Shown in pieces: positions 1 through 64,000 of a stretch of 64,000 nt of DNA. The stretch comes from Chloroflexota bacterium. Lineage in GTDB: Bacteria; Chloroflexota; Dehalococcoidia; Lucifugimonadales; JADFKI01. Position 1 is the stretch's first letter. Each line of letters starts with the position of its first letter. The position numbers and the translations under genes are program-made. The stretch is taken from positions 1 to 64,000 of the forward strand of contig VXNZ01000056.1 in the NCBI GenBank assembly GCA_009840355.1, given 5' to 3'. A model generated the notes under the pieces. It made no database searches. It was not told the origin of the DNA and saw only the letters and a list, made by a program, of their open reading frames with translations.

Positions 1-124
1 GCATACCCAATCTACCAGTGGCGGCTTGACTTGTCAACCTTTCCGTATAATTCCCAAATCCAAAGACGGGTAGCCGAAGCGGAGACCGACTAGGCTTGGG
101 ACCAGCTACGGCAAGGCGAATGCG
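1..124. other. Window edge, no gene recognised
   Basis: No open frame here resembles a protein. On the + strand there is a promoter-like pair, TTGACT at 26-31 and TATAAT at 46-51, but the 14 bp spacing is short. The sequence that follows (about 60-120) contains GTAGC and GCTAC, which can pair, so it could be the start of a small RNA or simply the 3' flank of the dehydrogenase operon. I do not recognise an RNA family. Confidence 0.3.
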
Positions 125-1303
125 CTATCGGAACAGCGCCGCCGGCCGCTCCACTAGCTGCTGCAAGCGGCGGAAGAAACTCGCCGCAATCGCGCCATCT
201 ATGACCTGATGATCGCCGGTGAGACTGAGCGTCATCATCTCGCGCACGACAATCTCACCTCGCCGCACTACCGGCTTCTGCACGCTGCGGCCTACGCCGA
301 GCAGCGCATTTTGCGGCGGGTTAAGTATTGGCGTGAAACCGTCCACCACGCCCAGCACGCTAATCGTGAATGTGCCGCCGCCTATTTCCGATGACGACAG
401 AGTGCCGGCACGCGCCTTTTCTGATAACTGCTGCACGCCCTCTGCAATCTGCGGCACTGTCATGTCCTGCACGCCCTTGAGCACCGGCACGATGAGGCCT
501 TCGTCGAGCGCGACCGCGACGCCCATGTTCACCTCGTCGAAGTACATCACATTGTCATCGATCAGGATAGAGTTGAGCGCCGGCACACGCTTGAGCGATT
601 CCGCGCACGCCTTGATTAGCACACTCGCCATCGTGATGCTGACGCCGCTTTCGCGCGATGCTTCGCGGCGTAGGCTCTGCGCGTCCGTTACATCCACTTC
701 GAGGAAGTACGATAGCTGCGCCGTGCCGCTGAGGCTGTCGCGCATGTTCTGCGCGATGGCGCGTCTGATACCGCGCAGTGGCTCTATCTTGGAAGGTTCC
801 GGCATCCCCTGCGGCGCTTTTGGCTGCGCTGCCGCTTGCTGCGCCTCGTGATACGCTCGAACATCGGCATCGACCACACGACCGCGCGGTCCGGTTGGCG
901 TAACCTGCGAAATGTCCACGCCCAGGTTGGAGGCAAGACGGCGCGCGCCCGGCGTTGACGGCACGACATCGCCCCCAGCCCGGCTTGACGCGCGTCTTTG
1001 TGGCGCAGCAGGCGACGGCGCGGCAACTGCGGACGCCGTGGGCTGCCGCTCTAGCGGCGGTTCTTCGCCTTCAGCGAGCAGGTAGCCGATAACATCGTCC
1101 ACGCCAACGGTCGCGCCTTCATCGACTGCGTGGTGCATAATGCCGTCCGATGCTGCCTCAAGCTCGTAGTTCAGCTTTTCGGACTCTATCTCGGCGATGA
1201 GTTCGCCCTGCGTAACTGCATCGCCCTGAGCCTTCGCCCATCGCGCAACTATACCTTCGGTCATGAAGTCGCCCAGTCTGGGCATCACAATTCGGACTGC
1301 CAT
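125..1303 (-). CDS. pdhC: 2-oxoacid dehydrogenase E2 (dihydrolipoamide acyltransferase)
   Basis: This is the E2 core of a pyruvate/acetoin-type dehydrogenase complex, which carries the acyl group on lipoate and transfers it to CoA in the cytoplasm. The 392 aa show the family order: an N-terminal lipoyl domain (about 1-78) with the modifiable lysine K43 in ESEKLNYE; an Ala/Pro-rich linker; a peripheral subunit-binding domain (about 115-152, STPGARRLA...GPRGRVV); and a catalytic domain ending with H365-QVI-D369-G, the HxxxDG active-site motif. It has a single lipoyl domain. It is the last gene of the E1alpha-E1beta-E2 operon, 91 bp after E1beta. No E3 gene is visible, so lipoamide dehydrogenase must be encoded elsewhere. 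Pyruvate, acetoin and branched-chain substrates cannot be told apart by eye. Confidence 0.93.
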   Translation of the reverse strand: MAVRIVMPRLGDFMTEGIVARWAKAQGDAVTQGELIAEIESEKLNYELEAASDGIMHHAVDEGATVGVDDVIGYLLAEGEEPPLERQPTASAVAAPSPAAPQRRASSRAGGDVVPSTPGARRLASNLGVDISQVTPTGPRGRVVDADVRAYHEAQQAAAQPKAPQGMPEPSKIEPLRGIRRAIAQNMRDSLSGTAQLSYFLEVDVTDAQSLRREASRESGVSITMASVLIKACAESLKRVPALNSILIDDNVMYFDEVNMGVAVALDEGLIVPVLKGVQDMTVPQIAEGVQQLSEKARAGTLSSSEIGGGTFTISVLGVVDGFTPILNPPQNALLGVGRSVQKPVVRRGEIVVREMMTLSLTGDHQVIDGAIAASFFRRLQQLVERPAALFR

Positions 1304-1394
1304 TGTTCAAAGCTCTCGCTTTCACTACGGGTTCGCTTCCGCTGACCTGCACGATGGAGATGGATGTCACCCGCAGGAAGATTGACTGCTGCGC

Positions 1395-2423
1395 TTATTC
1401 CAGAGTTTCTAGCGCGGCTGCCACTACTTGCTCCTTTGTAGGAACGAAGAGCGCTTCCAGTGGGCGGCTGTACGGTACGGATGTGTGCGGCGGCTGCACG
1501 CGCTTGGGCGGCGCGTCGAGGTAGTCGAAGGCTTCCTCGGCGACCAGCGCGGATATATCGCCCGCCATGCTGCAGCGCGGGTAGTCTTCGTCCACGATAA
1601 CGATGCGGCGCGTCTTGCGCACGGATTCCAGAATCGCATCTTCGTCCATCGGCGACAGCGACAGCAGATCAACCACTTCGGCGGAGTATCCACGCGCGGC
1701 GAGGTCGTCCGCAGCCTGTAAACATATCTGCGTCATATAGCTGATACCCAGCAGCGTAACATCCGTTCCTTCGCGCGGTACATCCGCCTTGCCCAACGGC
1801 ACGGAGTACGAGTCCTCCGGCACATCCACATCGAAGCGAATGCCCATCAGTTGGCGGTTGTTGCAGATAATCACCGGGTCGTCATCGCGGATGGACGCGG
1901 TGTACAAGCCCTTGGCGTTATACGGATTGGACGGCGCGACTACCTTCAAGCCGGGATAGTGCGTGAACACCGAATAGACCGTCTCGGAGTGCTGCGCGGC
2001 GGAGTTCGTACCGGCGCCCGTGCCGGTCATTATGGTCAGCGGCACTTTGACCTTGCCGCCGAACATATAGTGAATCTTCGCGGCGTTGTTCAGAATCTGG
2101 TCGCCGCAGACGCCGAGAAAGCCGACATACATCAGGTCCACGACGGGTCGCAAGCCCGTGGCGGCAGCGCCAACGCCCGCGCCGACAAATCCGGATTCCG
2201 CGATGGGCGTGTCTCGTATGCGCTCGCGGCCGAAATCGCCGACGAGTCCCTTGGTCAGGCGCATCGGTCCGCCCCATGCGTCCTGGAAGTCCTCGCGCTC
2301 ACCGCCGCCCGCGATGTCTTCGCCCATGATGATGACGGACTCGTCGCGCTCCATCTCCTGTCTCAGCGCCTCATTGACCGCCTGAATATACGAAAGTCTG
2401 CGTGTGGCTGTTGTCTGTACCAT
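1395..2423 (-). CDS. pdhB: 2-oxoacid dehydrogenase E1 beta subunit
   Basis: The 342 aa are full length for the E1beta family. With E1alpha the subunit forms the alpha2beta2 thiamine-diphosphate enzyme that decarboxylates the 2-oxoacid and passes the acyl group to E2. Recognisable blocks are VIIMGEDIAGGG near the N-terminus, RIRDTPIAESGFVGAGVGAA, GTGAGTNSAAQHSE and the C-terminal transketolase-like domain (VEVVDLLSLSPMDEDAI...). The start ATG lies 11 bp after the E1alpha stop, so the two are almost certainly co-translated and made in equal amounts. It could equally belong to an acetoin dehydrogenase (AcoB); the neighbours do not settle this. Confidence 0.93.
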   Translation of the reverse strand: MVQTTATRRLSYIQAVNEALRQEMERDESVIIMGEDIAGGGEREDFQDAWGGPMRLTKGLVGDFGRERIRDTPIAESGFVGAGVGAAATGLRPVVDLMYVGFLGVCGDQILNNAAKIHYMFGGKVKVPLTIMTGTGAGTNSAAQHSETVYSVFTHYPGLKVVAPSNPYNAKGLYTASIRDDDPVIICNNRQLMGIRFDVDVPEDSYSVPLGKADVPREGTDVTLLGISYMTQICLQAADDLAARGYSAEVVDLLSLSPMDEDAILESVRKTRRIVIVDEDYPRCSMAGDISALVAEEAFDYLDAPPKRVQPPHTSVPYSRPLEALFVPTKEQVVAAALETLE

Positions 2424-2434
2424 GCTGTTCTCCT

Positions 2435-3415
2435 CTACCTATAACTCACATACACATCCGTCGTCAGCTCGGACGGGTCAGGGAATGGGCTTTCGTCTGC
2501 GAAGGCGGTTGCGGTTGCGACTGCTGCCAGTGCGCGCTCTTCGAGTGCGCTGATTTCGCCTTCGGCCGCGTAGCCGCCATCCGTTATGTGCGCCCGCAGC
2601 GAGTTGATGCAGTCGCGCGCTTCGTAGTAGTCCTCTTCCTCCTGCGTACGGTAGCCTAACGGGTCGTCCGCGCCGAAGTGTCCTTGATAGCGGTATGTCT
2701 GCGCCTCGATGAGCGTGGGGCCCTCGCCCGCCCTGGCGCGCGCCACCGCTTCCTTGCCGACCTCGAACATGTCGAGCGCGGACTGACCGTCCACAAGCAC
2801 ACCGGGCATGTCATAGCCTGCCGCGCGGTTGGCGATAGAACCGCCTGCGACCGCGTACTCGAACGGCGTGGATTCGGCGTAGCGGTTGTTCTCACAGACG
2901 AAGAGCACCGGCAGTTTCCAAATGCTAGCGATGTTCATGGATTCGTGCAGGCTGCCTTGGCTGGACGCGCCGTCACCAAAGAAGACCACGCTGACCTGAT
3001 CGCTGCCGCGCACCTTCGCGCTGAGCGCCACGCCCGTCGCAACGGGGATGTTCGAGCCGACGACGCCGTTCGCGCCGAGCATGCCCTTGTTGATGTCAGC
3101 AATGTGCATCGTGCCGCCCTTGCCCTTGTTCGTGCCCGTCGCCTTGCCCAGCAGCTCCGCCATCATCTCGTTGATATCGACGCCCTTGGCGATGCAGTGG
3201 TGATGGCTGCGGTGCGTGCCGAGCACATAGTCGTCGTCGCGCAGATGAGCGCAGATGCCCGTGGGCACGGCTTCCTGCCCGATGGACGAGTGCATGCCGC
3301 GCAGCTTGCCCGCGTCCGCCTCGCGCCGCGACTGCTCCTCGAAGCGGCGAATTGTAACCATCGTCTCGTACATCCATAGCAGCGAGTCTTTGTTCAGTTC
3401 CGGATAAGTCGCCAT
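2435..3415 (-). CDS. pdhA: 2-oxoacid dehydrogenase E1 alpha subunit
   Basis: This subunit binds thiamine diphosphate: the sequence has VVFFGDGASSQG followed about 25 residues later by ENN, the family's GDG-N motif. The open frame extends further upstream, but I chose the ATG at 3415 (MATYPELNKD, 326 aa) because GGGAGGAGG lies just before it and because homologous E1alpha proteins begin near this point (LLWMYETMVTIRRFEEQ). HRSHHHCIAKG and the TNKGKGGTMH loop are also typical. It is the first gene of the operon, and a -10-like box lies about 180 bp upstream. Pyruvate or acetoin is the likely substrate class. Confidence 0.93.
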   Translation of the reverse strand: MATYPELNKDSLLWMYETMVTIRRFEEQSRREADAGKLRGMHSSIGQEAVPTGICAHLRDDDYVLGTHRSHHHCIAKGVDINEMMAELLGKATGTNKGKGGTMHIADINKGMLGANGVVGSNIPVATGVALSAKVRGSDQVSVVFFGDGASSQGSLHESMNIASIWKLPVLFVCENNRYAESTPFEYAVAGGSIANRAAGYDMPGVLVDGQSALDMFEVGKEAVARARAGEGPTLIEAQTYRYQGHFGADDPLGYRTQEEEDYYEARDCINSLRAHITDGGYAAEGEISALEERALAAVATATAFADESPFPDPSELTTDVYVSYR

Positions 3416-3823
3416 GAATCTGCCTCCTCCCGCATTTCGTGGGCATTTTGAGTTGCTTGCGTGATGTCGCCCGGTAAGCCCCTTCCCCTGATGGGTAAGG
3501 TTAGAATGTGGACAATGATTCCCCAACCAATCGATGCGTATGTCGTAGGCAAGGCAATAAGCACAATCCAATTTTGGCAGGCCAATTTGGCAGGATTATA
3601 CCAGATTAACGGCATCGGTCTAGTGCGGCGGGAAAGCGGCGCGCGCCATGCTATAATATGCCGAAATTTCCGGCGGCTGCCGGCAATAATTGCAGCGTTT
3701 GCAGTTTGTCGGTCACGGGCGCGCTGGAAGCGGGCGAGACATTAGATATTGCCCCCTTCCTAACCTTCCTCCTGAGCGGGAAGGGATGGTAGCGAAGAAT
3801 ACCCGGAAGAATGTGAGGGCAAA
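3416..3823. other. Divergent intergenic region between E1alpha and amidohydrolase
   Basis: No gene is seen in these 408 bases, which separate two divergent transcription units. The region contains a - strand extended -10 (listed separately), a + strand TATAAT at 3652-3657 without a clear -35 box, and two fragments rich in CCCTTCC/GGAAGGG (about 3480-3510 and 3750-3790) that resemble degraded copies of the palindromic repeat at 51479-51513. Confidence 0.5.
3595..3603 (-). promoter_or_regulatory. Extended -10 promoter element, dehydrogenase operon
   Basis: On the - strand these bases read TGGTATAAT, a perfect extended -10 (TGnTATAAT). The -35 position is poor, as is common for extended -10 promoters. 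Transcription would start near 3588 and leave a leader of about 170 nt before the E1alpha ATG at 3415. Confidence 0.45.
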
Positions 3824-5053
3824 ATGAAACTGGCGCTGAAAGCAGACCGACTTATCGATGGCACCGGCGCGGACGCCATGCAGAACGCTGCGATAGTGAT
3901 CGAGAACGGCCGCATAACGGAGATTACCACGCAGGACGCGCTACAGTTCGCGCCGGGCGAAGATGTCGATGTGGTGCAGGTGGAAGGTGGCAGCATTATG
4001 CCCGGTTTCATCGAGGTGCATACGCATATGCACTGCAGCGCGGAAGTGGAAGCGTACAAGCACATTATGACCGAGACGGACGAGATATTCCTCATGCGCG
4101 CGGTCGGCGCGGTGCGCGATACACTGTCGTCCGGCGTTACCACAATGCGAGACTTGGGCTCGCGCAATCAGGTCGCGTTCCCCATCGTGAAGGCAATCGA
4201 AGACGGCATCATCCCCGGTCCGCGCCTCATCGTGGTTGGCACGCCCATCACGACCACGGGCGGGCATTGCCATATGTTCGGCACAGAGGCGGACACAACG
4301 GACGAAGTGTTGCAGGCTGTGCGCCAGCAGTTCAAACTTGGCGCGGGCTACATCAAGATTATGGCAACGGGCGGCGGTTTCACGCCGGGCACGAACACGC
4401 GCGCGCCGCAGTATCCGGCGTCCACGCTGAAGGCAGCCGTGCAGGACGCGGAGCGGCTCGGGCTGCGAGTCGCGGCGCACTGCCATGCAAGCGCCGGCGT
4501 TCGCAACTGCGTTGAGGCGGGCGTGCACAACATCATCCACTGCACTTGGCTCGCCGAAGACGAGGAGCAGATGTACGACTACGACCCGGATGTAACCGAT
4601 ATGATTGTGGAAAAGGGGCTTTGGGTCGATCCCACACTCGCGCTGGGCAGGCTGAACAGGATGCGCGGACGGGCAACCGGCGGTGCCGTTGCCAGTCAAA
4701 ACCAAGAGCGCCGATTCGAGATTTTGCGCGATATGTGGGATCGCGGCGTAAAGTTCGTAACCGGCATGGACTCAGGCATGACCAACGCGCGCTTCAACGA
4801 CTTCGCGTACATCCCGCAGATAATGGTCGAAGACATGCACATCACACCGATGGAAGCGATAGTCTGCTCGACAAAGACATCGGCAGAATGCCTGGGCATC
4901 GAAGACGAAACCGGCACGCTGGAAGTAGGCAAGGCAGCGGACGTTGTGATTGTCAACGGAGACCCAACAGCAGACATCAAGGCAATGCACAGCGTCAACA
5001 CCGTCGTGGCGCAAGGAAACATAGTTAAGCGCGAAGGCGTGCTGTCGATTTAG
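3824..5053 (+). CDS. Amidohydrolase family protein (imidazolonepropionase/prolidase-like)
   Basis: A 409 aa metal-dependent hydrolase of the amidohydrolase superfamily, cytoplasmic by the absence of a signal peptide. The small N-terminal beta domain (LKADRLIDGTGAD...) is followed by the metal motif H66-T-H68, a later AHCHAS block, HCTWLAED and a C-terminal D in TGMDSGM; the usual closing segment GTLEVGKAADVVIVNGDP is present. YIKIMATGGG may hold the bridging lysine. Start ATG 3824 has GAGGG five bases upstream. The family includes Xaa-Pro dipeptidases, imidazolonepropionase-like enzymes and aryldialkylphosphatases, so the substrate cannot be named. It overlaps the 3' end of the convergent gene by 4 bp. 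Confidence 0.85.
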   Translation: MKLALKADRLIDGTGADAMQNAAIVIENGRITEITTQDALQFAPGEDVDVVQVEGGSIMPGFIEVHTHMHCSAEVEAYKHIMTETDEIFLMRAVGAVRDTLSSGVTTMRDLGSRNQVAFPIVKAIEDGIIPGPRLIVVGTPITTTGGHCHMFGTEADTTDEVLQAVRQQFKLGAGYIKIMATGGGFTPGTNTRAPQYPASTLKAAVQDAERLGLRVAAHCHASAGVRNCVEAGVHNIIHCTWLAEDEEQMYDYDPDVTDMIVEKGLWVDPTLALGRLNRMRGRATGGAVASQNQERRFEILRDMWDRGVKFVTGMDSGMTNARFNDFAYIPQIMVEDMHITPMEAIVCSTKTSAECLGIEDETGTLEVGKAADVVIVNGDPTADIKAMHSVNTVVAQGNIVKREGVLSI

Positions 5054-5448
5054 TATTCGATGTAACTGCCTTTTCCGTAACGGATACGCGTTTTCTTGTC
5101 GCCGCCTTTGAGCATGCCGATTAACCCGACGACGGCCAGAATAATCCCAATCACCAGCATCACGACGCCACCGAACTCTATCAGCCAGCTGATGAACCAC
5201 AGATGAAGGATGAATCGCATTATCACGCCCATAACTGCGACCGCGATGCCAAGCATCAGTAAGCCAAGCCCTACCACCTTGCTCGCAATGCCTCCAAATA
5301 TCATAGAGACTCCACCGACAACAGCCGCGATTATGCCGCCGCCTATCAAAAGATTTCCCGTAAGATTTATCAAGACCTGCATAAGCCCCGACATTACTGA
5401 CAATCCCATAATCGTTAGTACGATGCCTAACACGAACAATCCGCCCAT
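5050..5448 (-). CDS. Small glycine-rich integral membrane protein, unknown
   Basis: I do not recognise a family. The 132 aa are almost entirely hydrophobic and Gly/Val/Ile rich, with about four predicted membrane segments (roughly 3-22, 28-50, 54-78 and 86-112), and end in a short basic-polar tail (GGDKKTRIRYGKGSYIEY). A good ribosome site, AAAGGAG, precedes the ATG at 5448, which supports translation. It is divergent from the carbamoyltransferase gene and converges on the amidohydrolase gene, so it is probably monocistronic. By composition it could be a phage-shock-like or DUF-type membrane protein; I infer no function. Confidence 0.65.
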   Translation of the reverse strand: MGGLFVLGIVLTIMGLSVMSGLMQVLINLTGNLLIGGGIIAAVVGGVSMIFGGIASKVVGLGLLMLGIAVAVMGVIMRFILHLWFISWLIEFGGVVMLVIGIILAVVGLIGMLKGGDKKTRIRYGKGSYIEY

Positions 5449-5562
5449 GTCGTCTCCTTTGCTGCAAATGCGCCTTGAATGACACTATCACACTCGCTGC
5501 TTCATTTCATTGCTCGCGCTATGCCTGACCTGCTGAAATCAGCATGACTGCACACTTATCCC

Positions 5563-5590
5563 TTGCTTATAATTCAGCAGATACTATAAT
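5563..5590 (+). promoter_or_regulatory. Promoter of the argF-like gene
   Basis: TTGCTT at 5563-5568 and a perfect TATAAT at 5585-5590 are separated by 16 bp. The predicted start of transcription (about 5597) gives a leader of only about 20 nt, which just accommodates the AAGGAGG ribosome site before the ATG at 5618. The -35 box is weak. Confidence 0.55.
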
Positions 5591-5617
5591 ATCGCCAGAG
5601 TGAGCAAGGAGGCACAG

Positions 5618-6532
5618 ATGAAAGGCAAGGATTTTCTGTCCGTCGCGGATTTGACTTCGGATGGCGTGAAAGAACTCGTCGAGCGCGCCTATACGATGAA
5701 GCGCGGCAAAGGGGAGCGCCCTCTCGAAGGCAAAGAGTTCGCGTTGCTGTTCGAAAAGCCTTCGCTGCGAACACGGGTGAGCTTCGAGGTCGGCATACGG
5801 CAGCTCGGAGGAACTTGCACATACCTCAGCCAGCAGGATGTCGGGCTGGGCGTGCGCGAGCCGGAAGCCGACATCGCGCGCGTGCTGGACCGCTGGGTGG
5901 ACGGCATCATAGCGCGCGTGTTTTCGCACCGAAGCCTAGAACTGCTTGCCGAATACTGCGACATTCCCGTGGTGAACGCGCTGTCCGACCTAGAGCACCC
6001 GTGCCAAGCGATGGGCGACCTGCTGACCATACAAGAGCACAAGGGCACGCTGTCAGACTTGGATGTCGCGTTTGTGGGAGACGGCAACAATGTCGCGGCG
6101 AGCCTCGCTATCGCGTGTGCATCTGTCGGCGCGAACTTCACCCTTGCGTCCCCGGAGGGCTACCGGATTCCTTCTATCACGCTAGACGAGGCACGGCGGC
6201 GGGCGGCGGCGGCCGAGTCCAAGCTGCGCTGGGTCAGCGAGCCAGCGGAAGGTGTACGCGATGCCGATGTCGTCTATACCGACACTTGGGTCAGTATGGG
6301 GCAAGAAGACGAGAAGGCGGAACGAATCGCGATATTCGGCGAATACAAGGTGGACGAAGATCTGGTGCAAGCCGCCAAGCCGGACTTCATCTTCATGCAC
6401 GACATGCCGGCTTACAGAGGGCAGGAGCTGTCCGAAGGTATGATAGACCACGCGAATTCGGTCGTCTTCGACCAAGCGGAAAACCGCATGCACGCGCAGA
6501 AAGCCGTCCTAGCCGCCATATATGGCGAGTGA
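5618..6532 (+). CDS. argF: Ornithine carbamoyltransferase-like protein
   Basis: A 304 aa carbamoyltransferase that would join carbamoyl phosphate and ornithine to make citrulline in arginine synthesis. The carbamoyl-phosphate site is S49-LRTR (the family STRTR), and HPCQAMGD is the OTCase signature; DTWVSMGQE also fits. GTG 5600 is in frame, but the AAGGAGG at 5605-5611 sits correctly only for the ATG at 5618. One oddity is that the C-terminal ornithine-binding HCLP loop reads H-D-M-P (MHDMPAYRGQEL), so the cysteine is replaced by aspartate. OTCase is the best call, but a related carbamoyltransferase with another amine substrate is possible. No other arginine genes are adjacent. Confidence 0.82.
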   Translation: MKGKDFLSVADLTSDGVKELVERAYTMKRGKGERPLEGKEFALLFEKPSLRTRVSFEVGIRQLGGTCTYLSQQDVGLGVREPEADIARVLDRWVDGIIARVFSHRSLELLAEYCDIPVVNALSDLEHPCQAMGDLLTIQEHKGTLSDLDVAFVGDGNNVAASLAIACASVGANFTLASPEGYRIPSITLDEARRRAAAAESKLRWVSEPAEGVRDADVVYTDTWVSMGQEDEKAERIAIFGEYKVDEDLVQAAKPDFIFMHDMPAYRGQELSEGMIDHANSVVFDQAENRMHAQKAVLAAIYGE

Positions 6533-6657
6533 TTCTGTTCGACGGGGATATATCCAACTCACACGATTAAGTCGCTCCTATTACCGCAGAAATATACAGC
6601 GTCTATCCGCCCATTCCGTACAGACCTCATCCGTAGTAACCGCCCGAAGTGATTCCC

Positions 6658-7983
6658 ATGACCAGCACAGTCAAGCCTCTAGTGGCAATTGTGGGACGGC
6701 CTAATGTGGGCAAGTCCACGCTGTTCAACAGGCTCGTCGGCAACAGAATTGCCATCGTGTCCGACATTGCCGGGACGACTCGAGACCGCGTGATGACCGA
6801 GACCGTCTGGGCGGACCACGCGTTCATCCTCGTGGATACGGGGGGACTCGACCTGTTCCCGGAGACCGACATGTGGCAGCAGGTCAAGGGGCAGATCGAG
6901 CTTGCCATCGAAGACGCCGACGTTATCGTGTTCGCCGTTGACGCCGCGACGGGCATTACGCCCGCCGATGTGGATGTCGCGGATGCGCTACGCCGCACCG
7001 AAAAGCCCATAGTGCTTGTCGCGAACAAGGCGGACAACGACCGCTTGGCAACCGCCGCCGCCGAGTTCTACGAGCTGGGCATTGGCGAACCCATCCCGGT
7101 GAGCGCGTTCCACAATCGCGGCACGGACGACCTTATGGAACAAGTCGTGGCGAATTTCCCGGACGCGCCGGCGTTCATGGAGCCCGAAGCCGATCTGAAG
7201 CTGGCGATTGTCGGTCGCCCGAATGTCGGCAAGTCCATGCTGCTGAACGCGATAGCCGGCGAAAAACGCGCGATTGTCAGCGACATACCAGGTACCACGC
7301 GCGATTCGCTAGACAGCCTGATGCAATTTGACGACTGGTCGGTGCTGCTCATCGACACGGCGGGCATACGGCGGCGCGGCCGCGTGGAAAGCGGTATCGA
7401 GCGATACAGCGTGCTTCGCAGCGTTCGCGCCATAGCCCGCGCCGATGTCGCCATCCTGCTGTTGGACGCCACGGAATTGGCAAGCGCACAGGACTCTCAC
7501 ATCGCCAAGTACATTCTAGACGAGTTTAAGGGCATCATCCTCGCGGTCAACAAGTGGGACCTCGCCGACGAGATGGAGCTGACGCAGGCGCAGGCGCTTG
7601 TGCAGGTGCGCGAGCGCTTCCGATTCGCGTCATACGCGCCGATATGCTTCACATCCGCGCTGAACGGCACGGGCATCGCGAATCTGCTTGACACGGCGCG
7701 ACAGGTGTATCAAGAATGGACTAAGGGCGTGCCGCGATACGACCTGCGCCGCCGCGTGATGGGCGCGGTCGCGAGCCATCCGCCGTCGCTGTCCGGACGC
7801 CGCTCGCTGAAGATATACAGCGTCGCGCAGGACAATACGGGACCGCCGAGCTTCACATTCTTCGTCAACTATTCGGATATGGTGCACTTTTCGTACAAGC
7901 GCTATCTGGAAAACGCGATACGAGCCGCCTACGATTTCCGCGGCAGCCCGCTGCGGATGCGGTTCAAAGGGCGCAGAGAGTAG
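6658..7983 (+). CDS. der: Ribosome biogenesis GTPase Der (EngA)
   Basis: Der is a double GTPase that helps assemble the 50S ribosomal subunit. Both G domains are complete: domain 1 has GRPNVGKST, DTGG and NKAD, and domain 2 has GRPNVGKSM, DTAG and NKWD. A C-terminal KH-like domain (about 350-441, ending RMRFKGRRE) follows. Length is 441 aa from ATG 6658; an in-frame GTG at 6649 would add three residues, and neither start has a strong ribosome site. plsY begins 13 bp after the stop, followed by gpsA, so the three probably share a transcript. Der-PlsY-GpsA is a common bacterial gene order. Confidence 0.96.
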   Translation: MTSTVKPLVAIVGRPNVGKSTLFNRLVGNRIAIVSDIAGTTRDRVMTETVWADHAFILVDTGGLDLFPETDMWQQVKGQIELAIEDADVIVFAVDAATGITPADVDVADALRRTEKPIVLVANKADNDRLATAAAEFYELGIGEPIPVSAFHNRGTDDLMEQVVANFPDAPAFMEPEADLKLAIVGRPNVGKSMLLNAIAGEKRAIVSDIPGTTRDSLDSLMQFDDWSVLLIDTAGIRRRGRVESGIERYSVLRSVRAIARADVAILLLDATELASAQDSHIAKYILDEFKGIILAVNKWDLADEMELTQAQALVQVRERFRFASYAPICFTSALNGTGIANLLDTARQVYQEWTKGVPRYDLRRRVMGAVASHPPSLSGRRSLKIYSVAQDNTGPPSFTFFVNYSDMVHFSYKRYLENAIRAAYDFRGSPLRMRFKGRRE

Positions 7984-7996
7984 AGGCGCGACCGTG

Positions 7997-8644
7997 ATGA
8001 ACACAGAGACTACGGCAATCCTGATCGCCTATCTCGTGATGATACCCATCGGATATCTGCTGGGTGCGCTGCCGTTCGGCTTGATACTGGGCAGGCTGTT
8101 CAAGGGCGTGGATGTGCGCGAGTACGGCAGCGGCAAGACGGGGATGACGAATGTAATGCGCACGGCTGGCATTCCCGCCGCCGCGCTATCGCTCGCGCTG
8201 GACATGGGCAAGTCAATTGCGGTGGTGGCGCTCGCGCGCTTTGTGCTCTTCCCGGATGTGCCGGGAGCGCATGCGGCAGGTGCGATAGCAGTGCTCGTCG
8301 GGCATAACTGGTCGGTGTTCATCGGGTTCAAGGGCGGCAGAGGCACCGCGCCGGGTTGGGGTGGACTGATAATGTTGTCGCCGTGGTCAGGTTTGGTGGC
8401 GACGCTGGTAGGACTGCCCGTCGTGGGCTTGAGCAGGTATGTGTCGCTCGGCTCGATACTCGGCACGCTGTCGGGCGTCATCACGCTGGCGGTCCTGATT
8501 GCGCTCGGCCGCGCGCCCGTGGAGTACATCGCGTATTCCGTCATAGGCGCGGCTCTGGTAATCGGCTTGCACAAGGACAACATCCAGCGCCTTCTAAGCG
8601 GCACCGAGCGCAAGATAGGCCAATCCGCGCTGCCGACGGAATGA
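7997..8644 (+). CDS. plsY: Glycerol-3-phosphate acyltransferase PlsY
   Basis: A 215 aa inner-membrane enzyme that transfers an acyl group from acyl-phosphate to glycerol-3-phosphate, the first step of phospholipid synthesis. About five membrane segments are visible. The motifs are slightly divergent: GSGKTGMTNVMR stands where most members have GSGNxGATN, while GHNWSVFIGFKGGRGTAPGWGG (the usual GKGxAT region) is only partly conserved. Starts ATG 7997 and GTG 7994 overlap; ATG is preferred. It sits between der and gpsA, and gpsA makes its substrate, which supports the assignment. The altered motif 1 (N to K, A to M) is worth noting but does not change the family call. Confidence 0.88.
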   Translation: MNTETTAILIAYLVMIPIGYLLGALPFGLILGRLFKGVDVREYGSGKTGMTNVMRTAGIPAAALSLALDMGKSIAVVALARFVLFPDVPGAHAAGAIAVLVGHNWSVFIGFKGGRGTAPGWGGLIMLSPWSGLVATLVGLPVVGLSRYVSLGSILGTLSGVITLAVLIALGRAPVEYIAYSVIGAALVIGLHKDNIQRLLSGTERKIGQSALPTE

Positions 8645-8650
8645 CGCCTA

Positions 8651-8692
8651 CGCGCTAACTGTTCATGGCAGCAGCCATCGACCGTTAGCGCG
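8651..8692. repeat. Nested inverted repeat between plsY and gpsA
   Basis: CGCGCTAAC (8651-8659) pairs perfectly with GTTAGCGCG (8684-8692). Inside it ATGGC (8665-8669) pairs with GCCAT (8674-8678). No T run follows, so it is not a classical terminator; it could stabilise or regulate the gpsA part of the transcript. Confidence 0.6.
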
Positions 8693-8715
8693 CTTGGGAT
8701 GGGCGAGGACGAAAC

Positions 8716-9714
8716 ATGCCAAAGGTCGGCGTTGTCGGGACTACGAGCTGGGGGACGACTCTCGGCGTAATCATCGCGCGGCGCGGCGTTGAAGTGAGCG
8801 TCTGGGCGCGTACCGAGTCCGAAGCCGCGACACTAGAAGCAGAGCGCGAGAATCGGCGATTTCTGCCGGGCGTGCCATTCCCCGATTCGCTGTCCATATC
8901 CGCATCGGCACAAGATTCGCTGTCGGACGCGGACATCGTGCTGCTCGTCGTGCCATCACGCACACTCAGGGCAAATGCGCGGCGCGTGCGCGATGCGCTG
9001 CCTTCCGGCGCAGTAGTGGTGAGCGCCACCAAGGGGCTGGAGTCCGACACGGGCATGCGTATGAGCGAGGTGCTTGCCGACGAATTGCCGGATAATATGC
9101 ATGGAGGAATCTGCTCGCTATCCGGTCCCAACCTTTCGCGTGAGATTATCAGAGGCAAGCCTGCGTCCACGGTCATCGCATCTGCCAATCCCGATGCCGC
9201 GCAGACGGCGCAGCGCATCATCAACTCTAACCTATTCCGCGTTTATACGAACACGGACATCGTGGGCGTGGAATTCGGCGGCGCGCTGAAGAACATAATC
9301 GCGCTGGCGGCGGGCGTCTGCGACGGGCTGGGCTACGGCGATAACGCCAAAGCCACAATCATCACGCGCGGTCTCGCCGAGATTGGCAGACTCGCGGAGG
9401 CGGCGGGCGCGAACCCGCTGACGCTGGCAGGTCTTGCCGGTATGGGCGACTTAATCGCCACCTGTTCAAGCACGCTAAGCCGCAACCACACATTCGGCAG
9501 GCGGCTGGCGCTTGGCGATTCCCCACAAACCATACACGCATCAACGGACAATGTCGCAGAAGGCGTGGACACCTTGCAGGGCGCAATAATGGTCGCGAAA
9601 AGATTCGGCGTGGAGATGCCCATAGCAGAGGCGATGCACAGCGTCATCTTGCGGGGCGTGCCGCTGGAACAAGCGATAAGCGAGCTGCTAGAACGCGCGC
9701 CGCGCCCGGAGTGA
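8716..9714 (+). CDS. gpsA: Glycerol-3-phosphate dehydrogenase [NAD(P)+]
   Basis: A 332 aa cytoplasmic enzyme that reduces dihydroxyacetone phosphate to glycerol-3-phosphate for phospholipids. The N-terminal Rossmann motif reads VVGTTSWGTTLG (most members GAGSWGTALA). The catalytic region EFGGALKNIIALAAGVCDG contains the conserved lysine, followed by GDNAKATIITRGLAEI, GLAGMGDLIATCSS and SRNHTFG, all family signatures. The ATG lies 71 bp after plsY across the inverted repeat. The only oddity is the loss of one glycine (GA to GT) in the nucleotide loop. The gene converges on rsmE, leaving six bases between the two stop codons. Confidence 0.95.
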   Translation: MPKVGVVGTTSWGTTLGVIIARRGVEVSVWARTESEAATLEAERENRRFLPGVPFPDSLSISASAQDSLSDADIVLLVVPSRTLRANARRVRDALPSGAVVVSATKGLESDTGMRMSEVLADELPDNMHGGICSLSGPNLSREIIRGKPASTVIASANPDAAQTAQRIINSNLFRVYTNTDIVGVEFGGALKNIIALAAGVCDGLGYGDNAKATIITRGLAEIGRLAEAAGANPLTLAGLAGMGDLIATCSSTLSRNHTFGRRLALGDSPQTIHASTDNVAEGVDTLQGAIMVAKRFGVEMPIAEAMHSVILRGVPLEQAISELLERAPRPE

Positions 9715-9720
9715 AGACGC

Positions 9721-10470
9721 CTAAACCAGTTCGTCCATCTCGTACAGCGCCGCAGCAGCCGCGATAATGCCTGCCGTCTCCGCCCTGAAAATGCGCCTGC
9801 CCATGCTCACCGGCTCAATGCCGCTTCTGACGGCTAGTTGCACTTCGGCGTCGGTCAAGCCGCCTTCAGAGCCGATGACGATGGAGATGGATTGTGCTTG
9901 TTCGATTTCGGGCTTTATTCGCAGCAGCGTGGTTCTGATGCCGGTGTCGCGTTCTAACTCCCAGCCAATTATGGCAGGTCTGCCGTTGGCGGCAATTGTA
10001 TCGCAGGCGTCGGTGAAGGCTAGCGTGCCCCCTATGATTGGCAGTTTGCATCTGCCCGATTGTTCCGCCGCCTCTCGCATTATTTTGCACCATCTATCGA
10101 GGCGGTTGACGCTGATGACATTGCGCGCGACTGTGCGCTCGCTGATGATGGGAACAAAGCGCGATATACCGAGCTCCGTGCCTTTTTGCAGCACGTACTC
10201 GAAACGGTCAGCCTTCATCAAGCCCTGAAACAGCGTGATAGCGAGCTGCGTTTCGCCTTCGCCGGCGTATCGGTCGGTGATGACGCCGGACGCTTGGCGC
10301 GCGCTTACGGAATCGAGCGTTACGGCGTATTCTCTGCCGGTGTCGTCTAGCACAATGATGTCTTCGCCGGGACGAGCGCGCAGCACTCTCGCGAGTTGGC
10401 GGGCAGCGTCTGCGGGCAGCGTAACGCGGTCGCCTTCGATGTGCGACGGTGGGACGAAAAAACGATGCAC
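9721..10470 (-). CDS. rsmE: 16S rRNA (uracil1498-N3)-methyltransferase RsmE
   Basis: A SPOUT-fold methyltransferase that modifies U1498 of 16S rRNA. The best start is the GTG at 10470 (VHRFFVPPSHIEGDRV), which has GAGG eight bases upstream and matches the family N-terminus, although the frame is open further. The 249 aa carry the PUA-like N-terminal part (LARVLRARPGEDIIVLDDTG) and the C-terminal knot with the family signature IVIGSEGGLTDAEV and MGRRIFRAETAGIIA. It starts four bases after the prmA stop, so translation is probably coupled. Confidence 0.93.
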   Translation of the reverse strand: MHRFFVPPSHIEGDRVTLPADAARQLARVLRARPGEDIIVLDDTGREYAVTLDSVSARQASGVITDRYAGEGETQLAITLFQGLMKADRFEYVLQKGTELGISRFVPIISERTVARNVISVNRLDRWCKIMREAAEQSGRCKLPIIGGTLAFTDACDTIAANGRPAIIGWELERDTGIRTTLLRIKPEIEQAQSISIVIGSEGGLTDAEVQLAVRSGIEPVSMGRRIFRAETAGIIAAAAALYEMDELV

Positions 10471-10474
10471 CGCG

Positions 10475-11380
10475 TTACCTCTGCACGCCCGCCACGAGCG
10501 CGACCCAATCGCCGTCCACGAATGTCTCTTCCAAGCGCGCGCCGACAGATTCCAGCGCCTGCACCACGTCGTCCTTGCCGGTGAGCAGCACGCCGGACAC
10601 AATGACCTTGCCGCCGTCTTGTACCGACCCGACGAGATGCGGCATGAATTCGATTATCACCTTGGCGGATATGTTGGCGACCGCGACGCCGTAACTCGCG
10701 GGCTTGGCGTCGGCATGTGGCAGCGTGCCTTGCACCACGCGCACCGTATGCTCCACGCCGTTGTCGCGCACATTTTGCTTGGCGACATTTACCGCGACCG
10801 AGTCAATCTCTAAGCCGAACACGTGCCGAGCGCCGAGTTGCGCCGCCGCGATGGACAGCACGCCTGAGCCGCAGCCGACATCCAGCACATCGGCGCCGGG
10901 CGATACCAGCGCGTCCAGCCGCTCGATGCACATTCGCGTCGTCGGGTGATGCCCCGTGCCGAACGCCATGCCGGGGTCGAGCATGATGACGCGCTCGGCA
11001 TCCTGCGGCGTGTACTCGCGCCAAGTCGGGCAGATAGTGATCCGTGAGCTGACTTTGAGCACATGGAAGTGCTCTTTCCAGCTATTCTGCCACTCTTCCT
11101 CCTCGATGACGCGCTCTTGCAATGGCGATATGTTCGTTACATGTGCTACTAAGCGCACACCGACATCGATTCTGCTGCGCCGGTCATCGAGCGACTCGTT
11201 CATCGGCAGATATGTGGTGACCTGCGCCCATTCGTCGCCGTTGGGAGTCTCGCCTTCGTCCGGATTGTAGCCGCCGTCCTGTTCCACCGCGACGCCGCCA
11301 TGTCCGTAGCGGTAGAAAATCTGCGACAGCGGCTCCACGAACTCCGGCGGCGCGCTGACGCTCAACTCAAGCCACTTCAA
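10475..11380 (-). CDS. prmA: Ribosomal protein L11 methyltransferase PrmA
   Basis: PrmA methylates ribosomal protein L11 with S-adenosylmethionine. The 301 aa contain the N-terminal substrate-recognition half (KWLELSVSAPPEFVEPLSQIF) and the methyltransferase core with LDPGMAFGTGHHPTT, DVGCGSGVLSIAAAQLG and VANISAKVI, the NxxA-type catalytic block. I chose the TTG at 11380 (LKWLELSV) because an AAGGGAG ribosome site precedes it and no ATG fits the family N-terminus. Upstream is dnaJ and downstream rsmE, so dnaJ-prmA-rsmE is a plausible operon, a gene order seen in many bacteria. Confidence 0.93.
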   Translation of the reverse strand: MKWLELSVSAPPEFVEPLSQIFYRYGHGGVAVEQDGGYNPDEGETPNGDEWAQVTTYLPMNESLDDRRSRIDVGVRLVAHVTNISPLQERVIEEEEWQNSWKEHFHVLKVSSRITICPTWREYTPQDAERVIMLDPGMAFGTGHHPTTRMCIERLDALVSPGADVLDVGCGSGVLSIAAAQLGARHVFGLEIDSVAVNVAKQNVRDNGVEHTVRVVQGTLPHADAKPASYGVAVANISAKVIIEFMPHLVGSVQDGGKVIVSGVLLTGKDDVVQALESVGARLEETFVDGDWVALVAGVQR

Positions 11381-11499
11381 TGGATGCTCCCTTCCGTCTG
11401 TCCGTTCAAGACAGAAAGGACGCACCGCAGTGCGCCCCAGTAATTTTCGTTCACGTTTTTCTCGGACGATTGCGTGTGTATGCTCTCACACGTATGCCG

Positions 11500-12636
11500 C
11501 TATTCGCCGGCGATGACGTCTTTCAGTTTGTCGAAGAAGCCTTTGTCGTCGGGGTTACCGGAAGCGCCGTCGCTGAAACTTTCCGCTAGCTGCTCGAACA
11601 GCAGGCGCTGCTCGTCGTTCAGCTTCTTGGGCGTTTGCACATCGACGGTCACCAGCTGATCGCCCTTGCGGCTGCTGCGGATGAACGGGATGCCTCTGTT
11701 TTTCAGTTGGAAGACCGCGCCGGACTGCGTGCCTGCGGGGATTTCTATCTCAGCATCTTCGTCGGTAATCGTGGGAACGGTAAGCTTTGCGCCGAGTGCC
11801 GCCTGCGCCATGTTGATGGGCAGCGTGTACAGGATGTCGTTGCCCTCGCGCCGGAATACTCTGTGCGGTTTGACGCGGATGAGCACATATAGGTCGCCGG
11901 GCGAGCCGCCGTTGTGCCCTGCTTCGCCTTCGCCGCGCAGCCTGATCTGCACGCCGTCTTCCACGCCGGCGGGTATCGCTACCTCAAGCGTGCGAGTGCG
12001 GCGTTCCCTGCCGCTGCCTCTGCAAGTGTCGCATGGGTCGGTAATCGTCTGACCTTCGCCGCGACAAACGGTGCAAGGCACGACCTGCACGAACTGCCCG
12101 AACACGCTGTCGTGGGCGCGGCGAACTTCGCCAGTGCCGTTGCAGTTGACGCACATGCTCGGCACGCTGCCGGGGGCGCTGCGGCTGCCGTTGCAAGCGC
12201 GGCAAGTCTCGATGCGCTCTAGGACGACTTCTTTCTCGACTCCGAACGCGGTCTCTTCGAGATCTACGGTGATGGCGTATTTGAGGTCAGCGCCGCGACG
12301 TGGCGCATTAGGTCGCGTTCGTGTAGCGCCGCCGAAGAACGCGTCGAATATGTCGCCGAAGCCCGAGAAGTTGTCGAAGCCCTCGAATCCCCGAGCGCCG
12401 CCGTTGCCAGAGACGCCGGCGTGCCCGTATCGGTCGTACGCCGAGCGCTTTTGCGAATCGGACAAGACCTGATAGGCTTCATTGATTTCCTTGAACTTTT
12501 CCGCAGCGCCTTCCCGCTTGTTACGGTCGGGATGATACTCCATCGCCAGCTTGCGGAACGCCCGCTTGATGTCCTCGTCCGAAGCGTTGCGCCGGACGCC
12601 CAGCAGGTCGTAGTAGTCTTGCTTGCTTGTCGTCAT
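11500..12636 (-). CDS. dnaJ: Molecular chaperone DnaJ
   Basis: A type I Hsp40 co-chaperone that stimulates DnaK. The 378 aa hold a J domain (1-70) with H35-P36-D37, a Gly/Phe-rich stretch (about 75-105), and four CxxCxGxG-type zinc repeats ([32 protein letters not shown]; about 146-210). The first repeat ends in SR instead of GxG. The substrate-binding beta domains complete the protein. dnaK, grpE and hrcA are not next to it, and I see no CIRCE-type inverted repeat upstream. prmA follows after 119 bp. Confidence 0.96.
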
Positions 12637-12852
12637 ATCCAGTCAGGTCGGGGCAAATCGAGGTGTGAGAGTCTGTTGTGCCGGTATCGTCCGCAAGTCC
12701 ATATTATGCCGAACGCGGGGCGATTGTAGGGCGATTGCCGTTCAATTGTCGCGGTTCACTCGGTAGATAAGTAGGCGCGCGTGTCGGGCGCATACAACCC
12801 TAGTATAATTCACAAGCCGATTATGGCACAAGACGCATCGGCGCGAATCCCA

Positions 12853-12993
12853 GCGTCTTTCGGTCGTCACTCTGAACGAAGTGAAGAGTCTGAAATCGCT
12901 GTGTGAAAACAAGGTTGCCCATAGTCAGCAATTTTAGATTTCTCGCTTCGCTCGAATCGACATAGCGGAGGGACACGATAACCGAAAGACCCC
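12853..12993. repeat. Palindromic repeat element, family 2 (copy F)
   Basis: The 460 bp between dnaJ and the peptidase gene hold no gene but carry this 141 bp element. Its ends are inverted: GCGTCTTTCGGT at the left and ACCGAAAGACCC at the right. The interior contains GAACGAAGTGAAGAGTCTGAAA and TTTTAGATTTCTCGCTTCGC, which can pair imperfectly. Related copies are at 52110-52256 and, as a right end only, at 27666-27682. A + strand TATAAT at 12804-12809 precedes it with no gene to drive. Confidence 0.7.
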
Positions 12994-13096
12994 AGAAAAT
13001 CGGGATAGTTGGAACTCTAACTGTCCCTTCCACCCATTCTCAGCTCGTCCACACTCTTGCCTATTCGCGCGCCAGCCACATCGTCCTATCCCGGTC

Positions 13097-14563
13097 CTAT
13101 TCCTGCGGCTTGCACTCGAATTCTTGCAGCATTTCCAGCGCGACTACCATGTGCGCGCCCATAATGGACGGATCGACTTCTTCCAGCACGTCGTCGGGTG
13201 AGTTGATGATGGAGAAGTCGTTGCCGAAGAAAAATAGCGCGGGGATGCCCGCATTGATGAAGGGTGCGTGGTCGCTGCCGAAGCCGCGCGTGGTTTGCAC
13301 TCGGTTCAGCGATATGCCGGCGTCTGTTGCGACGGATGTCGCTATATCCGCGAGTTGGGCGCTGCCTTGGATTGAGGCGTCACCCTGTCCCATCGCATCG
13401 AAGTTTAGCATGGCTATAATCTCTGCCTTCTCCGCTTCATTAAGCGCATCGACGTAGTGCTCGCTGCCGTATATCCCGATTTCTTCGACGCCGAAGAATA
13501 AGAAGCGCACGGCGTAGGGCAGCGGCTCTTCGCCATCATTGGCACGCGCTAGTTCTCCTGCCATCAGTAGCAGCGATACGACACCCGTGCCATTGTCGCC
13601 GGCTGCCTGCGTGTTGGCGACGCTGTCGTAGTGTCCGCCCAACACTACTACGCCGCAGTCTGCCGGTTGGTCGTCCAACTCGGCGATGACATTCTGCGAA
13701 TCCAGCTTTACGGGTTCGACCTTCACTCGCGCTTGTAAACCAGGTTCGTCATCGAGCAGGCGCAGCAGCTCCCTGCCCTGCTCCCGCGGCAGCGATACTG
13801 CGGGAATCCTGCCGTCCGATTGCAGCGCGCCGCGGAAGTTTTGGCGTTCGTTGTTGTATATGATGGCGGCGACCGCGCCGGCGTCCGCGACACGGTTCAC
13901 CTTTTCTTCGAAGGTAATCTCGCCGCGTTCCACCAAAGCGATAACGCCTTCTAAACCTTCGTCCGGTATGTCCTCCTCAAATGCCCTGCCCACATGGACG
14001 ACCGGCGCGGTTACATCACCATAGCCGGTGTTCGCCAGCGGGATGGAGAAGAAATCAGGCCTGCCTTCGCCGGCGAGCGTTACGAACGGCTCGTCCCAAG
14101 GTATATGCTCGACTTCAAGGCGCTGTAATTTCGCCTCATAGCCTAAGTCTTCCATGTACGCTCGGATGAACTCTGCCGCCGCGAGTTCGCCTGCCGTGCC
14201 GCTTTGTCGCGGGCTGTAATCCGCGACGAACTGCGTTAGCAGTGGCATCGCCGTCTCGGACAGCCGCTCAGCATCCGCGTTGGCGTCAATTGTCGCTGTC
14301 GCGCCGGTCGATGTGCCGGAAGTGCCCTGCGCGGCTGCAGTAGCGGTGGGCGTCGTTATAGTGGATGGCGCGACAATGGCGGTTAAGGAGGGAGCAATGG
14401 TTGGCGTCGGAACCTGCTCTGACGCGGCAGAAGGTGGTGGCGATGCTTGCGCGGATTGCGGCGCATCGTTAGCCGCGTCGCCGCACGCTACGAGCGCAAG
14501 GATTAGTGCGATGGCAAGCGCCACCCACGATACATTGCCAATCAGCCGTCTTGCCGACTTCAT
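13097..14563 (-). CDS. M28 family zinc aminopeptidase, lipoprotein
   Basis: A 488 aa secreted peptidase anchored as a lipoprotein: signal helix, then LALVA-C27-G lipobox, then a Ser/Thr/Pro/Ala linker of about 70 residues. A protease-associated (PA) insert (EGVIALVERGEITFEEKVNRVADAGA) sits in the middle. The C-terminal M28 zinc site is complete: GGHYDS, AAGDNGTG, VEEIG, NFDAMGQGD and GSDHAPF supply the expected H, D, E, D and H ligands. It probably trims extracellular peptides; the peptide ABC system at 42-46 kb could import the products, but that link is only inference. It stands alone on the - strand. Confidence 0.92.
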   Translation of the reverse strand: MKSARRLIGNVSWVALAIALILALVACGDAANDAPQSAQASPPPSAASEQVPTPTIAPSLTAIVAPSTITTPTATAAAQGTSGTSTGATATIDANADAERLSETAMPLLTQFVADYSPRQSGTAGELAAAEFIRAYMEDLGYEAKLQRLEVEHIPWDEPFVTLAGEGRPDFFSIPLANTGYGDVTAPVVHVGRAFEEDIPDEGLEGVIALVERGEITFEEKVNRVADAGAVAAIIYNNERQNFRGALQSDGRIPAVSLPREQGRELLRLLDDEPGLQARVKVEPVKLDSQNVIAELDDQPADCGVVVLGGHYDSVANTQAAGDNGTGVVSLLLMAGELARANDGEEPLPYAVRFLFFGVEEIGIYGSEHYVDALNEAEKAEIIAMLNFDAMGQGDASIQGSAQLADIATSVATDAGISLNRVQTTRGFGSDHAPFINAGIPALFFFGNDFSIINSPDDVLEEVDPSIMGAHMVVALEMLQEFECKPQE

Positions 14564-14718
14564 GCGATTACCGTCTCCGTGATTTGCTTATAGTGCGCCA
14601 TTCTTTGCCATGCTCAGTTTGACAATATGCACTTGCATCCGGTTTGTCCGGACGATTCCACAAGTGTTTTCGCACAGCGCAAGTCTGTCCCGAAATGCGC
14701 CCTTTCTAACATTCGTAG

Positions 14719-15714
14719 TCATGCACGCTCTGTTAGGGCGATTATTAGCGTGTCGAGTGCCATTTCTTCGTTGGCGGCGCCGGTTTTAATGGATAGGTCG
14801 GCTTCGAGAAGCCTGCGGTGAATTTCGACCAATCGCTCCGCGCTGAATCTTGGCTCCTGCTGCATCGTCTTTGTAAGAGGGTAGCTCCTCAGATTTATGC
14901 GGCTGCCTATTTCGACTTGGGACATGCCGCGCGCTTTCAGGTCTTTGGCGAGGATAAGATAGCGCACCTGGCGCGCCAGCATTGTGATGACGTATATGGG
15001 ATGCTGTCCCGCGTCCAAGAGTTGGTGCGCCATGCGGAGGGCGACGCCTACCCTGCCTTCGAGCGCGGCGTCCACGGCGGCGAAGATGTTCGCCTCACGT
15101 GCGTACGACACCAACGCCTCGACATCCTGCCGTCGTATCGCGCCGCCGGAGCGATACAGGGCGAGTTTCTGCATTTCCACGTCGATTAGCCGCGTGTCGT
15201 TGCCTATGGAATCGACGAGCGCGGCGATGGAGCTTGGCTCGATTGCGGCGCCGAGTTTGTCCGCGCGTTGACGCACCCACGCGGGCATATCGCGCACAGA
15301 CGGCAGTTTGCACTCGTGCACTTGCGCTAGCGGACGAATCGCGCGGAGCAGCGGGTTGTTGCCCTTGACATCGCCGTCGATGAATATCAGATCGGTAGAT
15401 TGCGGCACATGCGCCAGACGGTCACCGATGTCCGCCCACTCGCCCATGGCGCTTTTCGATCCGCCTCTTGAGCGCGCGCCGCCGCCACTTCTGGGCTGCA
15501 TACGCGCCAGCAGATCGCGCACTATCACGGTGCGCTTGTCCGCCATAAACGGGATGGTGCTCCATGCCGCCTCAAGTTCTGGCAGGCTGACCGACGCGCC
15601 GTTCAACGTGGTCGTGTTCACATCATACAGGTCGCCTGCACTGTCATCCACGCGCAGGGACTTCAGCGTCTCTTCGACGGCAAGCGAGTCTTCGCCGTAA
15701 ATCAGATGGATCAT
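14719..15714 (-). CDS. holA: DNA polymerase III delta subunit
   Basis: The clamp-loader delta subunit opens the sliding clamp during DNA replication. The 331 aa match HolA in length and architecture. The N-terminus MIHLIYGEDSLAVEETLKSL is the typical start, followed by a degenerate AAA+ fold without Walker A, the W-V-R region (MPAWVRQRADKLG), LIDVEMQKLALYRSGG, and the C-terminal helical collar (GQHPIYVITMLARQVRYLILAKDLKARG). No partner is adjacent; it is probably monocistronic, with rpsT or comEC, its frequent neighbours elsewhere, absent. Confidence 0.93.
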   Translation of the reverse strand: MIHLIYGEDSLAVEETLKSLRVDDSAGDLYDVNTTTLNGASVSLPELEAAWSTIPFMADKRTVIVRDLLARMQPRSGGGARSRGGSKSAMGEWADIGDRLAHVPQSTDLIFIDGDVKGNNPLLRAIRPLAQVHECKLPSVRDMPAWVRQRADKLGAAIEPSSIAALVDSIGNDTRLIDVEMQKLALYRSGGAIRRQDVEALVSYAREANIFAAVDAALEGRVGVALRMAHQLLDAGQHPIYVITMLARQVRYLILAKDLKARGMSQVEIGSRINLRSYPLTKTMQQEPRFSAERLVEIHRRLLEADLSIKTGAANEEMALDTLIIALTERA

Positions 15715-15811
15715 TTTCGATTGCCCTAATTTGGCTTGTTCTAATCTGGCTGAGAATAGTTCGCAGCTCGCCCCAATCTAGCCTTCCAAACGGGAAGAGA
15801 CGATAGGGATG

Positions 15812-15992
15812 AGACGATTTCACAAATCCCTAATGCTGTCATTCCGCGCTGTTTTTGTCATTCCGAACCTACTCCCATGTCATTCCGAACGCAGTGAGGA
15901 ATCTGAAATCGTTGCATGCAAACCTGTTTCCGACTTTAGATTTCTCGCTTCGCTCGAAATGACAGGTATAAATTGCATTTGTGAAATCGTCT
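15812..15992. repeat. MITE-like element, family 1 (copy A, best preserved)
   Basis: A 181 bp element bounded by perfect 16 bp inverted ends: AGACGATTTCACAAAT at 15812-15827 and ATTTGTGAAATCGTCT at 15977-15992. The interior is a second, larger palindrome: TCATTCCGAACGCAGTGAGG near the left, and TTCTCGCTTCGCTCGAAATG near the right. It carries no reading frame of its own and fills the space between holA and the DUF1232 gene. Four related copies occur in this window. Confidence 0.85.
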
Positions 15993-16065
15993 TAAGGAAC
16001 CGCAATTATCCCAAGTATTGTCCTAACAGGTTATAATGTAAAGGAACACTTGGGGGCGAATTGCT

Positions 16066-16413
16066 ATGCTCAAACCATCACTGCTCTGGATGCTGGCGCG
16101 ATCCGGCATTGGGCGCTTGATAATGCGGCTGATGCTCGATAGGCGCGTTCCAATCTGGTCGAAGTTTATCATTCCCGCCGGGATAGTCTATCTTCTGTCT
16201 CCCTTTGACATCATACCCGACTTTTTGATTGGGCTGGGATGGCTGGACGACATTGTTGCTATCGTCGCGACGGGAACGCTGTTCCTGCTGTCGATTCCAA
16301 GCGATGTGCTGCGCGAACACCTTGGCGGCGGCAAAGCGCCGTCTCCGGACGCCGACGGCAACATCATAGACGGCTCTGCGCGCATCGTGGAAGACGACAA
16401 GCCGAACAAGTGA
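16066..16413 (+). CDS. DUF1232 (YkvA-like) membrane protein
   Basis: A 115 aa small membrane protein of the DUF1232 family, whose biochemical role is not established. The family signature is clear: YLLSPFDIIPDFLIGLGWLDD (about 45-65), flanked by hydrophobic segments, and preceded by a basic N-terminus. The C-terminal 25 residues are polar. GGGGG lies about 12 bases upstream of the ATG, and TATAAT at 16032-16037 may be its -10. It follows repeat copy A directly and is separated by 100 bp from ychF. Confidence 0.85.
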   Translation: MLKPSLLWMLARSGIGRLIMRLMLDRRVPIWSKFIIPAGIVYLLSPFDIIPDFLIGLGWLDDIVAIVATGTLFLLSIPSDVLREHLGGGKAPSPDADGNIIDGSARIVEDDKPNK

Positions 16414-16516
16414 ACACTACGCATTCAACAGACGCCCAAAAGACTCCACTTAAAAGCGCACCGTCTAGGCAGCGCCCTACCCTTTCAGAATAGCAATTAG
16501 GATACTCACTGCAAAT

Positions 16517-17611
16517 ATGGAAATAACGATAATCGGACTTCCCCAAAGCGGCAAGACCACGATATTCAACGCGGCGACGCGCGGTTCTGCGCAGGTCGCT
16601 GCATACGCCAACCGCATCAATCTTGGCGCGGCAAAAGTGCCGGACGAGCGCCTCGATGTCCTGAACGGCATATTCAACCCCAAGCGCAAGGTGAACGCGG
16701 AAGTTACATACGCCGACCTGCCCGCAGCGCCTGAAGGGCTGGGCAAGACGCAAAGCATCGGTGGCGAATACCTGAACACCCTGCAGCGCGCGGACGCAAT
16801 ACTAATGGTCGCGCGCGATTTCGACGACCCGTCCGTGCCGCACATCGCCGACAGCATCGACGCATTCCGCGACATCGATACGCTGCTGTTCGAGCTGACG
16901 ATTTCCGACTTGGACATTCTAGAGCGCCGCTTGCAGCGAGTCGCGGAAGGCTTCAAGGGCGCGAAGACTGCGGAACGAGACGCGCTGAATAAAGAGCAGG
17001 CGTTGCTGACAAGCGTTCGGGACAACCTCGAAGCGGGCATGCATGTGCGCGACCAGACGCTGAACGACGACGAACTGCGGCTGCTATCGGGCTTTCAGCT
17101 TCTCACCGCAAAGCCGCTCATCGTGGTGGTCAATGTGGGTGAAGACCGTATCGACGACATCGGGTCCATAGAACGGCGGCTTGCGGATGAAGTGCGGACT
17201 GAGCGAATCCGCACCGCCGCGCTGTGCGGCAAGCTCGAAATGGAACTCGGGCAGATGGATGCTGAGGACGAGTTCGAGTTCCGCGAATCGCTCGGTATTG
17301 TGGGCGGATCCGGACTCAGCCGTGTGATAAACCTGTGCTACGAAGCACTCGACCTAATCTCGTTCCTGACAGTAGGCGAAGACGAGGTGCGCGCTTGGCC
17401 GATAACGCGCGGCACATCCGCGGTGAAGGCGGCAGGACAGATTCATTCCGACCTAGAGCGCGGCTTCATTCGCGGCGAGGTCGTAACATTCCCCAACATG
17501 GTCAGCTGCCGCACCCTCGCGGAGGCGCGCAAGAACGGGATGCTGCGGCAAGAGGGTAAGAACTACATCGTGCAGGATGGCGACATTATGCATGTACTGT
17601 TCAATGTCTAG
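16517..17611 (+). CDS. ychF: YchF/OLA1-type ATPase
   Basis: A 364 aa P-loop protein of the Obg-related YchF family, which hydrolyses ATP and associates with ribosomes. The P-loop reads GLPQSGKTT rather than the common GLPNVGKST, and the base-recognition motif reads NVGE in place of NKxD, consistent with ATP preference. The C-terminal TGS-like domain is strongly conserved: EVRAWPITRGTSAVKAAG, IHSDLERGFIRGEVV, EGKNYIVQDGDIMHVLFNV. The QSGKTT version marks a distinct subgroup. No clear ribosome site precedes ATG 16517. hemW follows after 11 bp. Confidence 0.92.
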   Translation: MEITIIGLPQSGKTTIFNAATRGSAQVAAYANRINLGAAKVPDERLDVLNGIFNPKRKVNAEVTYADLPAAPEGLGKTQSIGGEYLNTLQRADAILMVARDFDDPSVPHIADSIDAFRDIDTLLFELTISDLDILERRLQRVAEGFKGAKTAERDALNKEQALLTSVRDNLEAGMHVRDQTLNDDELRLLSGFQLLTAKPLIVVVNVGEDRIDDIGSIERRLADEVRTERIRTAALCGKLEMELGQMDAEDEFEFRESLGIVGGSGLSRVINLCYEALDLISFLTVGEDEVRAWPITRGTSAVKAAGQIHSDLERGFIRGEVVTFPNMVSCRTLAEARKNGMLRQEGKNYIVQDGDIMHVLFNV

Positions 17612-17622
17612 GCAGGAACACA

Positions 17623-18894
17623 ATGTCAACAGCCGAACCCGCCGCGTCTGAGCGCATATCCATGTCAGAGCGCGTCCCGATGCCCATTTCGCTCTATGTC
17701 CACATACCGTTCTGCGAGACGAAGTGCCCGTATTGCGACTTCAACACATACGCCGCAATCGAGCCTCTGATGCCGTCGTACATGGCGGCGCTGCATTCTG
17801 AAATCGTGCTGTGGGGCAGGCTGCTGCACCGCCCGAAAGTACATACCATATTCTTCGGCGGCGGCACACCGTCGTATCTGCCCGCCGGCGATATTATCCG
17901 TACTATGAGGACGATCCACGCCGCGTTCGATGTGCAGGCGGACGCTGAAGTTACGCTAGAGGCGAACCCCGGCGACTTCAGTGCGGACAAGCTTGAGGCG
18001 TACCTGGATTGCGGCATCAATCGCTTGAGCATCGGCGTGCAGAGCTTCGACGACGACCTCTTGCGTACGCTGGGACGCAAACACAACGCAGCGGACGCAG
18101 CGAATGCCTACCGTCAGGCTGCCACTGCGGGGTTAGACAACATCAGCATTGACCTGATGTATGGCTTGCCGCAGCAGAGCGCCGAGCAGTGGCAGGACAC
18201 GCTATCGCGGGCGTTGGACTTGTCGCCGCCGCACATATCCATGTACTGCCTGACGCTGGAAGGCGGCACGCCGATGGAACGCTGGGTGGAGCAAGGCAGC
18301 ATGCCGAAGCCGGACGCCGATCTCGCCGCCGATATGTACATACGGGCACAGGACGAGATGCGCCGCGCGGGATACCGACATTACGAAATATCCAATTGGG
18401 CGCAAGACGGCAAGCGCAGCCTCCACAACTTGACATACTGGCGCAACGAACCGTATCTCGGCGTGGGGCCCGGCGCGCACTCGTACATCGGCGACTATCG
18501 CTTCAACGCGCTAAAATCTCCGCGCGAGTACATACGCCTGCTGCATGATATGGCGCAGGATGCGGCGGCAGCCCCGGCACCGAACACTAGGGTGAACACC
18601 GATAACCCAGCGATACGCGCCACGATAGACAGCGTGCCCGTCGTGGACGAGATTGAGTATATCGACATGGAACTGGAGATGGCGGAGACGATGATGATGG
18701 GACTGCGCCTAGACGAAGGGATAAGCGTCAGCGCGTTTGAACGGCGATTCGGCGCTCCGCCGTCCGCGTTCTACGCCAACACGCTCGACGAACTCCGGGC
18801 ACTTAGTCTGCTCCGAGAGCAAGACGGCGCACTGCGGCTGACGCACCGCGGGCGTATGCTAGGCAATGAAGTGTTCAGCCGTTTCTTTGCTTAA
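17623..18894 (+). CDS. hemW: Radical SAM heme chaperone HemW-like protein
   Basis: A 423 aa radical SAM enzyme of the HemW/HemN family, which binds a 4Fe-4S cluster through C31-xxx-C35-xx-C38 (HIPFCETKCPYCDFNTY). FFGGGTPSYLP, EANPGDFSADKLEAYLDCGINRLSIGVQSF and DLMYGLPQQSAEQWQDTL are family blocks. HemW members act as heme chaperones; the presence of a cysteine-to-other change that separates HemW from true HemN cannot be decided by eye. It starts 11 bp after ychF and is probably co-transcribed. Several ATG codons near the N-terminus (1, 14, 20) leave the exact start open. Confidence 0.92.
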   Translation: MSTAEPAASERISMSERVPMPISLYVHIPFCETKCPYCDFNTYAAIEPLMPSYMAALHSEIVLWGRLLHRPKVHTIFFGGGTPSYLPAGDIIRTMRTIHAAFDVQADAEVTLEANPGDFSADKLEAYLDCGINRLSIGVQSFDDDLLRTLGRKHNAADAANAYRQAATAGLDNISIDLMYGLPQQSAEQWQDTLSRALDLSPPHISMYCLTLEGGTPMERWVEQGSMPKPDADLAADMYIRAQDEMRRAGYRHYEISNWAQDGKRSLHNLTYWRNEPYLGVGPGAHSYIGDYRFNALKSPREYIRLLHDMAQDAAAAPAPNTRVNTDNPAIRATIDSVPVVDEIEYIDMELEMAETMMMGLRLDEGISVSAFERRFGAPPSAFYANTLDELRALSLLREQDGALRLTHRGRMLGNEVFSRFFA

Positions 18895-19005
18895 AGACAA
18901 ACATTTGTGATACAATTGTTCGTAATCTAACTACGCGCGCGAGAATGTTGAAAGTCAGGAAGTGCGTGAACCTAATTATGACTGACTAGAATTAGAGCGT
19001 CATTC

Positions 19006-19536
19006 TTGCCATATCCAGATCCGGAAGACATCGAAAACGAGAGCGGTAGTATTGGCTTCGCTGATTGGCTTTGGCCTGTGCCAAACGACATCAAGGCGCT
19101 CTACTTTGTTCTCACATCCGTCTCGATTATAATAGTGTTAGCATTGAGAGGCTGGTATGAAATCTTCGTGGCGGCAAGTCAGTAGAGCTTAGGCGAGGTC
19201 GTCATTGAAGTCGTCGCCTTCTCTCCCGCGGCAGGTTTCTTCTCAATGTTCGTGATGTCCATCGTGGTAGCAAGAGGTATGAGGATGTTCGGAAAGAGTA
19301 TGTTCAGACAAGGCGTCATTCTGGGCGAGGAACGCGGCGAGAAACGCGGTGAAGCACGAGGCCGGGTGCGCGGCAGATCGGAAAGCATGTACGAATCAGC
19401 CGATTGGTATCATCGCAAGACAAATGCCGAAGCGCGCGGCGAGCCGTTCGATGAGCCGCCGCCGTGGGAACGCAATACCAACGGAGTCGCGCGCACTGAC
19501 ACAGGCGACGAACCGCCATTTGACCAACATAGATAA
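19006..19536 (+). pseudogene. Membrane protein gene interrupted by one in-frame TAG
   Basis: Two open segments lie in the same frame, separated by a single TAG at 19183-19185. The first (from TTG 19006, 59 codons) reads as a polar start (LPYPDPEDIENESGSIGF) followed by a membrane helix (IKALYFVLTSVSIIIVLAL). The second continues with another membrane helix (FFSMFVMSIVVARGMRMF) and a charged, repetitive tail (GEERGEKRGEARGRVRGR). Read through, they make one coherent two-helix protein of about 176 residues with a charged cytoplasmic tail. An ATG-initiated 96 aa product could still be made from 19246. I do not recognise the family. The upstream start is uncertain, so decay at the 5' end is likely. 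Confidence 0.55.
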
Positions 19537-19584
19537 CTAGAAAACAATAACTAACCGCACAGACAAGTACACCGAGGTAGCGAG

Positions 19585-20172
19585 ATGAAAGTAGTATTTT
19601 TGCAGGATGTCGCCGGCGTGGCGCAGGGCGGCGATGTCAAGGAAGTGAAGAACGGCTTTGCGCGCAATTACCTGATTCCCAAGCAGTTCGCCGTGCCTGC
19701 GACGCACAATGCGCTGCAGCGCGTCAAGCAATACGCGGAGCAGGCGGAAAAGACGCGACTGCGACTGCTGCAGGACATGCGCGAACTGTCCGAAACGCTG
19801 AACGGCAAGCGCATCGATGTGGAAATGCGCGCCGGCGCGAGCGGTCAGCTGTACGGCTCCGTCACCAACACTATCATCGCGGACAAGCTGTCCGAAATGG
19901 CAGACCGCGAGATCGATCGGCGCGGCATTGAGGTCGAAGAACCCATCCGGCAGCTCGGCAGCTTCGATGTGAGCGTGCGGCTTCACCCCGAAGTACAGGC
20001 GCAGATAGAAGTGCTGGTCTATCCGACAGGCACGACCGCGGACGCCTGGCTACAATCGCTTGAAGAGGCAGAAGAGGCTGCTGACGGCGAGGGCGAAGCC
20101 GAATCTGACGACACGGCAGACCCGGAAAACTCCACAGATTCCGAAGAAGAGAACCCTTCCGACGCTTCATAA
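19585..20172 (+). CDS. rplI: 50S ribosomal protein bL9
   Basis: bL9 binds 23S rRNA and stabilises the L1 stalk region. The N-terminal domain has the signature VAGVAQGGDVKEVKNGFARNYLIP (split here: GDVKEVKNGFARNYLIPK), then the long connecting helix and the C-terminal rRNA-binding domain (LYGSVTNTIIADKLSE). At 195 aa it is longer than the usual 148-150 because of an acidic tail rich in Glu, Asp and Ser (about 155-195), a lineage-type extension. GAGGT precedes the ATG by seven bases. dnaB follows after 107 bp, the common rplI-dnaB order. Confidence 0.96.
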   Translation: MKVVFLQDVAGVAQGGDVKEVKNGFARNYLIPKQFAVPATHNALQRVKQYAEQAEKTRLRLLQDMRELSETLNGKRIDVEMRAGASGQLYGSVTNTIIADKLSEMADREIDRRGIEVEEPIRQLGSFDVSVRLHPEVQAQIEVLVYPTGTTADAWLQSLEEAEEAADGEGEAESDDTADPENSTDSEEENPSDAS

Positions 20173-20279
20173 GACGCAACACGGCAATATATCCTTAAAC
20201 AGTCGGCGGGGAACGGCTTGCAGCCGGTTGCCCTTGAATACCCTATTGCCTACACCTGACGACCATCTAGGAGTAAGCC

Positions 20280-21668
20280 GTGTACGTTGACCGTCTGCCA
20301 CCTTACGACGCCAACGCCGAAGAATCGGTGATAGGCTCGATACTCATTGACGGCGACTCGCTGAGCCGCGTCTCTTCGTTCGTTCGTCCGACAGACTTTT
20401 ACACCGAGAAGAACCGATGGTGCTACGACGCATTCCTTGCGCTGTTCGAGCGCGGCGAGGCGATTAACCAAATCACCGTCGCGCACGAGTTGAGCCTGCA
20501 AGACAAGCTTGAGCCGCTCGGCGGCAGCGCGTACCTGAGCCATCTCGTCATGGTCGTGCCGACTTCGGTGCACATCGAGTACTACGCGCGCATTGTGCAG
20601 CGCACATCCATTATGCGCCAGCTGATCGATGTGGGCGGGCGCATCTCCGACATTGGATTCAACGAGAGCGACGCCGATACGGACGCCGCGCTCGCCAGAG
20701 CCGAGGACCTGCTGTTCCGCATCCGCGCCGGGCAGGGATCCGGCGATTTCGTGCATATCCGCGAAGTGCTCGACACCTACTTGGAAGAGAGCACCGCAAT
20801 GCACGGGCAGGATGCTTCGCACATCGCGCCCGTAACGACCGGATTCCCCGGCATAGATAACCTGCTGGGCAACGGCATGCAGCGCTCGGACATGATTGTC
20901 GTCGCCGCCCGCCCTAGCCTTGGCAAGAGCACGCTCGCCTTCAACATCGCGCGCGGCGCGGCTGAGAGCGGCAACCGTGTCGGCATTTTCAGCCTTGAGA
21001 TGAGCCGCGACCAGATTGGCATGCGCCTGCTCGCAAGCGAGGCGAATGTCGATAGCTACCGCATTCGCATCGGGCTGCTGAGCAACGACGAAGAATCGCG
21101 ATTGCTGGACTCCATCGGCGTGCTGTCCGACCTGCCGATGTACATCGACGACACGCCAATCCAGACCATCGTGGATATGCGCGGCAAAGCGCGCCGCCTG
21201 CAGTCCGAACGCGGGCTGGACTTGGTCATAATCGACTACTTGCAGCTCATCGGCGGCGGCGGACGCATCGACAACCGCGCGCAGGAAATGGGCGAGATTT
21301 CCCGCTCCATCAAGGGCATGGCGCGCGACCTGGATATTCCGGTGATCGCTTGCTCCCAGCTATCCCGCGCAATCGAACAGCGCCCCAACCACCGTCCGTT
21401 GCTGTCTGACCTGCGCGAAAGCGGCAGCATCGAGCAGGACGCGGATGTCGTGGCGTTTATCCATCGAGAGGATGTCTATGTCAGCAAGGAAGACTGGGAA
21501 AAGCGCAACCCGACCGAACCGTATCCGCAGAATATCGCGGAGATAATTTTCTCCAAGCACCGCAACGGGCCGGTTGGCACTGTGCCGCTGTACTTCCGCA
21601 ACGACCTAGTGCGCTTTGAGAGCCTTGAAACCACACCCACGCCGGAGTATGCCTACAATGAAGTTTAG
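20280..21668 (+). CDS. dnaB: Replicative DNA helicase DnaB
   Basis: The hexameric helicase that unwinds DNA at the fork. The 462 aa contain the N-terminal domain (LPPYDANAEESVIGSILID), the linker helix and a RecA-like ATPase domain with Walker A ARPSLGKST (210-218), FSLEMSRDQ, DLVIIDYLQLI as Walker B, and LSDLRESGSIEQDADVV. The start is GTG 20280, with AGGAG six bases upstream. Its 3' end overlaps the DnaD-domain gene by 11 bp, and the helicase-loader gene follows, forming a primosome operon. Confidence 0.97.
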   Translation: MYVDRLPPYDANAEESVIGSILIDGDSLSRVSSFVRPTDFYTEKNRWCYDAFLALFERGEAINQITVAHELSLQDKLEPLGGSAYLSHLVMVVPTSVHIEYYARIVQRTSIMRQLIDVGGRISDIGFNESDADTDAALARAEDLLFRIRAGQGSGDFVHIREVLDTYLEESTAMHGQDASHIAPVTTGFPGIDNLLGNGMQRSDMIVVAARPSLGKSTLAFNIARGAAESGNRVGIFSLEMSRDQIGMRLLASEANVDSYRIRIGLLSNDEESRLLDSIGVLSDLPMYIDDTPIQTIVDMRGKARRLQSERGLDLVIIDYLQLIGGGGRIDNRAQEMGEISRSIKGMARDLDIPVIACSQLSRAIEQRPNHRPLLSDLRESGSIEQDADVVAFIHREDVYVSKEDWEKRNPTEPYPQNIAEIIFSKHRNGPVGTVPLYFRNDLVRFESLETTPTPEYAYNEV

Positions 21669-22338
21669 CGGCTTCCCCGACCGCGTGCGCAGCATACCGG
21701 CGCCGGCGCCGCTGTTCGGCACGCTGCTCGAGCAGATTGACGACATCGCCGAGCTGAAGTGCCTGCTGCGCGTGATTTGGCTGCTGCAGCAGAAGAAGGG
21801 CTACCCGCGCTTCGTGGCGCACAGAGAGGCGCTTGCCGACCGCGCGCTGGCTGCGGCGCTACAAGGCGGTGCCGCCGAGATTGGCGAGTCGCTCGATACG
21901 TGCGTGCGGCGCGGCACTCTGGCAATGGCGATAATCGAACGCGACGGCAAGGAAGAACGCCTATACGCGCTGAACACGGACAGGGACAGGCGCGCACTCG
22001 CGCAGGCGGCGTCCGATGCGTTCGTCGTGGGACGCTCGCAGACTGAGCCAACACCGGAGGCCTGGGACACAGCTGATGTTGAACGCCCGAACATCTTCGC
22101 GCTGTATGAATCAAACATCGGCATGCTCAGCCCGATGATTGCAGACGAACTCAAGGAGGCGGAAGCGCTCTACCCGACCGAATGGATAGCGGACGCCTTC
22201 CGCGAAGCCGCGCTGCACAACGCGCGCAATTGGCGCTACATCGTGCGCATCCTCGAAAACTGGGAGCGAGAAGGCAGAAGGCGAGGTCAAGGCGATGGAG
22301 AATCTAGGAGACATTCTCAAAAGATTAGCCGCTACTAG
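21658..22338 (+). CDS. DnaD-domain primosomal protein
   Basis: A 226 aa protein with an N-terminal winged-helix-like part (about 10-110, CLLRVIWLLQQKKGYPRFV) and a C-terminal DnaD/DnaB-II domain (about 145-205): NIFALYESNIGMLSPMIADE then LYPTEWIADAFREAALHNAR, with the WRYIVRILENW block typical of the domain. In Firmicutes, DnaD-type proteins help load the replicative helicase at origins and restart sites. The ATG at 21658 overlaps the end of dnaB, which implies translational coupling; its own 3' end overlaps the helicase-loader gene by 44 bp. Role in helicase loading is inferred from domain and context. Confidence 0.88.
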   Translation: MKFSGFPDRVRSIPAPAPLFGTLLEQIDDIAELKCLLRVIWLLQQKKGYPRFVAHREALADRALAAALQGGAAEIGESLDTCVRRGTLAMAIIERDGKEERLYALNTDRDRRALAQAASDAFVVGRSQTEPTPEAWDTADVERPNIFALYESNIGMLSPMIADELKEAEALYPTEWIADAFREAALHNARNWRYIVRILENWEREGRRRGQGDGESRRHSQKISRY

Positions 22339-23671
22339 GCAGGCGTCCAACGGCGCGTCCAACGGCACGATAGGCGAACCGCCCTTGCCGCCAACCGACG
22401 AGCGGGACGAAGATGCCTGCCCTATATGCGGCGGCAGAGGATGGTACACGCCCGATGTCGTCGTCGGACATCCTAACTTTGGGCAGGTGATAACCTGCGT
22501 CTGCCAGCAGCAACGACTATCAGACGAGCGGTTGAGCAGGCTGCTACGATACAGCAATCTCGGACATCTGGCGCGCTTCACCTTCGATACGCTCAAGCCT
22601 GAAGGCATCGCCCAAGACGCCGACAGCCGCGAACTGTTCGCAGAGGCATGTCGCGCCGCCGCCGAGTTCGCGGAAAACCCGTCGGGATGGCTGGTTCTCA
22701 CCGGTCCTAATGGCAGCGGCAAGACGCACCTCGCCGCCGCAGTCGCCAATCACTGCATCAAGTCGGAGCATGTCGTATTCTTCATGCATGTGCCGGACCT
22801 GCTCGACCACCTGCGCGCCACCTACGCACCGAGCAGCGAATTGACATATAGCGACCTGTACACGCAGGTTGTCGATGCGCCGCTGCTCATCTTGGACGGC
22901 TTGGGCGCGCACAGCTCCACGTCTTGGGCGGAAGAGAAGTTGCAGCAGGTCATCAACCACCGTTTCAATGCCGAACTGCCCACGGTTGTAACGACCGCGA
23001 GTGACCTCACGGAACTAGACCCATACATCCGCAGCCGCCTGCAGACGGCGGGGCTTAGCCGCGTGGTGCAGACCGGCACTTACCACAAACCAAAGGCGCA
23101 CAATCTAGGGCGAGTGGCGTTAGAAATGCTGCGCGGCATGACATTCGAGACTTTCGATGTGCGCGGCAACAACCCGCGCGCAGGCGAGCAGGCAAGCCTT
23201 CAAAATGCCGCGCTTGCCGCCGTCCGATACGCGGACAATCCGCAAGGCTGGCTGACTCTGTTCGGCCCGACGGGCGTGGGAAAGACGCATCTCGCAGTCG
23301 CCATCGCCAACACGCAGCTCGAACTGGGCAACACGGTGTTCTTCGCGTTCGTGCCGGAACTGCTGGACTACTTCCGCTACACATTCGATCCGCGCAACCG
23401 CGTGTCGATGGAAAGCATCCTGGAAGATGTGAAGAACGCGCCGCTGCTCATACTAGACGACCTAGGGCAGGAGCACAACAGCCCTTGGGCGGAGGAAAAG
23501 CTGTACCAGATTTTCGTGCATCGGCACAACCATCGGCTGCCGACCGTGATAACCGGCATGCTCGATTTCACGGAGCAGACCGGTCCCATCGCATCGCGCA
23601 TTCGAGACGCGACGCTCGGTCGGCTCGTGCGCATTGACGCGCCGGACTACCGCATCAGAGAGCCACGCTAA
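22295..23671 (+). CDS. Tandem DnaC/DnaI-type helicase loader ATPase
   Basis: A 458 aa protein made of two consecutive DnaC-like AAA+ domains (about 92-260 and 280-450) behind a short zinc-finger-like segment (C42-xx-C45 ... C68-x-C70). Ordinary DnaC/DnaI loaders have one such domain and 240-310 aa. Domain 1 has Walker A GPNGSGKT (137-144) but Walker B LLILDG (D201, then G202). Domain 2 has GPTGVGKT (324-331) and an intact LLILDD (D388-D389). Both keep NPxGWL before the P-loop, WAEEKL after Walker B and SRL/SRI as the candidate arginine finger. The fusion is continuous and in one frame. It follows dnaB and a DnaD gene, so loading DnaB is the likely role. Confidence 0.88.
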   Translation: MENLGDILKRLAATRQASNGASNGTIGEPPLPPTDERDEDACPICGGRGWYTPDVVVGHPNFGQVITCVCQQQRLSDERLSRLLRYSNLGHLARFTFDTLKPEGIAQDADSRELFAEACRAAAEFAENPSGWLVLTGPNGSGKTHLAAAVANHCIKSEHVVFFMHVPDLLDHLRATYAPSSELTYSDLYTQVVDAPLLILDGLGAHSSTSWAEEKLQQVINHRFNAELPTVVTTASDLTELDPYIRSRLQTAGLSRVVQTGTYHKPKAHNLGRVALEMLRGMTFETFDVRGNNPRAGEQASLQNAALAAVRYADNPQGWLTLFGPTGVGKTHLAVAIANTQLELGNTVFFAFVPELLDYFRYTFDPRNRVSMESILEDVKNAPLLILDDLGQEHNSPWAEEKLYQIFVHRHNHRLPTVITGMLDFTEQTGPIASRIRDATLGRLVRIDAPDYRIREPR

Positions 23672-23676
23672 CGCAT

Positions 23677-24027
23677 ATGACGAACATCACCTGCGTGTTC
23701 TGCAACATCGTGGCGCGCACCGAACCCGCGACGATTCACTACGAAGACGAGCGCGTGATCATCTTCGACAATCAACTGGACTGGGTGCCGGTGCAGATTC
23801 TCGTCATTCCACGCCGGCACATGACGCAGACCGAGCTATGGCGCAGCGGCGACCTGCTGGCGCACATGGGCGACCTTGCGGCGCAGATCGGCGAAGAACG
23901 CTGCCCGAACGGATTCCGCATCCTATCCAACTTCGGCAGGGACGGCATGCAAAGCCAACCGCACGCGCACCTGCACGTAATCGGCGGCGAGTTCTTGGGA
24001 CGATACCTGCGGCAGGGCTTCGGATGA
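23677..24027 (+). CDS. HIT family nucleotide hydrolase/transferase
   Basis: A 116 aa histidine-triad protein; the family cleaves or transfers nucleotide monophosphates from adenosine-type substrates. The triad reads H96-A-H98-L-H100-V in QPHAHLHVIGG, and the N-terminal CVFCNIV with RRH is the usual zinc-type pair. ILVIPRRHMTQ is a typical core strand. The gene starts five bases after the helicase loader, and its stop overlaps the ATG of the alkylation-repair gene (ATGA), so it is the fourth gene of the dnaB operon. Confidence 0.9.
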   Translation: MTNITCVFCNIVARTEPATIHYEDERVIIFDNQLDWVPVQILVIPRRHMTQTELWRSGDLLAHMGDLAAQIGEERCPNGFRILSNFGRDGMQSQPHAHLHVIGGEFLGRYLRQGFG

Positions 24028-24814
24028 CTGAAAACACACTACGCCACTTGCAGAAAAGGCTTAACGACGCATCCGATACCAAGACAAAAGACTGGTGGGA
24101 GCGTTATCTCAAGCATGTCATACCCTTTCGCGGCGTCAAGATGGCGGGCATACGTCGCGCCTTGCACGATTGGCTTGAAGCCGAAGCAATCACCGTCCGC
24201 CTGACACCTGCCGCCCAAGTCGGCGTCGCGCTGGAACTGCTTCGCCAAGACCACGCAGAGGACAAGCTCGCCGGCATCCTGATGCTGCAAGAAGCGCTCA
24301 TACCTGCCGGAGCGGTCGATTGGCAGCGCAACCTGCCCCATTCGCCTCACTATTCGACGACGGATACATCTACGACTGGAACACCTGCGACTGGTTCTGT
24401 GTCAAGGCGCTCGACGCGCTTGTACGGCTTGAAGGCGAGCCATGCGCCCGCGCCATATCCAAATGGCGCAACGCCGGCAACCTGTGGCGACGCCGAGCGG
24501 CAAGCGTCGCGTTCATCAACCTCGCAAAGCATGGCGACGCCAACTTCGACGGCTTCGTAGATATGATGCTGGAAACCTGCGCCGCAACCATTCGCAGCGA
24601 GGAGCGGTTCGCGCAGACCGGCACGGGTTGGACACTACGCGAACTGTCGCTTGCGGAACAGGACCGTGTTGTGGATTTCATCAAGAGGCACTCGGCGCTA
24701 TTCTCCGCAGAGGGTATGCGCTACGCCACCGAGAAGATGCCAAAGGAAACTGGCGAAAGGTTGCGTAAATCTCGACGCGAGACTATGCGACATACGGGAT
24801 GTAGTGATATATGA
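24024..24814 (+). pseudogene. DNA alkylation repair protein (AlkD-like), frameshifted
   Basis: The first frame runs from ATG 24024 (MTENTLRHLQKRLNDASD) through ...ALIPAGAVDWQRNLP and the second, one base back, continues PFASLFDDGYIYDWNTCDWF to the stop at 24812-24814. Together they make a single HEAT-repeat DNA alkylation repair protein of about 263 aa, whose family has LFDDG..DWNTCDWF at just this place. A -1 step on the CCCC run at 24336-24339 joins them exactly (NLP-PFASLFDDG). So one C appears to be missing. That could be a true mutation, an assembly error in the homopolymer, or programmed slippage. The ATGA overlap with the HIT gene indicates coupling. Confidence 0.8.
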
Positions 24815-24845
24815 GCGCGGTGTGTGGGAAGAGAAGCGGGGACGT

Positions 24846-24922
24846 TGGTAGCGCATACGGGATTCGAACCCGTGGTCTCCGCCTTGAGAGGGCGGTGTCC
24901 TTGGCCGCTAGACGAATGCGCC
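24846..24922 (-). tRNA. tRNA-Glu (CUC)
   Basis: On the - strand the sequence folds as a tRNA: acceptor GGCGCAT/ATGCGCT (with a G-U first pair), D arm TCTAGCGGC, anticodon stem CCGCC/GGCGG with loop CTCTCAA (anticodon CUC), and T arm ACGGG-TTCGAATC-CCGT. CCA is encoded at 24848-24846. It lies 15 bp after tRNA-Gln and is probably cut from the same transcript. Confidence 0.95.
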
Positions 24923-24937
24923 ACACAACATATCGGC

Positions 24938-25011
24938 TGGCTGGGGATCAGGGATTCGAACCCCGGCTTACAGATCCAGAGTCTGTCGTCCTACCACTAG
25001 ACGAATCCCCA
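24938..25011 (-). tRNA. tRNA-Gln (CUG)
   Basis: On the - strand the acceptor TGGGGAT pairs with ATCCCCA, the anticodon stem is ACAGA/TCTGT with loop CTCTGGA (anticodon CUG), and the T arm is CGGGG-TTCGAAT-CCC. The discriminator is G and CCA is encoded at 24940-24938. It is the first RNA of a Gln-Glu tandem transcript. Confidence 0.95.
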
Positions 25012-25023
25012 ACCTGAACTATA

Positions 25024-25052
25024 ATTTTAGCAGGATAAGGGCGCTATATCAA
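25024..25052 (-). promoter_or_regulatory. Promoter for tRNA-Gln/tRNA-Glu
   Basis: On the - strand TTGATA (25052-25047) and TAAAAT (25029-25024) are exactly 17 bp apart. The predicted start is near 25017, six bases before the tRNA-Gln 5' end. This matches the promoters found before tRNA-Lys and the SRP RNA. Confidence 0.75.
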
Positions 25053-25085
25053 GAATGATAGCGCAGCATTCGTCCGCGCGGATGC

Positions 25086-25559
25086 CTACTGCGTGTCCAA
25101 GGCGCGCAATAGGTTCGCCATTTCGATGGCGGTTAGGCCGGCGCCGTAGCCGTTGTTGCCTTGCTTGCCGCCTGCGCGGTTGATCGCCTGCTCCAGTGTA
25201 TCGGTAGTTAGCACGCCGAAAATTACGGGGATACCGCTGTTGAAACCTGCGTTGGCGATGCCCTTTGCCGCTTCGCCCGCCACATGCTCGTAGTGGTCTG
25301 TCTCGCCGCGTATCACGGCGCCAAGGCATATTACCGAGTCGTATTGGCCCGATTCCGCCAGCTTCTTCGCCGTCAAGGGCAACTCGAACGAACCTGGCAC
25401 ATACGCCACACTCACGTCGTCGTCGCGCACGCCATGCCGGGACAGCGCAGCGCGCGCGCCATCAAGCAGCCGCGATGTGATGAAGTCGTTAAATGTCGCG
25501 ACCACTATGGCGACTCGCAGCCCTTCGCCATTCATGCCGCCCTGCAATTCCACGCTCAT
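25086..25559 (-). CDS. ribH: 6,7-dimethyl-8-ribityllumazine synthase
   Basis: The penultimate enzyme of riboflavin synthesis condenses the pyrimidine with dihydroxybutanone phosphate. The 157 aa contain ATFNDFIT, VPGSFELPL, LGAVIRGETDHYE with the active-site histidine, and PVIFGVLTTDTLEQAINRAGG. Length is normal for the family, which assembles as pentamers or 60-mers. The start ATG is three bases after the ribBA stop. Order in the operon is dcd-ribD-ribE-ribBA-ribH. Confidence 0.96.
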   Translation of the reverse strand: MSVELQGGMNGEGLRVAIVVATFNDFITSRLLDGARAALSRHGVRDDDVSVAYVPGSFELPLTAKKLAESGQYDSVICLGAVIRGETDHYEHVAGEAAKGIANAGFNSGIPVIFGVLTTDTLEQAINRAGGKQGNNGYGAGLTAIEMANLLRALDTQ

Positions 25560-25562
25560 TGG

Positions 25563-26801
25563 TTATCCCCCAGCCGCCAAGTCATCCGTCGGCGCGGAGT
25601 CTAGGTCTAGTATGTGCCCCATTCGCTGAATCTTCGTATCCATGTATCGGCGATTCTCTTCGGTCACGGGCGCGATAAGCGGCACCTGCTCTACCAGCTC
25701 CAGCCCGAAGCTTTCGATGCCCACGCGCTTTTTCGGATTGTTCGTCAGGAAACGCATCTTGCGCACGCCGAGATCGACGAGAATCTGCGCGCCGACACCG
25801 TACTGACGCGCGTCCGGCGGGAAACCCAGTCTGATGTTCGCGTCAACCGTGTCCAGCCCTTCATCGTCTTGCAGCGCGTATGCCTTCAGCTTATTGTGGA
25901 TACCGATGCCGCGCCCTTCCTGACGCATATACAGGAACACGCCGGATTCCTCCTTGCCGATTGCTTTAAGGGCGAGGTCCCTCTGGTCGCCGCAGTCGCA
26001 CCGTATGCTCCCGAACACATCCCCGGTCAGACACTCGCTATGCACGCGCACAAGCGTTGCCTTGTCCGGGTATATTTCGCCCTTCACCAGCGCGACATGC
26101 TCATGCCTGTCAACGAGGCTGTTGTACGAAACTGCCGTGAACACACCGTATTTTGTCGGCACGCGCGCCTCAGACACGCGCTCGATTAGCCGCTCGTGTT
26201 CTTGACGAAAGGCGATGATGTCCGCTATCGCCACGATTTTCAGGTCGTGTTTCTCGGCAAATTTTTCCAGATCCGGCATTCGCGCCATATTGCCATCGTC
26301 TGCGACAACCTCGCAGATAACGCCCGCAGGCTGCAAGCCGGCAAGCCGCGCCAGATCGACGACCGCCTCGGTGTGTCCGGTGCGCTTCAGCACGCCGCCT
26401 TCGGTATAGCGCAGCGGAAAAATGTGTCCCGGCTGCGCGAGGTCTTCCGGCTTCGTGCGCGGGTCTATCAGCGCCTTTATCGTCGCCGCGCGGTCATGCG
26501 CCGATATGCCGGTGGTCGCGCCGTCTAGCACATCGACGGATACGGTGAACGCCGTGCCCATCCGCGCCGTGTTGTTGTAAGTCATCATGGGGATGCGGAG
26601 CTGCTCGAGGCGCTGCGGAATTATCGGAACGCAGATTAGACCGCGCCCTTCCATCGCCATGAAGTTTACCGCTTCCGGCGTAATCAGCTCCGCCGCCATA
26701 GCAAGGTCGCCTTCGTTCTCGCGGTCCTCGTCGTCCACGACGACGACCATCTTGCCCGCTTTGATGTCCTTGATTGCGTCGTTAATGCTAGACAGCGGCA
26801 T
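25563..26801 (-). CDS. ribBA: Bifunctional DHBP synthase / GTP cyclohydrolase II
   Basis: A fused enzyme supplying both riboflavin precursors. Residues about 1-200 are the RibB domain ([14 protein letters not shown], the metal-binding start, and [15 protein letters not shown]). Residues about 205-400 are RibA, with the zinc motif [21 protein letters not shown] and the GTP-binding block [10 protein letters not shown]. Both active regions look intact, so it should be bifunctional. 412 aa is the usual length. It follows ribE by 23 bp. Confidence 0.96.
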
Positions 26802-26824
26802 TTTCAGCCTCCTGTATCGTCATG

Positions 26825-27439
26825 TTAGAGCTCTTCTGCCGTATCCACGGGTTGGCGGGTTGCAAGCGCGAGGCGCTCGACATACTTCGCCATTATGTCC
26901 ACTTCGATGTTCACCTTATCTCCAGCGCCTTTGCTACCAAACACCGTATTGTCGCGCGTATGCGGGATTATTGTAATGCTGAATGAAAAGTTATCACAGT
27001 TTACAATGGTAAGGCTTGCCCCGTCCACAGCAATGAAGCCTTTTTCCACAACATAGCGCATCACATGGATTGGCGCGTCGAAGATGACCATCAGAGCGTC
27101 GCCTTCGCTCTCGATAGAGCGTATTGTGGCTGTGCCGTCCACATGCCCCTGAACCATGTGCCCGCCGAAGCGACCGTACGCGGGCATGGAGCGTTCGAGA
27201 TTGACGGGCGAGCCGGCTTCGAGTTCGCCAAGATTTGTGCGGCGCAGCGTCTCCGGCACCACATCGACGCTGAATGTAGATTCGTCGGCGGCGTAGGTCG
27301 TAACGGTGAGGCACGCGCCGTTGACCGAGATGCTGTCGCCGATTTTGACATCGCTCAGCACTTCAGACGCGCCGATAACCAACCTGCCTTCGCCAGCAGC
27401 CTTGACCTCACCGACCTCTTCCACTATCCCTGTGAACAT
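26825..27439 (-). CDS. ribE: Riboflavin synthase, alpha subunit
   Basis: This enzyme dismutates two lumazines into riboflavin. The 204 aa show the two tandem lumazine-binding barrels typical of the trimeric enzyme: [12 protein letters not shown] at the start of the first with [13 protein letters not shown], and [12 protein letters not shown] with DGASLTIV at the second. No FMN riboswitch is recognisable upstream; the 256 bp before the start is filled mostly by a repeat element, so the segment ribE-ribBA-ribH may have its own promoter. Confidence 0.96.
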
Positions 27440-27489
27440 CGCCGTTTCTCCTGTGATTTTCGCCGTTCGCTCGCGCTGTTTGTGAATTT

Positions 27490-27682
27490 AGACGATTTCA
27501 CAAATCCCTAATGTTGTCATTCCGCGCTGTCTCTGTTTCTCCGCGCTATTTTCTGTCATTCCGAACACAGTGAGGAATCTGAAGCATGTCCCTGCGAAAG
27601 CAGGGATCGTTGCATTCAAAACCTGTTTCCGGCTTTAGATTTCTCGCTTCGCTCGAAACGATATGAATAATCGAAAGACCCT
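27490..27682. repeat. Hybrid repeat element (family 1 left end, family 2 right end; copy B)
   Basis: The left end AGACGATTTCACAAAT at 27490-27505 is identical to family 1. The interior holds the same GTCATTCCGAACACAGTGAGG and TTCTCGCTTCGCTCGAAA blocks. The right end, however, is AATAATCGAAAGACCCT at 27666-27682, the family 2 end. It sits between ribD and ribE and stops 13 bases before the ribD stop codon. Confidence 0.7.
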
Positions 27683-27695
27683 CGGTTCTCTCCCA

Positions 27696-28817
27696 TCATC
27701 CACTTTCGTATGCGCCAGTATAACCTATAATCGCAATATCCTCGCCAAATCGCAGCATTTGCACATCGCCCAGGCGCATCGCGTCCGCCATATCGTCGAT
27801 TCCCGCGCCGGCGACCGGCGAAATCGCACCGCGTCCACCTATTATAACGGGCACGACAAATGCGACAACCTTGTCCACAAGGCGCAGGTCAAAAAGCGAG
27901 CCTATCACCGCGCCGCCGCCTTCGACCAGAACGCCGGTGATGTCGCGCTCGCCCAGCGTGGCAAGCAGCGCGCGCAATTCCACGCCGCCGTCCGCGCCGC
28001 GCGGCACGTTGATGGTTTCCGCGCCGTCCCAAGCAGGCAGGTTGTCATCGTCGGCATCCGCGACTGCGACGAGAGTATCGCCGGGTGCGCGCAGCATCGC
28101 GGCATTCCGGGGCATTCGGGCATGGCTGTCCAGAATTACTCGCAGCGGCTGATGTTCGAGCGCGTTGCCGTCTGAATCGCGCGCGGTGAGCTGCGGGTTG
28201 TCCGCGAGAACGGTGTTGATGCCGACCATGATGGCGTCTGAGCGCTTGCGCAACAGATGCGCGTAGCCGCGCGATTGCTCGCCGCTAATCCATTTGGAAT
28301 CTCCGGTACGCGCCGCAATCTTACCGTCTAGACTCATAGCATACTTGGCGGTAACGAACGGCATGCGCGTCTTGCTGTGCTTGACGAACGCTTCGATGAG
28401 CCGGTGCGCGTCCGAAGTGATATGCGCCGGATATTCGCCGGTATGCACGGTGATACCGGCTTCGCGCAGACGCGCTGCGCCGCCGCCCGCGACATTCGGG
28501 TTCGGGTCGTCCACCGCGATATGCACCTCGCGAATGCCCGCCGCGATTATGGAATCGGCGCACGGTGGCGTTCGACCGTAGTGGTTGCAGGGCTCTAACG
28601 TTACATACAAAGTAGCGCCGCGTGCCTTACCGCCCGCGAGTCGCAGCGCCATCGCCTCCGCGTGGTCTTGTCCGGGCGGCTGCGTCCAACCCTCGCTGAT
28701 GACAGCATCGCCGCGCGCGATAATGCAGCCCACGGTAGGATTTGGGCTGGTGGTGCCGAGCGCCGCCCAAGCGAGATCCAAGGCGCGCTCAATGTGCCGC
28801 GTATGCACGCTATCCAT
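27696..28817 (-). CDS. ribD: Riboflavin biosynthesis deaminase/reductase RibD
   Basis: Bifunctional: the N-terminal deaminase (about 1-145) has the zinc motif HAEAMAL plus PCNHYGRTPPC, and the C-terminal reductase (about 150-370) has FVTAKYAMSLDGKIA and WISGEQSR. Together they carry out the second and third steps on the pyrimidine branch. I chose the ATG at 28817 (MDSVHTRHIERALDLA, 373 aa); the open frame extends upstream into dcd but the extra residues do not look like RibD. The start overlaps the end of dcd by eight bases. The ribosome site is weak, in keeping with coupling to dcd. Confidence 0.94.
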   Translation of the reverse strand: MDSVHTRHIERALDLAWAALGTTSPNPTVGCIIARGDAVISEGWTQPPGQDHAEAMALRLAGGKARGATLYVTLEPCNHYGRTPPCADSIIAAGIREVHIAVDDPNPNVAGGGAARLREAGITVHTGEYPAHITSDAHRLIEAFVKHSKTRMPFVTAKYAMSLDGKIAARTGDSKWISGEQSRGYAHLLRKRSDAIMVGINTVLADNPQLTARDSDGNALEHQPLRVILDSHARMPRNAAMLRAPGDTLVAVADADDDNLPAWDGAETINVPRGADGGVELRALLATLGERDITGVLVEGGGAVIGSLFDLRLVDKVVAFVVPVIIGGRGAISPVAGAGIDDMADAMRLGDVQMLRFGEDIAIIGYTGAYESG

Positions 28818-29385
28818 TGCCGTTCTTGAAGTCCTTGTACGCGCGGCTGGCAGTCGGGATGCTCTGTCCTTGATACTTGCTGCCCAGCCCGGGCGACCCG
28901 TATGGGCTGTCCGCCGGCGTGGACAATCGCAGGAACGAGAGCTGGCCAATCTTCATTCCGTAGTACAACGTGATGGGCAGGTTCGCCACATTGCTCAGTT
29001 CGAGTGTCAGGTGTCCCTTCCAGCCGGGATCGACATACCCGGCGGTGGAGTGAATGAGCAAGCCGATGCGCCCGAGCGAGCTTTTGCCTTCGAGCCGCGC
29101 CACAAGGTCATCGGGCAGCTCGATCATTTCTAGCGTGCTGCCCAGCACGAACTCGCCCGGATGCAGCATAAACGGCTGCTCGCGAATCTCCTCCATCTCG
29201 GTCAAGTCGCTCATATCTTCGCGCACATCGATGTACGGGCGGCGCGAATTGCGAAATACGAGAATCTGCCCGTCAAGATGCACATCCACGCTGGCGGGCT
29301 GAATGCAGCCTTCGCCCAGCGGGTCCACCACAATCTCGCCCTCTGCCATAAGCGTCTTTATCGTGTTATCGCTAAGAACGGTCAT
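28810..29385 (-). CDS. dcd: dCTP deaminase
   Basis: The 191 aa belong to the dUTPase-like trimeric dCTP deaminases, which convert dCTP to dUTP (or dUMP in bifunctional members) for thymidylate synthesis. Signatures are INDNT-like start SDNTIKTL, PASVDVHLDG, GKSSLGRIGLLIHSTAGYVD and GHLTLELSN with the catalytic glutamate. The bifunctional form cannot be excluded by eye. GGGAG lies six bases before the ATG. It heads the riboflavin operon, an unusual but plausible partner. Confidence 0.94.
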   Translation of the reverse strand: MTVLSDNTIKTLMAEGEIVVDPLGEGCIQPASVDVHLDGQILVFRNSRRPYIDVREDMSDLTEMEEIREQPFMLHPGEFVLGSTLEMIELPDDLVARLEGKSSLGRIGLLIHSTAGYVDPGWKGHLTLELSNVANLPITLYYGMKIGQLSFLRLSTPADSPYGSPGLGSKYQGQSIPTASRAYKDFKNGNG

Positions 29386-29702
29386 TCCGAACTCCCAATC
29401 GCGCAGCGTATGTTGTGCCTGTCCTCATACTGTCATCAGAATATGGGAATACATTCTAGCAACTTGCGGCTTGGAGATATAGGAGCATACGCCTCCGAAA
29501 CGCCAATAAATGCAGCGTTCAAGCAAAAGCGGGCATTCCATATACTGAAACGCCCGCCATTTCTTTCCGACGCGGTACTATTGCCTTGCAGTGACTTTCA
29601 TATCGTCATTCTCCCACAGGCGGGAGTCTGGGCGGTACGGTGAATCGCATTCTTCAATATCACCGCAAGTTCACAATGTCACCGACACTTGACACCTGAC
29701 GC
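29386..29702. other. Intergenic region upstream of dcd
   Basis: I see no gene in these 317 bases. A fragment at about 29600-29650 (GTCATTCTCCCACAGGCGGG and neighbours) resembles the third palindromic repeat family best seen at 53171-53328, so this looks like an eroded copy. No riboswitch for FMN is recognisable. Confidence 0.5.
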
Positions 29703-30542
29703 CTAATAAATCGCGAACCCCGCCTGCACACTGAGCGAGAGCGTAACCTCGCCTCCTCTGACAGGCGCCGCGAGAAGGGCGGCAGATGCCGGGAATGCGT
29801 ATCCAGCGCCAAGACTCTCCCTGGCGAAGTCCCTGATGGATGGCGATGCCGCGCCTTCGCTGATGTAAATCAGCCGTCCGACCGAAACATCCGACAGCTC
29901 GGCGAGGTGTTCAGCTTTAGCCTGAGCGTCGGCAACCGCCATCTCACGTAGTTCCGACATCTTGGGCTTCGGGTCTTCCAGCGTGAAGCTGATGTTGCTT
30001 ATGCGAACATTATCGCCGCCCGCCGTTACCACATCGTCTATGACCTCGCCAACCGCATCCAAGTCACGCAGTTTCACCGTAGCGTTATTTCTGACGCGGT
30101 AGCCGACCAGAACCTCCCTGCTGCTGCGGACACCTTCCACTTCCTCTTCTACATATTCGTAGCGCGGATATATGCTGAAGCGCCCCGTCTGTATGTCCTT
30201 GTCCTGCACGCCCCGCGCCTTCAGCGCCGTGATTACGGCATCCATCGCCATTGACGCCTGACTGTTGGCGTCCGATACATTAGCCGCTCTGGTCTCCACT
30301 CCGACATCCAGCAAAGCGAGGTCCGGCTCGACCGAGATAGTGCCTGACCCGGATACCCAGATGCCTGCGCCGTCGCTGCCGTAAGCCGCGGGCGTATCCG
30401 GCAAAACTGGATTAAGCCCCGAGTCGGGCAATCCCGCCACCGCCGCCGCCACCTGACTCCTGTCCATTGCCACTACCGCGAATATGGCGACTACAGCCGC
30501 TACCGCTGTCAGAATTGCCGCCGTCTTTCTTGTCCGGTTCAT
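29703..30542 (-). CDS. SIMPL domain (DUF541) exported protein
   Basis: A 279 aa protein with an N-terminal signal/anchor helix (AAILTAVAAVVAIFAVVAM) and a single SIMPL domain, beginning GIWVSGSGTISVEPDLALLDVGVE and including ALKARGVQDKDIQT. SIMPL proteins are found in the periplasm or cell surface in many bacteria; their biochemical role is not settled. The ATG at 30542 is preceded by GGAGG with a good gap, which rules out the longer frame start. It is the third gene after the sigma and anti-sigma genes on the same strand, so it may belong to that regulon. Confidence 0.88.
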   Translation of the reverse strand: MNRTRKTAAILTAVAAVVAIFAVVAMDRSQVAAAVAGLPDSGLNPVLPDTPAAYGSDGAGIWVSGSGTISVEPDLALLDVGVETRAANVSDANSQASMAMDAVITALKARGVQDKDIQTGRFSIYPRYEYVEEEVEGVRSSREVLVGYRVRNNATVKLRDLDAVGEVIDDVVTAGGDNVRISNISFTLEDPKPKMSELREMAVADAQAKAEHLAELSDVSVGRLIYISEGAASPSIRDFARESLGAGYAFPASAALLAAPVRGGEVTLSLSVQAGFAIY

Positions 30543-30631
30543 CGCATTCCTCCTGTTCCTTTCTTTACTTTCGCTTTTCACAATTGTGGGCATCCAATTG
30601 CCCATTCATATCATATAACGCTAGAAAGCCG

Positions 30632-31816
30632 CTAATTGTTCCCATCCTGCTCATTTTGTTCATCGATGTTGTTTGTCGCGCGCCTTCGCATCAGCCCGGC
30701 GGCAGTCGCCGCCGCCGCCGCGAGTGCCACGCCGCCAATCATCACTAGCACCCACACCGGAATCACAGGCTCACTCGGCGCAGATTGATCAGTCGCCTGA
30801 ACTTCAACCGATTTCGCCTGCGCCGTCGCCTCGCTCACCGGCGCATTCGCCCGCGCAGTTGCCGCGGCATACGCTTCCGAGAGTTGTGCTTCGTAGGTCG
30901 CTTCAATCGCGCGCTGCTTCTCTGCCTGTGCTTCTGCGCGTTCCGCTTGCTCAACCTCCCACTGCGCCCGCGCGGTAGCGTACTTCACCTGTTCCTGCGC
31001 GGCAGCAGTGGCGGCCGCCTGAGAAGCCGCAAGCTGCGCCTCGTATGTTGCCTGCGCCGCAATATGCGCTTCTGCGGTTGCAGTTGCCTCGACGTCCGCG
31101 GCGTCAATCGCGGCGGATTCTATTGCGCCCTCTTCGCTTTCCTGCTCTGCCCTCATAAGTGACGTGCCAGCCGCTGCAGGCGCCGGTGCAGTCGTCGGAG
31201 CGGGTGCAGCTTGTGGTATGGCGGCTGCCGGGACGGGAACAACTGTTGAAGCGGGTGCAGCCATAGCCGCAGCCGGGACTGGTGAAATTGGAGCCAGTGT
31301 TGGCGCGGCGGCAGGCGCAGCAGGTGCGAGTGCAGGCGCAGCAGGTGCAGATGCGGGCGCGGCAGCGGGAGCGGCCATCTGTTGAGCAGGCGCGGCAGGT
31401 GCTGCCATCTGTTGGGCAGGTGCGGCAGCAGGCGCAGCGGCCGAACCCATAAAGCCCAGACGCGCCAAAAACACCAATCCCACCACGAGCACCACGACCA
31501 GCGAAGCCGCACCCGCGGTTGCCAACCCGCCCGTGAAAGTCTCGAACGAGGGGAACCGGCGCTGCGGCGCTGCTTCGGTCGCTTGCGCCGGTGTTAGCGC
31601 GTAAGAGCGAGGCGGTTCGAGTTGGGGCAGGCGTTCAAGCAGCATTGCAGTGGCTTGCAGCGATTCTAGTTCGGCGGCACACTCGGCGCATGTTGCCAGA
31701 TGTTCTTGCACGCGGCGCGATTCCGATGCGCTGGTTTCGCCGTCGATGTACGCGGATAGCAGCGACCGGATTTTGGCGCATCGCCTGTTTTTCAAGAATG
31801 TGCTTATGGCACTCAT
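30632..31816 (-). CDS. Zinc-finger anti-sigma factor, two-helix, Ala/Pro-rich
   Basis: A 394 aa membrane regulator. The cytoplasmic N-terminus is a zf-HC2/ZAS domain: C13, then H39-xxx-C43-xx-C46, which in this family binds and holds an ECF sigma factor. A membrane helix (about 98-121) follows, then about 85 residues of Ala/Pro/Gln low-complexity sequence (MAAPAAPAQQ repeats), a long Ala/Glu/Gln helix likely to form a coiled coil (about 225-335, ATYEAQL twice), and a second membrane helix near the C-terminus (about 351-376, PVWVLVMIGGVALAAAAA) before a basic tail. The two-anchor, coil-bearing outside region is unusual for an anti-sigma factor. It is immediately after the sigma gene (23 bp). 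Confidence 0.85.
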   Translation of the reverse strand: MSAISTFLKNRRCAKIRSLLSAYIDGETSASESRRVQEHLATCAECAAELESLQATAMLLERLPQLEPPRSYALTPAQATEAAPQRRFPSFETFTGGLATAGAASLVVVLVVGLVFLARLGFMGSAAAPAAAPAQQMAAPAAPAQQMAAPAAAPASAPAAPALAPAAPAAAPTLAPISPVPAAAMAAPASTVVPVPAAAIPQAAPAPTTAPAPAAAGTSLMRAEQESEEGAIESAAIDAADVEATATAEAHIAAQATYEAQLAASQAAATAAAQEQVKYATARAQWEVEQAERAEAQAEKQRAIEATYEAQLSEAYAAATARANAPVSEATAQAKSVEVQATDQSAPSEPVIPVWVLVMIGGVALAAAAATAAGLMRRRATNNIDEQNEQDGNN

Positions 31817-31839
31817 GGCTTAGCTCGTGTATTGCACCG

Positions 31840-32427
31840 TTATAATGTCTGACGAAATTCGGGCGGCAAAAGTTCCCCTACGCCGCGCAGATGGTCGCGG
31901 ACGCGCGCTCTGGCACGGCTCAGCCGCGACTTGACCGTGCCTTTGGATATGCCCGCCACCTGCGCCGCCTCGTCGTAGCTGAAGCCTTGCACATCGACCA
32001 GCGTTATAATCAGACGCTGGCTTTCGGGCAATGCGAGTATGGCGCGCTGGATTTCCGCCGCGAGTTCGGTTTGCAGCGTGGCTTCTTCCGGACCGCCGCC
32101 GCGCTCTACCGGCTGGAACGACGGATTCGTCAGGTTTTCTTCCAGAGAATCGGCAGGACGGCGGCGCATCGCCCGGAGCATGTCGTAGCACTGATTCTTA
32201 GTGATTCGCAGCAGCCACGGCGCGAGGTTGACGCCGCGAAACTTGCCTATCGCGCGGTAGGCGGAAATGAAAGTCTCCTGCGTGGCGTCATCGGCGTGCG
32301 CGGTGCTGCCGAGAATGCGCGCGGCGGTATTGAAAACCTGCCTCTGATAGCGCTCGACAATCTCGTTGAACGCCTTGAGGTCGCCTTCTTTGCTGCGTCT
32401 GATAAGCTCCAAGTCACCGATGTTCAT
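31840..32427 (-). CDS. ECF-type RNA polymerase sigma factor
   Basis: A 195 aa sigma-70 family member with region 2 (about 20-90, DDATQETFISAYRAIGKFRG) and region 4 (about 130-185, LPESQRLIITLVDVQGFSYDEAA, IAGISKGTVKSRLSRAR). Its partner anti-sigma factor follows after 23 bp. Such pairs direct RNA polymerase to a stress or envelope regulon when the anti-sigma factor releases the sigma. The ATG is only six bases after a -10-like TATAAT, suggesting a leaderless message. The promoters it recognises cannot be read from this window. Confidence 0.93.
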   Translation of the reverse strand: MNIGDLELIRRSKEGDLKAFNEIVERYQRQVFNTAARILGSTAHADDATQETFISAYRAIGKFRGVNLAPWLLRITKNQCYDMLRAMRRRPADSLEENLTNPSFQPVERGGGPEEATLQTELAAEIQRAILALPESQRLIITLVDVQGFSYDEAAQVAGISKGTVKSRLSRARARVRDHLRGVGELLPPEFRQTL

Positions 32428-32433
32428 CAGAGA

Positions 32434-32439
32434 ATTATA
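32434..32439 (-). promoter_or_regulatory. -10 box of the sigma-factor gene (leaderless)
   Basis: On the - strand TATAAT at 32439-32434 is followed by six bases and then the ATG at 32427, so a transcript would start at or beside the first codon. No ribosome site is visible. A -35 box is not clear. A second TATAAT lies on the + strand at 32461-32466, facing lepB. Confidence 0.45.
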
Positions 32440-32603
32440 TTTGCCGCCAGCTTATTACGCTATAATACATGCGCCATTGCATTCACCCAATTCGTGCGGT
32501 TCCCTTCATTCTCAATGGGTACAGGCTTGACGGGTAAAGGCTAGGATGGGAGTGAAGGCAAGTCATCACCCAAGACGACCGTGAACACCGACAACGGAGA
32601 CAG

Positions 32604-33239
32604 ATGCGCGCCGCAATTCGAGAGATAATCGAGACGATAATCCTGTCGCTGCTGCTGTTCATCGGCATACAATTCGCCGTACAGACTTATCAGGTCGAAG
32701 GCGCGAGCATGTACCCGACGCTGGCGCAGGGGCAGTATCTGCTGGTCAACAAGGTCATATACCGCCATCTGAGCGTGGGCGAGACCGTTAACATCTCTGC
32801 GCAGAGGGACGATGTAGCGCGGGGCACCCACATTTTCCCATTCCATCCTCCACAGCACGGAGAAGTGGTCGTATTCAACGCTCCGAACGACCCGACTCGA
32901 GACTTCGTGAAGCGCGTGATGGGCGTGCCGGGCGACACGGTCGAGATTCGCGACGGGCGCACCTATATCAACGGCACACGGGTACAGGAAGACTACGCAG
33001 AGTTGGACGACTTCGACGAGATGGAAGAGCTCATCGTGCCAGCGAACTCCTACTTCGTGATGGGCGACAACCGCCGGCACAGCAACGACTCGCGCGATTG
33101 GGGCACCGTACCACTGGAGCACATCGTCGGCAGGGCTTGGGTGCGCTACTGGCCGCCCCACGAAATCCGCGTCTTCCCGACAGAGCAGGTGTTTAGCGCT
33201 TCGGCATCAGCGTTAAACATTTCTTCTCGCGGGGAATAA
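32604..33239 (+). CDS. lepB: Signal peptidase I
   Basis: A 211 aa membrane protease that removes signal peptides from exported proteins. One N-terminal membrane helix (about 8-28) is followed by the catalytic serine S35 in EGASMYPTL and lysine K103 in FVKRVMGVPGD, plus GDNRRHSNDSRDWG. The length and single anchor match the Gram-positive type of SPase I rather than the two-helix enteric type. It is divergent from the sigma-factor gene, with a shared 176 bp intergenic space. Confidence 0.95.
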   Translation: MRAAIREIIETIILSLLLFIGIQFAVQTYQVEGASMYPTLAQGQYLLVNKVIYRHLSVGETVNISAQRDDVARGTHIFPFHPPQHGEVVVFNAPNDPTRDFVKRVMGVPGDTVEIRDGRTYINGTRVQEDYAELDDFDEMEELIVPANSYFVMGDNRRHSNDSRDWGTVPLEHIVGRAWVRYWPPHEIRVFPTEQVFSASASALNISSRGE

Positions 33240-33364
33240 TAAGGCTCACTTTTGTCCGTAGCAAAGGCAATTGCGCGGCTTGACATGCAGGCTCTTGCCC
33301 CTGCCCTAGCCTTCTCCCATAGGCGGAATGGACTTAATGCGCATTCTTCCCGGCTGACTTAACC

Positions 33365-33393
33365 TTGAAACGCCCCGTCAGCCCGCCTAAAAT
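33365..33393 (+). promoter_or_regulatory. Promoter for tRNA-Lys
   Basis: TTGAAA (33365-33370) and TAAAAT (33388-33393) are exactly 17 bp apart. Transcription would start near 33400, about 18 bases before the tRNA. Confidence 0.75.
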
Positions 33394-33417
33394 TGTGTGT
33401 ACCTGCATAGCGAAAGT

Positions 33418-33494
33418 GGGCCTGTAGCTCAGCTTGGTAGAGCATCGGACTTTTAATCCGAGTGTCCAGGGTTCGAATCCCTGCGGGCCCACCA
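33418..33494 (+). tRNA. tRNA-Lys (UUU)
   Basis: Acceptor GGGCCTG pairs with CGGGCCC, the D arm is AGCTCAGCTTGGTAGAGC, the anticodon stem TCGGA/TCCGA encloses CTTTTAA (anticodon UUU), and the T arm is CAGGG-TTCGAAT-CCCTG. CCA is encoded at 33492-33494. It is the left flank of the iron-gene island; tRNA 3' ends are frequent integration sites. Confidence 0.96.
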
Positions 33495-33630
33495 CTTCCG
33501 TCCGCGGCGTCCTGTACTGCAAACTTTCTCGCGCCGACGCGCCAGTCCCGAGCAAGGCAGAAGCATTGACAGTAGGTATCAACACTGCAATACTACGGAA
33601 CTTGACCTAGAACTTGGGAGGAAAGGTCGC

Positions 33631-34797
33631 ATGAACGAAGAGGACACACTACAGCAGCGGGATCAAGCCCCGGAACGGTCGAGCCTATACCAGGTCGCGA
33701 TTGTGGGTGCCGGGGCGGCTGGGCTCGGATGCGCGGCCGCCCTCAGGGAGTTCGGCGTTGACGACATCGTCGTCCTCGATCGCCACGAGGTCGGTGCCTC
33801 GTTCCTGCGATGGCCGGAAGAGATGCGATTCATCACACCGTCGTTCACTTCGAACGCGTTTGGGTTGCTCGACCTCAACGCGATCGTCCCCGGCACTTCG
33901 CCCGCCTACACTCTCGACCGCGAACACCCCAGCGGAAGCGACTACGCGCAGTACCTCGACGCCCTCGCTCAGCACTATCAGCTCCCCGTGGAACCTAGCA
34001 TCGATGTCTGCTCTCTCACGACCGAAGACAACGGAACGTTCACCCTCACGACGACCGACCGACCGGTGCGGGCGCGACATGTCATCTGGGCGGCCGGAGA
34101 GTTCCAGTACCCGGAGCGCCATTCATTCGCCGGTGCCGAATACTGCTGCCTTTCCGCCGAGGTTGGCACATGGCAGGAACTTGAGGGCGACCGCTTTACG
34201 GTGATCGGCGGCCACGAGAGCGCCGCCGATGCAGCCGTCTCGCTCGTGCAGCTGCAAAAGAGCGTGACCGTGCTGGCGCGGACAGCGTCCTGGAAGAGCG
34301 ATGCACCGGACCCGAGCATCGCCCTCTCCCCATATACCCGCGAACGTCTCGAAAAGGCACACAACACTGGCTTCGTGGACTTCGTCGAGGATGCCAACAT
34401 CACGTCGGTGCGCAAGGACGGAGACACCTGGGTCGTCAAAGACTCGGATGGCCGCGAGTGGGCGAGCGAGACGCGCCCGATCCTAGCTACGGGCTTCGCG
34501 GGATCGCTCGGCCACCTCGACGGCATGATCGAATACGACGAGTCCGGCCTCCCCGTCGTCACGGAAGAGGCAGACGAATCCACGCTCGTGCCCGGCCTGT
34601 TCATATCCGGCCCGATGCTCCAGCACCGGGGCGTGAGCTTCTGCTTCATCTACAAGTTCCGCCAGCGCTTCGCGGTCGTCGCGAATGCGATCGCACAGCG
34701 CCTCGGAATGGACACGACGGATGCCGTTGCATTCCGCCGAGCGACGGGGATGTACCTCGACAACCTCACTGGCTGCCATGAATCCTGCGAGTGCTGA
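33631..34797 (+). CDS. FAD/NAD(P)-dependent oxidoreductase
   Basis: A 388 aa flavoprotein with an N-terminal FAD loop (VAIVGAGAAGLGCAAAL, about 24-40), a second nucleotide-binding loop VIGGHESAADAAVSL (about 191-205) and a LATGFAGSLGHLDG block typical of two-dinucleotide-binding enzymes such as YpdA- or FMO-like reductases. It ends in GCHESCEC, an unusual cysteine-rich tail. GGAGGAAAGG precedes the ATG. It overlaps the FeoB-like gene by 20 bp, so the two are coupled. Its placement suggests a role in iron reduction or redox control of iron transport; the substrate is not shown. Codon choice looks richer in C-ending codons than flanking genes. Confidence 0.82.
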   Translation: MNEEDTLQQRDQAPERSSLYQVAIVGAGAAGLGCAAALREFGVDDIVVLDRHEVGASFLRWPEEMRFITPSFTSNAFGLLDLNAIVPGTSPAYTLDREHPSGSDYAQYLDALAQHYQLPVEPSIDVCSLTTEDNGTFTLTTTDRPVRARHVIWAAGEFQYPERHSFAGAEYCCLSAEVGTWQELEGDRFTVIGGHESAADAAVSLVQLQKSVTVLARTASWKSDAPDPSIALSPYTRERLEKAHNTGFVDFVEDANITSVRKDGDTWVVKDSDGREWASETRPILATGFAGSLGHLDGMIEYDESGLPVVTEEADESTLVPGLFISGPMLQHRGVSFCFIYKFRQRFAVVANAIAQRLGMDTTDAVAFRRATGMYLDNLTGCHESCEC

Positions 34798-36445
34798 ACA
34801 CCGTGACTTCGATGTCGCGGCGCCTTGCACCACGCTCCTCCTGGGACGCGAAAGCGTCGGCAAGTCCGCACTGGTCCGTGCCCTGACGGGCCAGCCTGCG
34901 CGGAGCGTGAACTTCCGCGGCACCACCGTGTCCTGCGGCGAGTACACTACCTCCAGCCGCGTCTTCGTGGACACGCCGGGGCTGCACCGCGCCTCAGATG
35001 CCGACACCGTGCAGCTCACGTTGGAGGCGCTCTCGGACGCGGACGAAGTGTTGCTCGTCGCCTCTGCGACGCAGCTCGACGAGGACCTTGACCTCTTGCT
35101 GCCGCTCGTCCTGGGGAGGCGAGCAAGTATCGCCGTTACGCGCTGGGACCTCGTCGCCGACCATGCCGCGGCTCGCGAAACGATCGGGCGCATGGCACTG
35201 GAGACCGGGCTGCCATTCGTGGTGCTCGACGCGCGCCGTCCCGATGCCGCGGCGCTCGAGGAATTGCAGGCAGCCATCACGGCACCCGGCACAGTCCGCC
35301 ATAGGCGAACGCCTGTGAGGGCGGGGTGGCGGATCGAGCCGCGGCGCGGCGTCCTTGACCACAAGGGCGCAGGTCCAGCAACCGCAGTCGTCCTCCTCAT
35401 CGTGCCGGCGCTGCTCGCCGTGCTCGGTGCGAACCAGATCGCCGCCTGGCTAGAGCCGCTGGCCGAGGCGGGCACGACACCCCTGGCCGAGCGGATAGTG
35501 CACTGGCCGGGACCGGTCGGAACTGTGCTCGCGGGCGACTACGGCTTGCTCACGATGGGGCCGCTGTTGTTCGCGTGGGCGGTCCCCACCGTGCTGATCT
35601 ATGCGGTGGTGATCGGCATCTACAAGACGAGTGGTCTCAACGACCGCATCGGGACGACGCTCCACCCCCTATTGCGGCCGGTTGGCTTGCACGGGCGCGA
35701 CGTGACGCGGACGCTGATGGGCTTCGGCTGCAACGTCCCGGCGATCATCTCGACATCCGCCTGCTCTGCCTGCACCCGGCCGACAACCGTCGGCGCGATC
35801 GCCTTCGGTGCCGCCTGTTCGTACCAGCTCGGCGCGACCCTCGCGGTCTTCGCCGCCGCGGGCAGAAGCAGTCTCGTCGTCCCGTACCTCGCGCTGCTTG
35901 TCGCGGCAACGCTCGTGTACGCGCGCCTCACCAGCGACCCAGCCGCGCGGTCGCCGCTCAACACACTCCTCATCGAGCAGCGCACCTTCCTCACCCTGCC
36001 CTCGTTCGCGGCAGTCGGCGCGGAGGCACGAGGGATAGTTTGGGCGTTCTTCGGCACGGCGCTTCCAACCTTCTTCGCAATCGCGATGGTCGCGTCGCTC
36101 CTAGACTGGTCGGGTGTGCTCGATGCAGCGGGGCATCTGCTGGCACCGGCGATGGCAGTGTTCGCACTGCCGGTGGACGCGGCATTGCCGACCGTGCTCG
36201 CCGCCGTACGCAAGGACGGAATCCTGCTCCTGGCAGAGGAAGGCACCGTGGCATCGTTGAGCGCGACACAATTGCTGGTGGCAACTTTTCTCGCCGGAAC
36301 GGTGCTGCCATGCCTGGTCACCGCGATCACCATTGGGCGCGAACTCGGGCTACGGTTCACGGGCAGGCTTCTCGTGCAACAGGCCGCCTTTGCCGTCGCG
36401 ATCTCCGCCGCAGTCGGCTGGGGCTCGGCCGCGTTCGGTGGGTGA
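34778..36445 (+). CDS. Shortened FeoB-like Fe(II) transporter
   Basis: A 555 aa protein with an N-terminal GTPase domain fused to a membrane domain. The G domain has GRESVGKS (23-30), DTPG (65-68) and TRWD (121-124) in the place of N-KxD. The membrane part carries GFGCNVPAI (315-323), the FeoB gate motif, followed by ACSACTRPTTV with a CxxC. FeoB is normally 700-770 aa with NMxD; here the linker is reduced and G4 is altered. The ATG at 34778 (MNPASAEHRD) lies within the end of the flavoprotein gene. It likely moves Fe(II) across the membrane, but metal specificity needs testing. Confidence 0.8.
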   Translation: MNPASAEHRDFDVAAPCTTLLLGRESVGKSALVRALTGQPARSVNFRGTTVSCGEYTTSSRVFVDTPGLHRASDADTVQLTLEALSDADEVLLVASATQLDEDLDLLLPLVLGRRASIAVTRWDLVADHAAARETIGRMALETGLPFVVLDARRPDAAALEELQAAITAPGTVRHRRTPVRAGWRIEPRRGVLDHKGAGPATAVVLLIVPALLAVLGANQIAAWLEPLAEAGTTPLAERIVHWPGPVGTVLAGDYGLLTMGPLLFAWAVPTVLIYAVVIGIYKTSGLNDRIGTTLHPLLRPVGLHGRDVTRTLMGFGCNVPAIISTSACSACTRPTTVGAIAFGAACSYQLGATLAVFAAAGRSSLVVPYLALLVAATLVYARLTSDPAARSPLNTLLIEQRTFLTLPSFAAVGAEARGIVWAFFGTALPTFFAIAMVASLLDWSGVLDAAGHLLAPAMAVFALPVDAALPTVLAAVRKDGILLLAEEGTVASLSATQLLVATFLAGTVLPCLVTAITIGRELGLRFTGRLLVQQAAFAVAISAAVGWGSAAFGG

Positions 36446-36542
36446 ACGTCCACGTCCAGCCTGCGGGTATGACCGTCTGGCAATTGGCACCCCGCACCGC
36501 TTCCTCGTGCCTACAGCAAGACCTGCCACCGACATGAGCGTA

Positions 36543-37385
36543 TTATCGGATTCCCGTCGGTTGACGCCTTTCCAGCATCGCCTTAAACCGACGGGTCTGT
36601 TCTTCCCTGGGGCGAAGGATGCAATTGGAGCAGTACAACTTGTCCTCTCGGGTGCGCCAGACCAGGCAGCATCCAGCCCGCCTAGCAAAGAACCCGCTCT
36701 TCCCTTCATGGTGGATGACTTCCATACTGACTTGGCGGTAAATCAGAGATGACTCGTCTCCGAAGAAGGTCTCGGCAGCCTTGAGTACCGGGCTCTTGTC
36801 TTCCACGTGCCAATAAAGCCGGTGCAGGGCCTGAGCACACGAAGCGGCTACCGCATTTTGAGAGACCTTGACGCTGGCGGGGACGGAGCGACACAGGGCA
36901 GCAATCACGATTTCCAAGTTGGACTTGAAGACCCAGTCCTTGAGTCGCCGGTACAGGTCGGTCTCGCTGCGCAGGACTTCAGCGTCAGGGTGACCGGCCG
37001 CCGGGTCATTGGGAAGGACGGCGAACTGCGGGCGCCTCAGTCCGGTTGCGTCGATACGACCATCGGTACGATGAAAGACCAAGTTTTCGAGAGTCACTCT
37101 GGGGACCCTCCTCTTGAGTACATACTGGCTGACCATCGGATAGACTAACCTTGTGAGGTAGCCCATAATGAAGGCAGAGGCAGCAACGTGATTGTTGGTA
37201 GTCCCCCATCTTTCGTAGCCGTAGCTCATCACCAGTTCACGCAGACTGGTATCCTCTGCCTGGAACAGGGCGACAGCCGGGCTCCAGCCGGTATCGTTAA
37301 CTTCAGATACCGGCATGTAGAAATATGGGTCCAGCTCTCCGGCTTCCCCCAGACTATGAATCAAAGGATGTTCAGTCCTGGACAT
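36543..37385 (-). CDS. FhuF-like siderophore-iron reductase
   Basis: A 280 aa protein with the FhuF-type C-terminal cysteine cluster: C239-C240, eleven residues, then C252-xx-C255 (AGCCLVWRT ... YCSNCIL). In FhuF this set binds a 2Fe-2S cluster used to reduce ferric siderophores in the cytoplasm; E. coli FhuF is of similar length with a ten-residue gap. The upstream part is helical with no signal peptide. The ribosome site AGGTGAAGAGAA precedes the ATG at 37385. It faces the FeoB-like gene tail to tail. The family call rests on the cysteine pattern and overall size. Confidence 0.65.
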   Translation of the reverse strand: MSRTEHPLIHSLGEAGELDPYFYMPVSEVNDTGWSPAVALFQAEDTSLRELVMSYGYERWGTTNNHVAASAFIMGYLTRLVYPMVSQYVLKRRVPRVTLENLVFHRTDGRIDATGLRRPQFAVLPNDPAAGHPDAEVLRSETDLYRRLKDWVFKSNLEIVIAALCRSVPASVKVSQNAVAASCAQALHRLYWHVEDKSPVLKAAETFFGDESSLIYRQVSMEVIHHEGKSGFFARRAGCCLVWRTREDKLYCSNCILRPREEQTRRFKAMLERRQPTGIR

Positions 37386-37546
37386 TTCTCTTCACCTTTC
37401 AACTACAAAGTTAGCCTTCAACCGAAGCATTAACTAAAATATCGCGGGTCGATCAAATCTCAAATCCCGTCTCCCAACAGATTGAATCTCAAAACTGTTA
37501 ATCTTACCATGACACTGGGGAAAATCATGAACTGCGGTTAGCTCGA

Positions 37547-37697
37547 AGACGATTTCACAAATGCGTTCCCTTACATAAAAAAGCAAGGTAAGGGAGGTAA
37601 AAGCCTACCGATTGTAGGGGCGTTCGGCCGGACGCCCCTACGAAATTGCCATTTGCCAGCCCAATTTTCATCATCAGGGGAATTTGTGAGATCGTCT
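37547..37697. repeat. MITE-like element, family 1 ends with different interior (copy E)
   Basis: Ends AGACGATTTCACAAAT (37547-37562) and ATTTGTGAGATCGTCT (37682-37697) are inverted with one mismatch. The 151 bp interior differs from the other copies: it holds a perfect 10 bp hairpin, GTAGGGGCGT (37614-37623) and ACGCCCCTAC (37632-37641), plus GGTAAGGGAGG. It fills part of a 535 bp gap (37386-37920) without genes and lies at the far edge of the iron-gene island. Confidence 0.75.
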
Positions 37698-37920
37698 CAC
37701 CAGTGGGAGGCACATCAGGCATTTCCCCAATAGTTAGTCTTCAAAATGGCGCGCGGCGCCCTCGCCATCCGAGAAAATTGCCTAAACATGGTCTGCTCTC
37801 CGATTGACTTAGCACATTAGAGTTTATAGAATCCGATACTACGAGATGCAAACATCGCGAAGTCAACACGCTCGCCCTAGACGCCACTAGCCGCGCCGAG
37901 CGGCGATCGGAGCGAATTCT

Positions 37921-38391
37921 ATGCCAGCCAAGACCGCCAAGCGAACGAAAAAATGGTCGAATAAAGATTTGCCCCTTGCTGCTGACGGAAAGACTCGCCT
38001 TCTTTCCGGCGGCAATCCGCAGATTCCGAAGGGCGACGGGGATGCGCCTGTGCAGCGGTACATCGGCGCGATGCCAGAGTGGAAGTCCGATGTCGGCCGG
38101 CGCATAGACGAGCTTATCGTGAGCAATGTGCCCGGCGTGCGTAAAGCAGTGCGCTGGAACTCGCCCTGGTACGGCGTGGATGGCATGGGTTGGTTCGTCA
38201 GCTTCCATGTGTTCGCGCGCTACATCAAGGTAACCTTCTTGCAGGGCGCGTCGCTTGACCCCGTGCCGCCCGGCTCCGGCAAAGACCCGGATGCGTGCTG
38301 GTACGACATCTACGAAGGCAAGTTCGACGAAGAGTTGTTCGTGGATTGGGTCAAGCAGGCTGCCGCCATTCCCGGCTGGGACGGGTTCTAG
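37921..38391 (+). CDS. DUF1801 domain protein
   Basis: A 156 aa protein of the DUF1801 family, recognised from PVQRYIGAMPEWKSDVGRRIDELI, GVRKAVRWNSPWYGV and GWFVSFHVFARYIKVTFLQG. The fold is described for YdhG-like proteins; the function is unknown. The N-terminus (about 1-20) is lysine-rich and may be unstructured. No ribosome site stands out before ATG 37921. It is followed by ggt after 148 bp. Confidence 0.8.
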   Translation: MPAKTAKRTKKWSNKDLPLAADGKTRLLSGGNPQIPKGDGDAPVQRYIGAMPEWKSDVGRRIDELIVSNVPGVRKAVRWNSPWYGVDGMGWFVSFHVFARYIKVTFLQGASLDPVPPGSGKDPDACWYDIYEGKFDEELFVDWVKQAAAIPGWDGF

Positions 38392-38539
38392 CGAGAAGCT
38401 GACAGTAAACACCAATCGCCCCATCCTAACCCTCCCTCCGAGAATTATCAAAGGGAAGCGACAGGCGAGTGCCAATAGTTGCTCATCGTGCTATCATCCT
38501 GAATATAGACGCATATTCTTGCACGCAGGAGGATAGCCA

Positions 38540-40339
38540 ATGGCATCGTTCACCACTCGTCCCGTCGTTATGAGCGCCAGAGGCGTCGTAACTTCCGGCC
38601 ACTATCTCGTATCATCGGTCGGCTTGCAGATGCTGGCGCGCGGCGGCAACGCCATCGACGCGGCGGCGGCAATGGGAATCTGCGAGACGCTGCTCGAGCC
38701 GCAGTCGTGCGGCATCGGCGGCGAAGTGCCGACGCTCGTTTACTCCGCCAAGGAAGGCAGAACATACGCCATCTCCGGCATGGGCTGGTCTCCGCAGGCG
38801 TTCACTATCGAATGGTGCCGGCAGAACGGCATCGACCTCATTCCCGGCGACGGCTATCTGCCCGCCTGCGTGCCGGCGGTAGTTGGCACATGGACGACCG
38901 CCCTAGCGCGCTGGGGAACGATGAGCTTCGCCGAGATAGCGCAGCCCACGATAGACCTCGCCGAGAACGGATTCCCAGTCTATCCAAGCTTGAATCAGCG
39001 CCTTGCCGCCGATGTGGTCAAGTACACCGAGCTTTACCCGACGACCGGCGAGATTTACTTCCGCGACGGCAGCGCGCCCGAAGTGGGTAGTCTGGTGCGC
39101 AACCCCGATTTTGGCGCGATGCTGCGCTCGCTGTGCAACGCAGAGAAGCAAGCGAACGGCAAAGGGCGCATCGCGGGCATTGAAGCCGCGTGCGACGAAT
39201 ACTACAAGGGCAATGTCGCGGAGACCATCCTGCGCTTCATTCAGGACAACCCGGTCGAGGACGCGAGCGGCATGGCGCACAAGGGCTTGCTTTCTTACGA
39301 AGACATGGCGGAGTGGCATGCCGCCGTCGAGCAGCCCGTGTCGCTGGAATACGGCGATCTTGATGTGCACAAGTGCTCGTCTTGGACGCAGGGTCCGCTG
39401 TTCTTGCAGCAGTTGGCGATACTGAAGACGATGGACTTCGCCGCGTCGGGGCACAACAGCGCCGATTATCTGCACACTTGGATAGAGTCTGCCAAGCTCG
39501 CGTTCGCAGACCGCGAGGCGTACTACGGCGACCCGGAATTCGACGAGACGCCGATAGATATGCTGCTGTCCGAGGATTACGCGAAGGCGCGCGCGGCGCA
39601 GATTGGCGCAGTGGCGTCTCGCGAGCTGCGCCCGGGCGATCTCGGTGGCGGCGTGCCCACATACGCGACCATCGGCGTTGCTGACGACAACCGCGCGGCG
39701 CTTGGCGTTGCGGCGCGCGAAGTCCGCGATCTCGGTCTGGGACACGCGCACATCGGCGACACGACGCACTTGGACGCGATGGACGCCGAGGGCAACATGG
39801 TCGCGGCAACACCGAGCGGCGGCTGGCTCGGTACATCGCCCGTCATCAAGGGGCTGGGCTTCCCGCTCGGCACGCGCGGGCAGATGTTTTACCTGAACTC
39901 CGACCGCCCGAACGCGCTGCAGCCGCGCAAGCGACCGCGCGCCACGCTGACGCCCACACTGGTAACGCGCGACGGGCAGCCGTTCATGGCGTTCGGCACG
40001 CCCGGCGGCGACTCGCAAGAGCAGTGGACGCTGCAATTCTTCCTGAACCACATCAACTTTGGCATGGACTTGCAAGAGGCTTTGGACGCGCCCACGGTGC
40101 ACTCAGTGCACTTCCCGTCGTCGTTCTACCCGCGCGCCGCATTCCCCGCTCGCGTGGTCGCAGAGTCGCGCATATCCGCCGACACGCTCGAAGAACTACG
40201 CCGTCGCGGCCACGAAATCGAACTCACCGGAGACTGGGCAAACGGCAAAGTAATGGGCATCCGCTGGCACGCCGACAAGGGCGTGATAGCCGGCGCCGCG
40301 TCTGCGAAGAACTCAATCGGCTACGCAATGGCGCTGTAG
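38540..40339 (+). CDS. ggt: Gamma-glutamyltransferase family protein
   Basis: A 599 aa N-terminal nucleophile hydrolase that cleaves gamma-glutamyl bonds, as in glutathione, or acts on related substrates. SSVGLQMLARGGNAIDAAAAM and LEPQSCGIGGEV are family landmarks. Autocleavage would expose the Thr in IGDTTHLDAMDAEGNMVA, separating large and small subunits; GTRGQMFYLN and LTPTLV follow. There is no signal peptide, so it is probably cytoplasmic, unlike most secreted Ggt. AGGAGG precedes the ATG by nine bases. Acylases of the same family are an alternative. Confidence 0.9.
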   Translation: MASFTTRPVVMSARGVVTSGHYLVSSVGLQMLARGGNAIDAAAAMGICETLLEPQSCGIGGEVPTLVYSAKEGRTYAISGMGWSPQAFTIEWCRQNGIDLIPGDGYLPACVPAVVGTWTTALARWGTMSFAEIAQPTIDLAENGFPVYPSLNQRLAADVVKYTELYPTTGEIYFRDGSAPEVGSLVRNPDFGAMLRSLCNAEKQANGKGRIAGIEAACDEYYKGNVAETILRFIQDNPVEDASGMAHKGLLSYEDMAEWHAAVEQPVSLEYGDLDVHKCSSWTQGPLFLQQLAILKTMDFAASGHNSADYLHTWIESAKLAFADREAYYGDPEFDETPIDMLLSEDYAKARAAQIGAVASRELRPGDLGGGVPTYATIGVADDNRAALGVAAREVRDLGLGHAHIGDTTHLDAMDAEGNMVAATPSGGWLGTSPVIKGLGFPLGTRGQMFYLNSDRPNALQPRKRPRATLTPTLVTRDGQPFMAFGTPGGDSQEQWTLQFFLNHINFGMDLQEALDAPTVHSVHFPSSFYPRAAFPARVVAESRISADTLEELRRRGHEIELTGDWANGKVMGIRWHADKGVIAGAASAKNSIGYAMAL

Positions 40340-40379
40340 CTAACGGTAACGTCTTGTGCATACTTGAGGATTGCCATTT

Positions 40380-41582
40380 ATGCCGACGGAAGCCTTCACA
40401 GAGAACGCAGGCTTGGCGCTGTTATACGCGCTAGGAGTCGTTGTCGTATTCGCCATAGTCGCCTTCATCATCAACTTCATCGTAGGACAGTCGCTGAATC
40501 TGCTAGTGAGGCGGCATAACAGCCCGCTTCAGTCAGTGGAAATACGAGTGATGGGCGCGCTGCGTATTCCCATCCTGCTGGCTATCGTCCTTTACGGCGT
40601 CCGCGTGGCATTGAACTCGCTCTCGCAGGCGTCCTCTCCCACGCTCGACTTCATCTCAAACCTTGGGCAGTTGGGACACTATGCCTGGATAGTCTCCGTC
40701 GCCGCCGTAGTATGCTACACAGTTTCGCGGCTGATAGTCGCCTTCATGCGCTGGTACAGCGCGCGCGCTCCCCACGATACGCGCACCGCGCTCAATACCG
40801 TTATCTGGCCCATACTCATCCGCATCACATCCATCGTCGTCTTCACGCTCGGCGCGCTGGTCGCGCTCGACCTTATGGGCATACCGATAACGCCCCTGCT
40901 CGCCGGACTCGGTATTGGCGGGCTTGCCGTCGCTCTCGCGCTCAGCCCCACAATATCCAGCTTCATCGCCGGCACATACGTCGTCGCCGAAGGACACATC
41001 AGCGAAGGCGACTATATCGAAATCGACTCCGAGCGAGCGGGTTTCGTAATCAGCGTAGGCTGGCGCAGCACTGTCCTACGTAGCAGATTCAACAACGTGA
41101 TAGTCGTGCCCAACAGCCTCATCACCGAGAGCATCGTTACGAACTATGCCACGCCATCGCCGGCGGTAACGGGCAATGTGGAAAACGGCGTGAGCTACGA
41201 TTCGGACTTGAAGCATGTCGAGCGAGTTTCGCTTGAGGTCGCTCGCGAGGTGATAGAAGAGGCCGAAGGGGCGAACAAAGACTTCGAGCCTATCTTCCGC
41301 TACTCGGAGTTCGGCGACTCCAACATCAACTTCCGCATCGTATTCCAAGGCGTTGACCGCGCCGGAATGATTGCCATCAGGCACGAAATCATAAAGGAAC
41401 TGCACGCGCGCTTCCAAGAAGAAGGCATCGAAATCAACTATCCCGTGCGAAAACTAACTGCGCCGCTGCCCGAAACCTTTGCACCCGCCGACGAACTGAA
41501 TGAAGCTGCGAAAACGGAAGAAGAAAAGGAAGACGTGGATGCCAACGCGCAACCGTCAAAGCCGGCCGCAACTAAGAACTGA
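40380..41582 (+). CDS. MscS-type mechanosensitive channel
   Basis: A 400 aa small-conductance mechanosensitive channel homologue that releases solutes on membrane stretch. It has four to five membrane helices; the MscS pore helix is ITPLLAGLGIGGLAVALALSPTISSF, followed by the beta domain (EGDYIEIDSERAGFVISVGW) and a mixed C-terminal domain. The tail (about 370-400) is charged. ATG 40380 has GAGG upstream; an in-frame TTG three codons earlier is not needed. It converges on the ABC-transporter operon. Confidence 0.9.
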   Translation: MPTEAFTENAGLALLYALGVVVVFAIVAFIINFIVGQSLNLLVRRHNSPLQSVEIRVMGALRIPILLAIVLYGVRVALNSLSQASSPTLDFISNLGQLGHYAWIVSVAAVVCYTVSRLIVAFMRWYSARAPHDTRTALNTVIWPILIRITSIVVFTLGALVALDLMGIPITPLLAGLGIGGLAVALALSPTISSFIAGTYVVAEGHISEGDYIEIDSERAGFVISVGWRSTVLRSRFNNVIVVPNSLITESIVTNYATPSPAVTGNVENGVSYDSDLKHVERVSLEVAREVIEEAEGANKDFEPIFRYSEFGDSNINFRIVFQGVDRAGMIAIRHEIIKELHARFQEEGIEINYPVRKLTAPLPETFAPADELNEAAKTEEEKEDVDANAQPSKPAATKN

Positions 41583-41603
41583 CGACTGATTACTGAAAAC
41601 TCG

Positions 41604-42020
41604 TCAACAATCACCTTTGACGGTGATTATCTCGCCCGTGCCCTCGTATAATCGCCAGAAATCGTCAGTGGGCGTGTGGGTTACCTGCCATTCGCGGTCG
41701 CCGCGTTCGTGGTGGTCGTCGGTGCGCGGGTTGCTGAGGAAGACGGCGGTGAAGCCCGGATCGCCTTCGAGGTATGCCGCGCCGTTCGCGCATTCGTTGC
41801 GCAGGTACTCGCGGACTCGCTCTATGGCTTCGGCGCGCGGTATTGTGGGGGCGTTGGCGGTGGCGGCGGCGTCTCGCGTTTCCTGCGACACGGCGATTTG
41901 GCGCTCTATGCCCGGCACTTGCACGCCGGACGCGACCAGCACCAGAAGCACGCCAAATCCGATGAACGCCGCCCACAACAGCGGGTAGCGGAGTGCGTAT
42001 AGCGCTTCCAGAATCTTCAT
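41604..42020 (-). CDS. Membrane-anchored hypothetical protein
   Basis: I do not recognise a family. The 138 aa begin with one membrane helix (LWAAFIGFGVLLVLVASGV, about 14-33) and a soluble domain outside the membrane with PRTDDHHERGDREWQVTH, WRLYEGTGEIITVKGDC. A cysteine is the last residue and another is near 78. It starts 28 bp after the end of the permease gene and is the last gene of the ABC operon, so it may be a small accessory protein. Confidence 0.6.
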   Translation of the reverse strand: MKILEALYALRYPLLWAAFIGFGVLLVLVASGVQVPGIERQIAVSQETRDAAATANAPTIPRAEAIERVREYLRNECANGAAYLEGDPGFTAVFLSNPRTDDHHERGDREWQVTHTPTDDFWRLYEGTGEIITVKGDC

Positions 42021-42048
42021 AGACGCGGCGAATTCCGGGGGCGATGCA

Positions 42049-43029
42049 TTAAATCTGACGCAGGCGCGGGTCCCAACGGTCTCGCAGCCAGTCGCCGATG
42101 AAGTTGAACGACAGCACCGTCAGGAAGATTGCCATTCCGGGGAAGAAAGCAACCCACCACGCCGAGCCGAGGAACTCACGACCGACGGATATGTCCGCGC
42201 CCCAAGACGGCGTAGGCGGCGGGACGCCCGCGCCCAGGAACGACAGGATGCTTTCGGACAGAATGGTGCTGCCGACCTGCAGCGTGCTCGCCACGACCAC
42301 AGTGTTAGCGACGGCGGGCAGCAGATGGCGGAACATTATGCGGAAGGTGGATGCGCCGGCGATTGTCGCGAGCGCAATGTAGTCGAAGTTGCGCACTTGC
42401 AGCGTTTGACCGCGCACGAGACGCGCGATGCCGGTCCACGCGCCGAGCGCAAGAACGAACGCGACCACGGCGAAGCTCTGCCCTAAGACGAGCACGAGCG
42501 CGATGGCGAGCAGAATGTATGGGATGGCGTTGAACACATCGACGATGCGCATTATCACTTCGTCGATGAATCCGCCGTAGTAGCCCGCTATCAGCCCGAC
42601 CGTCGTGCCGAAAATCGTGCCTATTGCGATTGCGATTGCAGCGAGGCTGAGCGACAGCCGCGCACCATAGACTATGCGGCTAACGATGTCGCGTCCGAGT
42701 TGGTCTGCGCCGAGAATGAAGTGATAGACTCGCTCGTCGCGTCCCAGCGGGATGCCGTTGGTGTTGCAGCTCTCGAACTTGTTGCTGATTTGCCCTTCTT
42801 CGCACGGCGGATACCAAGCGGGAGAGGCAAGCACAGCGCGGAGCTGATCCTTCTCCGGCTCGTAGGGCGCAATCAGCGGCGAGAACGCCGCGCATATCGC
42901 GAGAATGATCAGTATCACCATCGGAATCAGAGGCCAACGGCGGAACACATAGAATGCCCGCGCGAATGCTGATTCCCTTCTACTTTCTTCAAGGTCTGTT
43001 AGGGAGACCTGTCCAACGGGTGTAGTCAA
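42049..43029 (-). CDS. Peptide/solute ABC transporter permease (DppC-like)
   Basis: A 326 aa inner-membrane permease with an N-terminal segment (RRWPLIPMVILIILAICAAF) and the binding-protein-dependent transport domain: LGADQLGRDIVSRIVYGARLSL is the DppC/OppC signature, and the EAA-type cytoplasmic loop includes ALATIAGASTFRIMFRHLLPA. Unlike typical DppC the segment between helices 1 and 2 carries two cysteines in PPCEEG and ESCNTN. It follows the DppB-like gene by ten bases. Confidence 0.92.
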   Translation of the reverse strand: MTTPVGQVSLTDLEESRRESAFARAFYVFRRWPLIPMVILIILAICAAFSPLIAPYEPEKDQLRAVLASPAWYPPCEEGQISNKFESCNTNGIPLGRDERVYHFILGADQLGRDIVSRIVYGARLSLSLAAIAIAIGTIFGTTVGLIAGYYGGFIDEVIMRIVDVFNAIPYILLAIALVLVLGQSFAVVAFVLALGAWTGIARLVRGQTLQVRNFDYIALATIAGASTFRIMFRHLLPAVANTVVVASTLQVGSTILSESILSFLGAGVPPPTPSWGADISVGREFLGSAWWVAFFPGMAIFLTVLSFNFIGDWLRDRWDPRLRQI

Positions 43030-43039
43030 CTGACCGTCC

Positions 43040-43987
43040 TTACGAGTAGCGAATTCGAGGGTCTATGAAGGCGTACAGCACATCGATGATAAAGATGGCG
43101 AACACATACAGCGCCGTGAAAACCAGCACCGCGCCCGTCATCAACGGGAAATCGTTGTTGATGATGGAGCGGTAGGTCATCTGCCCCAAGCCTGGCCAGG
43201 CGAACACCGTCTCCGTGACCACCGTGCCGCCGATGAAGCCGACAAGAATCAGCCCGGCAAATGTCAGAGGCGGGATGAGCGCGTTCTTGAAAGCATGCTT
43301 CCAGATGACCGTGCCAGTCGCCACGCCCTTTGCTCGCGCCAGCTTGACATATTCCGAATCCAGCACTTCGAGCATGGACGAGCGAACCAGGCGCATCAGC
43401 CCTGCGGATGCAAGCCAGCCGAGCGTTACCGCGGGCATCGGATAGTAGCGCAGGCGGTCAAGCCAGCTGCTGGCGTCGTGCCCGCGCGTCCCGGACGGCA
43501 ACCAATCAAGCGTTACGCTGAACACCAGAATAAGCATTATGCCCAGCCAGAACGGTGGCAGCGCCTGCCCGAATACGGCGAATGTTCTGCCTACCACATC
43601 CCAAAACGTGCCGCGCTTAACCGCAGACAGTATGCCTAGCGGTATGCCGGTAATCAGCACGAACAGAACTGCGGACAGACCGAGTTGCAGGCTTGCCGGC
43701 GCGAAGTAGAAGACTTCTTCAAGCACGGGCTTGCCTGTCTTCAGGGATTCACCGAAGTCGCCTTGGAAAAAGCCCTTGCCCGCCCAAATCAGGTATTGGA
43801 CGATGAGCGGCTTGTCTAGGTGGAACTGCTTGCCCCAAGCTTCCCACTGCTCCGGCGACACATAGCCGACATTGAGCATTACATTACGCGGGTCGCCCTG
43901 TAGGCGTGAAAGCGCGAACACTATCAGGGTCGCGGCGACTATCGCCACCACCAAGAAGAGCAATCGCCTCAGAATGAAGACTTTCAT
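43040..43987 (-). CDS. Peptide/solute ABC transporter permease (DppB-like)
   Basis: A 315 aa permease of the DppB/OppB type with six membrane helices. Recognisable segments are FILRRLLFLVVAIVAATLIVFAL at the N-terminus, SLKTGKPVLEEV, and the EAA loop YVKLARAKGVATGTVIWKHAFKNAL. It forms the channel with the DppC-like partner. The gene follows the binding-protein gene by about 200 bp, a gap occupied by a strong hairpin. Confidence 0.92.
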   Translation of the reverse strand: MKVFILRRLLFLVVAIVAATLIVFALSRLQGDPRNVMLNVGYVSPEQWEAWGKQFHLDKPLIVQYLIWAGKGFFQGDFGESLKTGKPVLEEVFYFAPASLQLGLSAVLFVLITGIPLGILSAVKRGTFWDVVGRTFAVFGQALPPFWLGIMLILVFSVTLDWLPSGTRGHDASSWLDRLRYYPMPAVTLGWLASAGLMRLVRSSMLEVLDSEYVKLARAKGVATGTVIWKHAFKNALIPPLTFAGLILVGFIGGTVVTETVFAWPGLGQMTYRSIINNDFPLMTGAVLVFTALYVFAIFIIDVLYAFIDPRIRYS

Positions 43988-44136
43988 CTAGTTCGCGCTC
44001 CGGAGCAGGTTAACTGTAGGTAGTCTTGTTGGTCAGCCTGTCGGTCGGCCTGTTGGACGGATGATTAGTCCTTGCGAAACAGGTTTGCCTGACAGGAGAT
44101 TGTTGTCAATACGATTATTGCTTATACATTGATGGA

Positions 44137-44171
44137 CGGCAGCCGGACGATGTTGATGTCCGGCTGCCGTA
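44137..44171 (-). other. Intercistronic hairpin after the binding-protein gene
   Basis: ACGGCAGCCGGAC (44137-44149) pairs perfectly with GTCCGGCTGCCGT (44159-44171), a 13 bp stem with a nine-base loop. On the - strand it lies between the binding-protein stop and the permease gene with no T run after it, so it fits an mRNA-stabilising or partial-termination hairpin that lets the binding protein be made in excess. On the + strand it is followed by TACTTTTTG. Confidence 0.7.
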
Positions 44172-44190
44172 CTTTTTGTCTAACCGATTA

Positions 44191-46431
44191 TTACTGCCCG
44201 GCGGGAACTATCGTCTCGAACGAGTTGGGTAGCTCGTAAGGCGCGAGGTTCCAGCTCTCAACGGTGTCCGGGTTGAAGCCGATGAGCACAGGCACCTCGA
44301 CTGTTCCGGTCGACAGGGTCATGTCATACGCCCAGTCCAGAATCTCTTCGCGGGTAGTGAGATTTTCATCCGAACCCTTCTTCTGAATGCGCGTGTCCTC
44401 ACGGTTCTGCCACCAGCGGTTGTCCTCGATGCCGGGGTTCCAGCCACCGGCGGGAAGCGGCCATAGACCACCACCCGGCAGCGTGCCGCCGCCCTCACCG
44501 AGCCTGCCGTGCTTGCTGGTGGGACCCCAACGCGTCATCCACGGCACATGAATCTCGCGGCCCAGCATTGTCGGGCGGCGCGAGGAATACTGCGTGCTGT
44601 CGATGTACGGATCAAGCCCAAGGTTCTCTTTCCACTGTCCGACTACCGCTTCGCAGACTTCAAGCGATGTGCCATTGCCCTGCGAGCAGAAGAACTCGAA
44701 CTCAAAGCCTGGCGCAACACCCGACTCTGCCAGAAGCGCCTGCGCCTTGTCCGGATCGAATGCGTAGCTCCAGCGATCCTTGTACTCAGGGTGCGTTTGG
44801 TGAACCGTCATGCCGGGGAACGCCCCACCATAAACTGCGCCACCGTAACCGCCCGTAACCGACGACGCGATTAGCTCGCGGTCGATCGCGTAGGCAAGCG
44901 CCTGGCGGAACTTCTTGGCGCTTATCATGCGCGGCGTCTCATAAGAGAACCTCTCGGTGTCGGTGTAGTCGAAACCTTCAGCGCCCTCTTCGAATCGGGA
45001 ATCAAATCCGTCGAATTCGTACATGCCGCTGAAGTTGGCAACATTGCAGCCCGCGCCGGGCTCGTCTTGAATAGCGGGATCGCTGCGGTCGATGCCCACG
45101 CACTCAAGGCGCGGATCGCCGATCCACGGATACTTGTCAGAAGGAAGGAAGCCCTTCCGCAAGATTGGCTTGCCTGACAGGTCATCGTCGCCAAGCGTCG
45201 AATTCGGCGGGTACCGGAATGCCCAGAGGTTGCCGGAGAAGTAGTAGAAGTTGCCGTTGATGGCGTCAAGGCCCTCGTGGAACTTGAAACCCTCGTCCTC
45301 AAGTCGTCCAACATCTTGAATCGATGCCATGGCGATATCGGCTGCCCCGGTCTGGAGCATTGCCGAGCGCTGCTGCGCCTCATTCGCCTGCACGAAAATC
45401 AGCCTCTGGAACGGAGCGGACTGCCGCCAGTGGTCCACACGCGCGACAGCGTTGATGCGCTCGGCGGGCAGCCATTCTTCCACTACGAACGGACCCGAAC
45501 CATGCGGGAAACCGAAAGTCCCATCCTCGTTGCCTGCGGCTTCCAGCTCATCGTTATATGCCTTGGACTGAATCCATATCGCGTCCTGGCAGATTGACGA
45601 TGCGTCCTGCAGACCGTCCGAGCGGAACGCGCGGTTCTCGGCTACGGCGACATACTCGCTCTCTGCGCGCCAGGGCTTATAGTATTCGTAAGCCTGCGAC
45701 GAGTTGGAGTGCGCGGAGTTGGTGTTCTCCGAACCTGCGTCATTAAACGACCACGCCACATCCTCTGCGGTCAGCGGGCCCATCCTCACAAGTCCGTCCG
45801 ACTCTGCGCGGTAGAAGTCGATGCCCTCTTGGATGAACACCCTGATAATGCCCTGGTTATCCGGGTCGGACAGATCGGCAGCATCGAAGTTCTCGAGTTC
45901 CTTGCCGTCCATCTTCACGGTGCCGCCGTCCTTGCCGGGGAGTTCCCACTCCCAGCCGGTGGCGACGAACGGCGCGTGGCAAGCCTCGCCGGTAGAGCGA
46001 ATTGGGTTGCCCTGATCGTCATAAGTGGGCTCCCAGCCAAGCAGCGGCTCTTGGAAGCCGAAGAAGCCGTGGAACAGTACGTCGGGCCAAGTGCCCTTCA
46101 CATTGCGGAACTGCGGCGTGCCGACATTGTCGAACGCCACGGTGATGGTAACTGCGACCTGCTCTGTCGGAATCTCAGGAGCGGGCGTGGGCTGCACCGG
46201 CGCTGCGGTAGCTGCCGGAGCCGCCTGTGCGGGCGCAGATGGCGCGGCGGCGGTTGTCGCTGCCGGTGCCGGCGCTGCAGGCGCGGGCGCTGCCGGTGCC
46301 GGCGCGGATGTCTGCGGCGCCGCTGCGGGCGCTTCAGGCGCTGCCGGCGCTTCATCGGCGCCGCCGCAAGCGGCCAGTGCCATTGCCGCGATCGCGACAA
46401 TTCCTAGAAGCCAAATGGCTTTAATCTTCAT
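44191..46431 (-). CDS. ABC transporter substrate-binding lipoprotein (SBP family 5)
   Basis: A 746 aa lipoprotein (lipobox ALAA-C22-GG) with an Ala/Pro-rich spacer (about 25-95) before the family 5 binding domain. Family landmarks include WSFNDAGSENTNSAHSN, SAKKFRQALAYAIDRELIA and DKAQALLAESGVAPGFEF. At 746 aa it is longer than typical DppA (about 535), from the linker and insertions. GGAGGG six bases before the ATG at 46431 decides the start over an ATG four codons upstream. The operon lacks dppD and dppF ATPases, so a shared ATPase must be encoded elsewhere. Substrate is unknown. Confidence 0.9.
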   Translation of the reverse strand: MKIKAIWLLGIVAIAAMALAACGGADEAPAAPEAPAAAPQTSAPAPAAPAPAAPAPAATTAAAPSAPAQAAPAATAAPVQPTPAPEIPTEQVAVTITVAFDNVGTPQFRNVKGTWPDVLFHGFFGFQEPLLGWEPTYDDQGNPIRSTGEACHAPFVATGWEWELPGKDGGTVKMDGKELENFDAADLSDPDNQGIIRVFIQEGIDFYRAESDGLVRMGPLTAEDVAWSFNDAGSENTNSAHSNSSQAYEYYKPWRAESEYVAVAENRAFRSDGLQDASSICQDAIWIQSKAYNDELEAAGNEDGTFGFPHGSGPFVVEEWLPAERINAVARVDHWRQSAPFQRLIFVQANEAQQRSAMLQTGAADIAMASIQDVGRLEDEGFKFHEGLDAINGNFYYFSGNLWAFRYPPNSTLGDDDLSGKPILRKGFLPSDKYPWIGDPRLECVGIDRSDPAIQDEPGAGCNVANFSGMYEFDGFDSRFEEGAEGFDYTDTERFSYETPRMISAKKFRQALAYAIDRELIASSVTGGYGGAVYGGAFPGMTVHQTHPEYKDRWSYAFDPDKAQALLAESGVAPGFEFEFFCSQGNGTSLEVCEAVVGQWKENLGLDPYIDSTQYSSRRPTMLGREIHVPWMTRWGPTSKHGRLGEGGGTLPGGGLWPLPAGGWNPGIEDNRWWQNREDTRIQKKGSDENLTTREEILDWAYDMTLSTGTVEVPVLIGFNPDTVESWNLAPYELPNSFETIVPAGQ

Positions 46432-46764
46432 AATTCCCTCCAATTCGTTGTAAACCTTTCGCTGTAAAACTGTATGGTCTGATGTTCAAACACGCCAGTG
46501 AAATCGTGGTCTCGTTCCGTAAGCCTAATCGCAAGGTGATTTCGACACACATTTATATCATTATCTAATACCTACTATCAGCAAGTTACAATGTTATTCA
46601 GACAGATTTGGATTGTCAATGATTTTTTCACAAAGTCGAAATTCGCCATAATCGCGCCATATACTCGCCAAACTTGTGCCAAACTTGGCAAGCACAGCTG
46701 CCGCGTGAGCGAGACTACTGAAAGGTCTGGGGCATATTCCATCTATAACACTGCTTATGAGATG
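46432..46764. other. Region upstream of the ABC operon
   Basis: No gene is seen. At 46667-46676 and 46678-46689 there are two copies of GCCAAACTTG, the second forming the palindrome GCCAAACTTGGC, which could be an operator. The region is A+T rich compared with the genes and probably contains the operon promoter, but I cannot place it convincingly. Confidence 0.4.
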
Positions 46765-46998
46765 AGACGAATTCGTAAATCCCTAATGTCGTCATTCCAC
46801 GCTGTTTTTGTCATTCCGAATACTCCTCCCCTGTCATTTCGAATGCAGTGAGGAATCTGAAGCATGTCCCTGCAAAGGCAGGGATCGTCTACATGCCAAA
46901 CATGCCAACCTGTTTCCGACCTTAGATTTCTCGCTTCGCTCGAAATGACAGATATAAATTGCAAATGACAGGTAAGAATTGCACTTGTGAGCTCGTCT
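46765..46998. repeat. MITE-like element, family 1 (copy C)
   Basis: A 234 bp element with degraded ends AGACGAATTCGTAAAT (46765-46780) and ACTTGTGAGCTCGTCT (46983-46998). The interior has GTCATTCCGAATACTCC, GAATGCAGTGAGGAATCTGA, CCCTGCAAAGGCAGGG and TTCTCGCTTCGCTCGAAATG, and a short internal duplication of AAATGACAG. It abuts the lepA start region. Confidence 0.75.
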
Positions 46999-47039
46999 TA
47001 TCCTTATAGATAGACCGTTGCACACGTGGGTGATAATAT

Positions 47040-48863
47040 ATGCTTATGAACGCACAACATATTCGCAATTTTTGCATCATTGCGCACATCGACCACGGGA
47101 AGTCCACGCTTGCGGACCGGCTTATGCAGCAGACGGGCGCGGTGGAAGAGCGCGACATGGTGGAGCAGTTGCTCGACAGCATGGAGCTTGAGCGCGAGCG
47201 CGGCATTACCATCAAAGCGCAAGCGGTACGCTTGTCGTATCGTGCGGACGATGGGCAGGACTACCAACTCAACCTCATAGACACGCCGGGGCATGTGGAC
47301 TTTTCCTACGAAGTGTCGCGCAGCCTCGCCGCTTGCGAGGGCGCGCTGCTGGTCGTGGACGCTTCGCAGGGCATTCAGGCGCAGACGCTTGCCAATGTCT
47401 ATCTCGCGCTGGAACACGACCTCGAAATTATCCCGGTCATCAACAAGATAGACCTCGATGTGGCAGAGCCGGAGCGAGTCGCAGAGGAAGTGCAGCAGGC
47501 GTTTGGCTTTATAGACGACGAGATTGTTTTCGTCTCCGCAAAGGACGGCACGGGCATACCCGAAATCCTCGAAGCGATAGTGCAGCGAGTGCCGCCGCCT
47601 TCCGGCGATGCCGACTCGCCGCTGCGCGCACTGATATTCGACTCCAAGTACGACCCATACAAGGGCGCCATCGCCTATGTGCGCGTGATGGACGGGCAAG
47701 TGCCTTCGGGCAGTCGCGTCAAGATTATGTCCACCGACAGCGCGAGCGAAGTGTTGGAAGTCGGCGTGTTCGCGCCTGAGCCAACTAAAGTCGGACGCTT
47801 GGGCGTGGGGGAAGTGGGATATGTCGCAACGGGCTTGAAGAGCGTCGGCGATGCACCCGTCGGCGACACCGTAACGCTAGCCAACGCGCCGTCCGCTGAG
47901 CCGCTCAAGGGCTATCAGCCACTCAAGCCGATGGTGTTCGCGGGCCTTTATCCTGCCGACGGCGAAGATTACCTTGAAATGCGCGTCGCCCTCGAGAAAT
48001 TGCAACTCAACGACGCGGCGCTTGTCTTTCAGCCGGAAAACTCGGTCGCGCTCGGATCAGGCTTTCGCTGCGGTTTCCTCGGTCTGTTACACATGGATGT
48101 CGTGCAGGAACGGCTGGAGCGCGAGTATGACCTGAACCTGCTCGCCACTTCGCCGAGCGTCGCCTACGAAGTGCTGATGACGGACGGCGAGATTCTGGAA
48201 ATCGACAGCCCGGCGCACTTGCCGGAGTCGTCGCGCATCGATGAGATTCAAGAGCCATGGCTCGATGTCAGCATCATCGCGCCGGCGAATTACATCGGTC
48301 CCGTGATGGACCTAGTGCGCAACCGTCGCGGCGAGTACAAGCGTATGGAATACTTGCAGCACGAGGGCGCGAACTCCGCGCCGCGAGTGCTGATGGAATT
48401 CGATGTGCCGCTCGCGGAGGTGCTAATCGACTTCTACGACAACCTGAAGGCGAACACGCAGGGCTACGCGTCGATGGACTATTCCATATCAGGCTATCGC
48501 CCCGGCAGCCTCGTCAAGGTGGACATTCTGGTGAACGGCGAGCCCGTGGACGCGCTGTCCATTATCACGCACCGCGACAACGCCTACTACCAGGGACGCG
48601 AGTTGGTGAAGAAACTGCGCGAGCTTATCCCCAGGCAGCTGTTCGAGGTGCCGGTGCAAGCCGCCATCGGCAGGAAGATTATCGCCCGCGAGACTATCCG
48701 CGCGCTGCGCAAGGATGTGCTTGCCAAGTGCTACGGCGGCGATGTAACGCGCAAACGCAAGCTGCTGCAGCGCCAAGCCGAAGGCAAAAAGCGCATGAAG
48801 CGCGTCGGCAGCGTAGAAATACCGCAGGAAGCGTTTCTGAGCATTCTGAAGGTGAGCCGGTAA
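47040..48863 (+). CDS. lepA: Elongation factor 4 (LepA)
   Basis: A translation GTPase that back-translocates or rescues ribosomes. The 607 aa are complete: [10 protein letters not shown] (G1), [12 protein letters not shown] (G3), VINKIDLD (G4), domain II, and the LepA-specific C-terminal domain ending [25 protein letters not shown] (here [18 protein letters not shown]). ATG 47040 and ATG 47046 are both possible; homologues favour the second (MNAQHIRNF). Neither has a ribosome site, and TGATAAT lies within ten bases, so the message may be leaderless. Confidence 0.96.
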
Positions 48864-48967
48864 GTCGGTCTGTCAGTATTTCAGTCTTTCAGTTCGTCAG
48901 TCCGCGCCGAAGAAGCCAATATCGGCATGACGGATAGAGCTGACTTACTGAAATATGACAGACCGAC
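48864..48967. repeat. Long inverted repeat after lepA
   Basis: GTCGGTCTGTCAGTATTTCAGT (written in parts: GTCGGTCTGTCA, then TATTTCAGT; 48864-48885) pairs with ACTGAAATA then TGACAGACCGAC (48947-48967), differing by one bulged base. The 61-base loop has no coding pattern. It begins on the base after the lepA stop and ends 14 bases before the SRP RNA -35, so it may end lepA transcription. Confidence 0.7.
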
Positions 48968-48981
48968 AGACTCCCACTCCG

Positions 48982-49010
48982 TTGACACGCTTGCGCCGCC
49001 GCCCTACCAT
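48982..49010 (+). promoter_or_regulatory. Promoter for SRP RNA
   Basis: A consensus TTGACA (48982-48987) and TACCAT (49005-49010) are exactly 17 bp apart. The predicted transcription start, about 49017, coincides with the 5' end of the SRP RNA. Confidence 0.85.
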
Positions 49011-49017
49011 GGGTGCA

Positions 49018-49288
49018 AGGTCGTGCTAAGCGGGGAGATAGCGGTGCCCTGTACTCGCAATCCGCTCTAGCGAGGCTGAACTCCTCTTGGAGGTTTACCA
49101 TTCCGAGCCGCTGGCGACAGTCGGTCGGCGTTGATAGCTGGGTCCTGCGCGGCGGAAAGCCGTGAACCCCGTCAGGTCTGGAAGGAAGCAGCGGTAAGCG
49201 GTGTCTTCCGGGTGCCGCAGGGTCGCCTGGCTTGAGTCGCCGCTGTAGCCATGCTCGCGGCTGGGAATCGAATTGAGGTGCACGACCT
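49018..49288 (+). ncRNA. ffs: Signal recognition particle RNA, long form with Alu domain
   Basis: The core SRP motif GTCAGGTCTGGAAGGAAGCA (helix 8 with the asymmetric loop) is followed by GGTGCCGCAGGGTCGCCTGG. The 5' part GTGCTAAGCGGGGAGATAGC and GGTGCCCTGTACTCGCAATC matches the Alu domain of Bacillus-type SRP RNA. The two ends pair (AGGTCGTGC and GCACGACCT). The span is 271 nt, the same size as B. subtilis scRNA. An eight-base T run at 49299-49306 follows. With Ffh it targets nascent membrane proteins to the Sec system. Confidence 0.94.
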
Positions 49289-49306
49289 ATCAGGCGTCTT
49301 TTTTTT
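49289..49306 (+). terminator. Probable SRP RNA terminator
   Basis: Eight consecutive T bases (49299-49306) follow the paired end of the SRP RNA by about ten bases. The closing helix of the RNA itself probably acts as the terminator stem. Confidence 0.5.
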
Positions 49307-49331
49307 CAGGCGTCGAATATGAGGTTATCCA

Positions 49332-49688
49332 ATGGGTTGCTTCAATGTGAAAATGGACATCGGCGGGCAGCAAGGCGATCGCTGGGTAACCACCGATGCG
49401 CTTGTGGATACGGGCGCGTTCTTCAGTTCTATCCCGTCGTCAACGCTACGCGAACTTGGCGTGTCACCAGTAATGAGCAGGAACTTCCAGTTTGGCGACG
49501 GAAGCATCAAGCGCACGAACATAGGCAGGACTTGGATAAGGGTGAATGGACGAGATGCCTTCACACAAGTTACTTTCAGTGAGGAAGGCGCGCCAATCTT
49601 GCTCGGCGCATTGGCGCTGGAAGAACTGCTTTTTGTCGTCAATCCCAAGGAACAGCGATTGGTCCCGATGGACTTGATTAACGCCTAG
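49332..49688 (+). CDS. Clan AA aspartic protease-like protein
   Basis: A 118 aa retropepsin-fold protein with the catalytic D-T-G in ALVDTGAFFSSIPSSTLREL and the hydrophobic glycine block ILLGALALEELLFVVNPKEQRLVP. One copy of the motif suggests that it acts as a dimer, as do known small members of this family. No signal peptide. ATG 49332 lacks a clear ribosome site. It is located 44 bp after the SRP RNA and 35 bp before rsmA; its natural substrate is unknown. Confidence 0.82.
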   Translation: MGCFNVKMDIGGQQGDRWVTTDALVDTGAFFSSIPSSTLRELGVSPVMSRNFQFGDGSIKRTNIGRTWIRVNGRDAFTQVTFSEEGAPILLGALALEELLFVVNPKEQRLVPMDLINA

Positions 49689-49723
49689 TCGCACTTGATA
49701 GCGCCTAATAAGTTGCCGTACAG

Positions 49724-50581
49724 ATGCTGCGCCATGCCCCCGCCAAAAAATCCCTAGCCCAAAACTTCCTCACCGACCGCCGTATCGTATCCCGCATCAT
49801 CGCCGCCGCTGACATCGCGCCGGACGACAATGTGCTTGAAATTGGGCCCGGTCGCGGCATACTCACCCGCCCGCTTGCCGACAGAACCGCGAGCCTGACC
49901 GCAGTCGAACTAGACGACGACCTTGCCGCCGAGCTGACTACGGAATTCGCCGAGCATTCCCATGTGAACATCGTTCACGCGGACGCCCGACACGTTGATA
50001 TATCATCCCTGCTGGCGGACGGCGCGCGCTACAAGCTCATCGCCAACCTGCCGTACTACGCAGCGCAGCCGATAATCCGCAGATTTCTCGAAGCCGAGCG
50101 GCAGCCCACGATGATGGTCGTGATGGTACAGCGAGAAGTGGCTCGCAATATGACAGCAGCACCCGGCGGCATGACACTGCTGTCAGTCGCGACGCAGCTC
50201 TATGGCAAGCCGCGCATTGTCGGCAGTGTGCCTCCGCGCGCATTCCGCCCCGCGCCGAAGGTAACATCCGCCATCGTTCGCATCGACGTATATTCGCGGC
50301 TCGCGCTTGACTTGGATAGCGTCGATGCGTTCTTTACACTGGTGCGCGCCGGATTTTCCGCGCCGCGCAAGCAAATTCACAACTGCCTGCAAAACGGACT
50401 GACGCAAAACGGGCTGACGATTACACGCGTCGATGCGGAAGATGTGCTGCAACATGCCAACATCGACCCCAAGCGCAGGCCGCAAACGCTGTCTCTTGAC
50501 GAATGGGGCGACCTTTACGCGGCATGGCGGCTGCGCTATCCTGAATCCGATGCTCACACTCAAGGCATACGCGAAAATTAA
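49724..50581 (+). CDS. rsmA: 16S rRNA dimethyladenosine transferase RsmA (KsgA)
   Basis: Dimethylates A1518 and A1519 of 16S rRNA during 30S maturation. The 285 aa have KKSLAQNFL at the N-terminus, the SAM loop VLEIGPGRGILT (37-48), DARHVDI, and the catalytic NLPYY (108-112), with FRPAPKVTSAIVRI in the C-terminal part. Q in SLAQNFL is family-typical with A in place of the usual G. No ribosome site is clear. The end overlaps ispE by 32 bp, the common ksgA-ispE coupling. Confidence 0.96.
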   Translation: MLRHAPAKKSLAQNFLTDRRIVSRIIAAADIAPDDNVLEIGPGRGILTRPLADRTASLTAVELDDDLAAELTTEFAEHSHVNIVHADARHVDISSLLADGARYKLIANLPYYAAQPIIRRFLEAERQPTMMVVMVQREVARNMTAAPGGMTLLSVATQLYGKPRIVGSVPPRAFRPAPKVTSAIVRIDVYSRLALDLDSVDAFFTLVRAGFSAPRKQIHNCLQNGLTQNGLTITRVDAEDVLQHANIDPKRRPQTLSLDEWGDLYAAWRLRYPESDAHTQGIREN

Positions 50582-51413
50582 CCTCACGCTAGAGGCGCTC
50601 GGTCGCCGGGAAGACGGCTATCACGAAGTCGCCACCATCATGCAGACCGTTGACCTGCATGATACCGTGCGTCTCGCGCCCGCAGATGACCTGACGCTAA
50701 CTTGCGACGATCCGGCGTTGGAATCTTCGGACAATCTGGCGTACAAGGCAGCGGCGCTGCTGCGCAAAGAGAGCGGCTATGAAGGCGGCGCAACCATTGG
50801 CATTGAGAAGGCGATTCCCGTGTCCGCAGGGCTTGGTGGCGGCAGCAGCGACGCGGCGGCGACCCTGCGCGGGCTGAACGACCTGTGGCAACTTGGCATG
50901 GGCATGGCACGGCTCGAAGCGCTTGCGGCGCAGCTTGGCTCGGATGTGCCGTTCCTGTTACAGGGCGGCACGGCTATCGGGCTGGGCAGAGGCGAGCGCA
51001 TTCGCCGCATTCCACCGCCGGAAGTGCAGTGGCTAGTGGTCGTAACGCCCGATGTGCGGCACACCGGCGGCGCAAGCAGCAAGACTGCCGCGCTGTACGG
51101 CATGCTCACGCCCGCGAACTACACTCGTGGCTATTTGACGCGCAAGTTAGAGGCGAGGATTCGCGTGGGCAAGGATATGCCGGCGCAATTCCTGTTCAAC
51201 GTGTTTGACGATGTGGCATTCGACGCCTATCCCGGCTTGGAGCAGTGCTGGAACACATTCGCAGAACTCGGCGCGCGCGAAATCCACATATCCGGCAGCG
51301 GTCCGTCCATCTACGCGCTAATGCCGCGCCGCGAAGTCGGCACTGCCATCCAACTGCTGCTGCGACACAAACACGGCTTGAACGCGCATCTGGTGTCAGC
51401 AGTATGGCCGTAG
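50550..51413 (+). CDS. ispE: 4-diphosphocytidyl-2-C-methyl-D-erythritol kinase
   Basis: A GHMP kinase of the MEP pathway to isoprenoids. The 287 aa begin MLTLKAYAKINLTLEALGRR, with the lysine-asparagine start of the family, followed by the ATP motif PVSAGLGGGSSDAAATLRGL (about 90-109) and the third block SGSGPSIYAL. I chose ATG 50550, inside rsmA, as the frame start at 50433 adds sequence not seen in IspE. No other MEP genes are present in the window. Confidence 0.95.
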   Translation: MLTLKAYAKINLTLEALGRREDGYHEVATIMQTVDLHDTVRLAPADDLTLTCDDPALESSDNLAYKAAALLRKESGYEGGATIGIEKAIPVSAGLGGGSSDAAATLRGLNDLWQLGMGMARLEALAAQLGSDVPFLLQGGTAIGLGRGERIRRIPPPEVQWLVVVTPDVRHTGGASSKTAALYGMLTPANYTRGYLTRKLEARIRVGKDMPAQFLFNVFDDVAFDAYPGLEQCWNTFAELGAREIHISGSGPSIYALMPRREVGTAIQLLLRHKHGLNAHLVSAVWP

Positions 51414-51478
51414 CCCTGTGGTGATACGATTGTATGAGACGATTTGACGCCAATATCACTCTGATGATTCTTCCCCTA

Positions 51479-51513
51479 TTCTTCCCTTCCCTCTTGATGA
51501 TGGAAGGGAAGAA
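51479..51513. repeat. Hairpin between ispE and a membrane-protein gene
   Basis: TTCTTCCCTTCC (51479-51490) pairs perfectly with GGAAGGGAAGAA (51502-51513), with an 11-base loop. No T run follows. A lone family 1 end-like sequence (TGAGACGATTTGACG) lies at about 51434, so the gap looks like eroded repeat material. Confidence 0.6.
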
Positions 51514-51550
51514 GGATATAGATTTCGAGACGGTCGGATAAGGCTAGAAC

Positions 51551-51970
51551 ATGACAATCGACAGATTCATAGACGGCGCGGTGCTTGGGATGCTTATGGC
51601 GTCCGTGTTCATCACCGTGTCAATGTTCAGCCTGTTTTCGGTGCTGAAGAATCGCCGCGATAGGATGATGCCGGTTATGGAAAAGTTCCCGCCGATGACA
51701 ATGGCAATGGGGATAGTCGCCGTATCATACCCGACTTGGGCAGTCGCCGGCGGTGCGTTGTCGCTGCTGTATCAGGTCATACTGCAGCAGACGCCGGGCA
51801 GCGGGCTGGGCAGTCCGAATCTGGCATACACGTTGGTCATCGTGAGCACGGCGGTCTTGCTTGCCGCGCCACTCGTAATTCTGTTCCGCCAGATGCTCGC
51901 GGGCGTGCTGACGATAACGCTGCTCTTCGTCGGGCTGTTCGGCTGGTTTCTGCCCTACTTCGCGGCGTGA
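51551..51970 (+). CDS. Four-helix membrane protein, unknown
   Basis: A 139 aa protein with about four membrane helices: AVLGMLMASVFITVSMFSLFSVL, MTMAMGIVAVSYPTWAVAGG, YTLVIVSTAVLLAAPLVILF and LTITLLFVGLFGWFLPYFAA. Short polar loops and a basic segment KNRRDR follow the first helix. No family is recognised. AAGGCTAG is the nearest thing to a ribosome site before ATG 51551. It follows ispE after the hairpin and is probably a separate unit. Confidence 0.6.
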   Translation: MTIDRFIDGAVLGMLMASVFITVSMFSLFSVLKNRRDRMMPVMEKFPPMTMAMGIVAVSYPTWAVAGGALSLLYQVILQQTPGSGLGSPNLAYTLVIVSTAVLLAAPLVILFRQMLAGVLTITLLFVGLFGWFLPYFAA

Positions 51971-52109
51971 AGCGGCGGCGCCCTCACCAACACCACCCCG
52001 CCGAATTGACCCTAACCTGCATTCAGGACTAGAATCCCTATACCCCTTTATGCGGAGAATGCAACGGAGAACGCGTTGCGGCAACCTTGCACGAGCCATG
52101 AATTTGCCT

Positions 52110-52256
52110 AGGGTCTTCCGATTATTCATGGTCTTTCGGTTATTTATGCCATTTCGAGCGAAGCGAGAAATCTAAACGCGTTGACTACACACAGGCTTGT
52201 TTCCACACAGCGATTTTAGACCCTTCACTTCGCCCAGGGTGACAACCGAAAGTCCC
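52110..52256. repeat. Palindromic repeat element, family 2 (copy G, inverted)
   Basis: The gap 51971-52409 has no gene but contains this element. The left end AGGGTCTTCCGATTATTCATG is followed at once by a second version GGTCTTTCGGTTATTTATG, so that end is duplicated. The right end is ACAACCGAAAGTCCCT (about 52242-52256). The interior holds GAGCGAAGCGAGAAATCTAAA and CCCTTCACTTCGCCCAGGGTG. It lies opposite in orientation to the copy at 12853. Confidence 0.7.
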
Positions 52257-52409
52257 TGTGATTTGCCGCGAAAATTACCAAGAATCTGCCATTCATGATA
52301 ACCTAAACGGCTTTACCTAAATCGTAGCCTTCCCGCAGCGAACAAGAAGGCACAGGGTGAGCATAGGTTAGTTCAGACCAGACATGAAAGGCAGTTACAG
52401 GATAGAACA

Positions 52410-53126
52410 TTGACAGTATTTGACCTACATCTACACACTGTTCACGGCAGCAGCGACAGCAACCTTCGTCCCGAACAGCTCATCGAAGAAGCGCAGCGCA
52501 TAGGGCTTGACGGCATTTGCCTCACCGAGCACTCCGGCGGCTGGGAAAACTACCAACTCATAGACACATTCAAGGATTCCGGTCTTGTGGTAATTGGGGC
52601 GGTCGAAGTGTACACGGATGTTGGGCATGTGATCGCAATCGGGATACGCCACTACGTCAGCGGCATGCACACTGCCGAAGGTTTGCGCAAAGTCCTCGAT
52701 AAGGCGGGTGGCGTGATGATTCCGGCGCATCCGTTCCGCAACTTCTTCAACCGTCCACCGTACAATGTCAACCTGCTGTACAAGAACTACGACGGCGACC
52801 TCCCGACAACTGCGGCTGAGGCAGCGAAGCATCCGCTGTTTGAGCTTGCGGACGATATAGAAATAGCCAACGGCAGCAATACTGACAAGGAAAACCTGTT
52901 CACGCTGGAAGTGGCGCGCGAGCTCGGTTTCACAGGAACGGGCGGCAGCGACGCGCATTCCACGCAAGGCATTGGCAAGTGCGTAACCATCTTCGACGGC
53001 GACATCCGCAACGAAGCCGACCTGATCGAAGCGATAAGGGCGAAGGCATTCACCGCCGGGCAAGGACTACATGTAGGCAATCTCGAACCATTCGGCGAGC
53101 GAAGCGTATCGGAAGCCGCTGACTAA
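52410..53126 (+). CDS. PHP domain phosphoesterase
   Basis: A 238 aa metal-dependent PHP-family protein. The metal set is visible: H-L-H in FDLHLHTVHGSSDS, TEHSGGW, HPFRNFFNRP and the late GGSDAH. This family contains histidinol phosphatases and nucleotide phosphoesterases; the fourth group (SDAHS) is present, so it may be active. TTG 52410 is the only good start, with AGGAT upstream and no ATG in frame. Substrate is unknown. Confidence 0.85.
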   Translation: MTVFDLHLHTVHGSSDSNLRPEQLIEEAQRIGLDGICLTEHSGGWENYQLIDTFKDSGLVVIGAVEVYTDVGHVIAIGIRHYVSGMHTAEGLRKVLDKAGGVMIPAHPFRNFFNRPPYNVNLLYKNYDGDLPTTAAEAAKHPLFELADDIEIANGSNTDKENLFTLEVARELGFTGTGGSDAHSTQGIGKCVTIFDGDIRNEADLIEAIRAKAFTAGQGLHVGNLEPFGERSVSEAAD

Positions 53127-53559
53127 TCCTGCGAAATGGTCGCTCGTCCTGTTGCCACAGCCTAGGCTGCGTGGACAATTGGGACATTCCCGTGAAGCAT
53201 ATCCTCATGAAAACGGGGAACGGGAATCCAGAATATCAGATGTCGCAGCTTTGTTATATTAACGCCGCTTGCAAGCGCCGGATTCCTGCTCCCGCAAGAA
53301 TGACGGGACACAATTGTGAATTGTCCACAGAACCTAGTTTTGATGCCGCGACACCGGCACTCTGCCGACTACGATCCGATGGAATGTTTCGACCGCGCTC
53401 AAGTCAGAAGTTGAATTACGGAAGCGCCGAAGCGATAGGTAGGTTTGAATCGACGGAGTACTCGCAGTGTGACGCCATTTACGATAGGCTAGACGGGAGC
53501 GAGCGGTGCCGCTCCACACTACTTCACACTATAAGAACGCAGGTACAGGAGGCAGCATT
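53127..53559. other. Intergenic region carrying a third repeat family
   Basis: No convincing gene. Between 53171 and 53328 lies a third palindromic element with ends GTGGACAATT and AATTGTCCAC, perfect over 10 bp. Its interior holds CGGGGAACGGGAATCCAG and GGATTCCTGCTCCCGCAAGA, which pair partly. The remainder up to the acetyl-CoA synthetase gene has no clear promoter; AGGAGG at about 53548-53553 is the ribosome site for that gene. Confidence 0.6.
53171..53328. repeat. Palindromic repeat element, family 3
   Basis: The 158 bp element is bounded by GTGGACAATT and AATTGTCCAC. Within, GGGACATTCCCG, CGGGAATCCAG and GGATTCCTGCTCCCG...GAATGACGGGAC form an internal palindrome. An eroded relative lies at about 29600-29650. 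Confidence 0.65.
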
Positions 53560-55473
53560 ATGCAAGTAGTCAACCCTATTGCTAGCCGGTGGCGCAGGGA
53601 GGCTTCCGATGACCCGGTTGCCTTTTGGGAGCGCGCGGCGGAGAGCCTGCCGTGGTTCCGCAAGTGGGACGATGTTTTCGACTGGCAGCCGCCTGAGTTT
53701 CGGTGGTTCAGCGGCGCGAAGACGAACCTCGCTTACAACTGCATCGACCACCATGTCGAGCGTGGTTGGGGCGGGCATGCCGCCCTTGTCTATGCAAACG
53801 AACGCGGCGAGAGGCAGGTTTTCACATACTCGCAGCTCAAGCACGAAGTCGAGCGCATTGCTGCGGCGTTGCGCGGTATGAGCATCGGTAAGGGCGACCG
53901 TATCACCATCTACATGCCCATCAGCGCAGAGGCAATTATGCTGATGCTCGCCACCGTGCGCATCGGCGCGATTCACAGCGTCGTATTCGCCGGATTCGGC
54001 GCAGGCGCGCTTGGCGACCGCATACAGGCGAGCGGCTCGCGGCTGGTCTTCACCACAGACATTACATATCGCAAAGGGCGCGACATCCCGCTCAAGCACA
54101 TCGTGGACGCGTCGCTTGAAGTCGGCGGAGAATCGGTTGAGCGCGTGGTCGTGCTTAGGCGCAGCCCCGACACGCCGATGAACCCGGAACGCGACCTCGA
54201 CTGGAACGATTTCATCGCGCAAGGCGCCGGACACGACGGCAGCCATGAAGAGATGGAATCCAACGAACCTGCGTACATCCTCGCCACATCCGGCACGACC
54301 GCCAAGCCGAAACTCGTGGTGCACGCGCACGGCGGCTACCAAGTCGGCATCCACAGCATGGGCAAGTGGTGCTTCGGGCTACGCGACACCGATGTATGGT
54401 GGTCAACATCGGACATTGGCTGGGTCGTCGGGCATTCGTACATCGTCTATGCGCCGCTGCTTGCCGGCGCGACGACCATCGCGTTTGAAGGCGCGATAGA
54501 CCACCCGGACCCGGACGCGATTTGGCAGATAAGCGAAGAGTTCGGCGTAACGGGCATGTTCACATCGCCCACCGCCGTGCGCTTGCTGATGCGCTATGGC
54601 GACGAGGGCAAGCCCAAGACCGCGCTGCCCACACTAGAGCGAGTCTTCTGCGCCGGCGAGGTGCTGAACCCGCCCGCTTGGGAATGGCTACAGCGCGAAG
54701 CGCTCGAAGACAGGATTCCCGTCATCGACCATTACTGGCAAACCGAGACCGGCGGACCGCTCGTAGGCAACCCTTATGGCTTGTCAATGCTGCCAATCAA
54801 GCCCGGTTCGAGCGGCACGCCTATGCCCGGCATCGAAGCCGCCATTATGACGCCGGAAGGCGAACTATGCGAGACCGGCGAGAAGGGCATTCTGGTCATC
54901 ACTCGGCCGTTCCCCAGCCTGACACCGACGCTTTGGGGCGACGAACAGCGCTATGGCGAAGACTATTGGGGTCGCGTGCCTGACCGGCAGGTCTATTTCA
55001 CCGGCGACTCGGCGCATATGGACGAAGACGGCTATGTATGGTTTGCGGGACGCGCGGACGAAATCATCAAGATTGCGGCGCATCGCATTGGCACGATAGA
55101 AGTCGAGTCTGCGTTCCTGACGCATCCGGCAGTCGCGGAGGCGGGTGTAACCGGACGGCCGGACGAACTGCGCGGCGAGGTCATATCGGCGTTCGTGGTG
55201 CTGCGAAACGACTACGCGCCCTCGGACGAGCTGAAAGCAGAGCTGCTGCAAGCGGTACGGCGCGAGCTTGGACCCGTCGCGGTCATCAGCGAGATAAACT
55301 TCGTTGACCTGCTGCCCAAAACCCGCAGCGGCAAGATAATGCGCCGAGTGTTCAAGGCGGTTGTGCTAGACCAAGACCCCGGTGACATCACCACCATTGA
55401 AGAAGAAGGCTCGGTCGAAGAGGCACGACAAGCGTGGCAAGCGATGGTGGCGAGCATCAGGGGCAACGAATAA
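53560..55473 (+). CDS. Acetyl-CoA synthetase-like acyl-CoA ligase
   Basis: A 637 aa AMP-forming ligase that activates a short-chain carboxylic acid (acetate or propionate) to its CoA thioester. The start ATG 53560 has AGGAGG at the right distance, and the frame start at 53506 is not needed. Family features are YMPISAEAIMLMLATVRIGAIHSVVFAGFGAGAL, WWSTSDIGWVVGHSYIVYAPL, DHYWQTETGGP and the catalytic lysine in PKTRSGKIMRRV. The phosphate loop reads ILATSGTTAKPKLVVHAHGG, with Ala and Leu where most members have Gly. The acid is probably acetate or propionate; no acetate operon is adjacent. Confidence 0.88.
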   Translation: MQVVNPIASRWRREASDDPVAFWERAAESLPWFRKWDDVFDWQPPEFRWFSGAKTNLAYNCIDHHVERGWGGHAALVYANERGERQVFTYSQLKHEVERIAAALRGMSIGKGDRITIYMPISAEAIMLMLATVRIGAIHSVVFAGFGAGALGDRIQASGSRLVFTTDITYRKGRDIPLKHIVDASLEVGGESVERVVVLRRSPDTPMNPERDLDWNDFIAQGAGHDGSHEEMESNEPAYILATSGTTAKPKLVVHAHGGYQVGIHSMGKWCFGLRDTDVWWSTSDIGWVVGHSYIVYAPLLAGATTIAFEGAIDHPDPDAIWQISEEFGVTGMFTSPTAVRLLMRYGDEGKPKTALPTLERVFCAGEVLNPPAWEWLQREALEDRIPVIDHYWQTETGGPLVGNPYGLSMLPIKPGSSGTPMPGIEAAIMTPEGELCETGEKGILVITRPFPSLTPTLWGDEQRYGEDYWGRVPDRQVYFTGDSAHMDEDGYVWFAGRADEIIKIAAHRIGTIEVESAFLTHPAVAEAGVTGRPDELRGEVISAFVVLRNDYAPSDELKAELLQAVRRELGPVAVISEINFVDLLPKTRSGKIMRRVFKAVVLDQDPGDITTIEEEGSVEEARQAWQAMVASIRGNE

Positions 55474-55566
55474 AGGAAACCTCTTATCCCTTAGGGGTAA
55501 TGGGTGAAAGTTGGCTGGCGCAATTCCGCGTCAGCCAAGTAATGCGTCATGATAGGAAAGTTCAAG

Positions 55567-55854
55567 ATGGTAAAGTTCGTAGTGGCTTTATCACTACTCA
55601 GTTTTTACACGTATCTCATAAAAAGTTTCACCGAGGAAGAATACCTAATCATCTGCCAGAACTGCCAAACATGGGAACAATACTATGCAGCCTTAGCAAT
55701 TGAGGCTCGCAACGGAGAGCCTGAGACCATCACAGGTATTGATTCTTTGCTTTTCTTAATGAACTCCAGCATTATATGGATGATTTCAGTCGCTGTATTT
55801 TTTGCTATTGCGATGCTGCTGGCAATCCGATTCTGGTTCTGGCGGAAAACCTAG
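55567..55854 (+). CDS. Small two-helix membrane protein, unknown
   Basis: A 95 aa protein with an N-terminal helix (VKFVVALSLLSFYTYLI) and a C-terminal helix (SSIIWMISVAVFFAIAMLLAIRFWFW) flanking a polar loop with C-x2-C (CQNCQTWEQYYAAL). AGGAAAG six bases upstream favours the ATG at 55567 over 55549. It is noticeably richer in A+T than its neighbours, which hints at transfer or a lower-expression gene. No family is recognised. Confidence 0.6.
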   Translation: MVKFVVALSLLSFYTYLIKSFTEEEYLIICQNCQTWEQYYAALAIEARNGEPETITGIDSLLFLMNSSIIWMISVAVFFAIAMLLAIRFWFWRKT

Positions 55855-55938
55855 TCTCATTCTTGTCTCAGTTTGCTGCCGTGCATGGCATTGGGTCTTG
55901 CACGGCTTTGCTTTCAGGCTTGGGCAAACTGTATATAA

Positions 55939-56050
55939 TTCCCGCCGGACAACTTGCAGCTGCTCTGCACGCACTGCAACAGCACCAAAGGCGACAGGCA
56001 ACAGGAATACCTTGTTGCGCGGCTAAAGGAATTGGACATCACATCCAAGA
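55939..56050 (+). pseudogene. Remnant of an HNH/zinc-type nuclease or methylase domain
   Basis: The frame just after a stop at 55936 reads FPPDNLQLLCTHCNSTKGDRQQ then EYLVARLKELDI. The pattern NLQLLC-xx-CN-xxKGDR is typical of HNH-type nuclease modules and certain methylases. Nothing upstream continues it, so it looks like a truncated fossil. The same frame runs on without a stop into the coiled-coil gene at 56146. Confidence 0.45.
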
Positions 56051-56145
56051 AGAATGCCCCGCGCCGGTTGTTTGTGCCGGCGGCTGTGGCTATAATTGGG
56101 GCATCAGGCGCCGGGGAAATGACTGATTGGACTGCAAGGGACGGC

Positions 56146-56466
56146 ATGGCGACATATCAGCAGGGCGACGACCACGACAGGATAACCCATGTGGATATGC
56201 TGAATCTGCTTCGCGAGGATATGCGCGAAGGGTTCGCCCAGCAGCGTGAAGCGTTCAATGCCAGATTCGATGCCGTTGACACTAAGGTTGATGCCGTTGA
56301 TGGCAAGGTTGAGCGGCATTTCTCCGATCATACCGCGCAGGCGAACGAAAGTAGGACTGGACGGCGCTGGCTGATCGGAATTGCTATTGGGGTAGGGATC
56401 ACGGTGTCGGGACTTGTCGGTCAGTATTTGCCAGTGATTATCCGAGCGCTGCAATCCGGCGGGTAG
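56146..56466 (+). CDS. Coiled-coil, single-helix membrane protein
   Basis: A protein of 106 aa from ATG 56146 (MATYQQGDDHDR), with AAGGGA upstream; ATG 56119 would add nine residues. It has a heptad-like coil, MREGFAQQREAFNARFDAVD then TKVDAVDGKVERHFSDH, and a C-terminal membrane helix WLIGIAIGVGITVSGLVGQYL. Such coil-plus-anchor proteins are common near phages or toxin-type systems, but there is nothing else of that kind here. No function is assigned. Confidence 0.55.
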   Translation: MATYQQGDDHDRITHVDMLNLLREDMREGFAQQREAFNARFDAVDTKVDAVDGKVERHFSDHTAQANESRTGRRWLIGIAIGVGITVSGLVGQYLPVIIRALQSGG

Positions 56467-56519
56467 CCCCACCTGGCAGTGGGACGAAAGGCTGGCAGCA
56501 ATTCGAGTGGTGCATTCGG

Positions 56520-57425
56520 ATGGCTATGACGCAGGCGAACCACTATTCGCATAACAAAGACGAGATTCTGCCGCAGACCGAGGCGCAGCAGTACGATGTC
56601 GCCGCGTTTCGCGATGTCAACTACACGGCGTACCGCGCGGAACTGCGCGAACTGCGCCTGCAGCTGCTGATGATGCAGGAATGGGTGATGCAGGAAGGCA
56701 AGCGAGTCGCCGTCGTGCTGGAAGGCAGAGACGCAGCGGGCAAGGGCTCGACCGCGTCCGGCATCACGCACTACCTCAACCCCAGGTCCGCGCAGGTCAT
56801 ATCGCAGGGCGTGCCGACGCCAAAGCAGATGCGCAACTGGCTCGGCACATACTACAAGATGATGCCGCAGGCGGGCAACATCACCATCTTCGACCGCTCG
56901 TGGTACTCCCGCGCCATCGTGCAGCCCGCTCTCGGATTCTGCTCGATGCGCCAGTATAGCTACTTCATGACGCATGTGAACGACTGGGAACGGCGGCTCG
57001 TGGACGAAGACTTGTCGCTGCTGAAGATATACCTGTCGGTGTCCAAAGAGGCGCAGGATTTGCGCTTTCGCATACGCCAAGACAGCGACCTGCAGTATTG
57101 GAAGTACTCGCCGACCGACCGCAGAGCGGCGGAGCGCTGGCAGCTGCTGACATACTTCAAGGAGCGCATGTTCGCGGTTACATCCACCGATTACGCGCCG
57201 TGGGTGATAATCGACTCCGACAACAAACATCAGGCGCGGCTGAACGCGATACATTACATCCTGAGCAGCTTCGACTACGACGGCAGAGACCTGAGCCTTA
57301 GGGCGGTGGACGCGAGCGTGAGCGCATCGCGGAAAACGCGAAATGTCATGGTCGATGGAGTGCTGTTCAGGCAGATGACGCCGGAGCAAGTCTCCGTGCT
57401 CGAACGGATAATGATACATGTCTAA
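56520..57425 (+). CDS. ppk2: Polyphosphate kinase 2 family protein
   Basis: A 301 aa cytoplasmic kinase that uses polyphosphate to phosphorylate a nucleoside mono- or diphosphate. The Walker A motif is EGRDAAGKGS (68-77), and the lid region reads FDRSWYSRA (124-132), close to the usual FNRSWYNRA. ELRLQLLMMQEWVM and WKYSPTDRRAAERW fit the family. Class (AMP- or ADP-directed) cannot be set by eye. The 3' end overlaps the Nudix gene by eight bases, suggesting a coupled role in nucleotide and phosphate balance. Confidence 0.93.
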   Translation: MAMTQANHYSHNKDEILPQTEAQQYDVAAFRDVNYTAYRAELRELRLQLLMMQEWVMQEGKRVAVVLEGRDAAGKGSTASGITHYLNPRSAQVISQGVPTPKQMRNWLGTYYKMMPQAGNITIFDRSWYSRAIVQPALGFCSMRQYSYFMTHVNDWERRLVDEDLSLLKIYLSVSKEAQDLRFRIRQDSDLQYWKYSPTDRRAAERWQLLTYFKERMFAVTSTDYAPWVIIDSDNKHQARLNAIHYILSSFDYDGRDLSLRAVDASVSASRKTRNVMVDGVLFRQMTPEQVSVLERIMIHV

Positions 57426-57870
57426 CGCCGAACTGCCCCAAACGGCTGCCGCGGGAGGGCTTGTGCTCTGCGGCGGCAACGCTCTACTAATTCGCAAGCA
57501 CGGTCAGTGGGACATACCGAAAGGCAAGCGCAAGAAGAAGGAACACTTAGAGAAGTGCGCGCTGCGCGAGGTGGCGGAAGAGACGGGGCTGGACAAAGAC
57601 ATGCTGTCGGTCCGGCGCCACTTCTGCCGGTCGAGCTACATCACCTATTATGCCAGCAAGCCGGTGAACAAGACGGTTGACTGGTTCCTGATGGACTACG
57701 CCGGCACGCCAAACGACCGCCTGACCCCCGACCTGTCAGAGAACATCGACCTTTGCATCTGGGTCCCCTTCGCCGAACTGTCCGACAGAATGCGGCAAGC
57801 CCGCACCTACCTGCGCGGCGAAGTGGCGGCAGCAATCGAGGGGGCGCTGGGAGCGCCCGCGCCAGCATAA
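57418..57870 (+). CDS. Nudix hydrolase
   Basis: A 150 aa Nudix protein with a perfect Nudix box G36-x5-E-x7-REVAEETGL (36-58). The family cleaves nucleoside diphosphates linked to other groups; candidates include oxidised nucleotides or diadenosine polyphosphates. The LIRKHGQWDIPKGK start is most like MutT/Ap4A-type members. The start ATG lies inside the end of ppk2, implying coupling. C-terminal Ala/Pro tail is short. Confidence 0.92.
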   Translation: MSNAELPQTAAAGGLVLCGGNALLIRKHGQWDIPKGKRKKKEHLEKCALREVAEETGLDKDMLSVRRHFCRSSYITYYASKPVNKTVDWFLMDYAGTPNDRLTPDLSENIDLCIWVPFAELSDRMRQARTYLRGEVAAAIEGALGAPAPA

Positions 57871-57998
57871 TGTACGCTGTGCTGCATTCCAATCGAAATT
57901 GCCAATCAATTGAGTGAAGCACATATCTTACGGGGAATAGCCCATTACCGGAGCCGAATTAAGCATCGCGGCTGCATAGAATCCGTCATCGCTGATTT

Positions 57999-59045
57999 CT
58001 ATCGGAATTGCAGTTCGCGCTTTGGGTTCTCCAGGTCCAGCCAATCCGCATCAACGGCTACGGATTCCTTTTGGTAAATTTGCAGGCGGTGGCGGCTGGT
58101 GTCGGTGATGATGATGCGGTCTTCCGGATCGACCTGCACGGAGTTGGGACGCCAAAGGCTGCGCTCCGGCTCTAGCGTGGCGCGGTGGCGTTCTCGCGCG
58201 AAATCCGGGCTGCCTAGGATAATCTCCAAGCCCCATTTCGAGAGCGACGCGTCGCCGGTGAACTTGAGCTGGTAGATGCCCTTGGGGTCGAAGACTTGCA
58301 CTCGGTCGTTGCCCCAGTCCGCTACATATATATCGCCGCCTCTATCGACCGATACGCCCGACGGACGGTGGAACTGCCCGCTGCCGCTGCCGCGCGCGCC
58401 GAACGACATGATGAACTCGCCGTCCGCCGTGAACTTCTGCACGCGGTCGTTGCCCCAGTCGGAGACATACACGCAACCCTCGCCGTCGAGCGCGACGCCC
58501 CAAGGCATGCTGAACTCGCCTTCGCCGCTGCCGCGCGCGCCCCAGTCCATGATGTACTTGCCGTCCGCCGTGAATTTCTGGATGCGGTGGTTGCCCGCGT
58601 CCGCGAGGTACATGTTGTCGTCCGCGTCGAACGCGATGCCTGTCGGCTCTTTGAATTCGCCGCGCTCGCTGCCGTACAAGCCCCAGCGCGTTATCAGCGC
58701 GCCCGATTCGTCGTACACATTGACCCGTTGCGTGTGCTGCTCGGTGATATAGACCCGGTCGGCGCTGTCGATGGCGATGCCACCGGGCCAGCGCAGCTGC
58801 CCTTCGCCGCCCGCGCCCGGAGTGCCAAACTCGCCGTGAAAGTTCTCGTCGATGTCGATGATGGTAACGCGCGGCGTGGTCTCGGCGCGTCCGGCGACAT
58901 ATATCCTGCCCTTGGAGTTGAACGCCGTATCCACCGGGCACTCGAAGCTGCGCCCGCCAAGCACGCCGTGGCACCCTATCGTCTTCACATAGTGGTGCCC
59001 GACCCGAATATAGACTTGTTCCTTCGCCTTTTCTGTCGTCGTCAT
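57999..59045 (-). CDS. NHL-repeat beta-propeller protein
   Basis: A 348 aa protein made of about five to six NHL blades. Repeats have the form GxFxxPxGIAxDxxDNxYxADxGNxRIQKF, for example RGEFKEPTGIAFDADDNMYL and SGQFHRPSGVSVDRGGDIYV. There is no signal peptide, though TTTEKAKEQVYIRVGHHY precedes the first blade. NHL proteins bind RNA, proteins or small ligands; the target is unknown. It begins four bases after a decayed small gene upstream. Confidence 0.88.
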   Translation of the reverse strand: MTTTEKAKEQVYIRVGHHYVKTIGCHGVLGGRSFECPVDTAFNSKGRIYVAGRAETTPRVTIIDIDENFHGEFGTPGAGGEGQLRWPGGIAIDSADRVYITEQHTQRVNVYDESGALITRWGLYGSERGEFKEPTGIAFDADDNMYLADAGNHRIQKFTADGKYIMDWGARGSGEGEFSMPWGVALDGEGCVYVSDWGNDRVQKFTADGEFIMSFGARGSGSGQFHRPSGVSVDRGGDIYVADWGNDRVQVFDPKGIYQLKFTGDASLSKWGLEIILGSPDFARERHRATLEPERSLWRPNSVQVDPEDRIIITDTSRHRLQIYQKESVAVDADWLDLENPKRELQFR

Positions 59046-59048
59046 GCT

Positions 59049-59219
59049 TCACCCGTCCAATCTTAAAATCAGCGTTGCCAGCGTGAGAACGCCAACTATC
59101 TATGTTACCGCGAGCGTGAGGAAGAACCGCCACATGTTTCGGTTCGTTTCATCGAGTTTATCAATTATGTCGTCAAAGGAATTCACCCACCGAGTCTCCA
59201 CATCAGGGCTACGGGTTAA
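59049..59219 (-). pseudogene. Decayed small membrane protein, cut by repeat and TAG
   Basis: On the - strand one frame reads SPDVETRWVNSFDDIIDKLDE then TNRNMWRFFLTLAVT, a TAG at 59102-59100, and IVGVLTLATLILRLDG before the stop at 59049. Together the parts would make a polar/coil segment followed by one complete membrane helix. A second TAG and repeat copy D lie just upstream, so the 5' end is lost. The stop is three bases before the NHL gene, suggesting a former operon. Confidence 0.55.
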
Positions 59220-59230
59220 CTAACATGGTA

Positions 59231-59430
59231 AAACGATTTCACAAATCCCTAATGCTGTCATTCCCCTCTGTCTTTGTCATTCCCCACTATTTCTGTCATT
59301 CCGAACGCAGTGAGGAATCTGAAGCATGTCCCTGCGAAGGCAGGGATCGTCGCATGCAAACCTGTTTCCGACTTTAGATTCCTCGCTTCGCTCGAAATGA
59401 CAGGCATAAATTGCATTTGTGAAAGCGTCT
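59231..59430. repeat. MITE-like element, family 1 (copy D)
   Basis: A 200 bp element with ends AAACGATTTCACAAAT (59231-59246) and ATTTGTGAAAGCGTCT (59415-59430). The interior has two TCATTCC blocks, GAACGCAGTGAGGAATCTGA, CCCTGCGAAGGCAGGG, and TTCCTCGCTTCGCTCGAAAT. It lies upstream of the decayed gene and appears to have removed its start. Confidence 0.8.
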
Positions 59431-59431
59431 T

Positions 59432-59494
59432 ATGGATACACAGAATGGACAGGATGGGGATGGAGTGTCTATCCTCCTTATCCTGTATATCCAT
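59432..59494. repeat. Inverted repeat downstream of DUF1501 gene
   Basis: ATGGATA (59432-59438) pairs with TATCCAT (59488-59494), with ACAGGAT and ATCCTGT-like inner matches. It is two bases after repeat copy D. It may help end transcription of the DUF1501 gene. Confidence 0.45.
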
Positions 59495-59515
59495 GTTAGT
59501 TCTAGTAATTCGTGG

Positions 59516-60646
59516 CTACTGCAAGAACGAAATCTGCTCGTAAGTACCATCGACTATCGGCGCGGCGTCCAGCCCCAGCCACTGGTCTAGGATGCTGGAG
59601 TATAAGCCGCGGTAGTCGTAATTGAAGCGCAGGTCGCCGTCGAGCTGCTTTTCCGGGGCGAGCGAGGGATATTCGGCGTACATGCCGCCCTGCACTCGGT
59701 CGCCGATTAGGAACGAGCCGCCACCGCTGCCGTGGTCCGTGCCGTTGCCGTTGTCGCGCACGCGCCTGCCGAACTCGGTGAAGACGAGCATGACTACATT
59801 CTCGGACGCGTTGTGTTCACGCAGGTCGGCGAAGAAGTCTGATATTGCACCCGACACATCGAGCCAGAGCTTGTTCTGCGTCTCGACTTCGTTGGCGTGC
59901 ACGTCGAAGCCGCCGTACTGCGTGTAGAAGACGCGCGTGCCGAGGTCCGCCAGATGCACCTGCGCCACGCCTCGCAGCGCCTGCGCAATGGAATTGTCCG
60001 CATACTCTATCGTGGACGAATACCGCTGCGGCGCGACCTTGATGATGTCCGCGCCCTTCATCGCGTCCAAACCTGTCTGTCGGATGTAGTCGTTCACTTG
60101 CCCGCTGCCTATCGCCTGTCCGTAAATCTTCTGAAACACATCCAGCGCCGCGCTGCGCTGCGATTCAGCCTGCATGCTGTTCAGCAAGCCATACGATTCG
60201 AGATTCGATACGGATGTCACCGGAACGCCGGGCATCGCCATCGCGCGCGGCAGACCACTGCCGAAGTTCACGCCCGTCAGCACATTTTCCTTGTGCGGGT
60301 CCATATTGCGAATCGCCCTGCCTAACCAGCCTTCGGTCGCCACCTCGTCCGGCTCGCATGTGTGCCAGATGTCCATCGATCGGAAGTGGGACCTGTTCGG
60401 ATTGGGGTAGCCCACACCGGCGACTATCGCCATATCGCCCGCGTCCCACATCGGCTTTATCGCCGACAGATGCGGGTGAAAGCCGAAATCGTCATCGATG
60501 GGCAGCACTCTGTCCTGCGGCACATTCACCGTCCGTCGGAAGTCGTAGTACAGCGGATTGCCGTATGGCACGACTGTGTGCATAAAGTCGTTGCCGCCGC
60601 TAAGCTGCACCACGACCAGAACCGTATCCTTCTCTTGCGTAGTCAT
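59516..60646 (-). CDS. DUF1501 domain protein
   Basis: A 376 aa protein of the DUF1501 family, related in fold to sulfatase/phosphatase-like enzymes. Typical segments are VVVQLSGGNDFMHTVVPYGN, FGFHPHLSAI, VGYPNPNRSHFRSMDIWHT and VFTEFGRRVRDNGNGTDHG. No signal peptide is visible, unlike many members with a twin-arginine start. It follows the DUF1800 gene by 105 bp; the DUF1800-DUF1501 pair is very common and is thought to act together on an extracellular or surface target, but the reaction is unknown. Confidence 0.92.
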   Translation of the reverse strand: MTTQEKDTVLVVVQLSGGNDFMHTVVPYGNPLYYDFRRTVNVPQDRVLPIDDDFGFHPHLSAIKPMWDAGDMAIVAGVGYPNPNRSHFRSMDIWHTCEPDEVATEGWLGRAIRNMDPHKENVLTGVNFGSGLPRAMAMPGVPVTSVSNLESYGLLNSMQAESQRSAALDVFQKIYGQAIGSGQVNDYIRQTGLDAMKGADIIKVAPQRYSSTIEYADNSIAQALRGVAQVHLADLGTRVFYTQYGGFDVHANEVETQNKLWLDVSGAISDFFADLREHNASENVVMLVFTEFGRRVRDNGNGTDHGSGGGSFLIGDRVQGGMYAEYPSLAPEKQLDGDLRFNYDYRGLYSSILDQWLGLDAAPIVDGTYEQISFLQ

Positions 60647-60751
60647 GTCCTCTCCTCATTGAGTCCGTCAGTGGAGATTACTCTGAAAGCTCTTTATCTG
60701 AAAGCCCTTTACCTCGATGTACCGACTACTGATAACTGCCCACTGAAAACT

Positions 60752-62170
60752 CTATTCCGATTGGTATTCCGGCGTGGCTACGATGAGCTGCATCATCTCG
60801 GTGGCTCGGGCGTCGAACCTGTCGCGGTCTGCCGGCGTATCCGCACGGAGCGCGCCACTGCCCGCGACATGCTGAACGAGCGCCGAATGCGTGTCCGCTT
60901 CAAGCTCCAAGTCGCCCATCAGGCGCAGGCATCCATCCACGAAGCCTTCCGGCGACATGCTCGCCGTGTCGTCCGCAAGCTTGTCGAGCATAAGGCGAAC
61001 GCCGGGCATATCGGCATCGCCGACCTGCTCCGCCGCGAAGTTGACGCGCTGCACGAGAGCGCCGCTGTCTATCCACTCTTTGCCTGTGTGCCAGCCTTCG
61101 ACGCTGGGCGGGTTGAACACCTGCTGCCCCATAAAGCCAACGGTCGCCGCGAGCCCGGTGAGACCGTGCTTGGGGAATGTGCCCATTTCTACATTGAAGT
61201 CGCCGGTCATGCGCACGGTGTTGGACACCAGCTCAAGCGGGCTTTTGACCTTCTTGAAGGTTGCTTCCTTGAAGAAGTCGGACTTGAACAGCGTTTCCAG
61301 CACGGAGCGCATTTCGTAGCCGGAGTCTATGTATGCCTGCGCCAGCGTGTTCACGGCGTCAGGGTCGTTTGGCGGCGTGTAGGGCCAGGCTGGCACTTGC
61401 GGCTCGTCCGCGACGAAGAAATTGTACAGATGCCGCGCGAGGAACTGCCCTGTCGCCGGCTGCTTCACGATGATGTCGATGATGTCCTCGCCGTTGAAGT
61501 TACCCGTCTCACCGAGGAAGGTCTTTTCGCTGCCGTCGTGGTCCCACTCGCGGTACTCGAAACTGGGATGGTAGAACAGGTACGGAACGCGTGGCAGCGG
61601 GTCGGTGTATGTCCAGCCGGTGAACGCGCGCGCCGCCGTCTTCACATCGTCTTCGGTGTAGTTGCCGATGCCCATGGAGAACAGCTCCATCAGCTCTCTG
61701 CCGTAGTTCTCGTTTGGCGTGCCGTCGTGATTGTCGCAATTGTCCAGCCAATAAATCATCGCCGGGTCTTTGGACAGTTGCAGCAGCAGGTCGCGGAAGT
61801 TGCCCATGGCGTAGGCGTGCAGCATTTCGTACTGACGCCACATCGCCGTACCGGAGTTGAGCTTGGAGAAGCCGGTGGCGAATACGCAGTGCCAGAAGAG
61901 CGTCATCTTCTCTTCGAGGGGGCGGCGCGTATTCAGGATGCGGTACAACCAGCGGCTCGCCGGACCGGCGAAGCCCTGCGGTTCGACATGCATCGGCGTG
62001 AAGCGCAAGGTGATATCGTCGTCGGTTTCGGGTTCGCCGACAGGGTTCAGCAGCCAGTCAACGGTAGCGTCGTATCCCTTGGTGGCAAGCGCCTCTATTT
62101 CATCGAATCGCGCACCGAAACCGGCGCGACGCATCAGGTGCGCTATGAGCGCAGTATCGTTAGTGGACAT
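60752..62170 (-). CDS. DUF1800 domain protein
   Basis: A 472 aa protein of the DUF1800 family. The start is typical (IAHLMRRAGFGARFDEIEAL), and LFWHCVFATGFSKL, NENYGRELMELFSMGIGNYT, AARAFTGWTY and HLYNFFVADEPQVPAWP are landmarks. It is the upstream partner of the DUF1501 gene. No export signal is seen. Function of the family is not established. Confidence 0.92.
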   Translation of the reverse strand: MSTNDTALIAHLMRRAGFGARFDEIEALATKGYDATVDWLLNPVGEPETDDDITLRFTPMHVEPQGFAGPASRWLYRILNTRRPLEEKMTLFWHCVFATGFSKLNSGTAMWRQYEMLHAYAMGNFRDLLLQLSKDPAMIYWLDNCDNHDGTPNENYGRELMELFSMGIGNYTEDDVKTAARAFTGWTYTDPLPRVPYLFYHPSFEYREWDHDGSEKTFLGETGNFNGEDIIDIIVKQPATGQFLARHLYNFFVADEPQVPAWPYTPPNDPDAVNTLAQAYIDSGYEMRSVLETLFKSDFFKEATFKKVKSPLELVSNTVRMTGDFNVEMGTFPKHGLTGLAATVGFMGQQVFNPPSVEGWHTGKEWIDSGALVQRVNFAAEQVGDADMPGVRLMLDKLADDTASMSPEGFVDGCLRLMGDLELEADTHSALVQHVAGSGALRADTPADRDRFDARATEMMQLIVATPEYQSE

Positions 62171-62553
62171 GTGCCGCTCCTTGCATTGAACTTGACCGCA
62201 TTTTATCGCACAACAGACGCCAGCACAACGCGGGGCAACTTACATCAATGGACACGATGCGGGACACGATGAACAGTATGGGATAATTGCGAATAATCCT
62301 ATATATCCTAATCCTATATTCTTGTGTATTGATGCAATGCGAGGATTTCAGATCGGTCGATTGGATTACGAATGATTTACCATCGATTTATCGCATCCGT
62401 CCCCATCATGCCTCATGCCAATCCTGTACATATATGTTAAGCAGCCCATTGGTTTAGCCGCTATGCAAAGCATGGTGGTGGTGATATAGTTGCTTGGTTG
62501 ATGGATAATTGGCAGGCTGCGGGTTAAGCGGCTAGTCAGGAGGGTCTCAACCG
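62171..62553. other. Intergenic region before the MFS gene
   Basis: No gene. The segment is A+T rich and contains repeated AATCCTATAT-type words at 62290-62330. It separates divergent genes and probably contains both promoters; AGGAGGG for the MFS gene is at 62538-62544. Confidence 0.5.
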
Positions 62554-64000
62554 ATGAAACTTGGCGCGCTCGCCCCCTTGCTTTCCACGCCCCAGCGCCG
62601 CGCGGTTCTCATCGCGCTGTCCTCTGCGTATATGCTGGTGCAGCTTTCAAGCCTGCCGGTGGCATTGTCGCTGCCCACTCTAGCGGAGCACTTCAACCGC
62701 GGCGTTGACGATGCGGCTTGGATGGTCGTCTTGTATCTGCTTACGCTCGGAGCGTTCGTGATGCTTGGCGCGCGGCTGGGCGACAGGTACGGACATGCGC
62801 GCGTTTTCTTCATCGGCCTTGTGCTTTCTACTATCGGGTCGATACTTATCGCGCTATCGACATCGCTATTGCAGGTCATCATCTGGCGCGGGCTGACGGG
62901 TCTTGGGTCGGCGCTCATTATGGGCAACGCGAACGCGATACTCGCCGCCGCATTCCCACAGGAGGAGCGCGGCAGGGCGTTCTCGGTGCCTATCGTTGGA
63001 GCGCGCTTCGGCACGCTGGTCGGCTTGGCGCTGTTCGCGCTGTTCCTGCAATACCTGAGCTGGCGGCTGGTGTTCCTGACATTCGTGCCGATGGGCATAC
63101 TCGCCATAGCCGTGTCGCGGCCGATGCTGATGATGCTCAAAGACGAACCGCGCGTCAACCTGAATCCGGTGGACATCCCGGGCGGGCTGATGCTCGTGGC
63201 GACTTCGGTCGTGTTCCTGCTTGCGGGGGCGCACCTGCACGGCGGGGAAGAATCGTACACCAGCGACCAGGGTATTTTGTACCACGGTGGGATGTATGTG
63301 CTTGCGATTGCGCTGCTGGGCGTCTTCATCCTGATAGAGCGCCGCATGAAAAACCCGCTCGTGGACATTCAGCATTTCCGGCACAAGTACTTCTCGCTGT
63401 CGCTGGTGTCGAATGTAACCTTCCACTTCTCCATGCTGGCGACGATGACGCTCGTTCCCATCATCGTGGAATTGGGCTACAACAAGTCGCCGATTTGGGT
63501 GCCGCTGGTGCTGCTGCCCAATCAGATAATCGGCTTGTTCATGACATTCGCCGCAGGGTGGATATACGACCAGTACCAGCCTAAGTTGCTGCGACCTGCC
63601 GCAATGGTCAGCATCGCGGCAGGGTTCTTGCTGCTGGGCATATTCATAGGCGGCGTAACTGTTGGCGGCGCGTCTATCGGCGGATTGTACATACCCGCGC
63701 TGGACATTGGCGGCGGCGTGCCTATCTGGTACATCCCGTTGTTGATGATTCCCATATCGTTCGGCACGGCGTTCTTCAATCCGGTGAACAACGCGATGAT
63801 TATGAGTTCGCTGCCAATGAGCGAGCGCGGCTTCGCGTCCGGTATGCTGGAGACGACACGCGAGCTTGGACACGCGCTCGGCTCGACCGTTTCCGCTACC
63901 GCGCTTGCGATGGTTTTGCCCGTGGGCATCGCGCTGCTGTCCCCCGAGCAGGTTGGACCCTTCTACTTGGAAGGCTTCCAGACTGCGGCGATGCTCGTCG
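62554..64000 (+). CDS. MFS transporter (DHA2/EmrB-like), truncated by window end
   Basis: The frame starts at ATG 62554 (MKLGALAPLL, with AGGAGGG upstream) and runs open to the end of the window: at least 482 codons. It is a major facilitator with many membrane helices; LGARLGDRYGHARVF is the loop 2-3 signature, LTGLGSALIMGNANAILAAA the drug-export helix 4-5 pattern, and a late SSLPMSERGFASGMLETTRE segment fits 14-helix members. It likely exports a drug or metabolite; substrate unknown. Confidence 0.88.
   Translation, partial: MKLGALAPLLSTPQRRAVLIALSSAYMLVQLSSLPVALSLPTLAEHFNRGVDDAAWMVVLYLLTLGAFVMLGARLGDRYGHARVFFIGLVLSTIGSILIALSTSLLQVIIWRGLTGLGSALIMGNANAILAAAFPQEERGRAFSVPIVGARFGTLVGLALFALFLQYLSWRLVFLTFVPMGILAIAVSRPMLMMLKDEPRVNLNPVDIPGGLMLVATSVVFLLAGAHLHGGEESYTSDQGILYHGGMYVLAIALLGVFILIERRMKNPLVDIQHFRHKYFSLSLVSNVTFHFSMLATMTLVPIIVELGYNKSPIWVPLVLLPNQIIGLFMTFAAGWIYDQYQPKLLRPAAMVSIAAGFLLLGIFIGGVTVGGASIGGLYIPALDIGGGVPIWYIPLLMIPISFGTAFFNPVNNAMIMSSLPMSERGFASGMLETTRELGHALGSTVSATALAMVLPVGIALLSPEQVGPFYLEGFQTAAMLV

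What the first reader, a model, noticed from the sequence alone, without database searches (positions are those of the whole stretch)
33418..37697. tRNA-Lys-adjacent iron-acquisition island
A flavoprotein with a cysteine-rich tail, a shortened FeoB-like transporter (GFGCNVPAI) and a protein with a FhuF-like CC-x11-CxxC cluster lie between tRNA-Lys and a MITE-like element. The first two overlap by 20 bp. By eye their codon use is more C-ending than the neighbours, which fits transfer. A possible scheme: FhuF-like reductase frees iron from a siderophore, the flavoprotein supplies electrons, and the FeoB-like protein moves Fe(II). No integrase or second tRNA end was found.
Basis: partly seen in the sequence, partly recalled or inferred. 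Interest (0 to 1): 0.6.

Follow-up and report, generated by a model that had tools for sequence, protein, structure and literature searches.

The report
Zinc-starvation gene pair mistaken for iron
Two overlapping genes that look like an iron-uptake pair belong to a family that, across many bacteria and archaea, sits among genes switched on when cells run out of zinc, so they most likely form a little-noticed zinc-handling system; the nearby iron-type gene is an unrelated neighbour.

Summary
The three genes are real and lie where described, but they are not one iron island. The flavoprotein (33631-34797) and the FeoB-like permease (34778-36445) form a two-gene module. It recurs in Chloroflexota, cyanobacteria, planctomycetes, Bacillota, Actinomycetota, Pseudomonadota, Nitrososphaerota and haloarchaea. 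Its neighbours are zinc-starvation genes: COG0523 GTPases, ZnuABC, Zur, and spare S14, L33, HisI, CysRS, FolE2 and PyrC copies. COG0523 genes lie beside it in 26 of 37 genomes against 0.7 expected. Zur-box-like operators precede it in cyanobacteria, Bacillota and Pantoea. In S. aureus the syntenic operon is induced 152-, 83- and 43-fold by calprotectin (PMC5480029). The flavoprotein ends in a conserved CC-x3-C-x-C tail. The permease is a clade separate from FeoB, with an added CxxC beside the GxGCN gate; some copies lack the GTPase domain. The FhuF-like gene is genuinely siderophore-reductase-like, but was not found beside the pair elsewhere, and its genome lacks FecCD permeases and canonical FeoB. 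A same-genus genome shows an empty site between the tRNA-Lys 3' end and the next gene, so this is an insertion hotspot, but codon use of the pair is ordinary. Zinc role: likely. Exact chemistry: inferred.

The parts
33418..33494 (+). tRNA-Lys(TTT); left boundary of the insertion
   Evidence: ARAGORN; homology with same-genus genomes ends at or near its 3' end
33567..33581 (+). degenerate copy (TGACAGTAGGTATCA) of a palindrome, TGATACTNAGTATCA, found at -64 to -74 before the flavoprotein gene in several Chloroflexota; candidate operator overlapping a -35-like TTGACA
   Evidence: 3 mismatches to the relatives' consensus in the window, so weak here
33631..34797 (+). flavoprotein: FAD/NAD(P)H pyridine-nucleotide oxidoreductase with C-terminal Cys tail (family consensus LDDLSCC-x3-C-x-C at the C-terminus)
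   Evidence: Pyr_redox_3 E 2.5e-97; profile match to 3d1c E 2.3e-116; AF2 pLDDT 88.4 and 3d1c Z 43.1
34778..36445 (+). FeoB-like permease: GTPase domain plus two Gate domains; five family-invariant membrane-domain Cys (318, 329, 332, 347, 512)
   Evidence: Pfam; alignment; tree against canonical FeoB; AF2 pLDDT 85.9
36543..37385 (-). FhuF-like protein (CC-x11-CxxC); separate from the pair
   Evidence: PF06276 26.1 bits; relatives lie among FecCD and Peripla_BP_2 genes
   Evidence: also found in locus L095 from a relative
37921..38391 (+). DUF1801 protein; shared with sister genome G002, which lacks a detectable pair
   Evidence: homology from 37742 in G002
33495..38526 (.). 5.0-kb stretch absent at the empty site of genome G004

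Best explanation
The flavoprotein and FeoB-like genes are a horizontally spread zinc-starvation module. Shown by comparison: a conserved pair embedded in Zur-type neighbourhoods in many phyla, with Zur-box-like operators in several, and a syntenic staphylococcal operon induced by calprotectin. Inferred mechanism: when zinc is scarce the pair is derepressed. The FeoB-like permease carries Zn(II) through a gate lined by five cysteines, the FeoB three plus a new CxxC; the GTPase domain is an optional regulator. The NAD(P)H/FAD flavoprotein docks at the cytoplasmic face. Its C-terminal CC-x3-C-x-C thiols are kept reduced by the flavin, take the incoming zinc or reduce thiols of the permease or a downstream carrier, and pass the metal on, often to a COG0523 (CobW/ZNG-type) GTPase encoded alongside. 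In the window genome the pair probably supplies zinc the same way, as an inserted cassette next to tRNA-Lys.
For: Of 80 flavoprotein loci, 52 have the FeoB-like gene in the held DNA; 33 lie on the same strand within 150 bp and 23 overlap. CobW near the pair in 26 of 37 genomes against 0.67 expected (P about 1e-38, not corrected for relatedness) and ZnuA in 9 against 0.28 (Pfam identity of neighbours). Annotated contexts: Pantoea pyrC-thrS-CA-folE2-dksA-cobW-repressor-cysS-FLAV-FEOB-queD-like-zigA; Haloferax and Halocatena cobW/FLAV-S14-FEOB; Paenibacillus cobW-rpsN-FLAV-FEOB-rpmG; Paracoccus aztABCD-repressor-cobW-FLAV-cysS; S. epidermidis znuA/FLAV-FEOB-cobW. Operators: TCGTAATAATTACGT 49 bp before the S. 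epidermidis pair, TGATAATNATTATCA (0-2 mismatches) in many cyanobacteria, TGTTATGTTATAACA in Pantoea. S. aureus NWMN_2483-2481 induced 152/83/43-fold by calprotectin with rpsN2, adcA and cnt (PMC5480029). Family-specific residues. Canonical FeoB is a separate gene in 10 of 16 searched genomes.
Against: No metal specificity has been measured for either protein. The window genome's own copy is not next to zinc genes, and its candidate operator is degenerate. 28 of 80 loci show no FeoB-like gene in the held DNA, some cut by contig ends, so the flavoprotein may act without it. 27 of 66 loci outside the closest Chloroflexota set show no listed zinc marker within the held flank. Calprotectin also withholds manganese and iron. 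The window flavoprotein has Gly at one of the four tail cysteine positions.
Confidence: 0.62

Rival explanations
1. Iron island as first proposed: FhuF-like reductase frees iron from a siderophore, the flavoprotein supplies electrons and the FeoB-like protein imports Fe(II).
For: FhuF-like homology with relatives in FecCD/periplasmic-binding operons; FeoB fold of the GTPase domain; the three FeoB cysteines are kept.
Against: The FhuF-like gene is beside the pair in no other locus and lies on the opposite strand with different codon use; no FecCD permease above cut-off and no canonical FeoB in this genome; the pair's context elsewhere is zinc starvation.
Confidence: 0.06
2. The pair is part of the zinc-starvation response but imports a substitute metal (Mn, Fe or Co) for the spare zinc-independent enzymes encoded nearby.
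For: Frequent linkage to spare enzymes such as HisI, CysRS, FolE2 and PyrC; FeoB ancestry as an Fe(II) carrier.
Against: Equally frequent linkage to COG0523 GTPases and ZnuABC, which handle zinc; extra thiolates in the gate and tail suit Zn(II) at least as well.
Confidence: 0.12
3. The flavoprotein is a general redox enzyme of zinc-starved cells (a disulfide reductase or monooxygenase that repairs thiols left without zinc, or acts on a small metallophore), and the FeoB-like permease carries something else or acts alone.
For: Many loci have the flavoprotein without the permease in the held DNA; after 3d1c the fold is nearest YpdA bacillithiol disulfide reductase and then flavin monooxygenases; S. 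agalactiae AdcR regulon lists a 'flavoprotein involved in potassium transport' (PMC11580457; homology untested).
Against: Translational overlap of the two genes in distant phyla.
Confidence: 0.2

Closest known systems
FeoB ferrous iron transporter (TIGR00437, PF02421 + PF07670 + PF07664)
   Same: GTPase domain fold (3iby Z 19.0, 165 aligned, rmsd 3.0), two Gate domains, GFGCNVPA motif and three shared membrane cysteines
   Different: Sister clade (support 0.97/1.0); no FeoB_C match; TIGR00437 92 bits against a cut-off of 316; added CxxC, RKDG in place of A[KR]E, TxxD in place of NxxD, GTPase domain lost in some members
PDB 3d1c, S. aureus NP_373108.1 'putative flavin-containing monooxygenase', and the operon NWMN_2483-2481
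   Same: Full-length family member including the Cys tail (E 2.3e-116; Z 43.1, rmsd 2.0, 354 aligned); the S. aureus operon has the same order (flavoprotein, hypothetical, COG0523) as S. epidermidis
   Different: Entry named only by fold, without an assigned function; the S. epidermidis permease lacks the GTPase domain. That 3d1c is NWMN_2483's ortholog is inferred, not tested here
YpdA/Bdr bacillithiol disulfide reductase
   Same: Two-dinucleotide-fold flavoprotein (7a7b Z 32.0, rmsd 2.6, 314 aligned)
   Different: NCBIfam YpdA 89.5 bits against a cut-off of 339.9; lacks the YpdA Cys of the first glycine motif (GGGPCG in YpdA, GAGAAG here; alignment); has the Cys tail
ZepA zinc-acquisition exoprotein (PMC10957091)
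   Same: Zur-linked zinc acquisition conserved across distant phyla
   Different: A different, exported protein; the paper text holds none of the words oxidoreductase, GTPase or reductase
Siderophore ferric reductase FhuF (PF06276)
   Same: Third gene: Cys motif and Pfam match
   Different: CC-x11-CxxC in place of CC-x10-CxxC; no siderophore permease found in this genome

Membership tests
FeoB | score above the TIGR00437 equivalog cut-off | tested here: not met
   92.4 bits against 315.65
FeoB | FeoB_C domain (PF07664) | tested here: not met
   no match in the protein or anywhere in the genome
FeoB | NxxD G4 motif in the GTPase domain | tested here: not met
   TxxD in the FeoB-like proteins that have the domain, NxxD in the canonical set
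FeoB | Gate domains with GxGCNVP and conserved Cys | tested here: met
FeoB | Fe(II) transport | not testable with these tools
   needs a transport assay
Zur regulon member (family level) | Zur-type operator upstream | tested here: met
   in cyanobacteria, Bacillota and Pantoea; consensus forms from general knowledge
Zur regulon member (window copy) | Zur-type operator upstream | tested here: inconclusive
   degenerate palindrome at 33567-33581
Zur regulon member (family level) | induction by zinc limitation | not tested
   published only: S. aureus operon under calprotectin (PMC5480029); C. glutamicum cg0795, whose homology is untested (PMC2823685)
YpdA/Bdr | score above the TIGR04018 cut-off | tested here: not met
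   89.5 against 339.9
3d1c-type flavoprotein family | full-length match including the C-terminal CC-x3-C-x-C tail | tested here: met
   the window copy has GC in place of CC
FhuF | PF06276 above cut-off and a CC-x10-CxxC cluster | tested here: inconclusive
   26.1 against 25.2 bits; spacing is x11
tRNA-borne genomic island | insertion at a tRNA 3' end relative to an empty site | tested here: met
   G004 empty site
tRNA-borne genomic island | integrase and flanking direct repeat | tested here: not met
   no direct repeat; no integrase among the genes named between 33495 and 38526

The most novel reading that the evidence does not exclude
A previously unnamed family of zinc importers derived from the FeoB fold works as a pair with a flavoprotein whose C-terminal four-cysteine tail is a redox-switched zinc acceptor. 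This would be a new mode of metal import in which NAD(P)H drives zinc capture on the inner face of a permease that needs no GTPase, spread between bacteria and archaea as a cassette.
Probability: 0.3. Interest if true: 0.85.

Novelty: new variant of a known kind. Interest (0 to 1): 0.62.

Why it matters
A protein group annotated 'ferrous iron transporter B', 'FeoB small GTPase domain' or 'nucleoside recognition domain' protein appears to belong to the zinc-starvation response of many bacteria and archaea, so iron and zinc predictions in many genomes would change. It suggests a role for a crystallised orphan (3d1c) and for a strongly calprotectin-induced staphylococcal operon, and raises a testable question: why a redox-inert metal needs a flavoprotein partner.

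Tried and rejected
Three-gene iron island: rejected, because the FhuF-like gene is not linked to the pair elsewhere. Codon-use evidence for transfer of the pair: rejected. MITE: only a REP-like hairpin was found. att repeat of the tRNA: none in the window. Homology of C. glutamicum cg0795: not tested; none of the family members found among 296 Actinomycetota genomes had its operator motif. Paracoccus denitrificans zinc RNA-seq: the search words found no matching oxidoreductase. Literature: the searches run found no paper in the held library that describes the pair as a zinc system; the library lacks most subscription journals, so earlier notice is possible. The structure list for the permease was dominated by the GTPase domain; the membrane part resembles concentrative nucleoside transporters (8tzd Z 18.3, 296 aligned, rmsd 4.3), which shows fold only.

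Full report
What is there. The described features are present at the stated places: tRNA-Lys 33418-33494, a 388-aa flavoprotein, a 555-aa FeoB-like protein overlapping it by 20 bp, a minus-strand FhuF-like gene, a hairpin at 37614-37641, then a DUF1801 gene and a 599-aa gene that I call GGT (gamma-glutamyltransferase-like, named by eye and not run through a family search).

Insertion. In genome G004 of the same genus (6 contigs, 94% complete) the order is signal peptidase, tRNA-Lys, GGT, with about 60 bp between tRNA and GGT homology; the window has 5.0 kb there. Sister genome G002 (about 92% nucleotide identity) matches through the tRNA 3' end and then carries a different stretch with a serine-recombinase remnant; the DUF1801-GGT side matches from 37742. 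G001 carries yet other genes after the tRNA. The tRNA 3' end is therefore an insertion hotspot, and the DUF1801 part may be a separate event. The permease is absent from the four same-genus genomes and was found in 3 of 60 relatives; the FhuF-like gene was found in this genome with one weak partial match elsewhere. The pair's codon use is ordinary for the window, while the FhuF-like gene ranks 6th of 49 for oddness.

The pair elsewhere. A scan of one genome for each of 84,980 species gave 260 relatives of the flavoprotein, of which the best 80 loci were kept: 63-79% identity in Chloroflexota and one lake MAG filed as Gemmatimonadetes, about 42-54% in cyanobacteria, planctomycetes, Bacillota, Actinomycetota, Verrucomicrobiota and marine Nitrososphaerota. 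52 of 80 have the FeoB-like gene in the held DNA, 33 of them on the same strand within 150 bp and 23 overlapping. The FhuF-like gene was found in none of them.

Zinc context. Clustering the neighbours and naming cluster representatives with Pfam gave cobW+CobW_C, ZnuA, ABC-3 permease, FUR family, PRA-CH (HisI), CysRS and GTP cyclohydrolase I, the kind of genes listed for Zur regulons by Haas et al. 2009 (PMC2770081). Using whole-genome counts, cobW lies in the locus in 26 of 37 genomes against 0.67 expected and ZnuA in 9 against 0.28; relatedness was not corrected for, but the loci span many phyla. Annotated plasmids give the clearest pictures: Pantoea soli, Haloferax gibbonsii, Halocatena marina, Paenibacillus cellulositrophicus, Paracoccus sp. 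MA, Acaryochloris marina and Staphylococcus epidermidis. Zur-box-like palindromes precede the flavoprotein gene in many cyanobacteria (TGATAATNATTATCA, 0-2 mismatches), in Bacillota including S. epidermidis (TCGTAATAATTACGT) and in Pantoea (TGTTATGTTATAACA); the consensus forms used are from general knowledge. In Chloroflexota relatives a palindrome TGATACTNAGTATCA sits at -64 to -74; the window copy is degenerate.

Published expression. In S. aureus Newman the operon NWMN_2483 (FAD-dependent pyridine nucleotide disulfide oxidoreductase), 2482 (hypothetical), 2481 (COG0523) rises 152-, 83- and 43-fold with calprotectin, together with rpsN2, adcA and cnt (PMC5480029). The S. epidermidis operon has the same order; its first gene is a family member (36.8% identity to the window protein) and its second a FeoB-like permease without the GTPase domain (322 bits to the family profile). 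That NWMN_2482 is the same permease is inferred from synteny. C. glutamicum cg0795, an oxidoreductase bound and repressed by Zur next to COG0523 gene cg0794 (PMC2823685), and an AdcR-controlled flavoprotein in S. agalactiae (PMC11580457) are leads; homology was not tested.

Protein features. Flavoprotein: C338, C386 and C388 are invariant in 83 sequences, C382 93%, C381 89% (Gly in the window), C172 89%; the model matches 3d1c over 354 residues, Z 43.1, rmsd 2.0, then YpdA at Z 32. Permease: invariant C318, C329, C332, C347, C512 and RKDG. Against seven canonical FeoB proteins taken from genomes that also carry the flavoprotein, the FeoB-like proteins form a separate clade (0.97/1.0); C318, C347 and C512 are shared, while C329-x2-C332, RKDG and TxxD are specific. 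GTPase-domain loss is seen in Chloroflexota (L007, L008, L014-L016), in G025 and in S. epidermidis.

Third gene. Distant Chloroflexota relatives (22-27%) carry CC-x10-CxxC; where neighbours were examined (L169-L172) they include FecCD or periplasmic-binding genes. So the FhuF reading is sound, but this 97%-complete genome has no FecCD permease above cut-off and no canonical FeoB.

Conclusion. A zinc-starvation role for the family is well supported by context and by published expression in one organism; for the window copy it is carried over by homology. Zinc import with a thiol-tail flavoprotein partner is the mechanism I consider most likely; the steps after 'zinc-starvation module' are inference.

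Noticed in passing
plasmid search: Relatives of both genes occur on about 499 Klebsiella and 20 Escherichia plasmids in PLSDB; each gene alone gives the same record counts, so the pair appears to travel together in clinical Enterobacterales.
   Followed up: no
L132 about 2285-3577 (genome G002): A fragmentary serine recombinase reading lies just downstream of the same tRNA-Lys in the sister genome, suggesting the element type that uses this site.
   Followed up: partly
L007, L008, L014, L015, L016: Several Chloroflexota copies of the FeoB-like gene have lost the GTPase domain while the start next to or within the flavoprotein gene remains.
   Followed up: partly
Haloferax L136 9062-9247, Halocatena L139 9056-9241: An S14 ribosomal protein gene lies between flavoprotein and permease genes in haloarchaea, pointing to a Zur-like zinc response in archaea.
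   Followed up: no
Enterococcus faecalis plasmids, hits H41-H46: Flavoprotein relatives are present, but Enterococcus was not among the organisms named for the FeoB-like protein in the same collection; partner unknown.
   Followed up: no
window 37614-37641: REP-like hairpin GTAGGGGCG...CGCCCCTAC; the same form occurs in locus L095 of a relative.
   Followed up: partly
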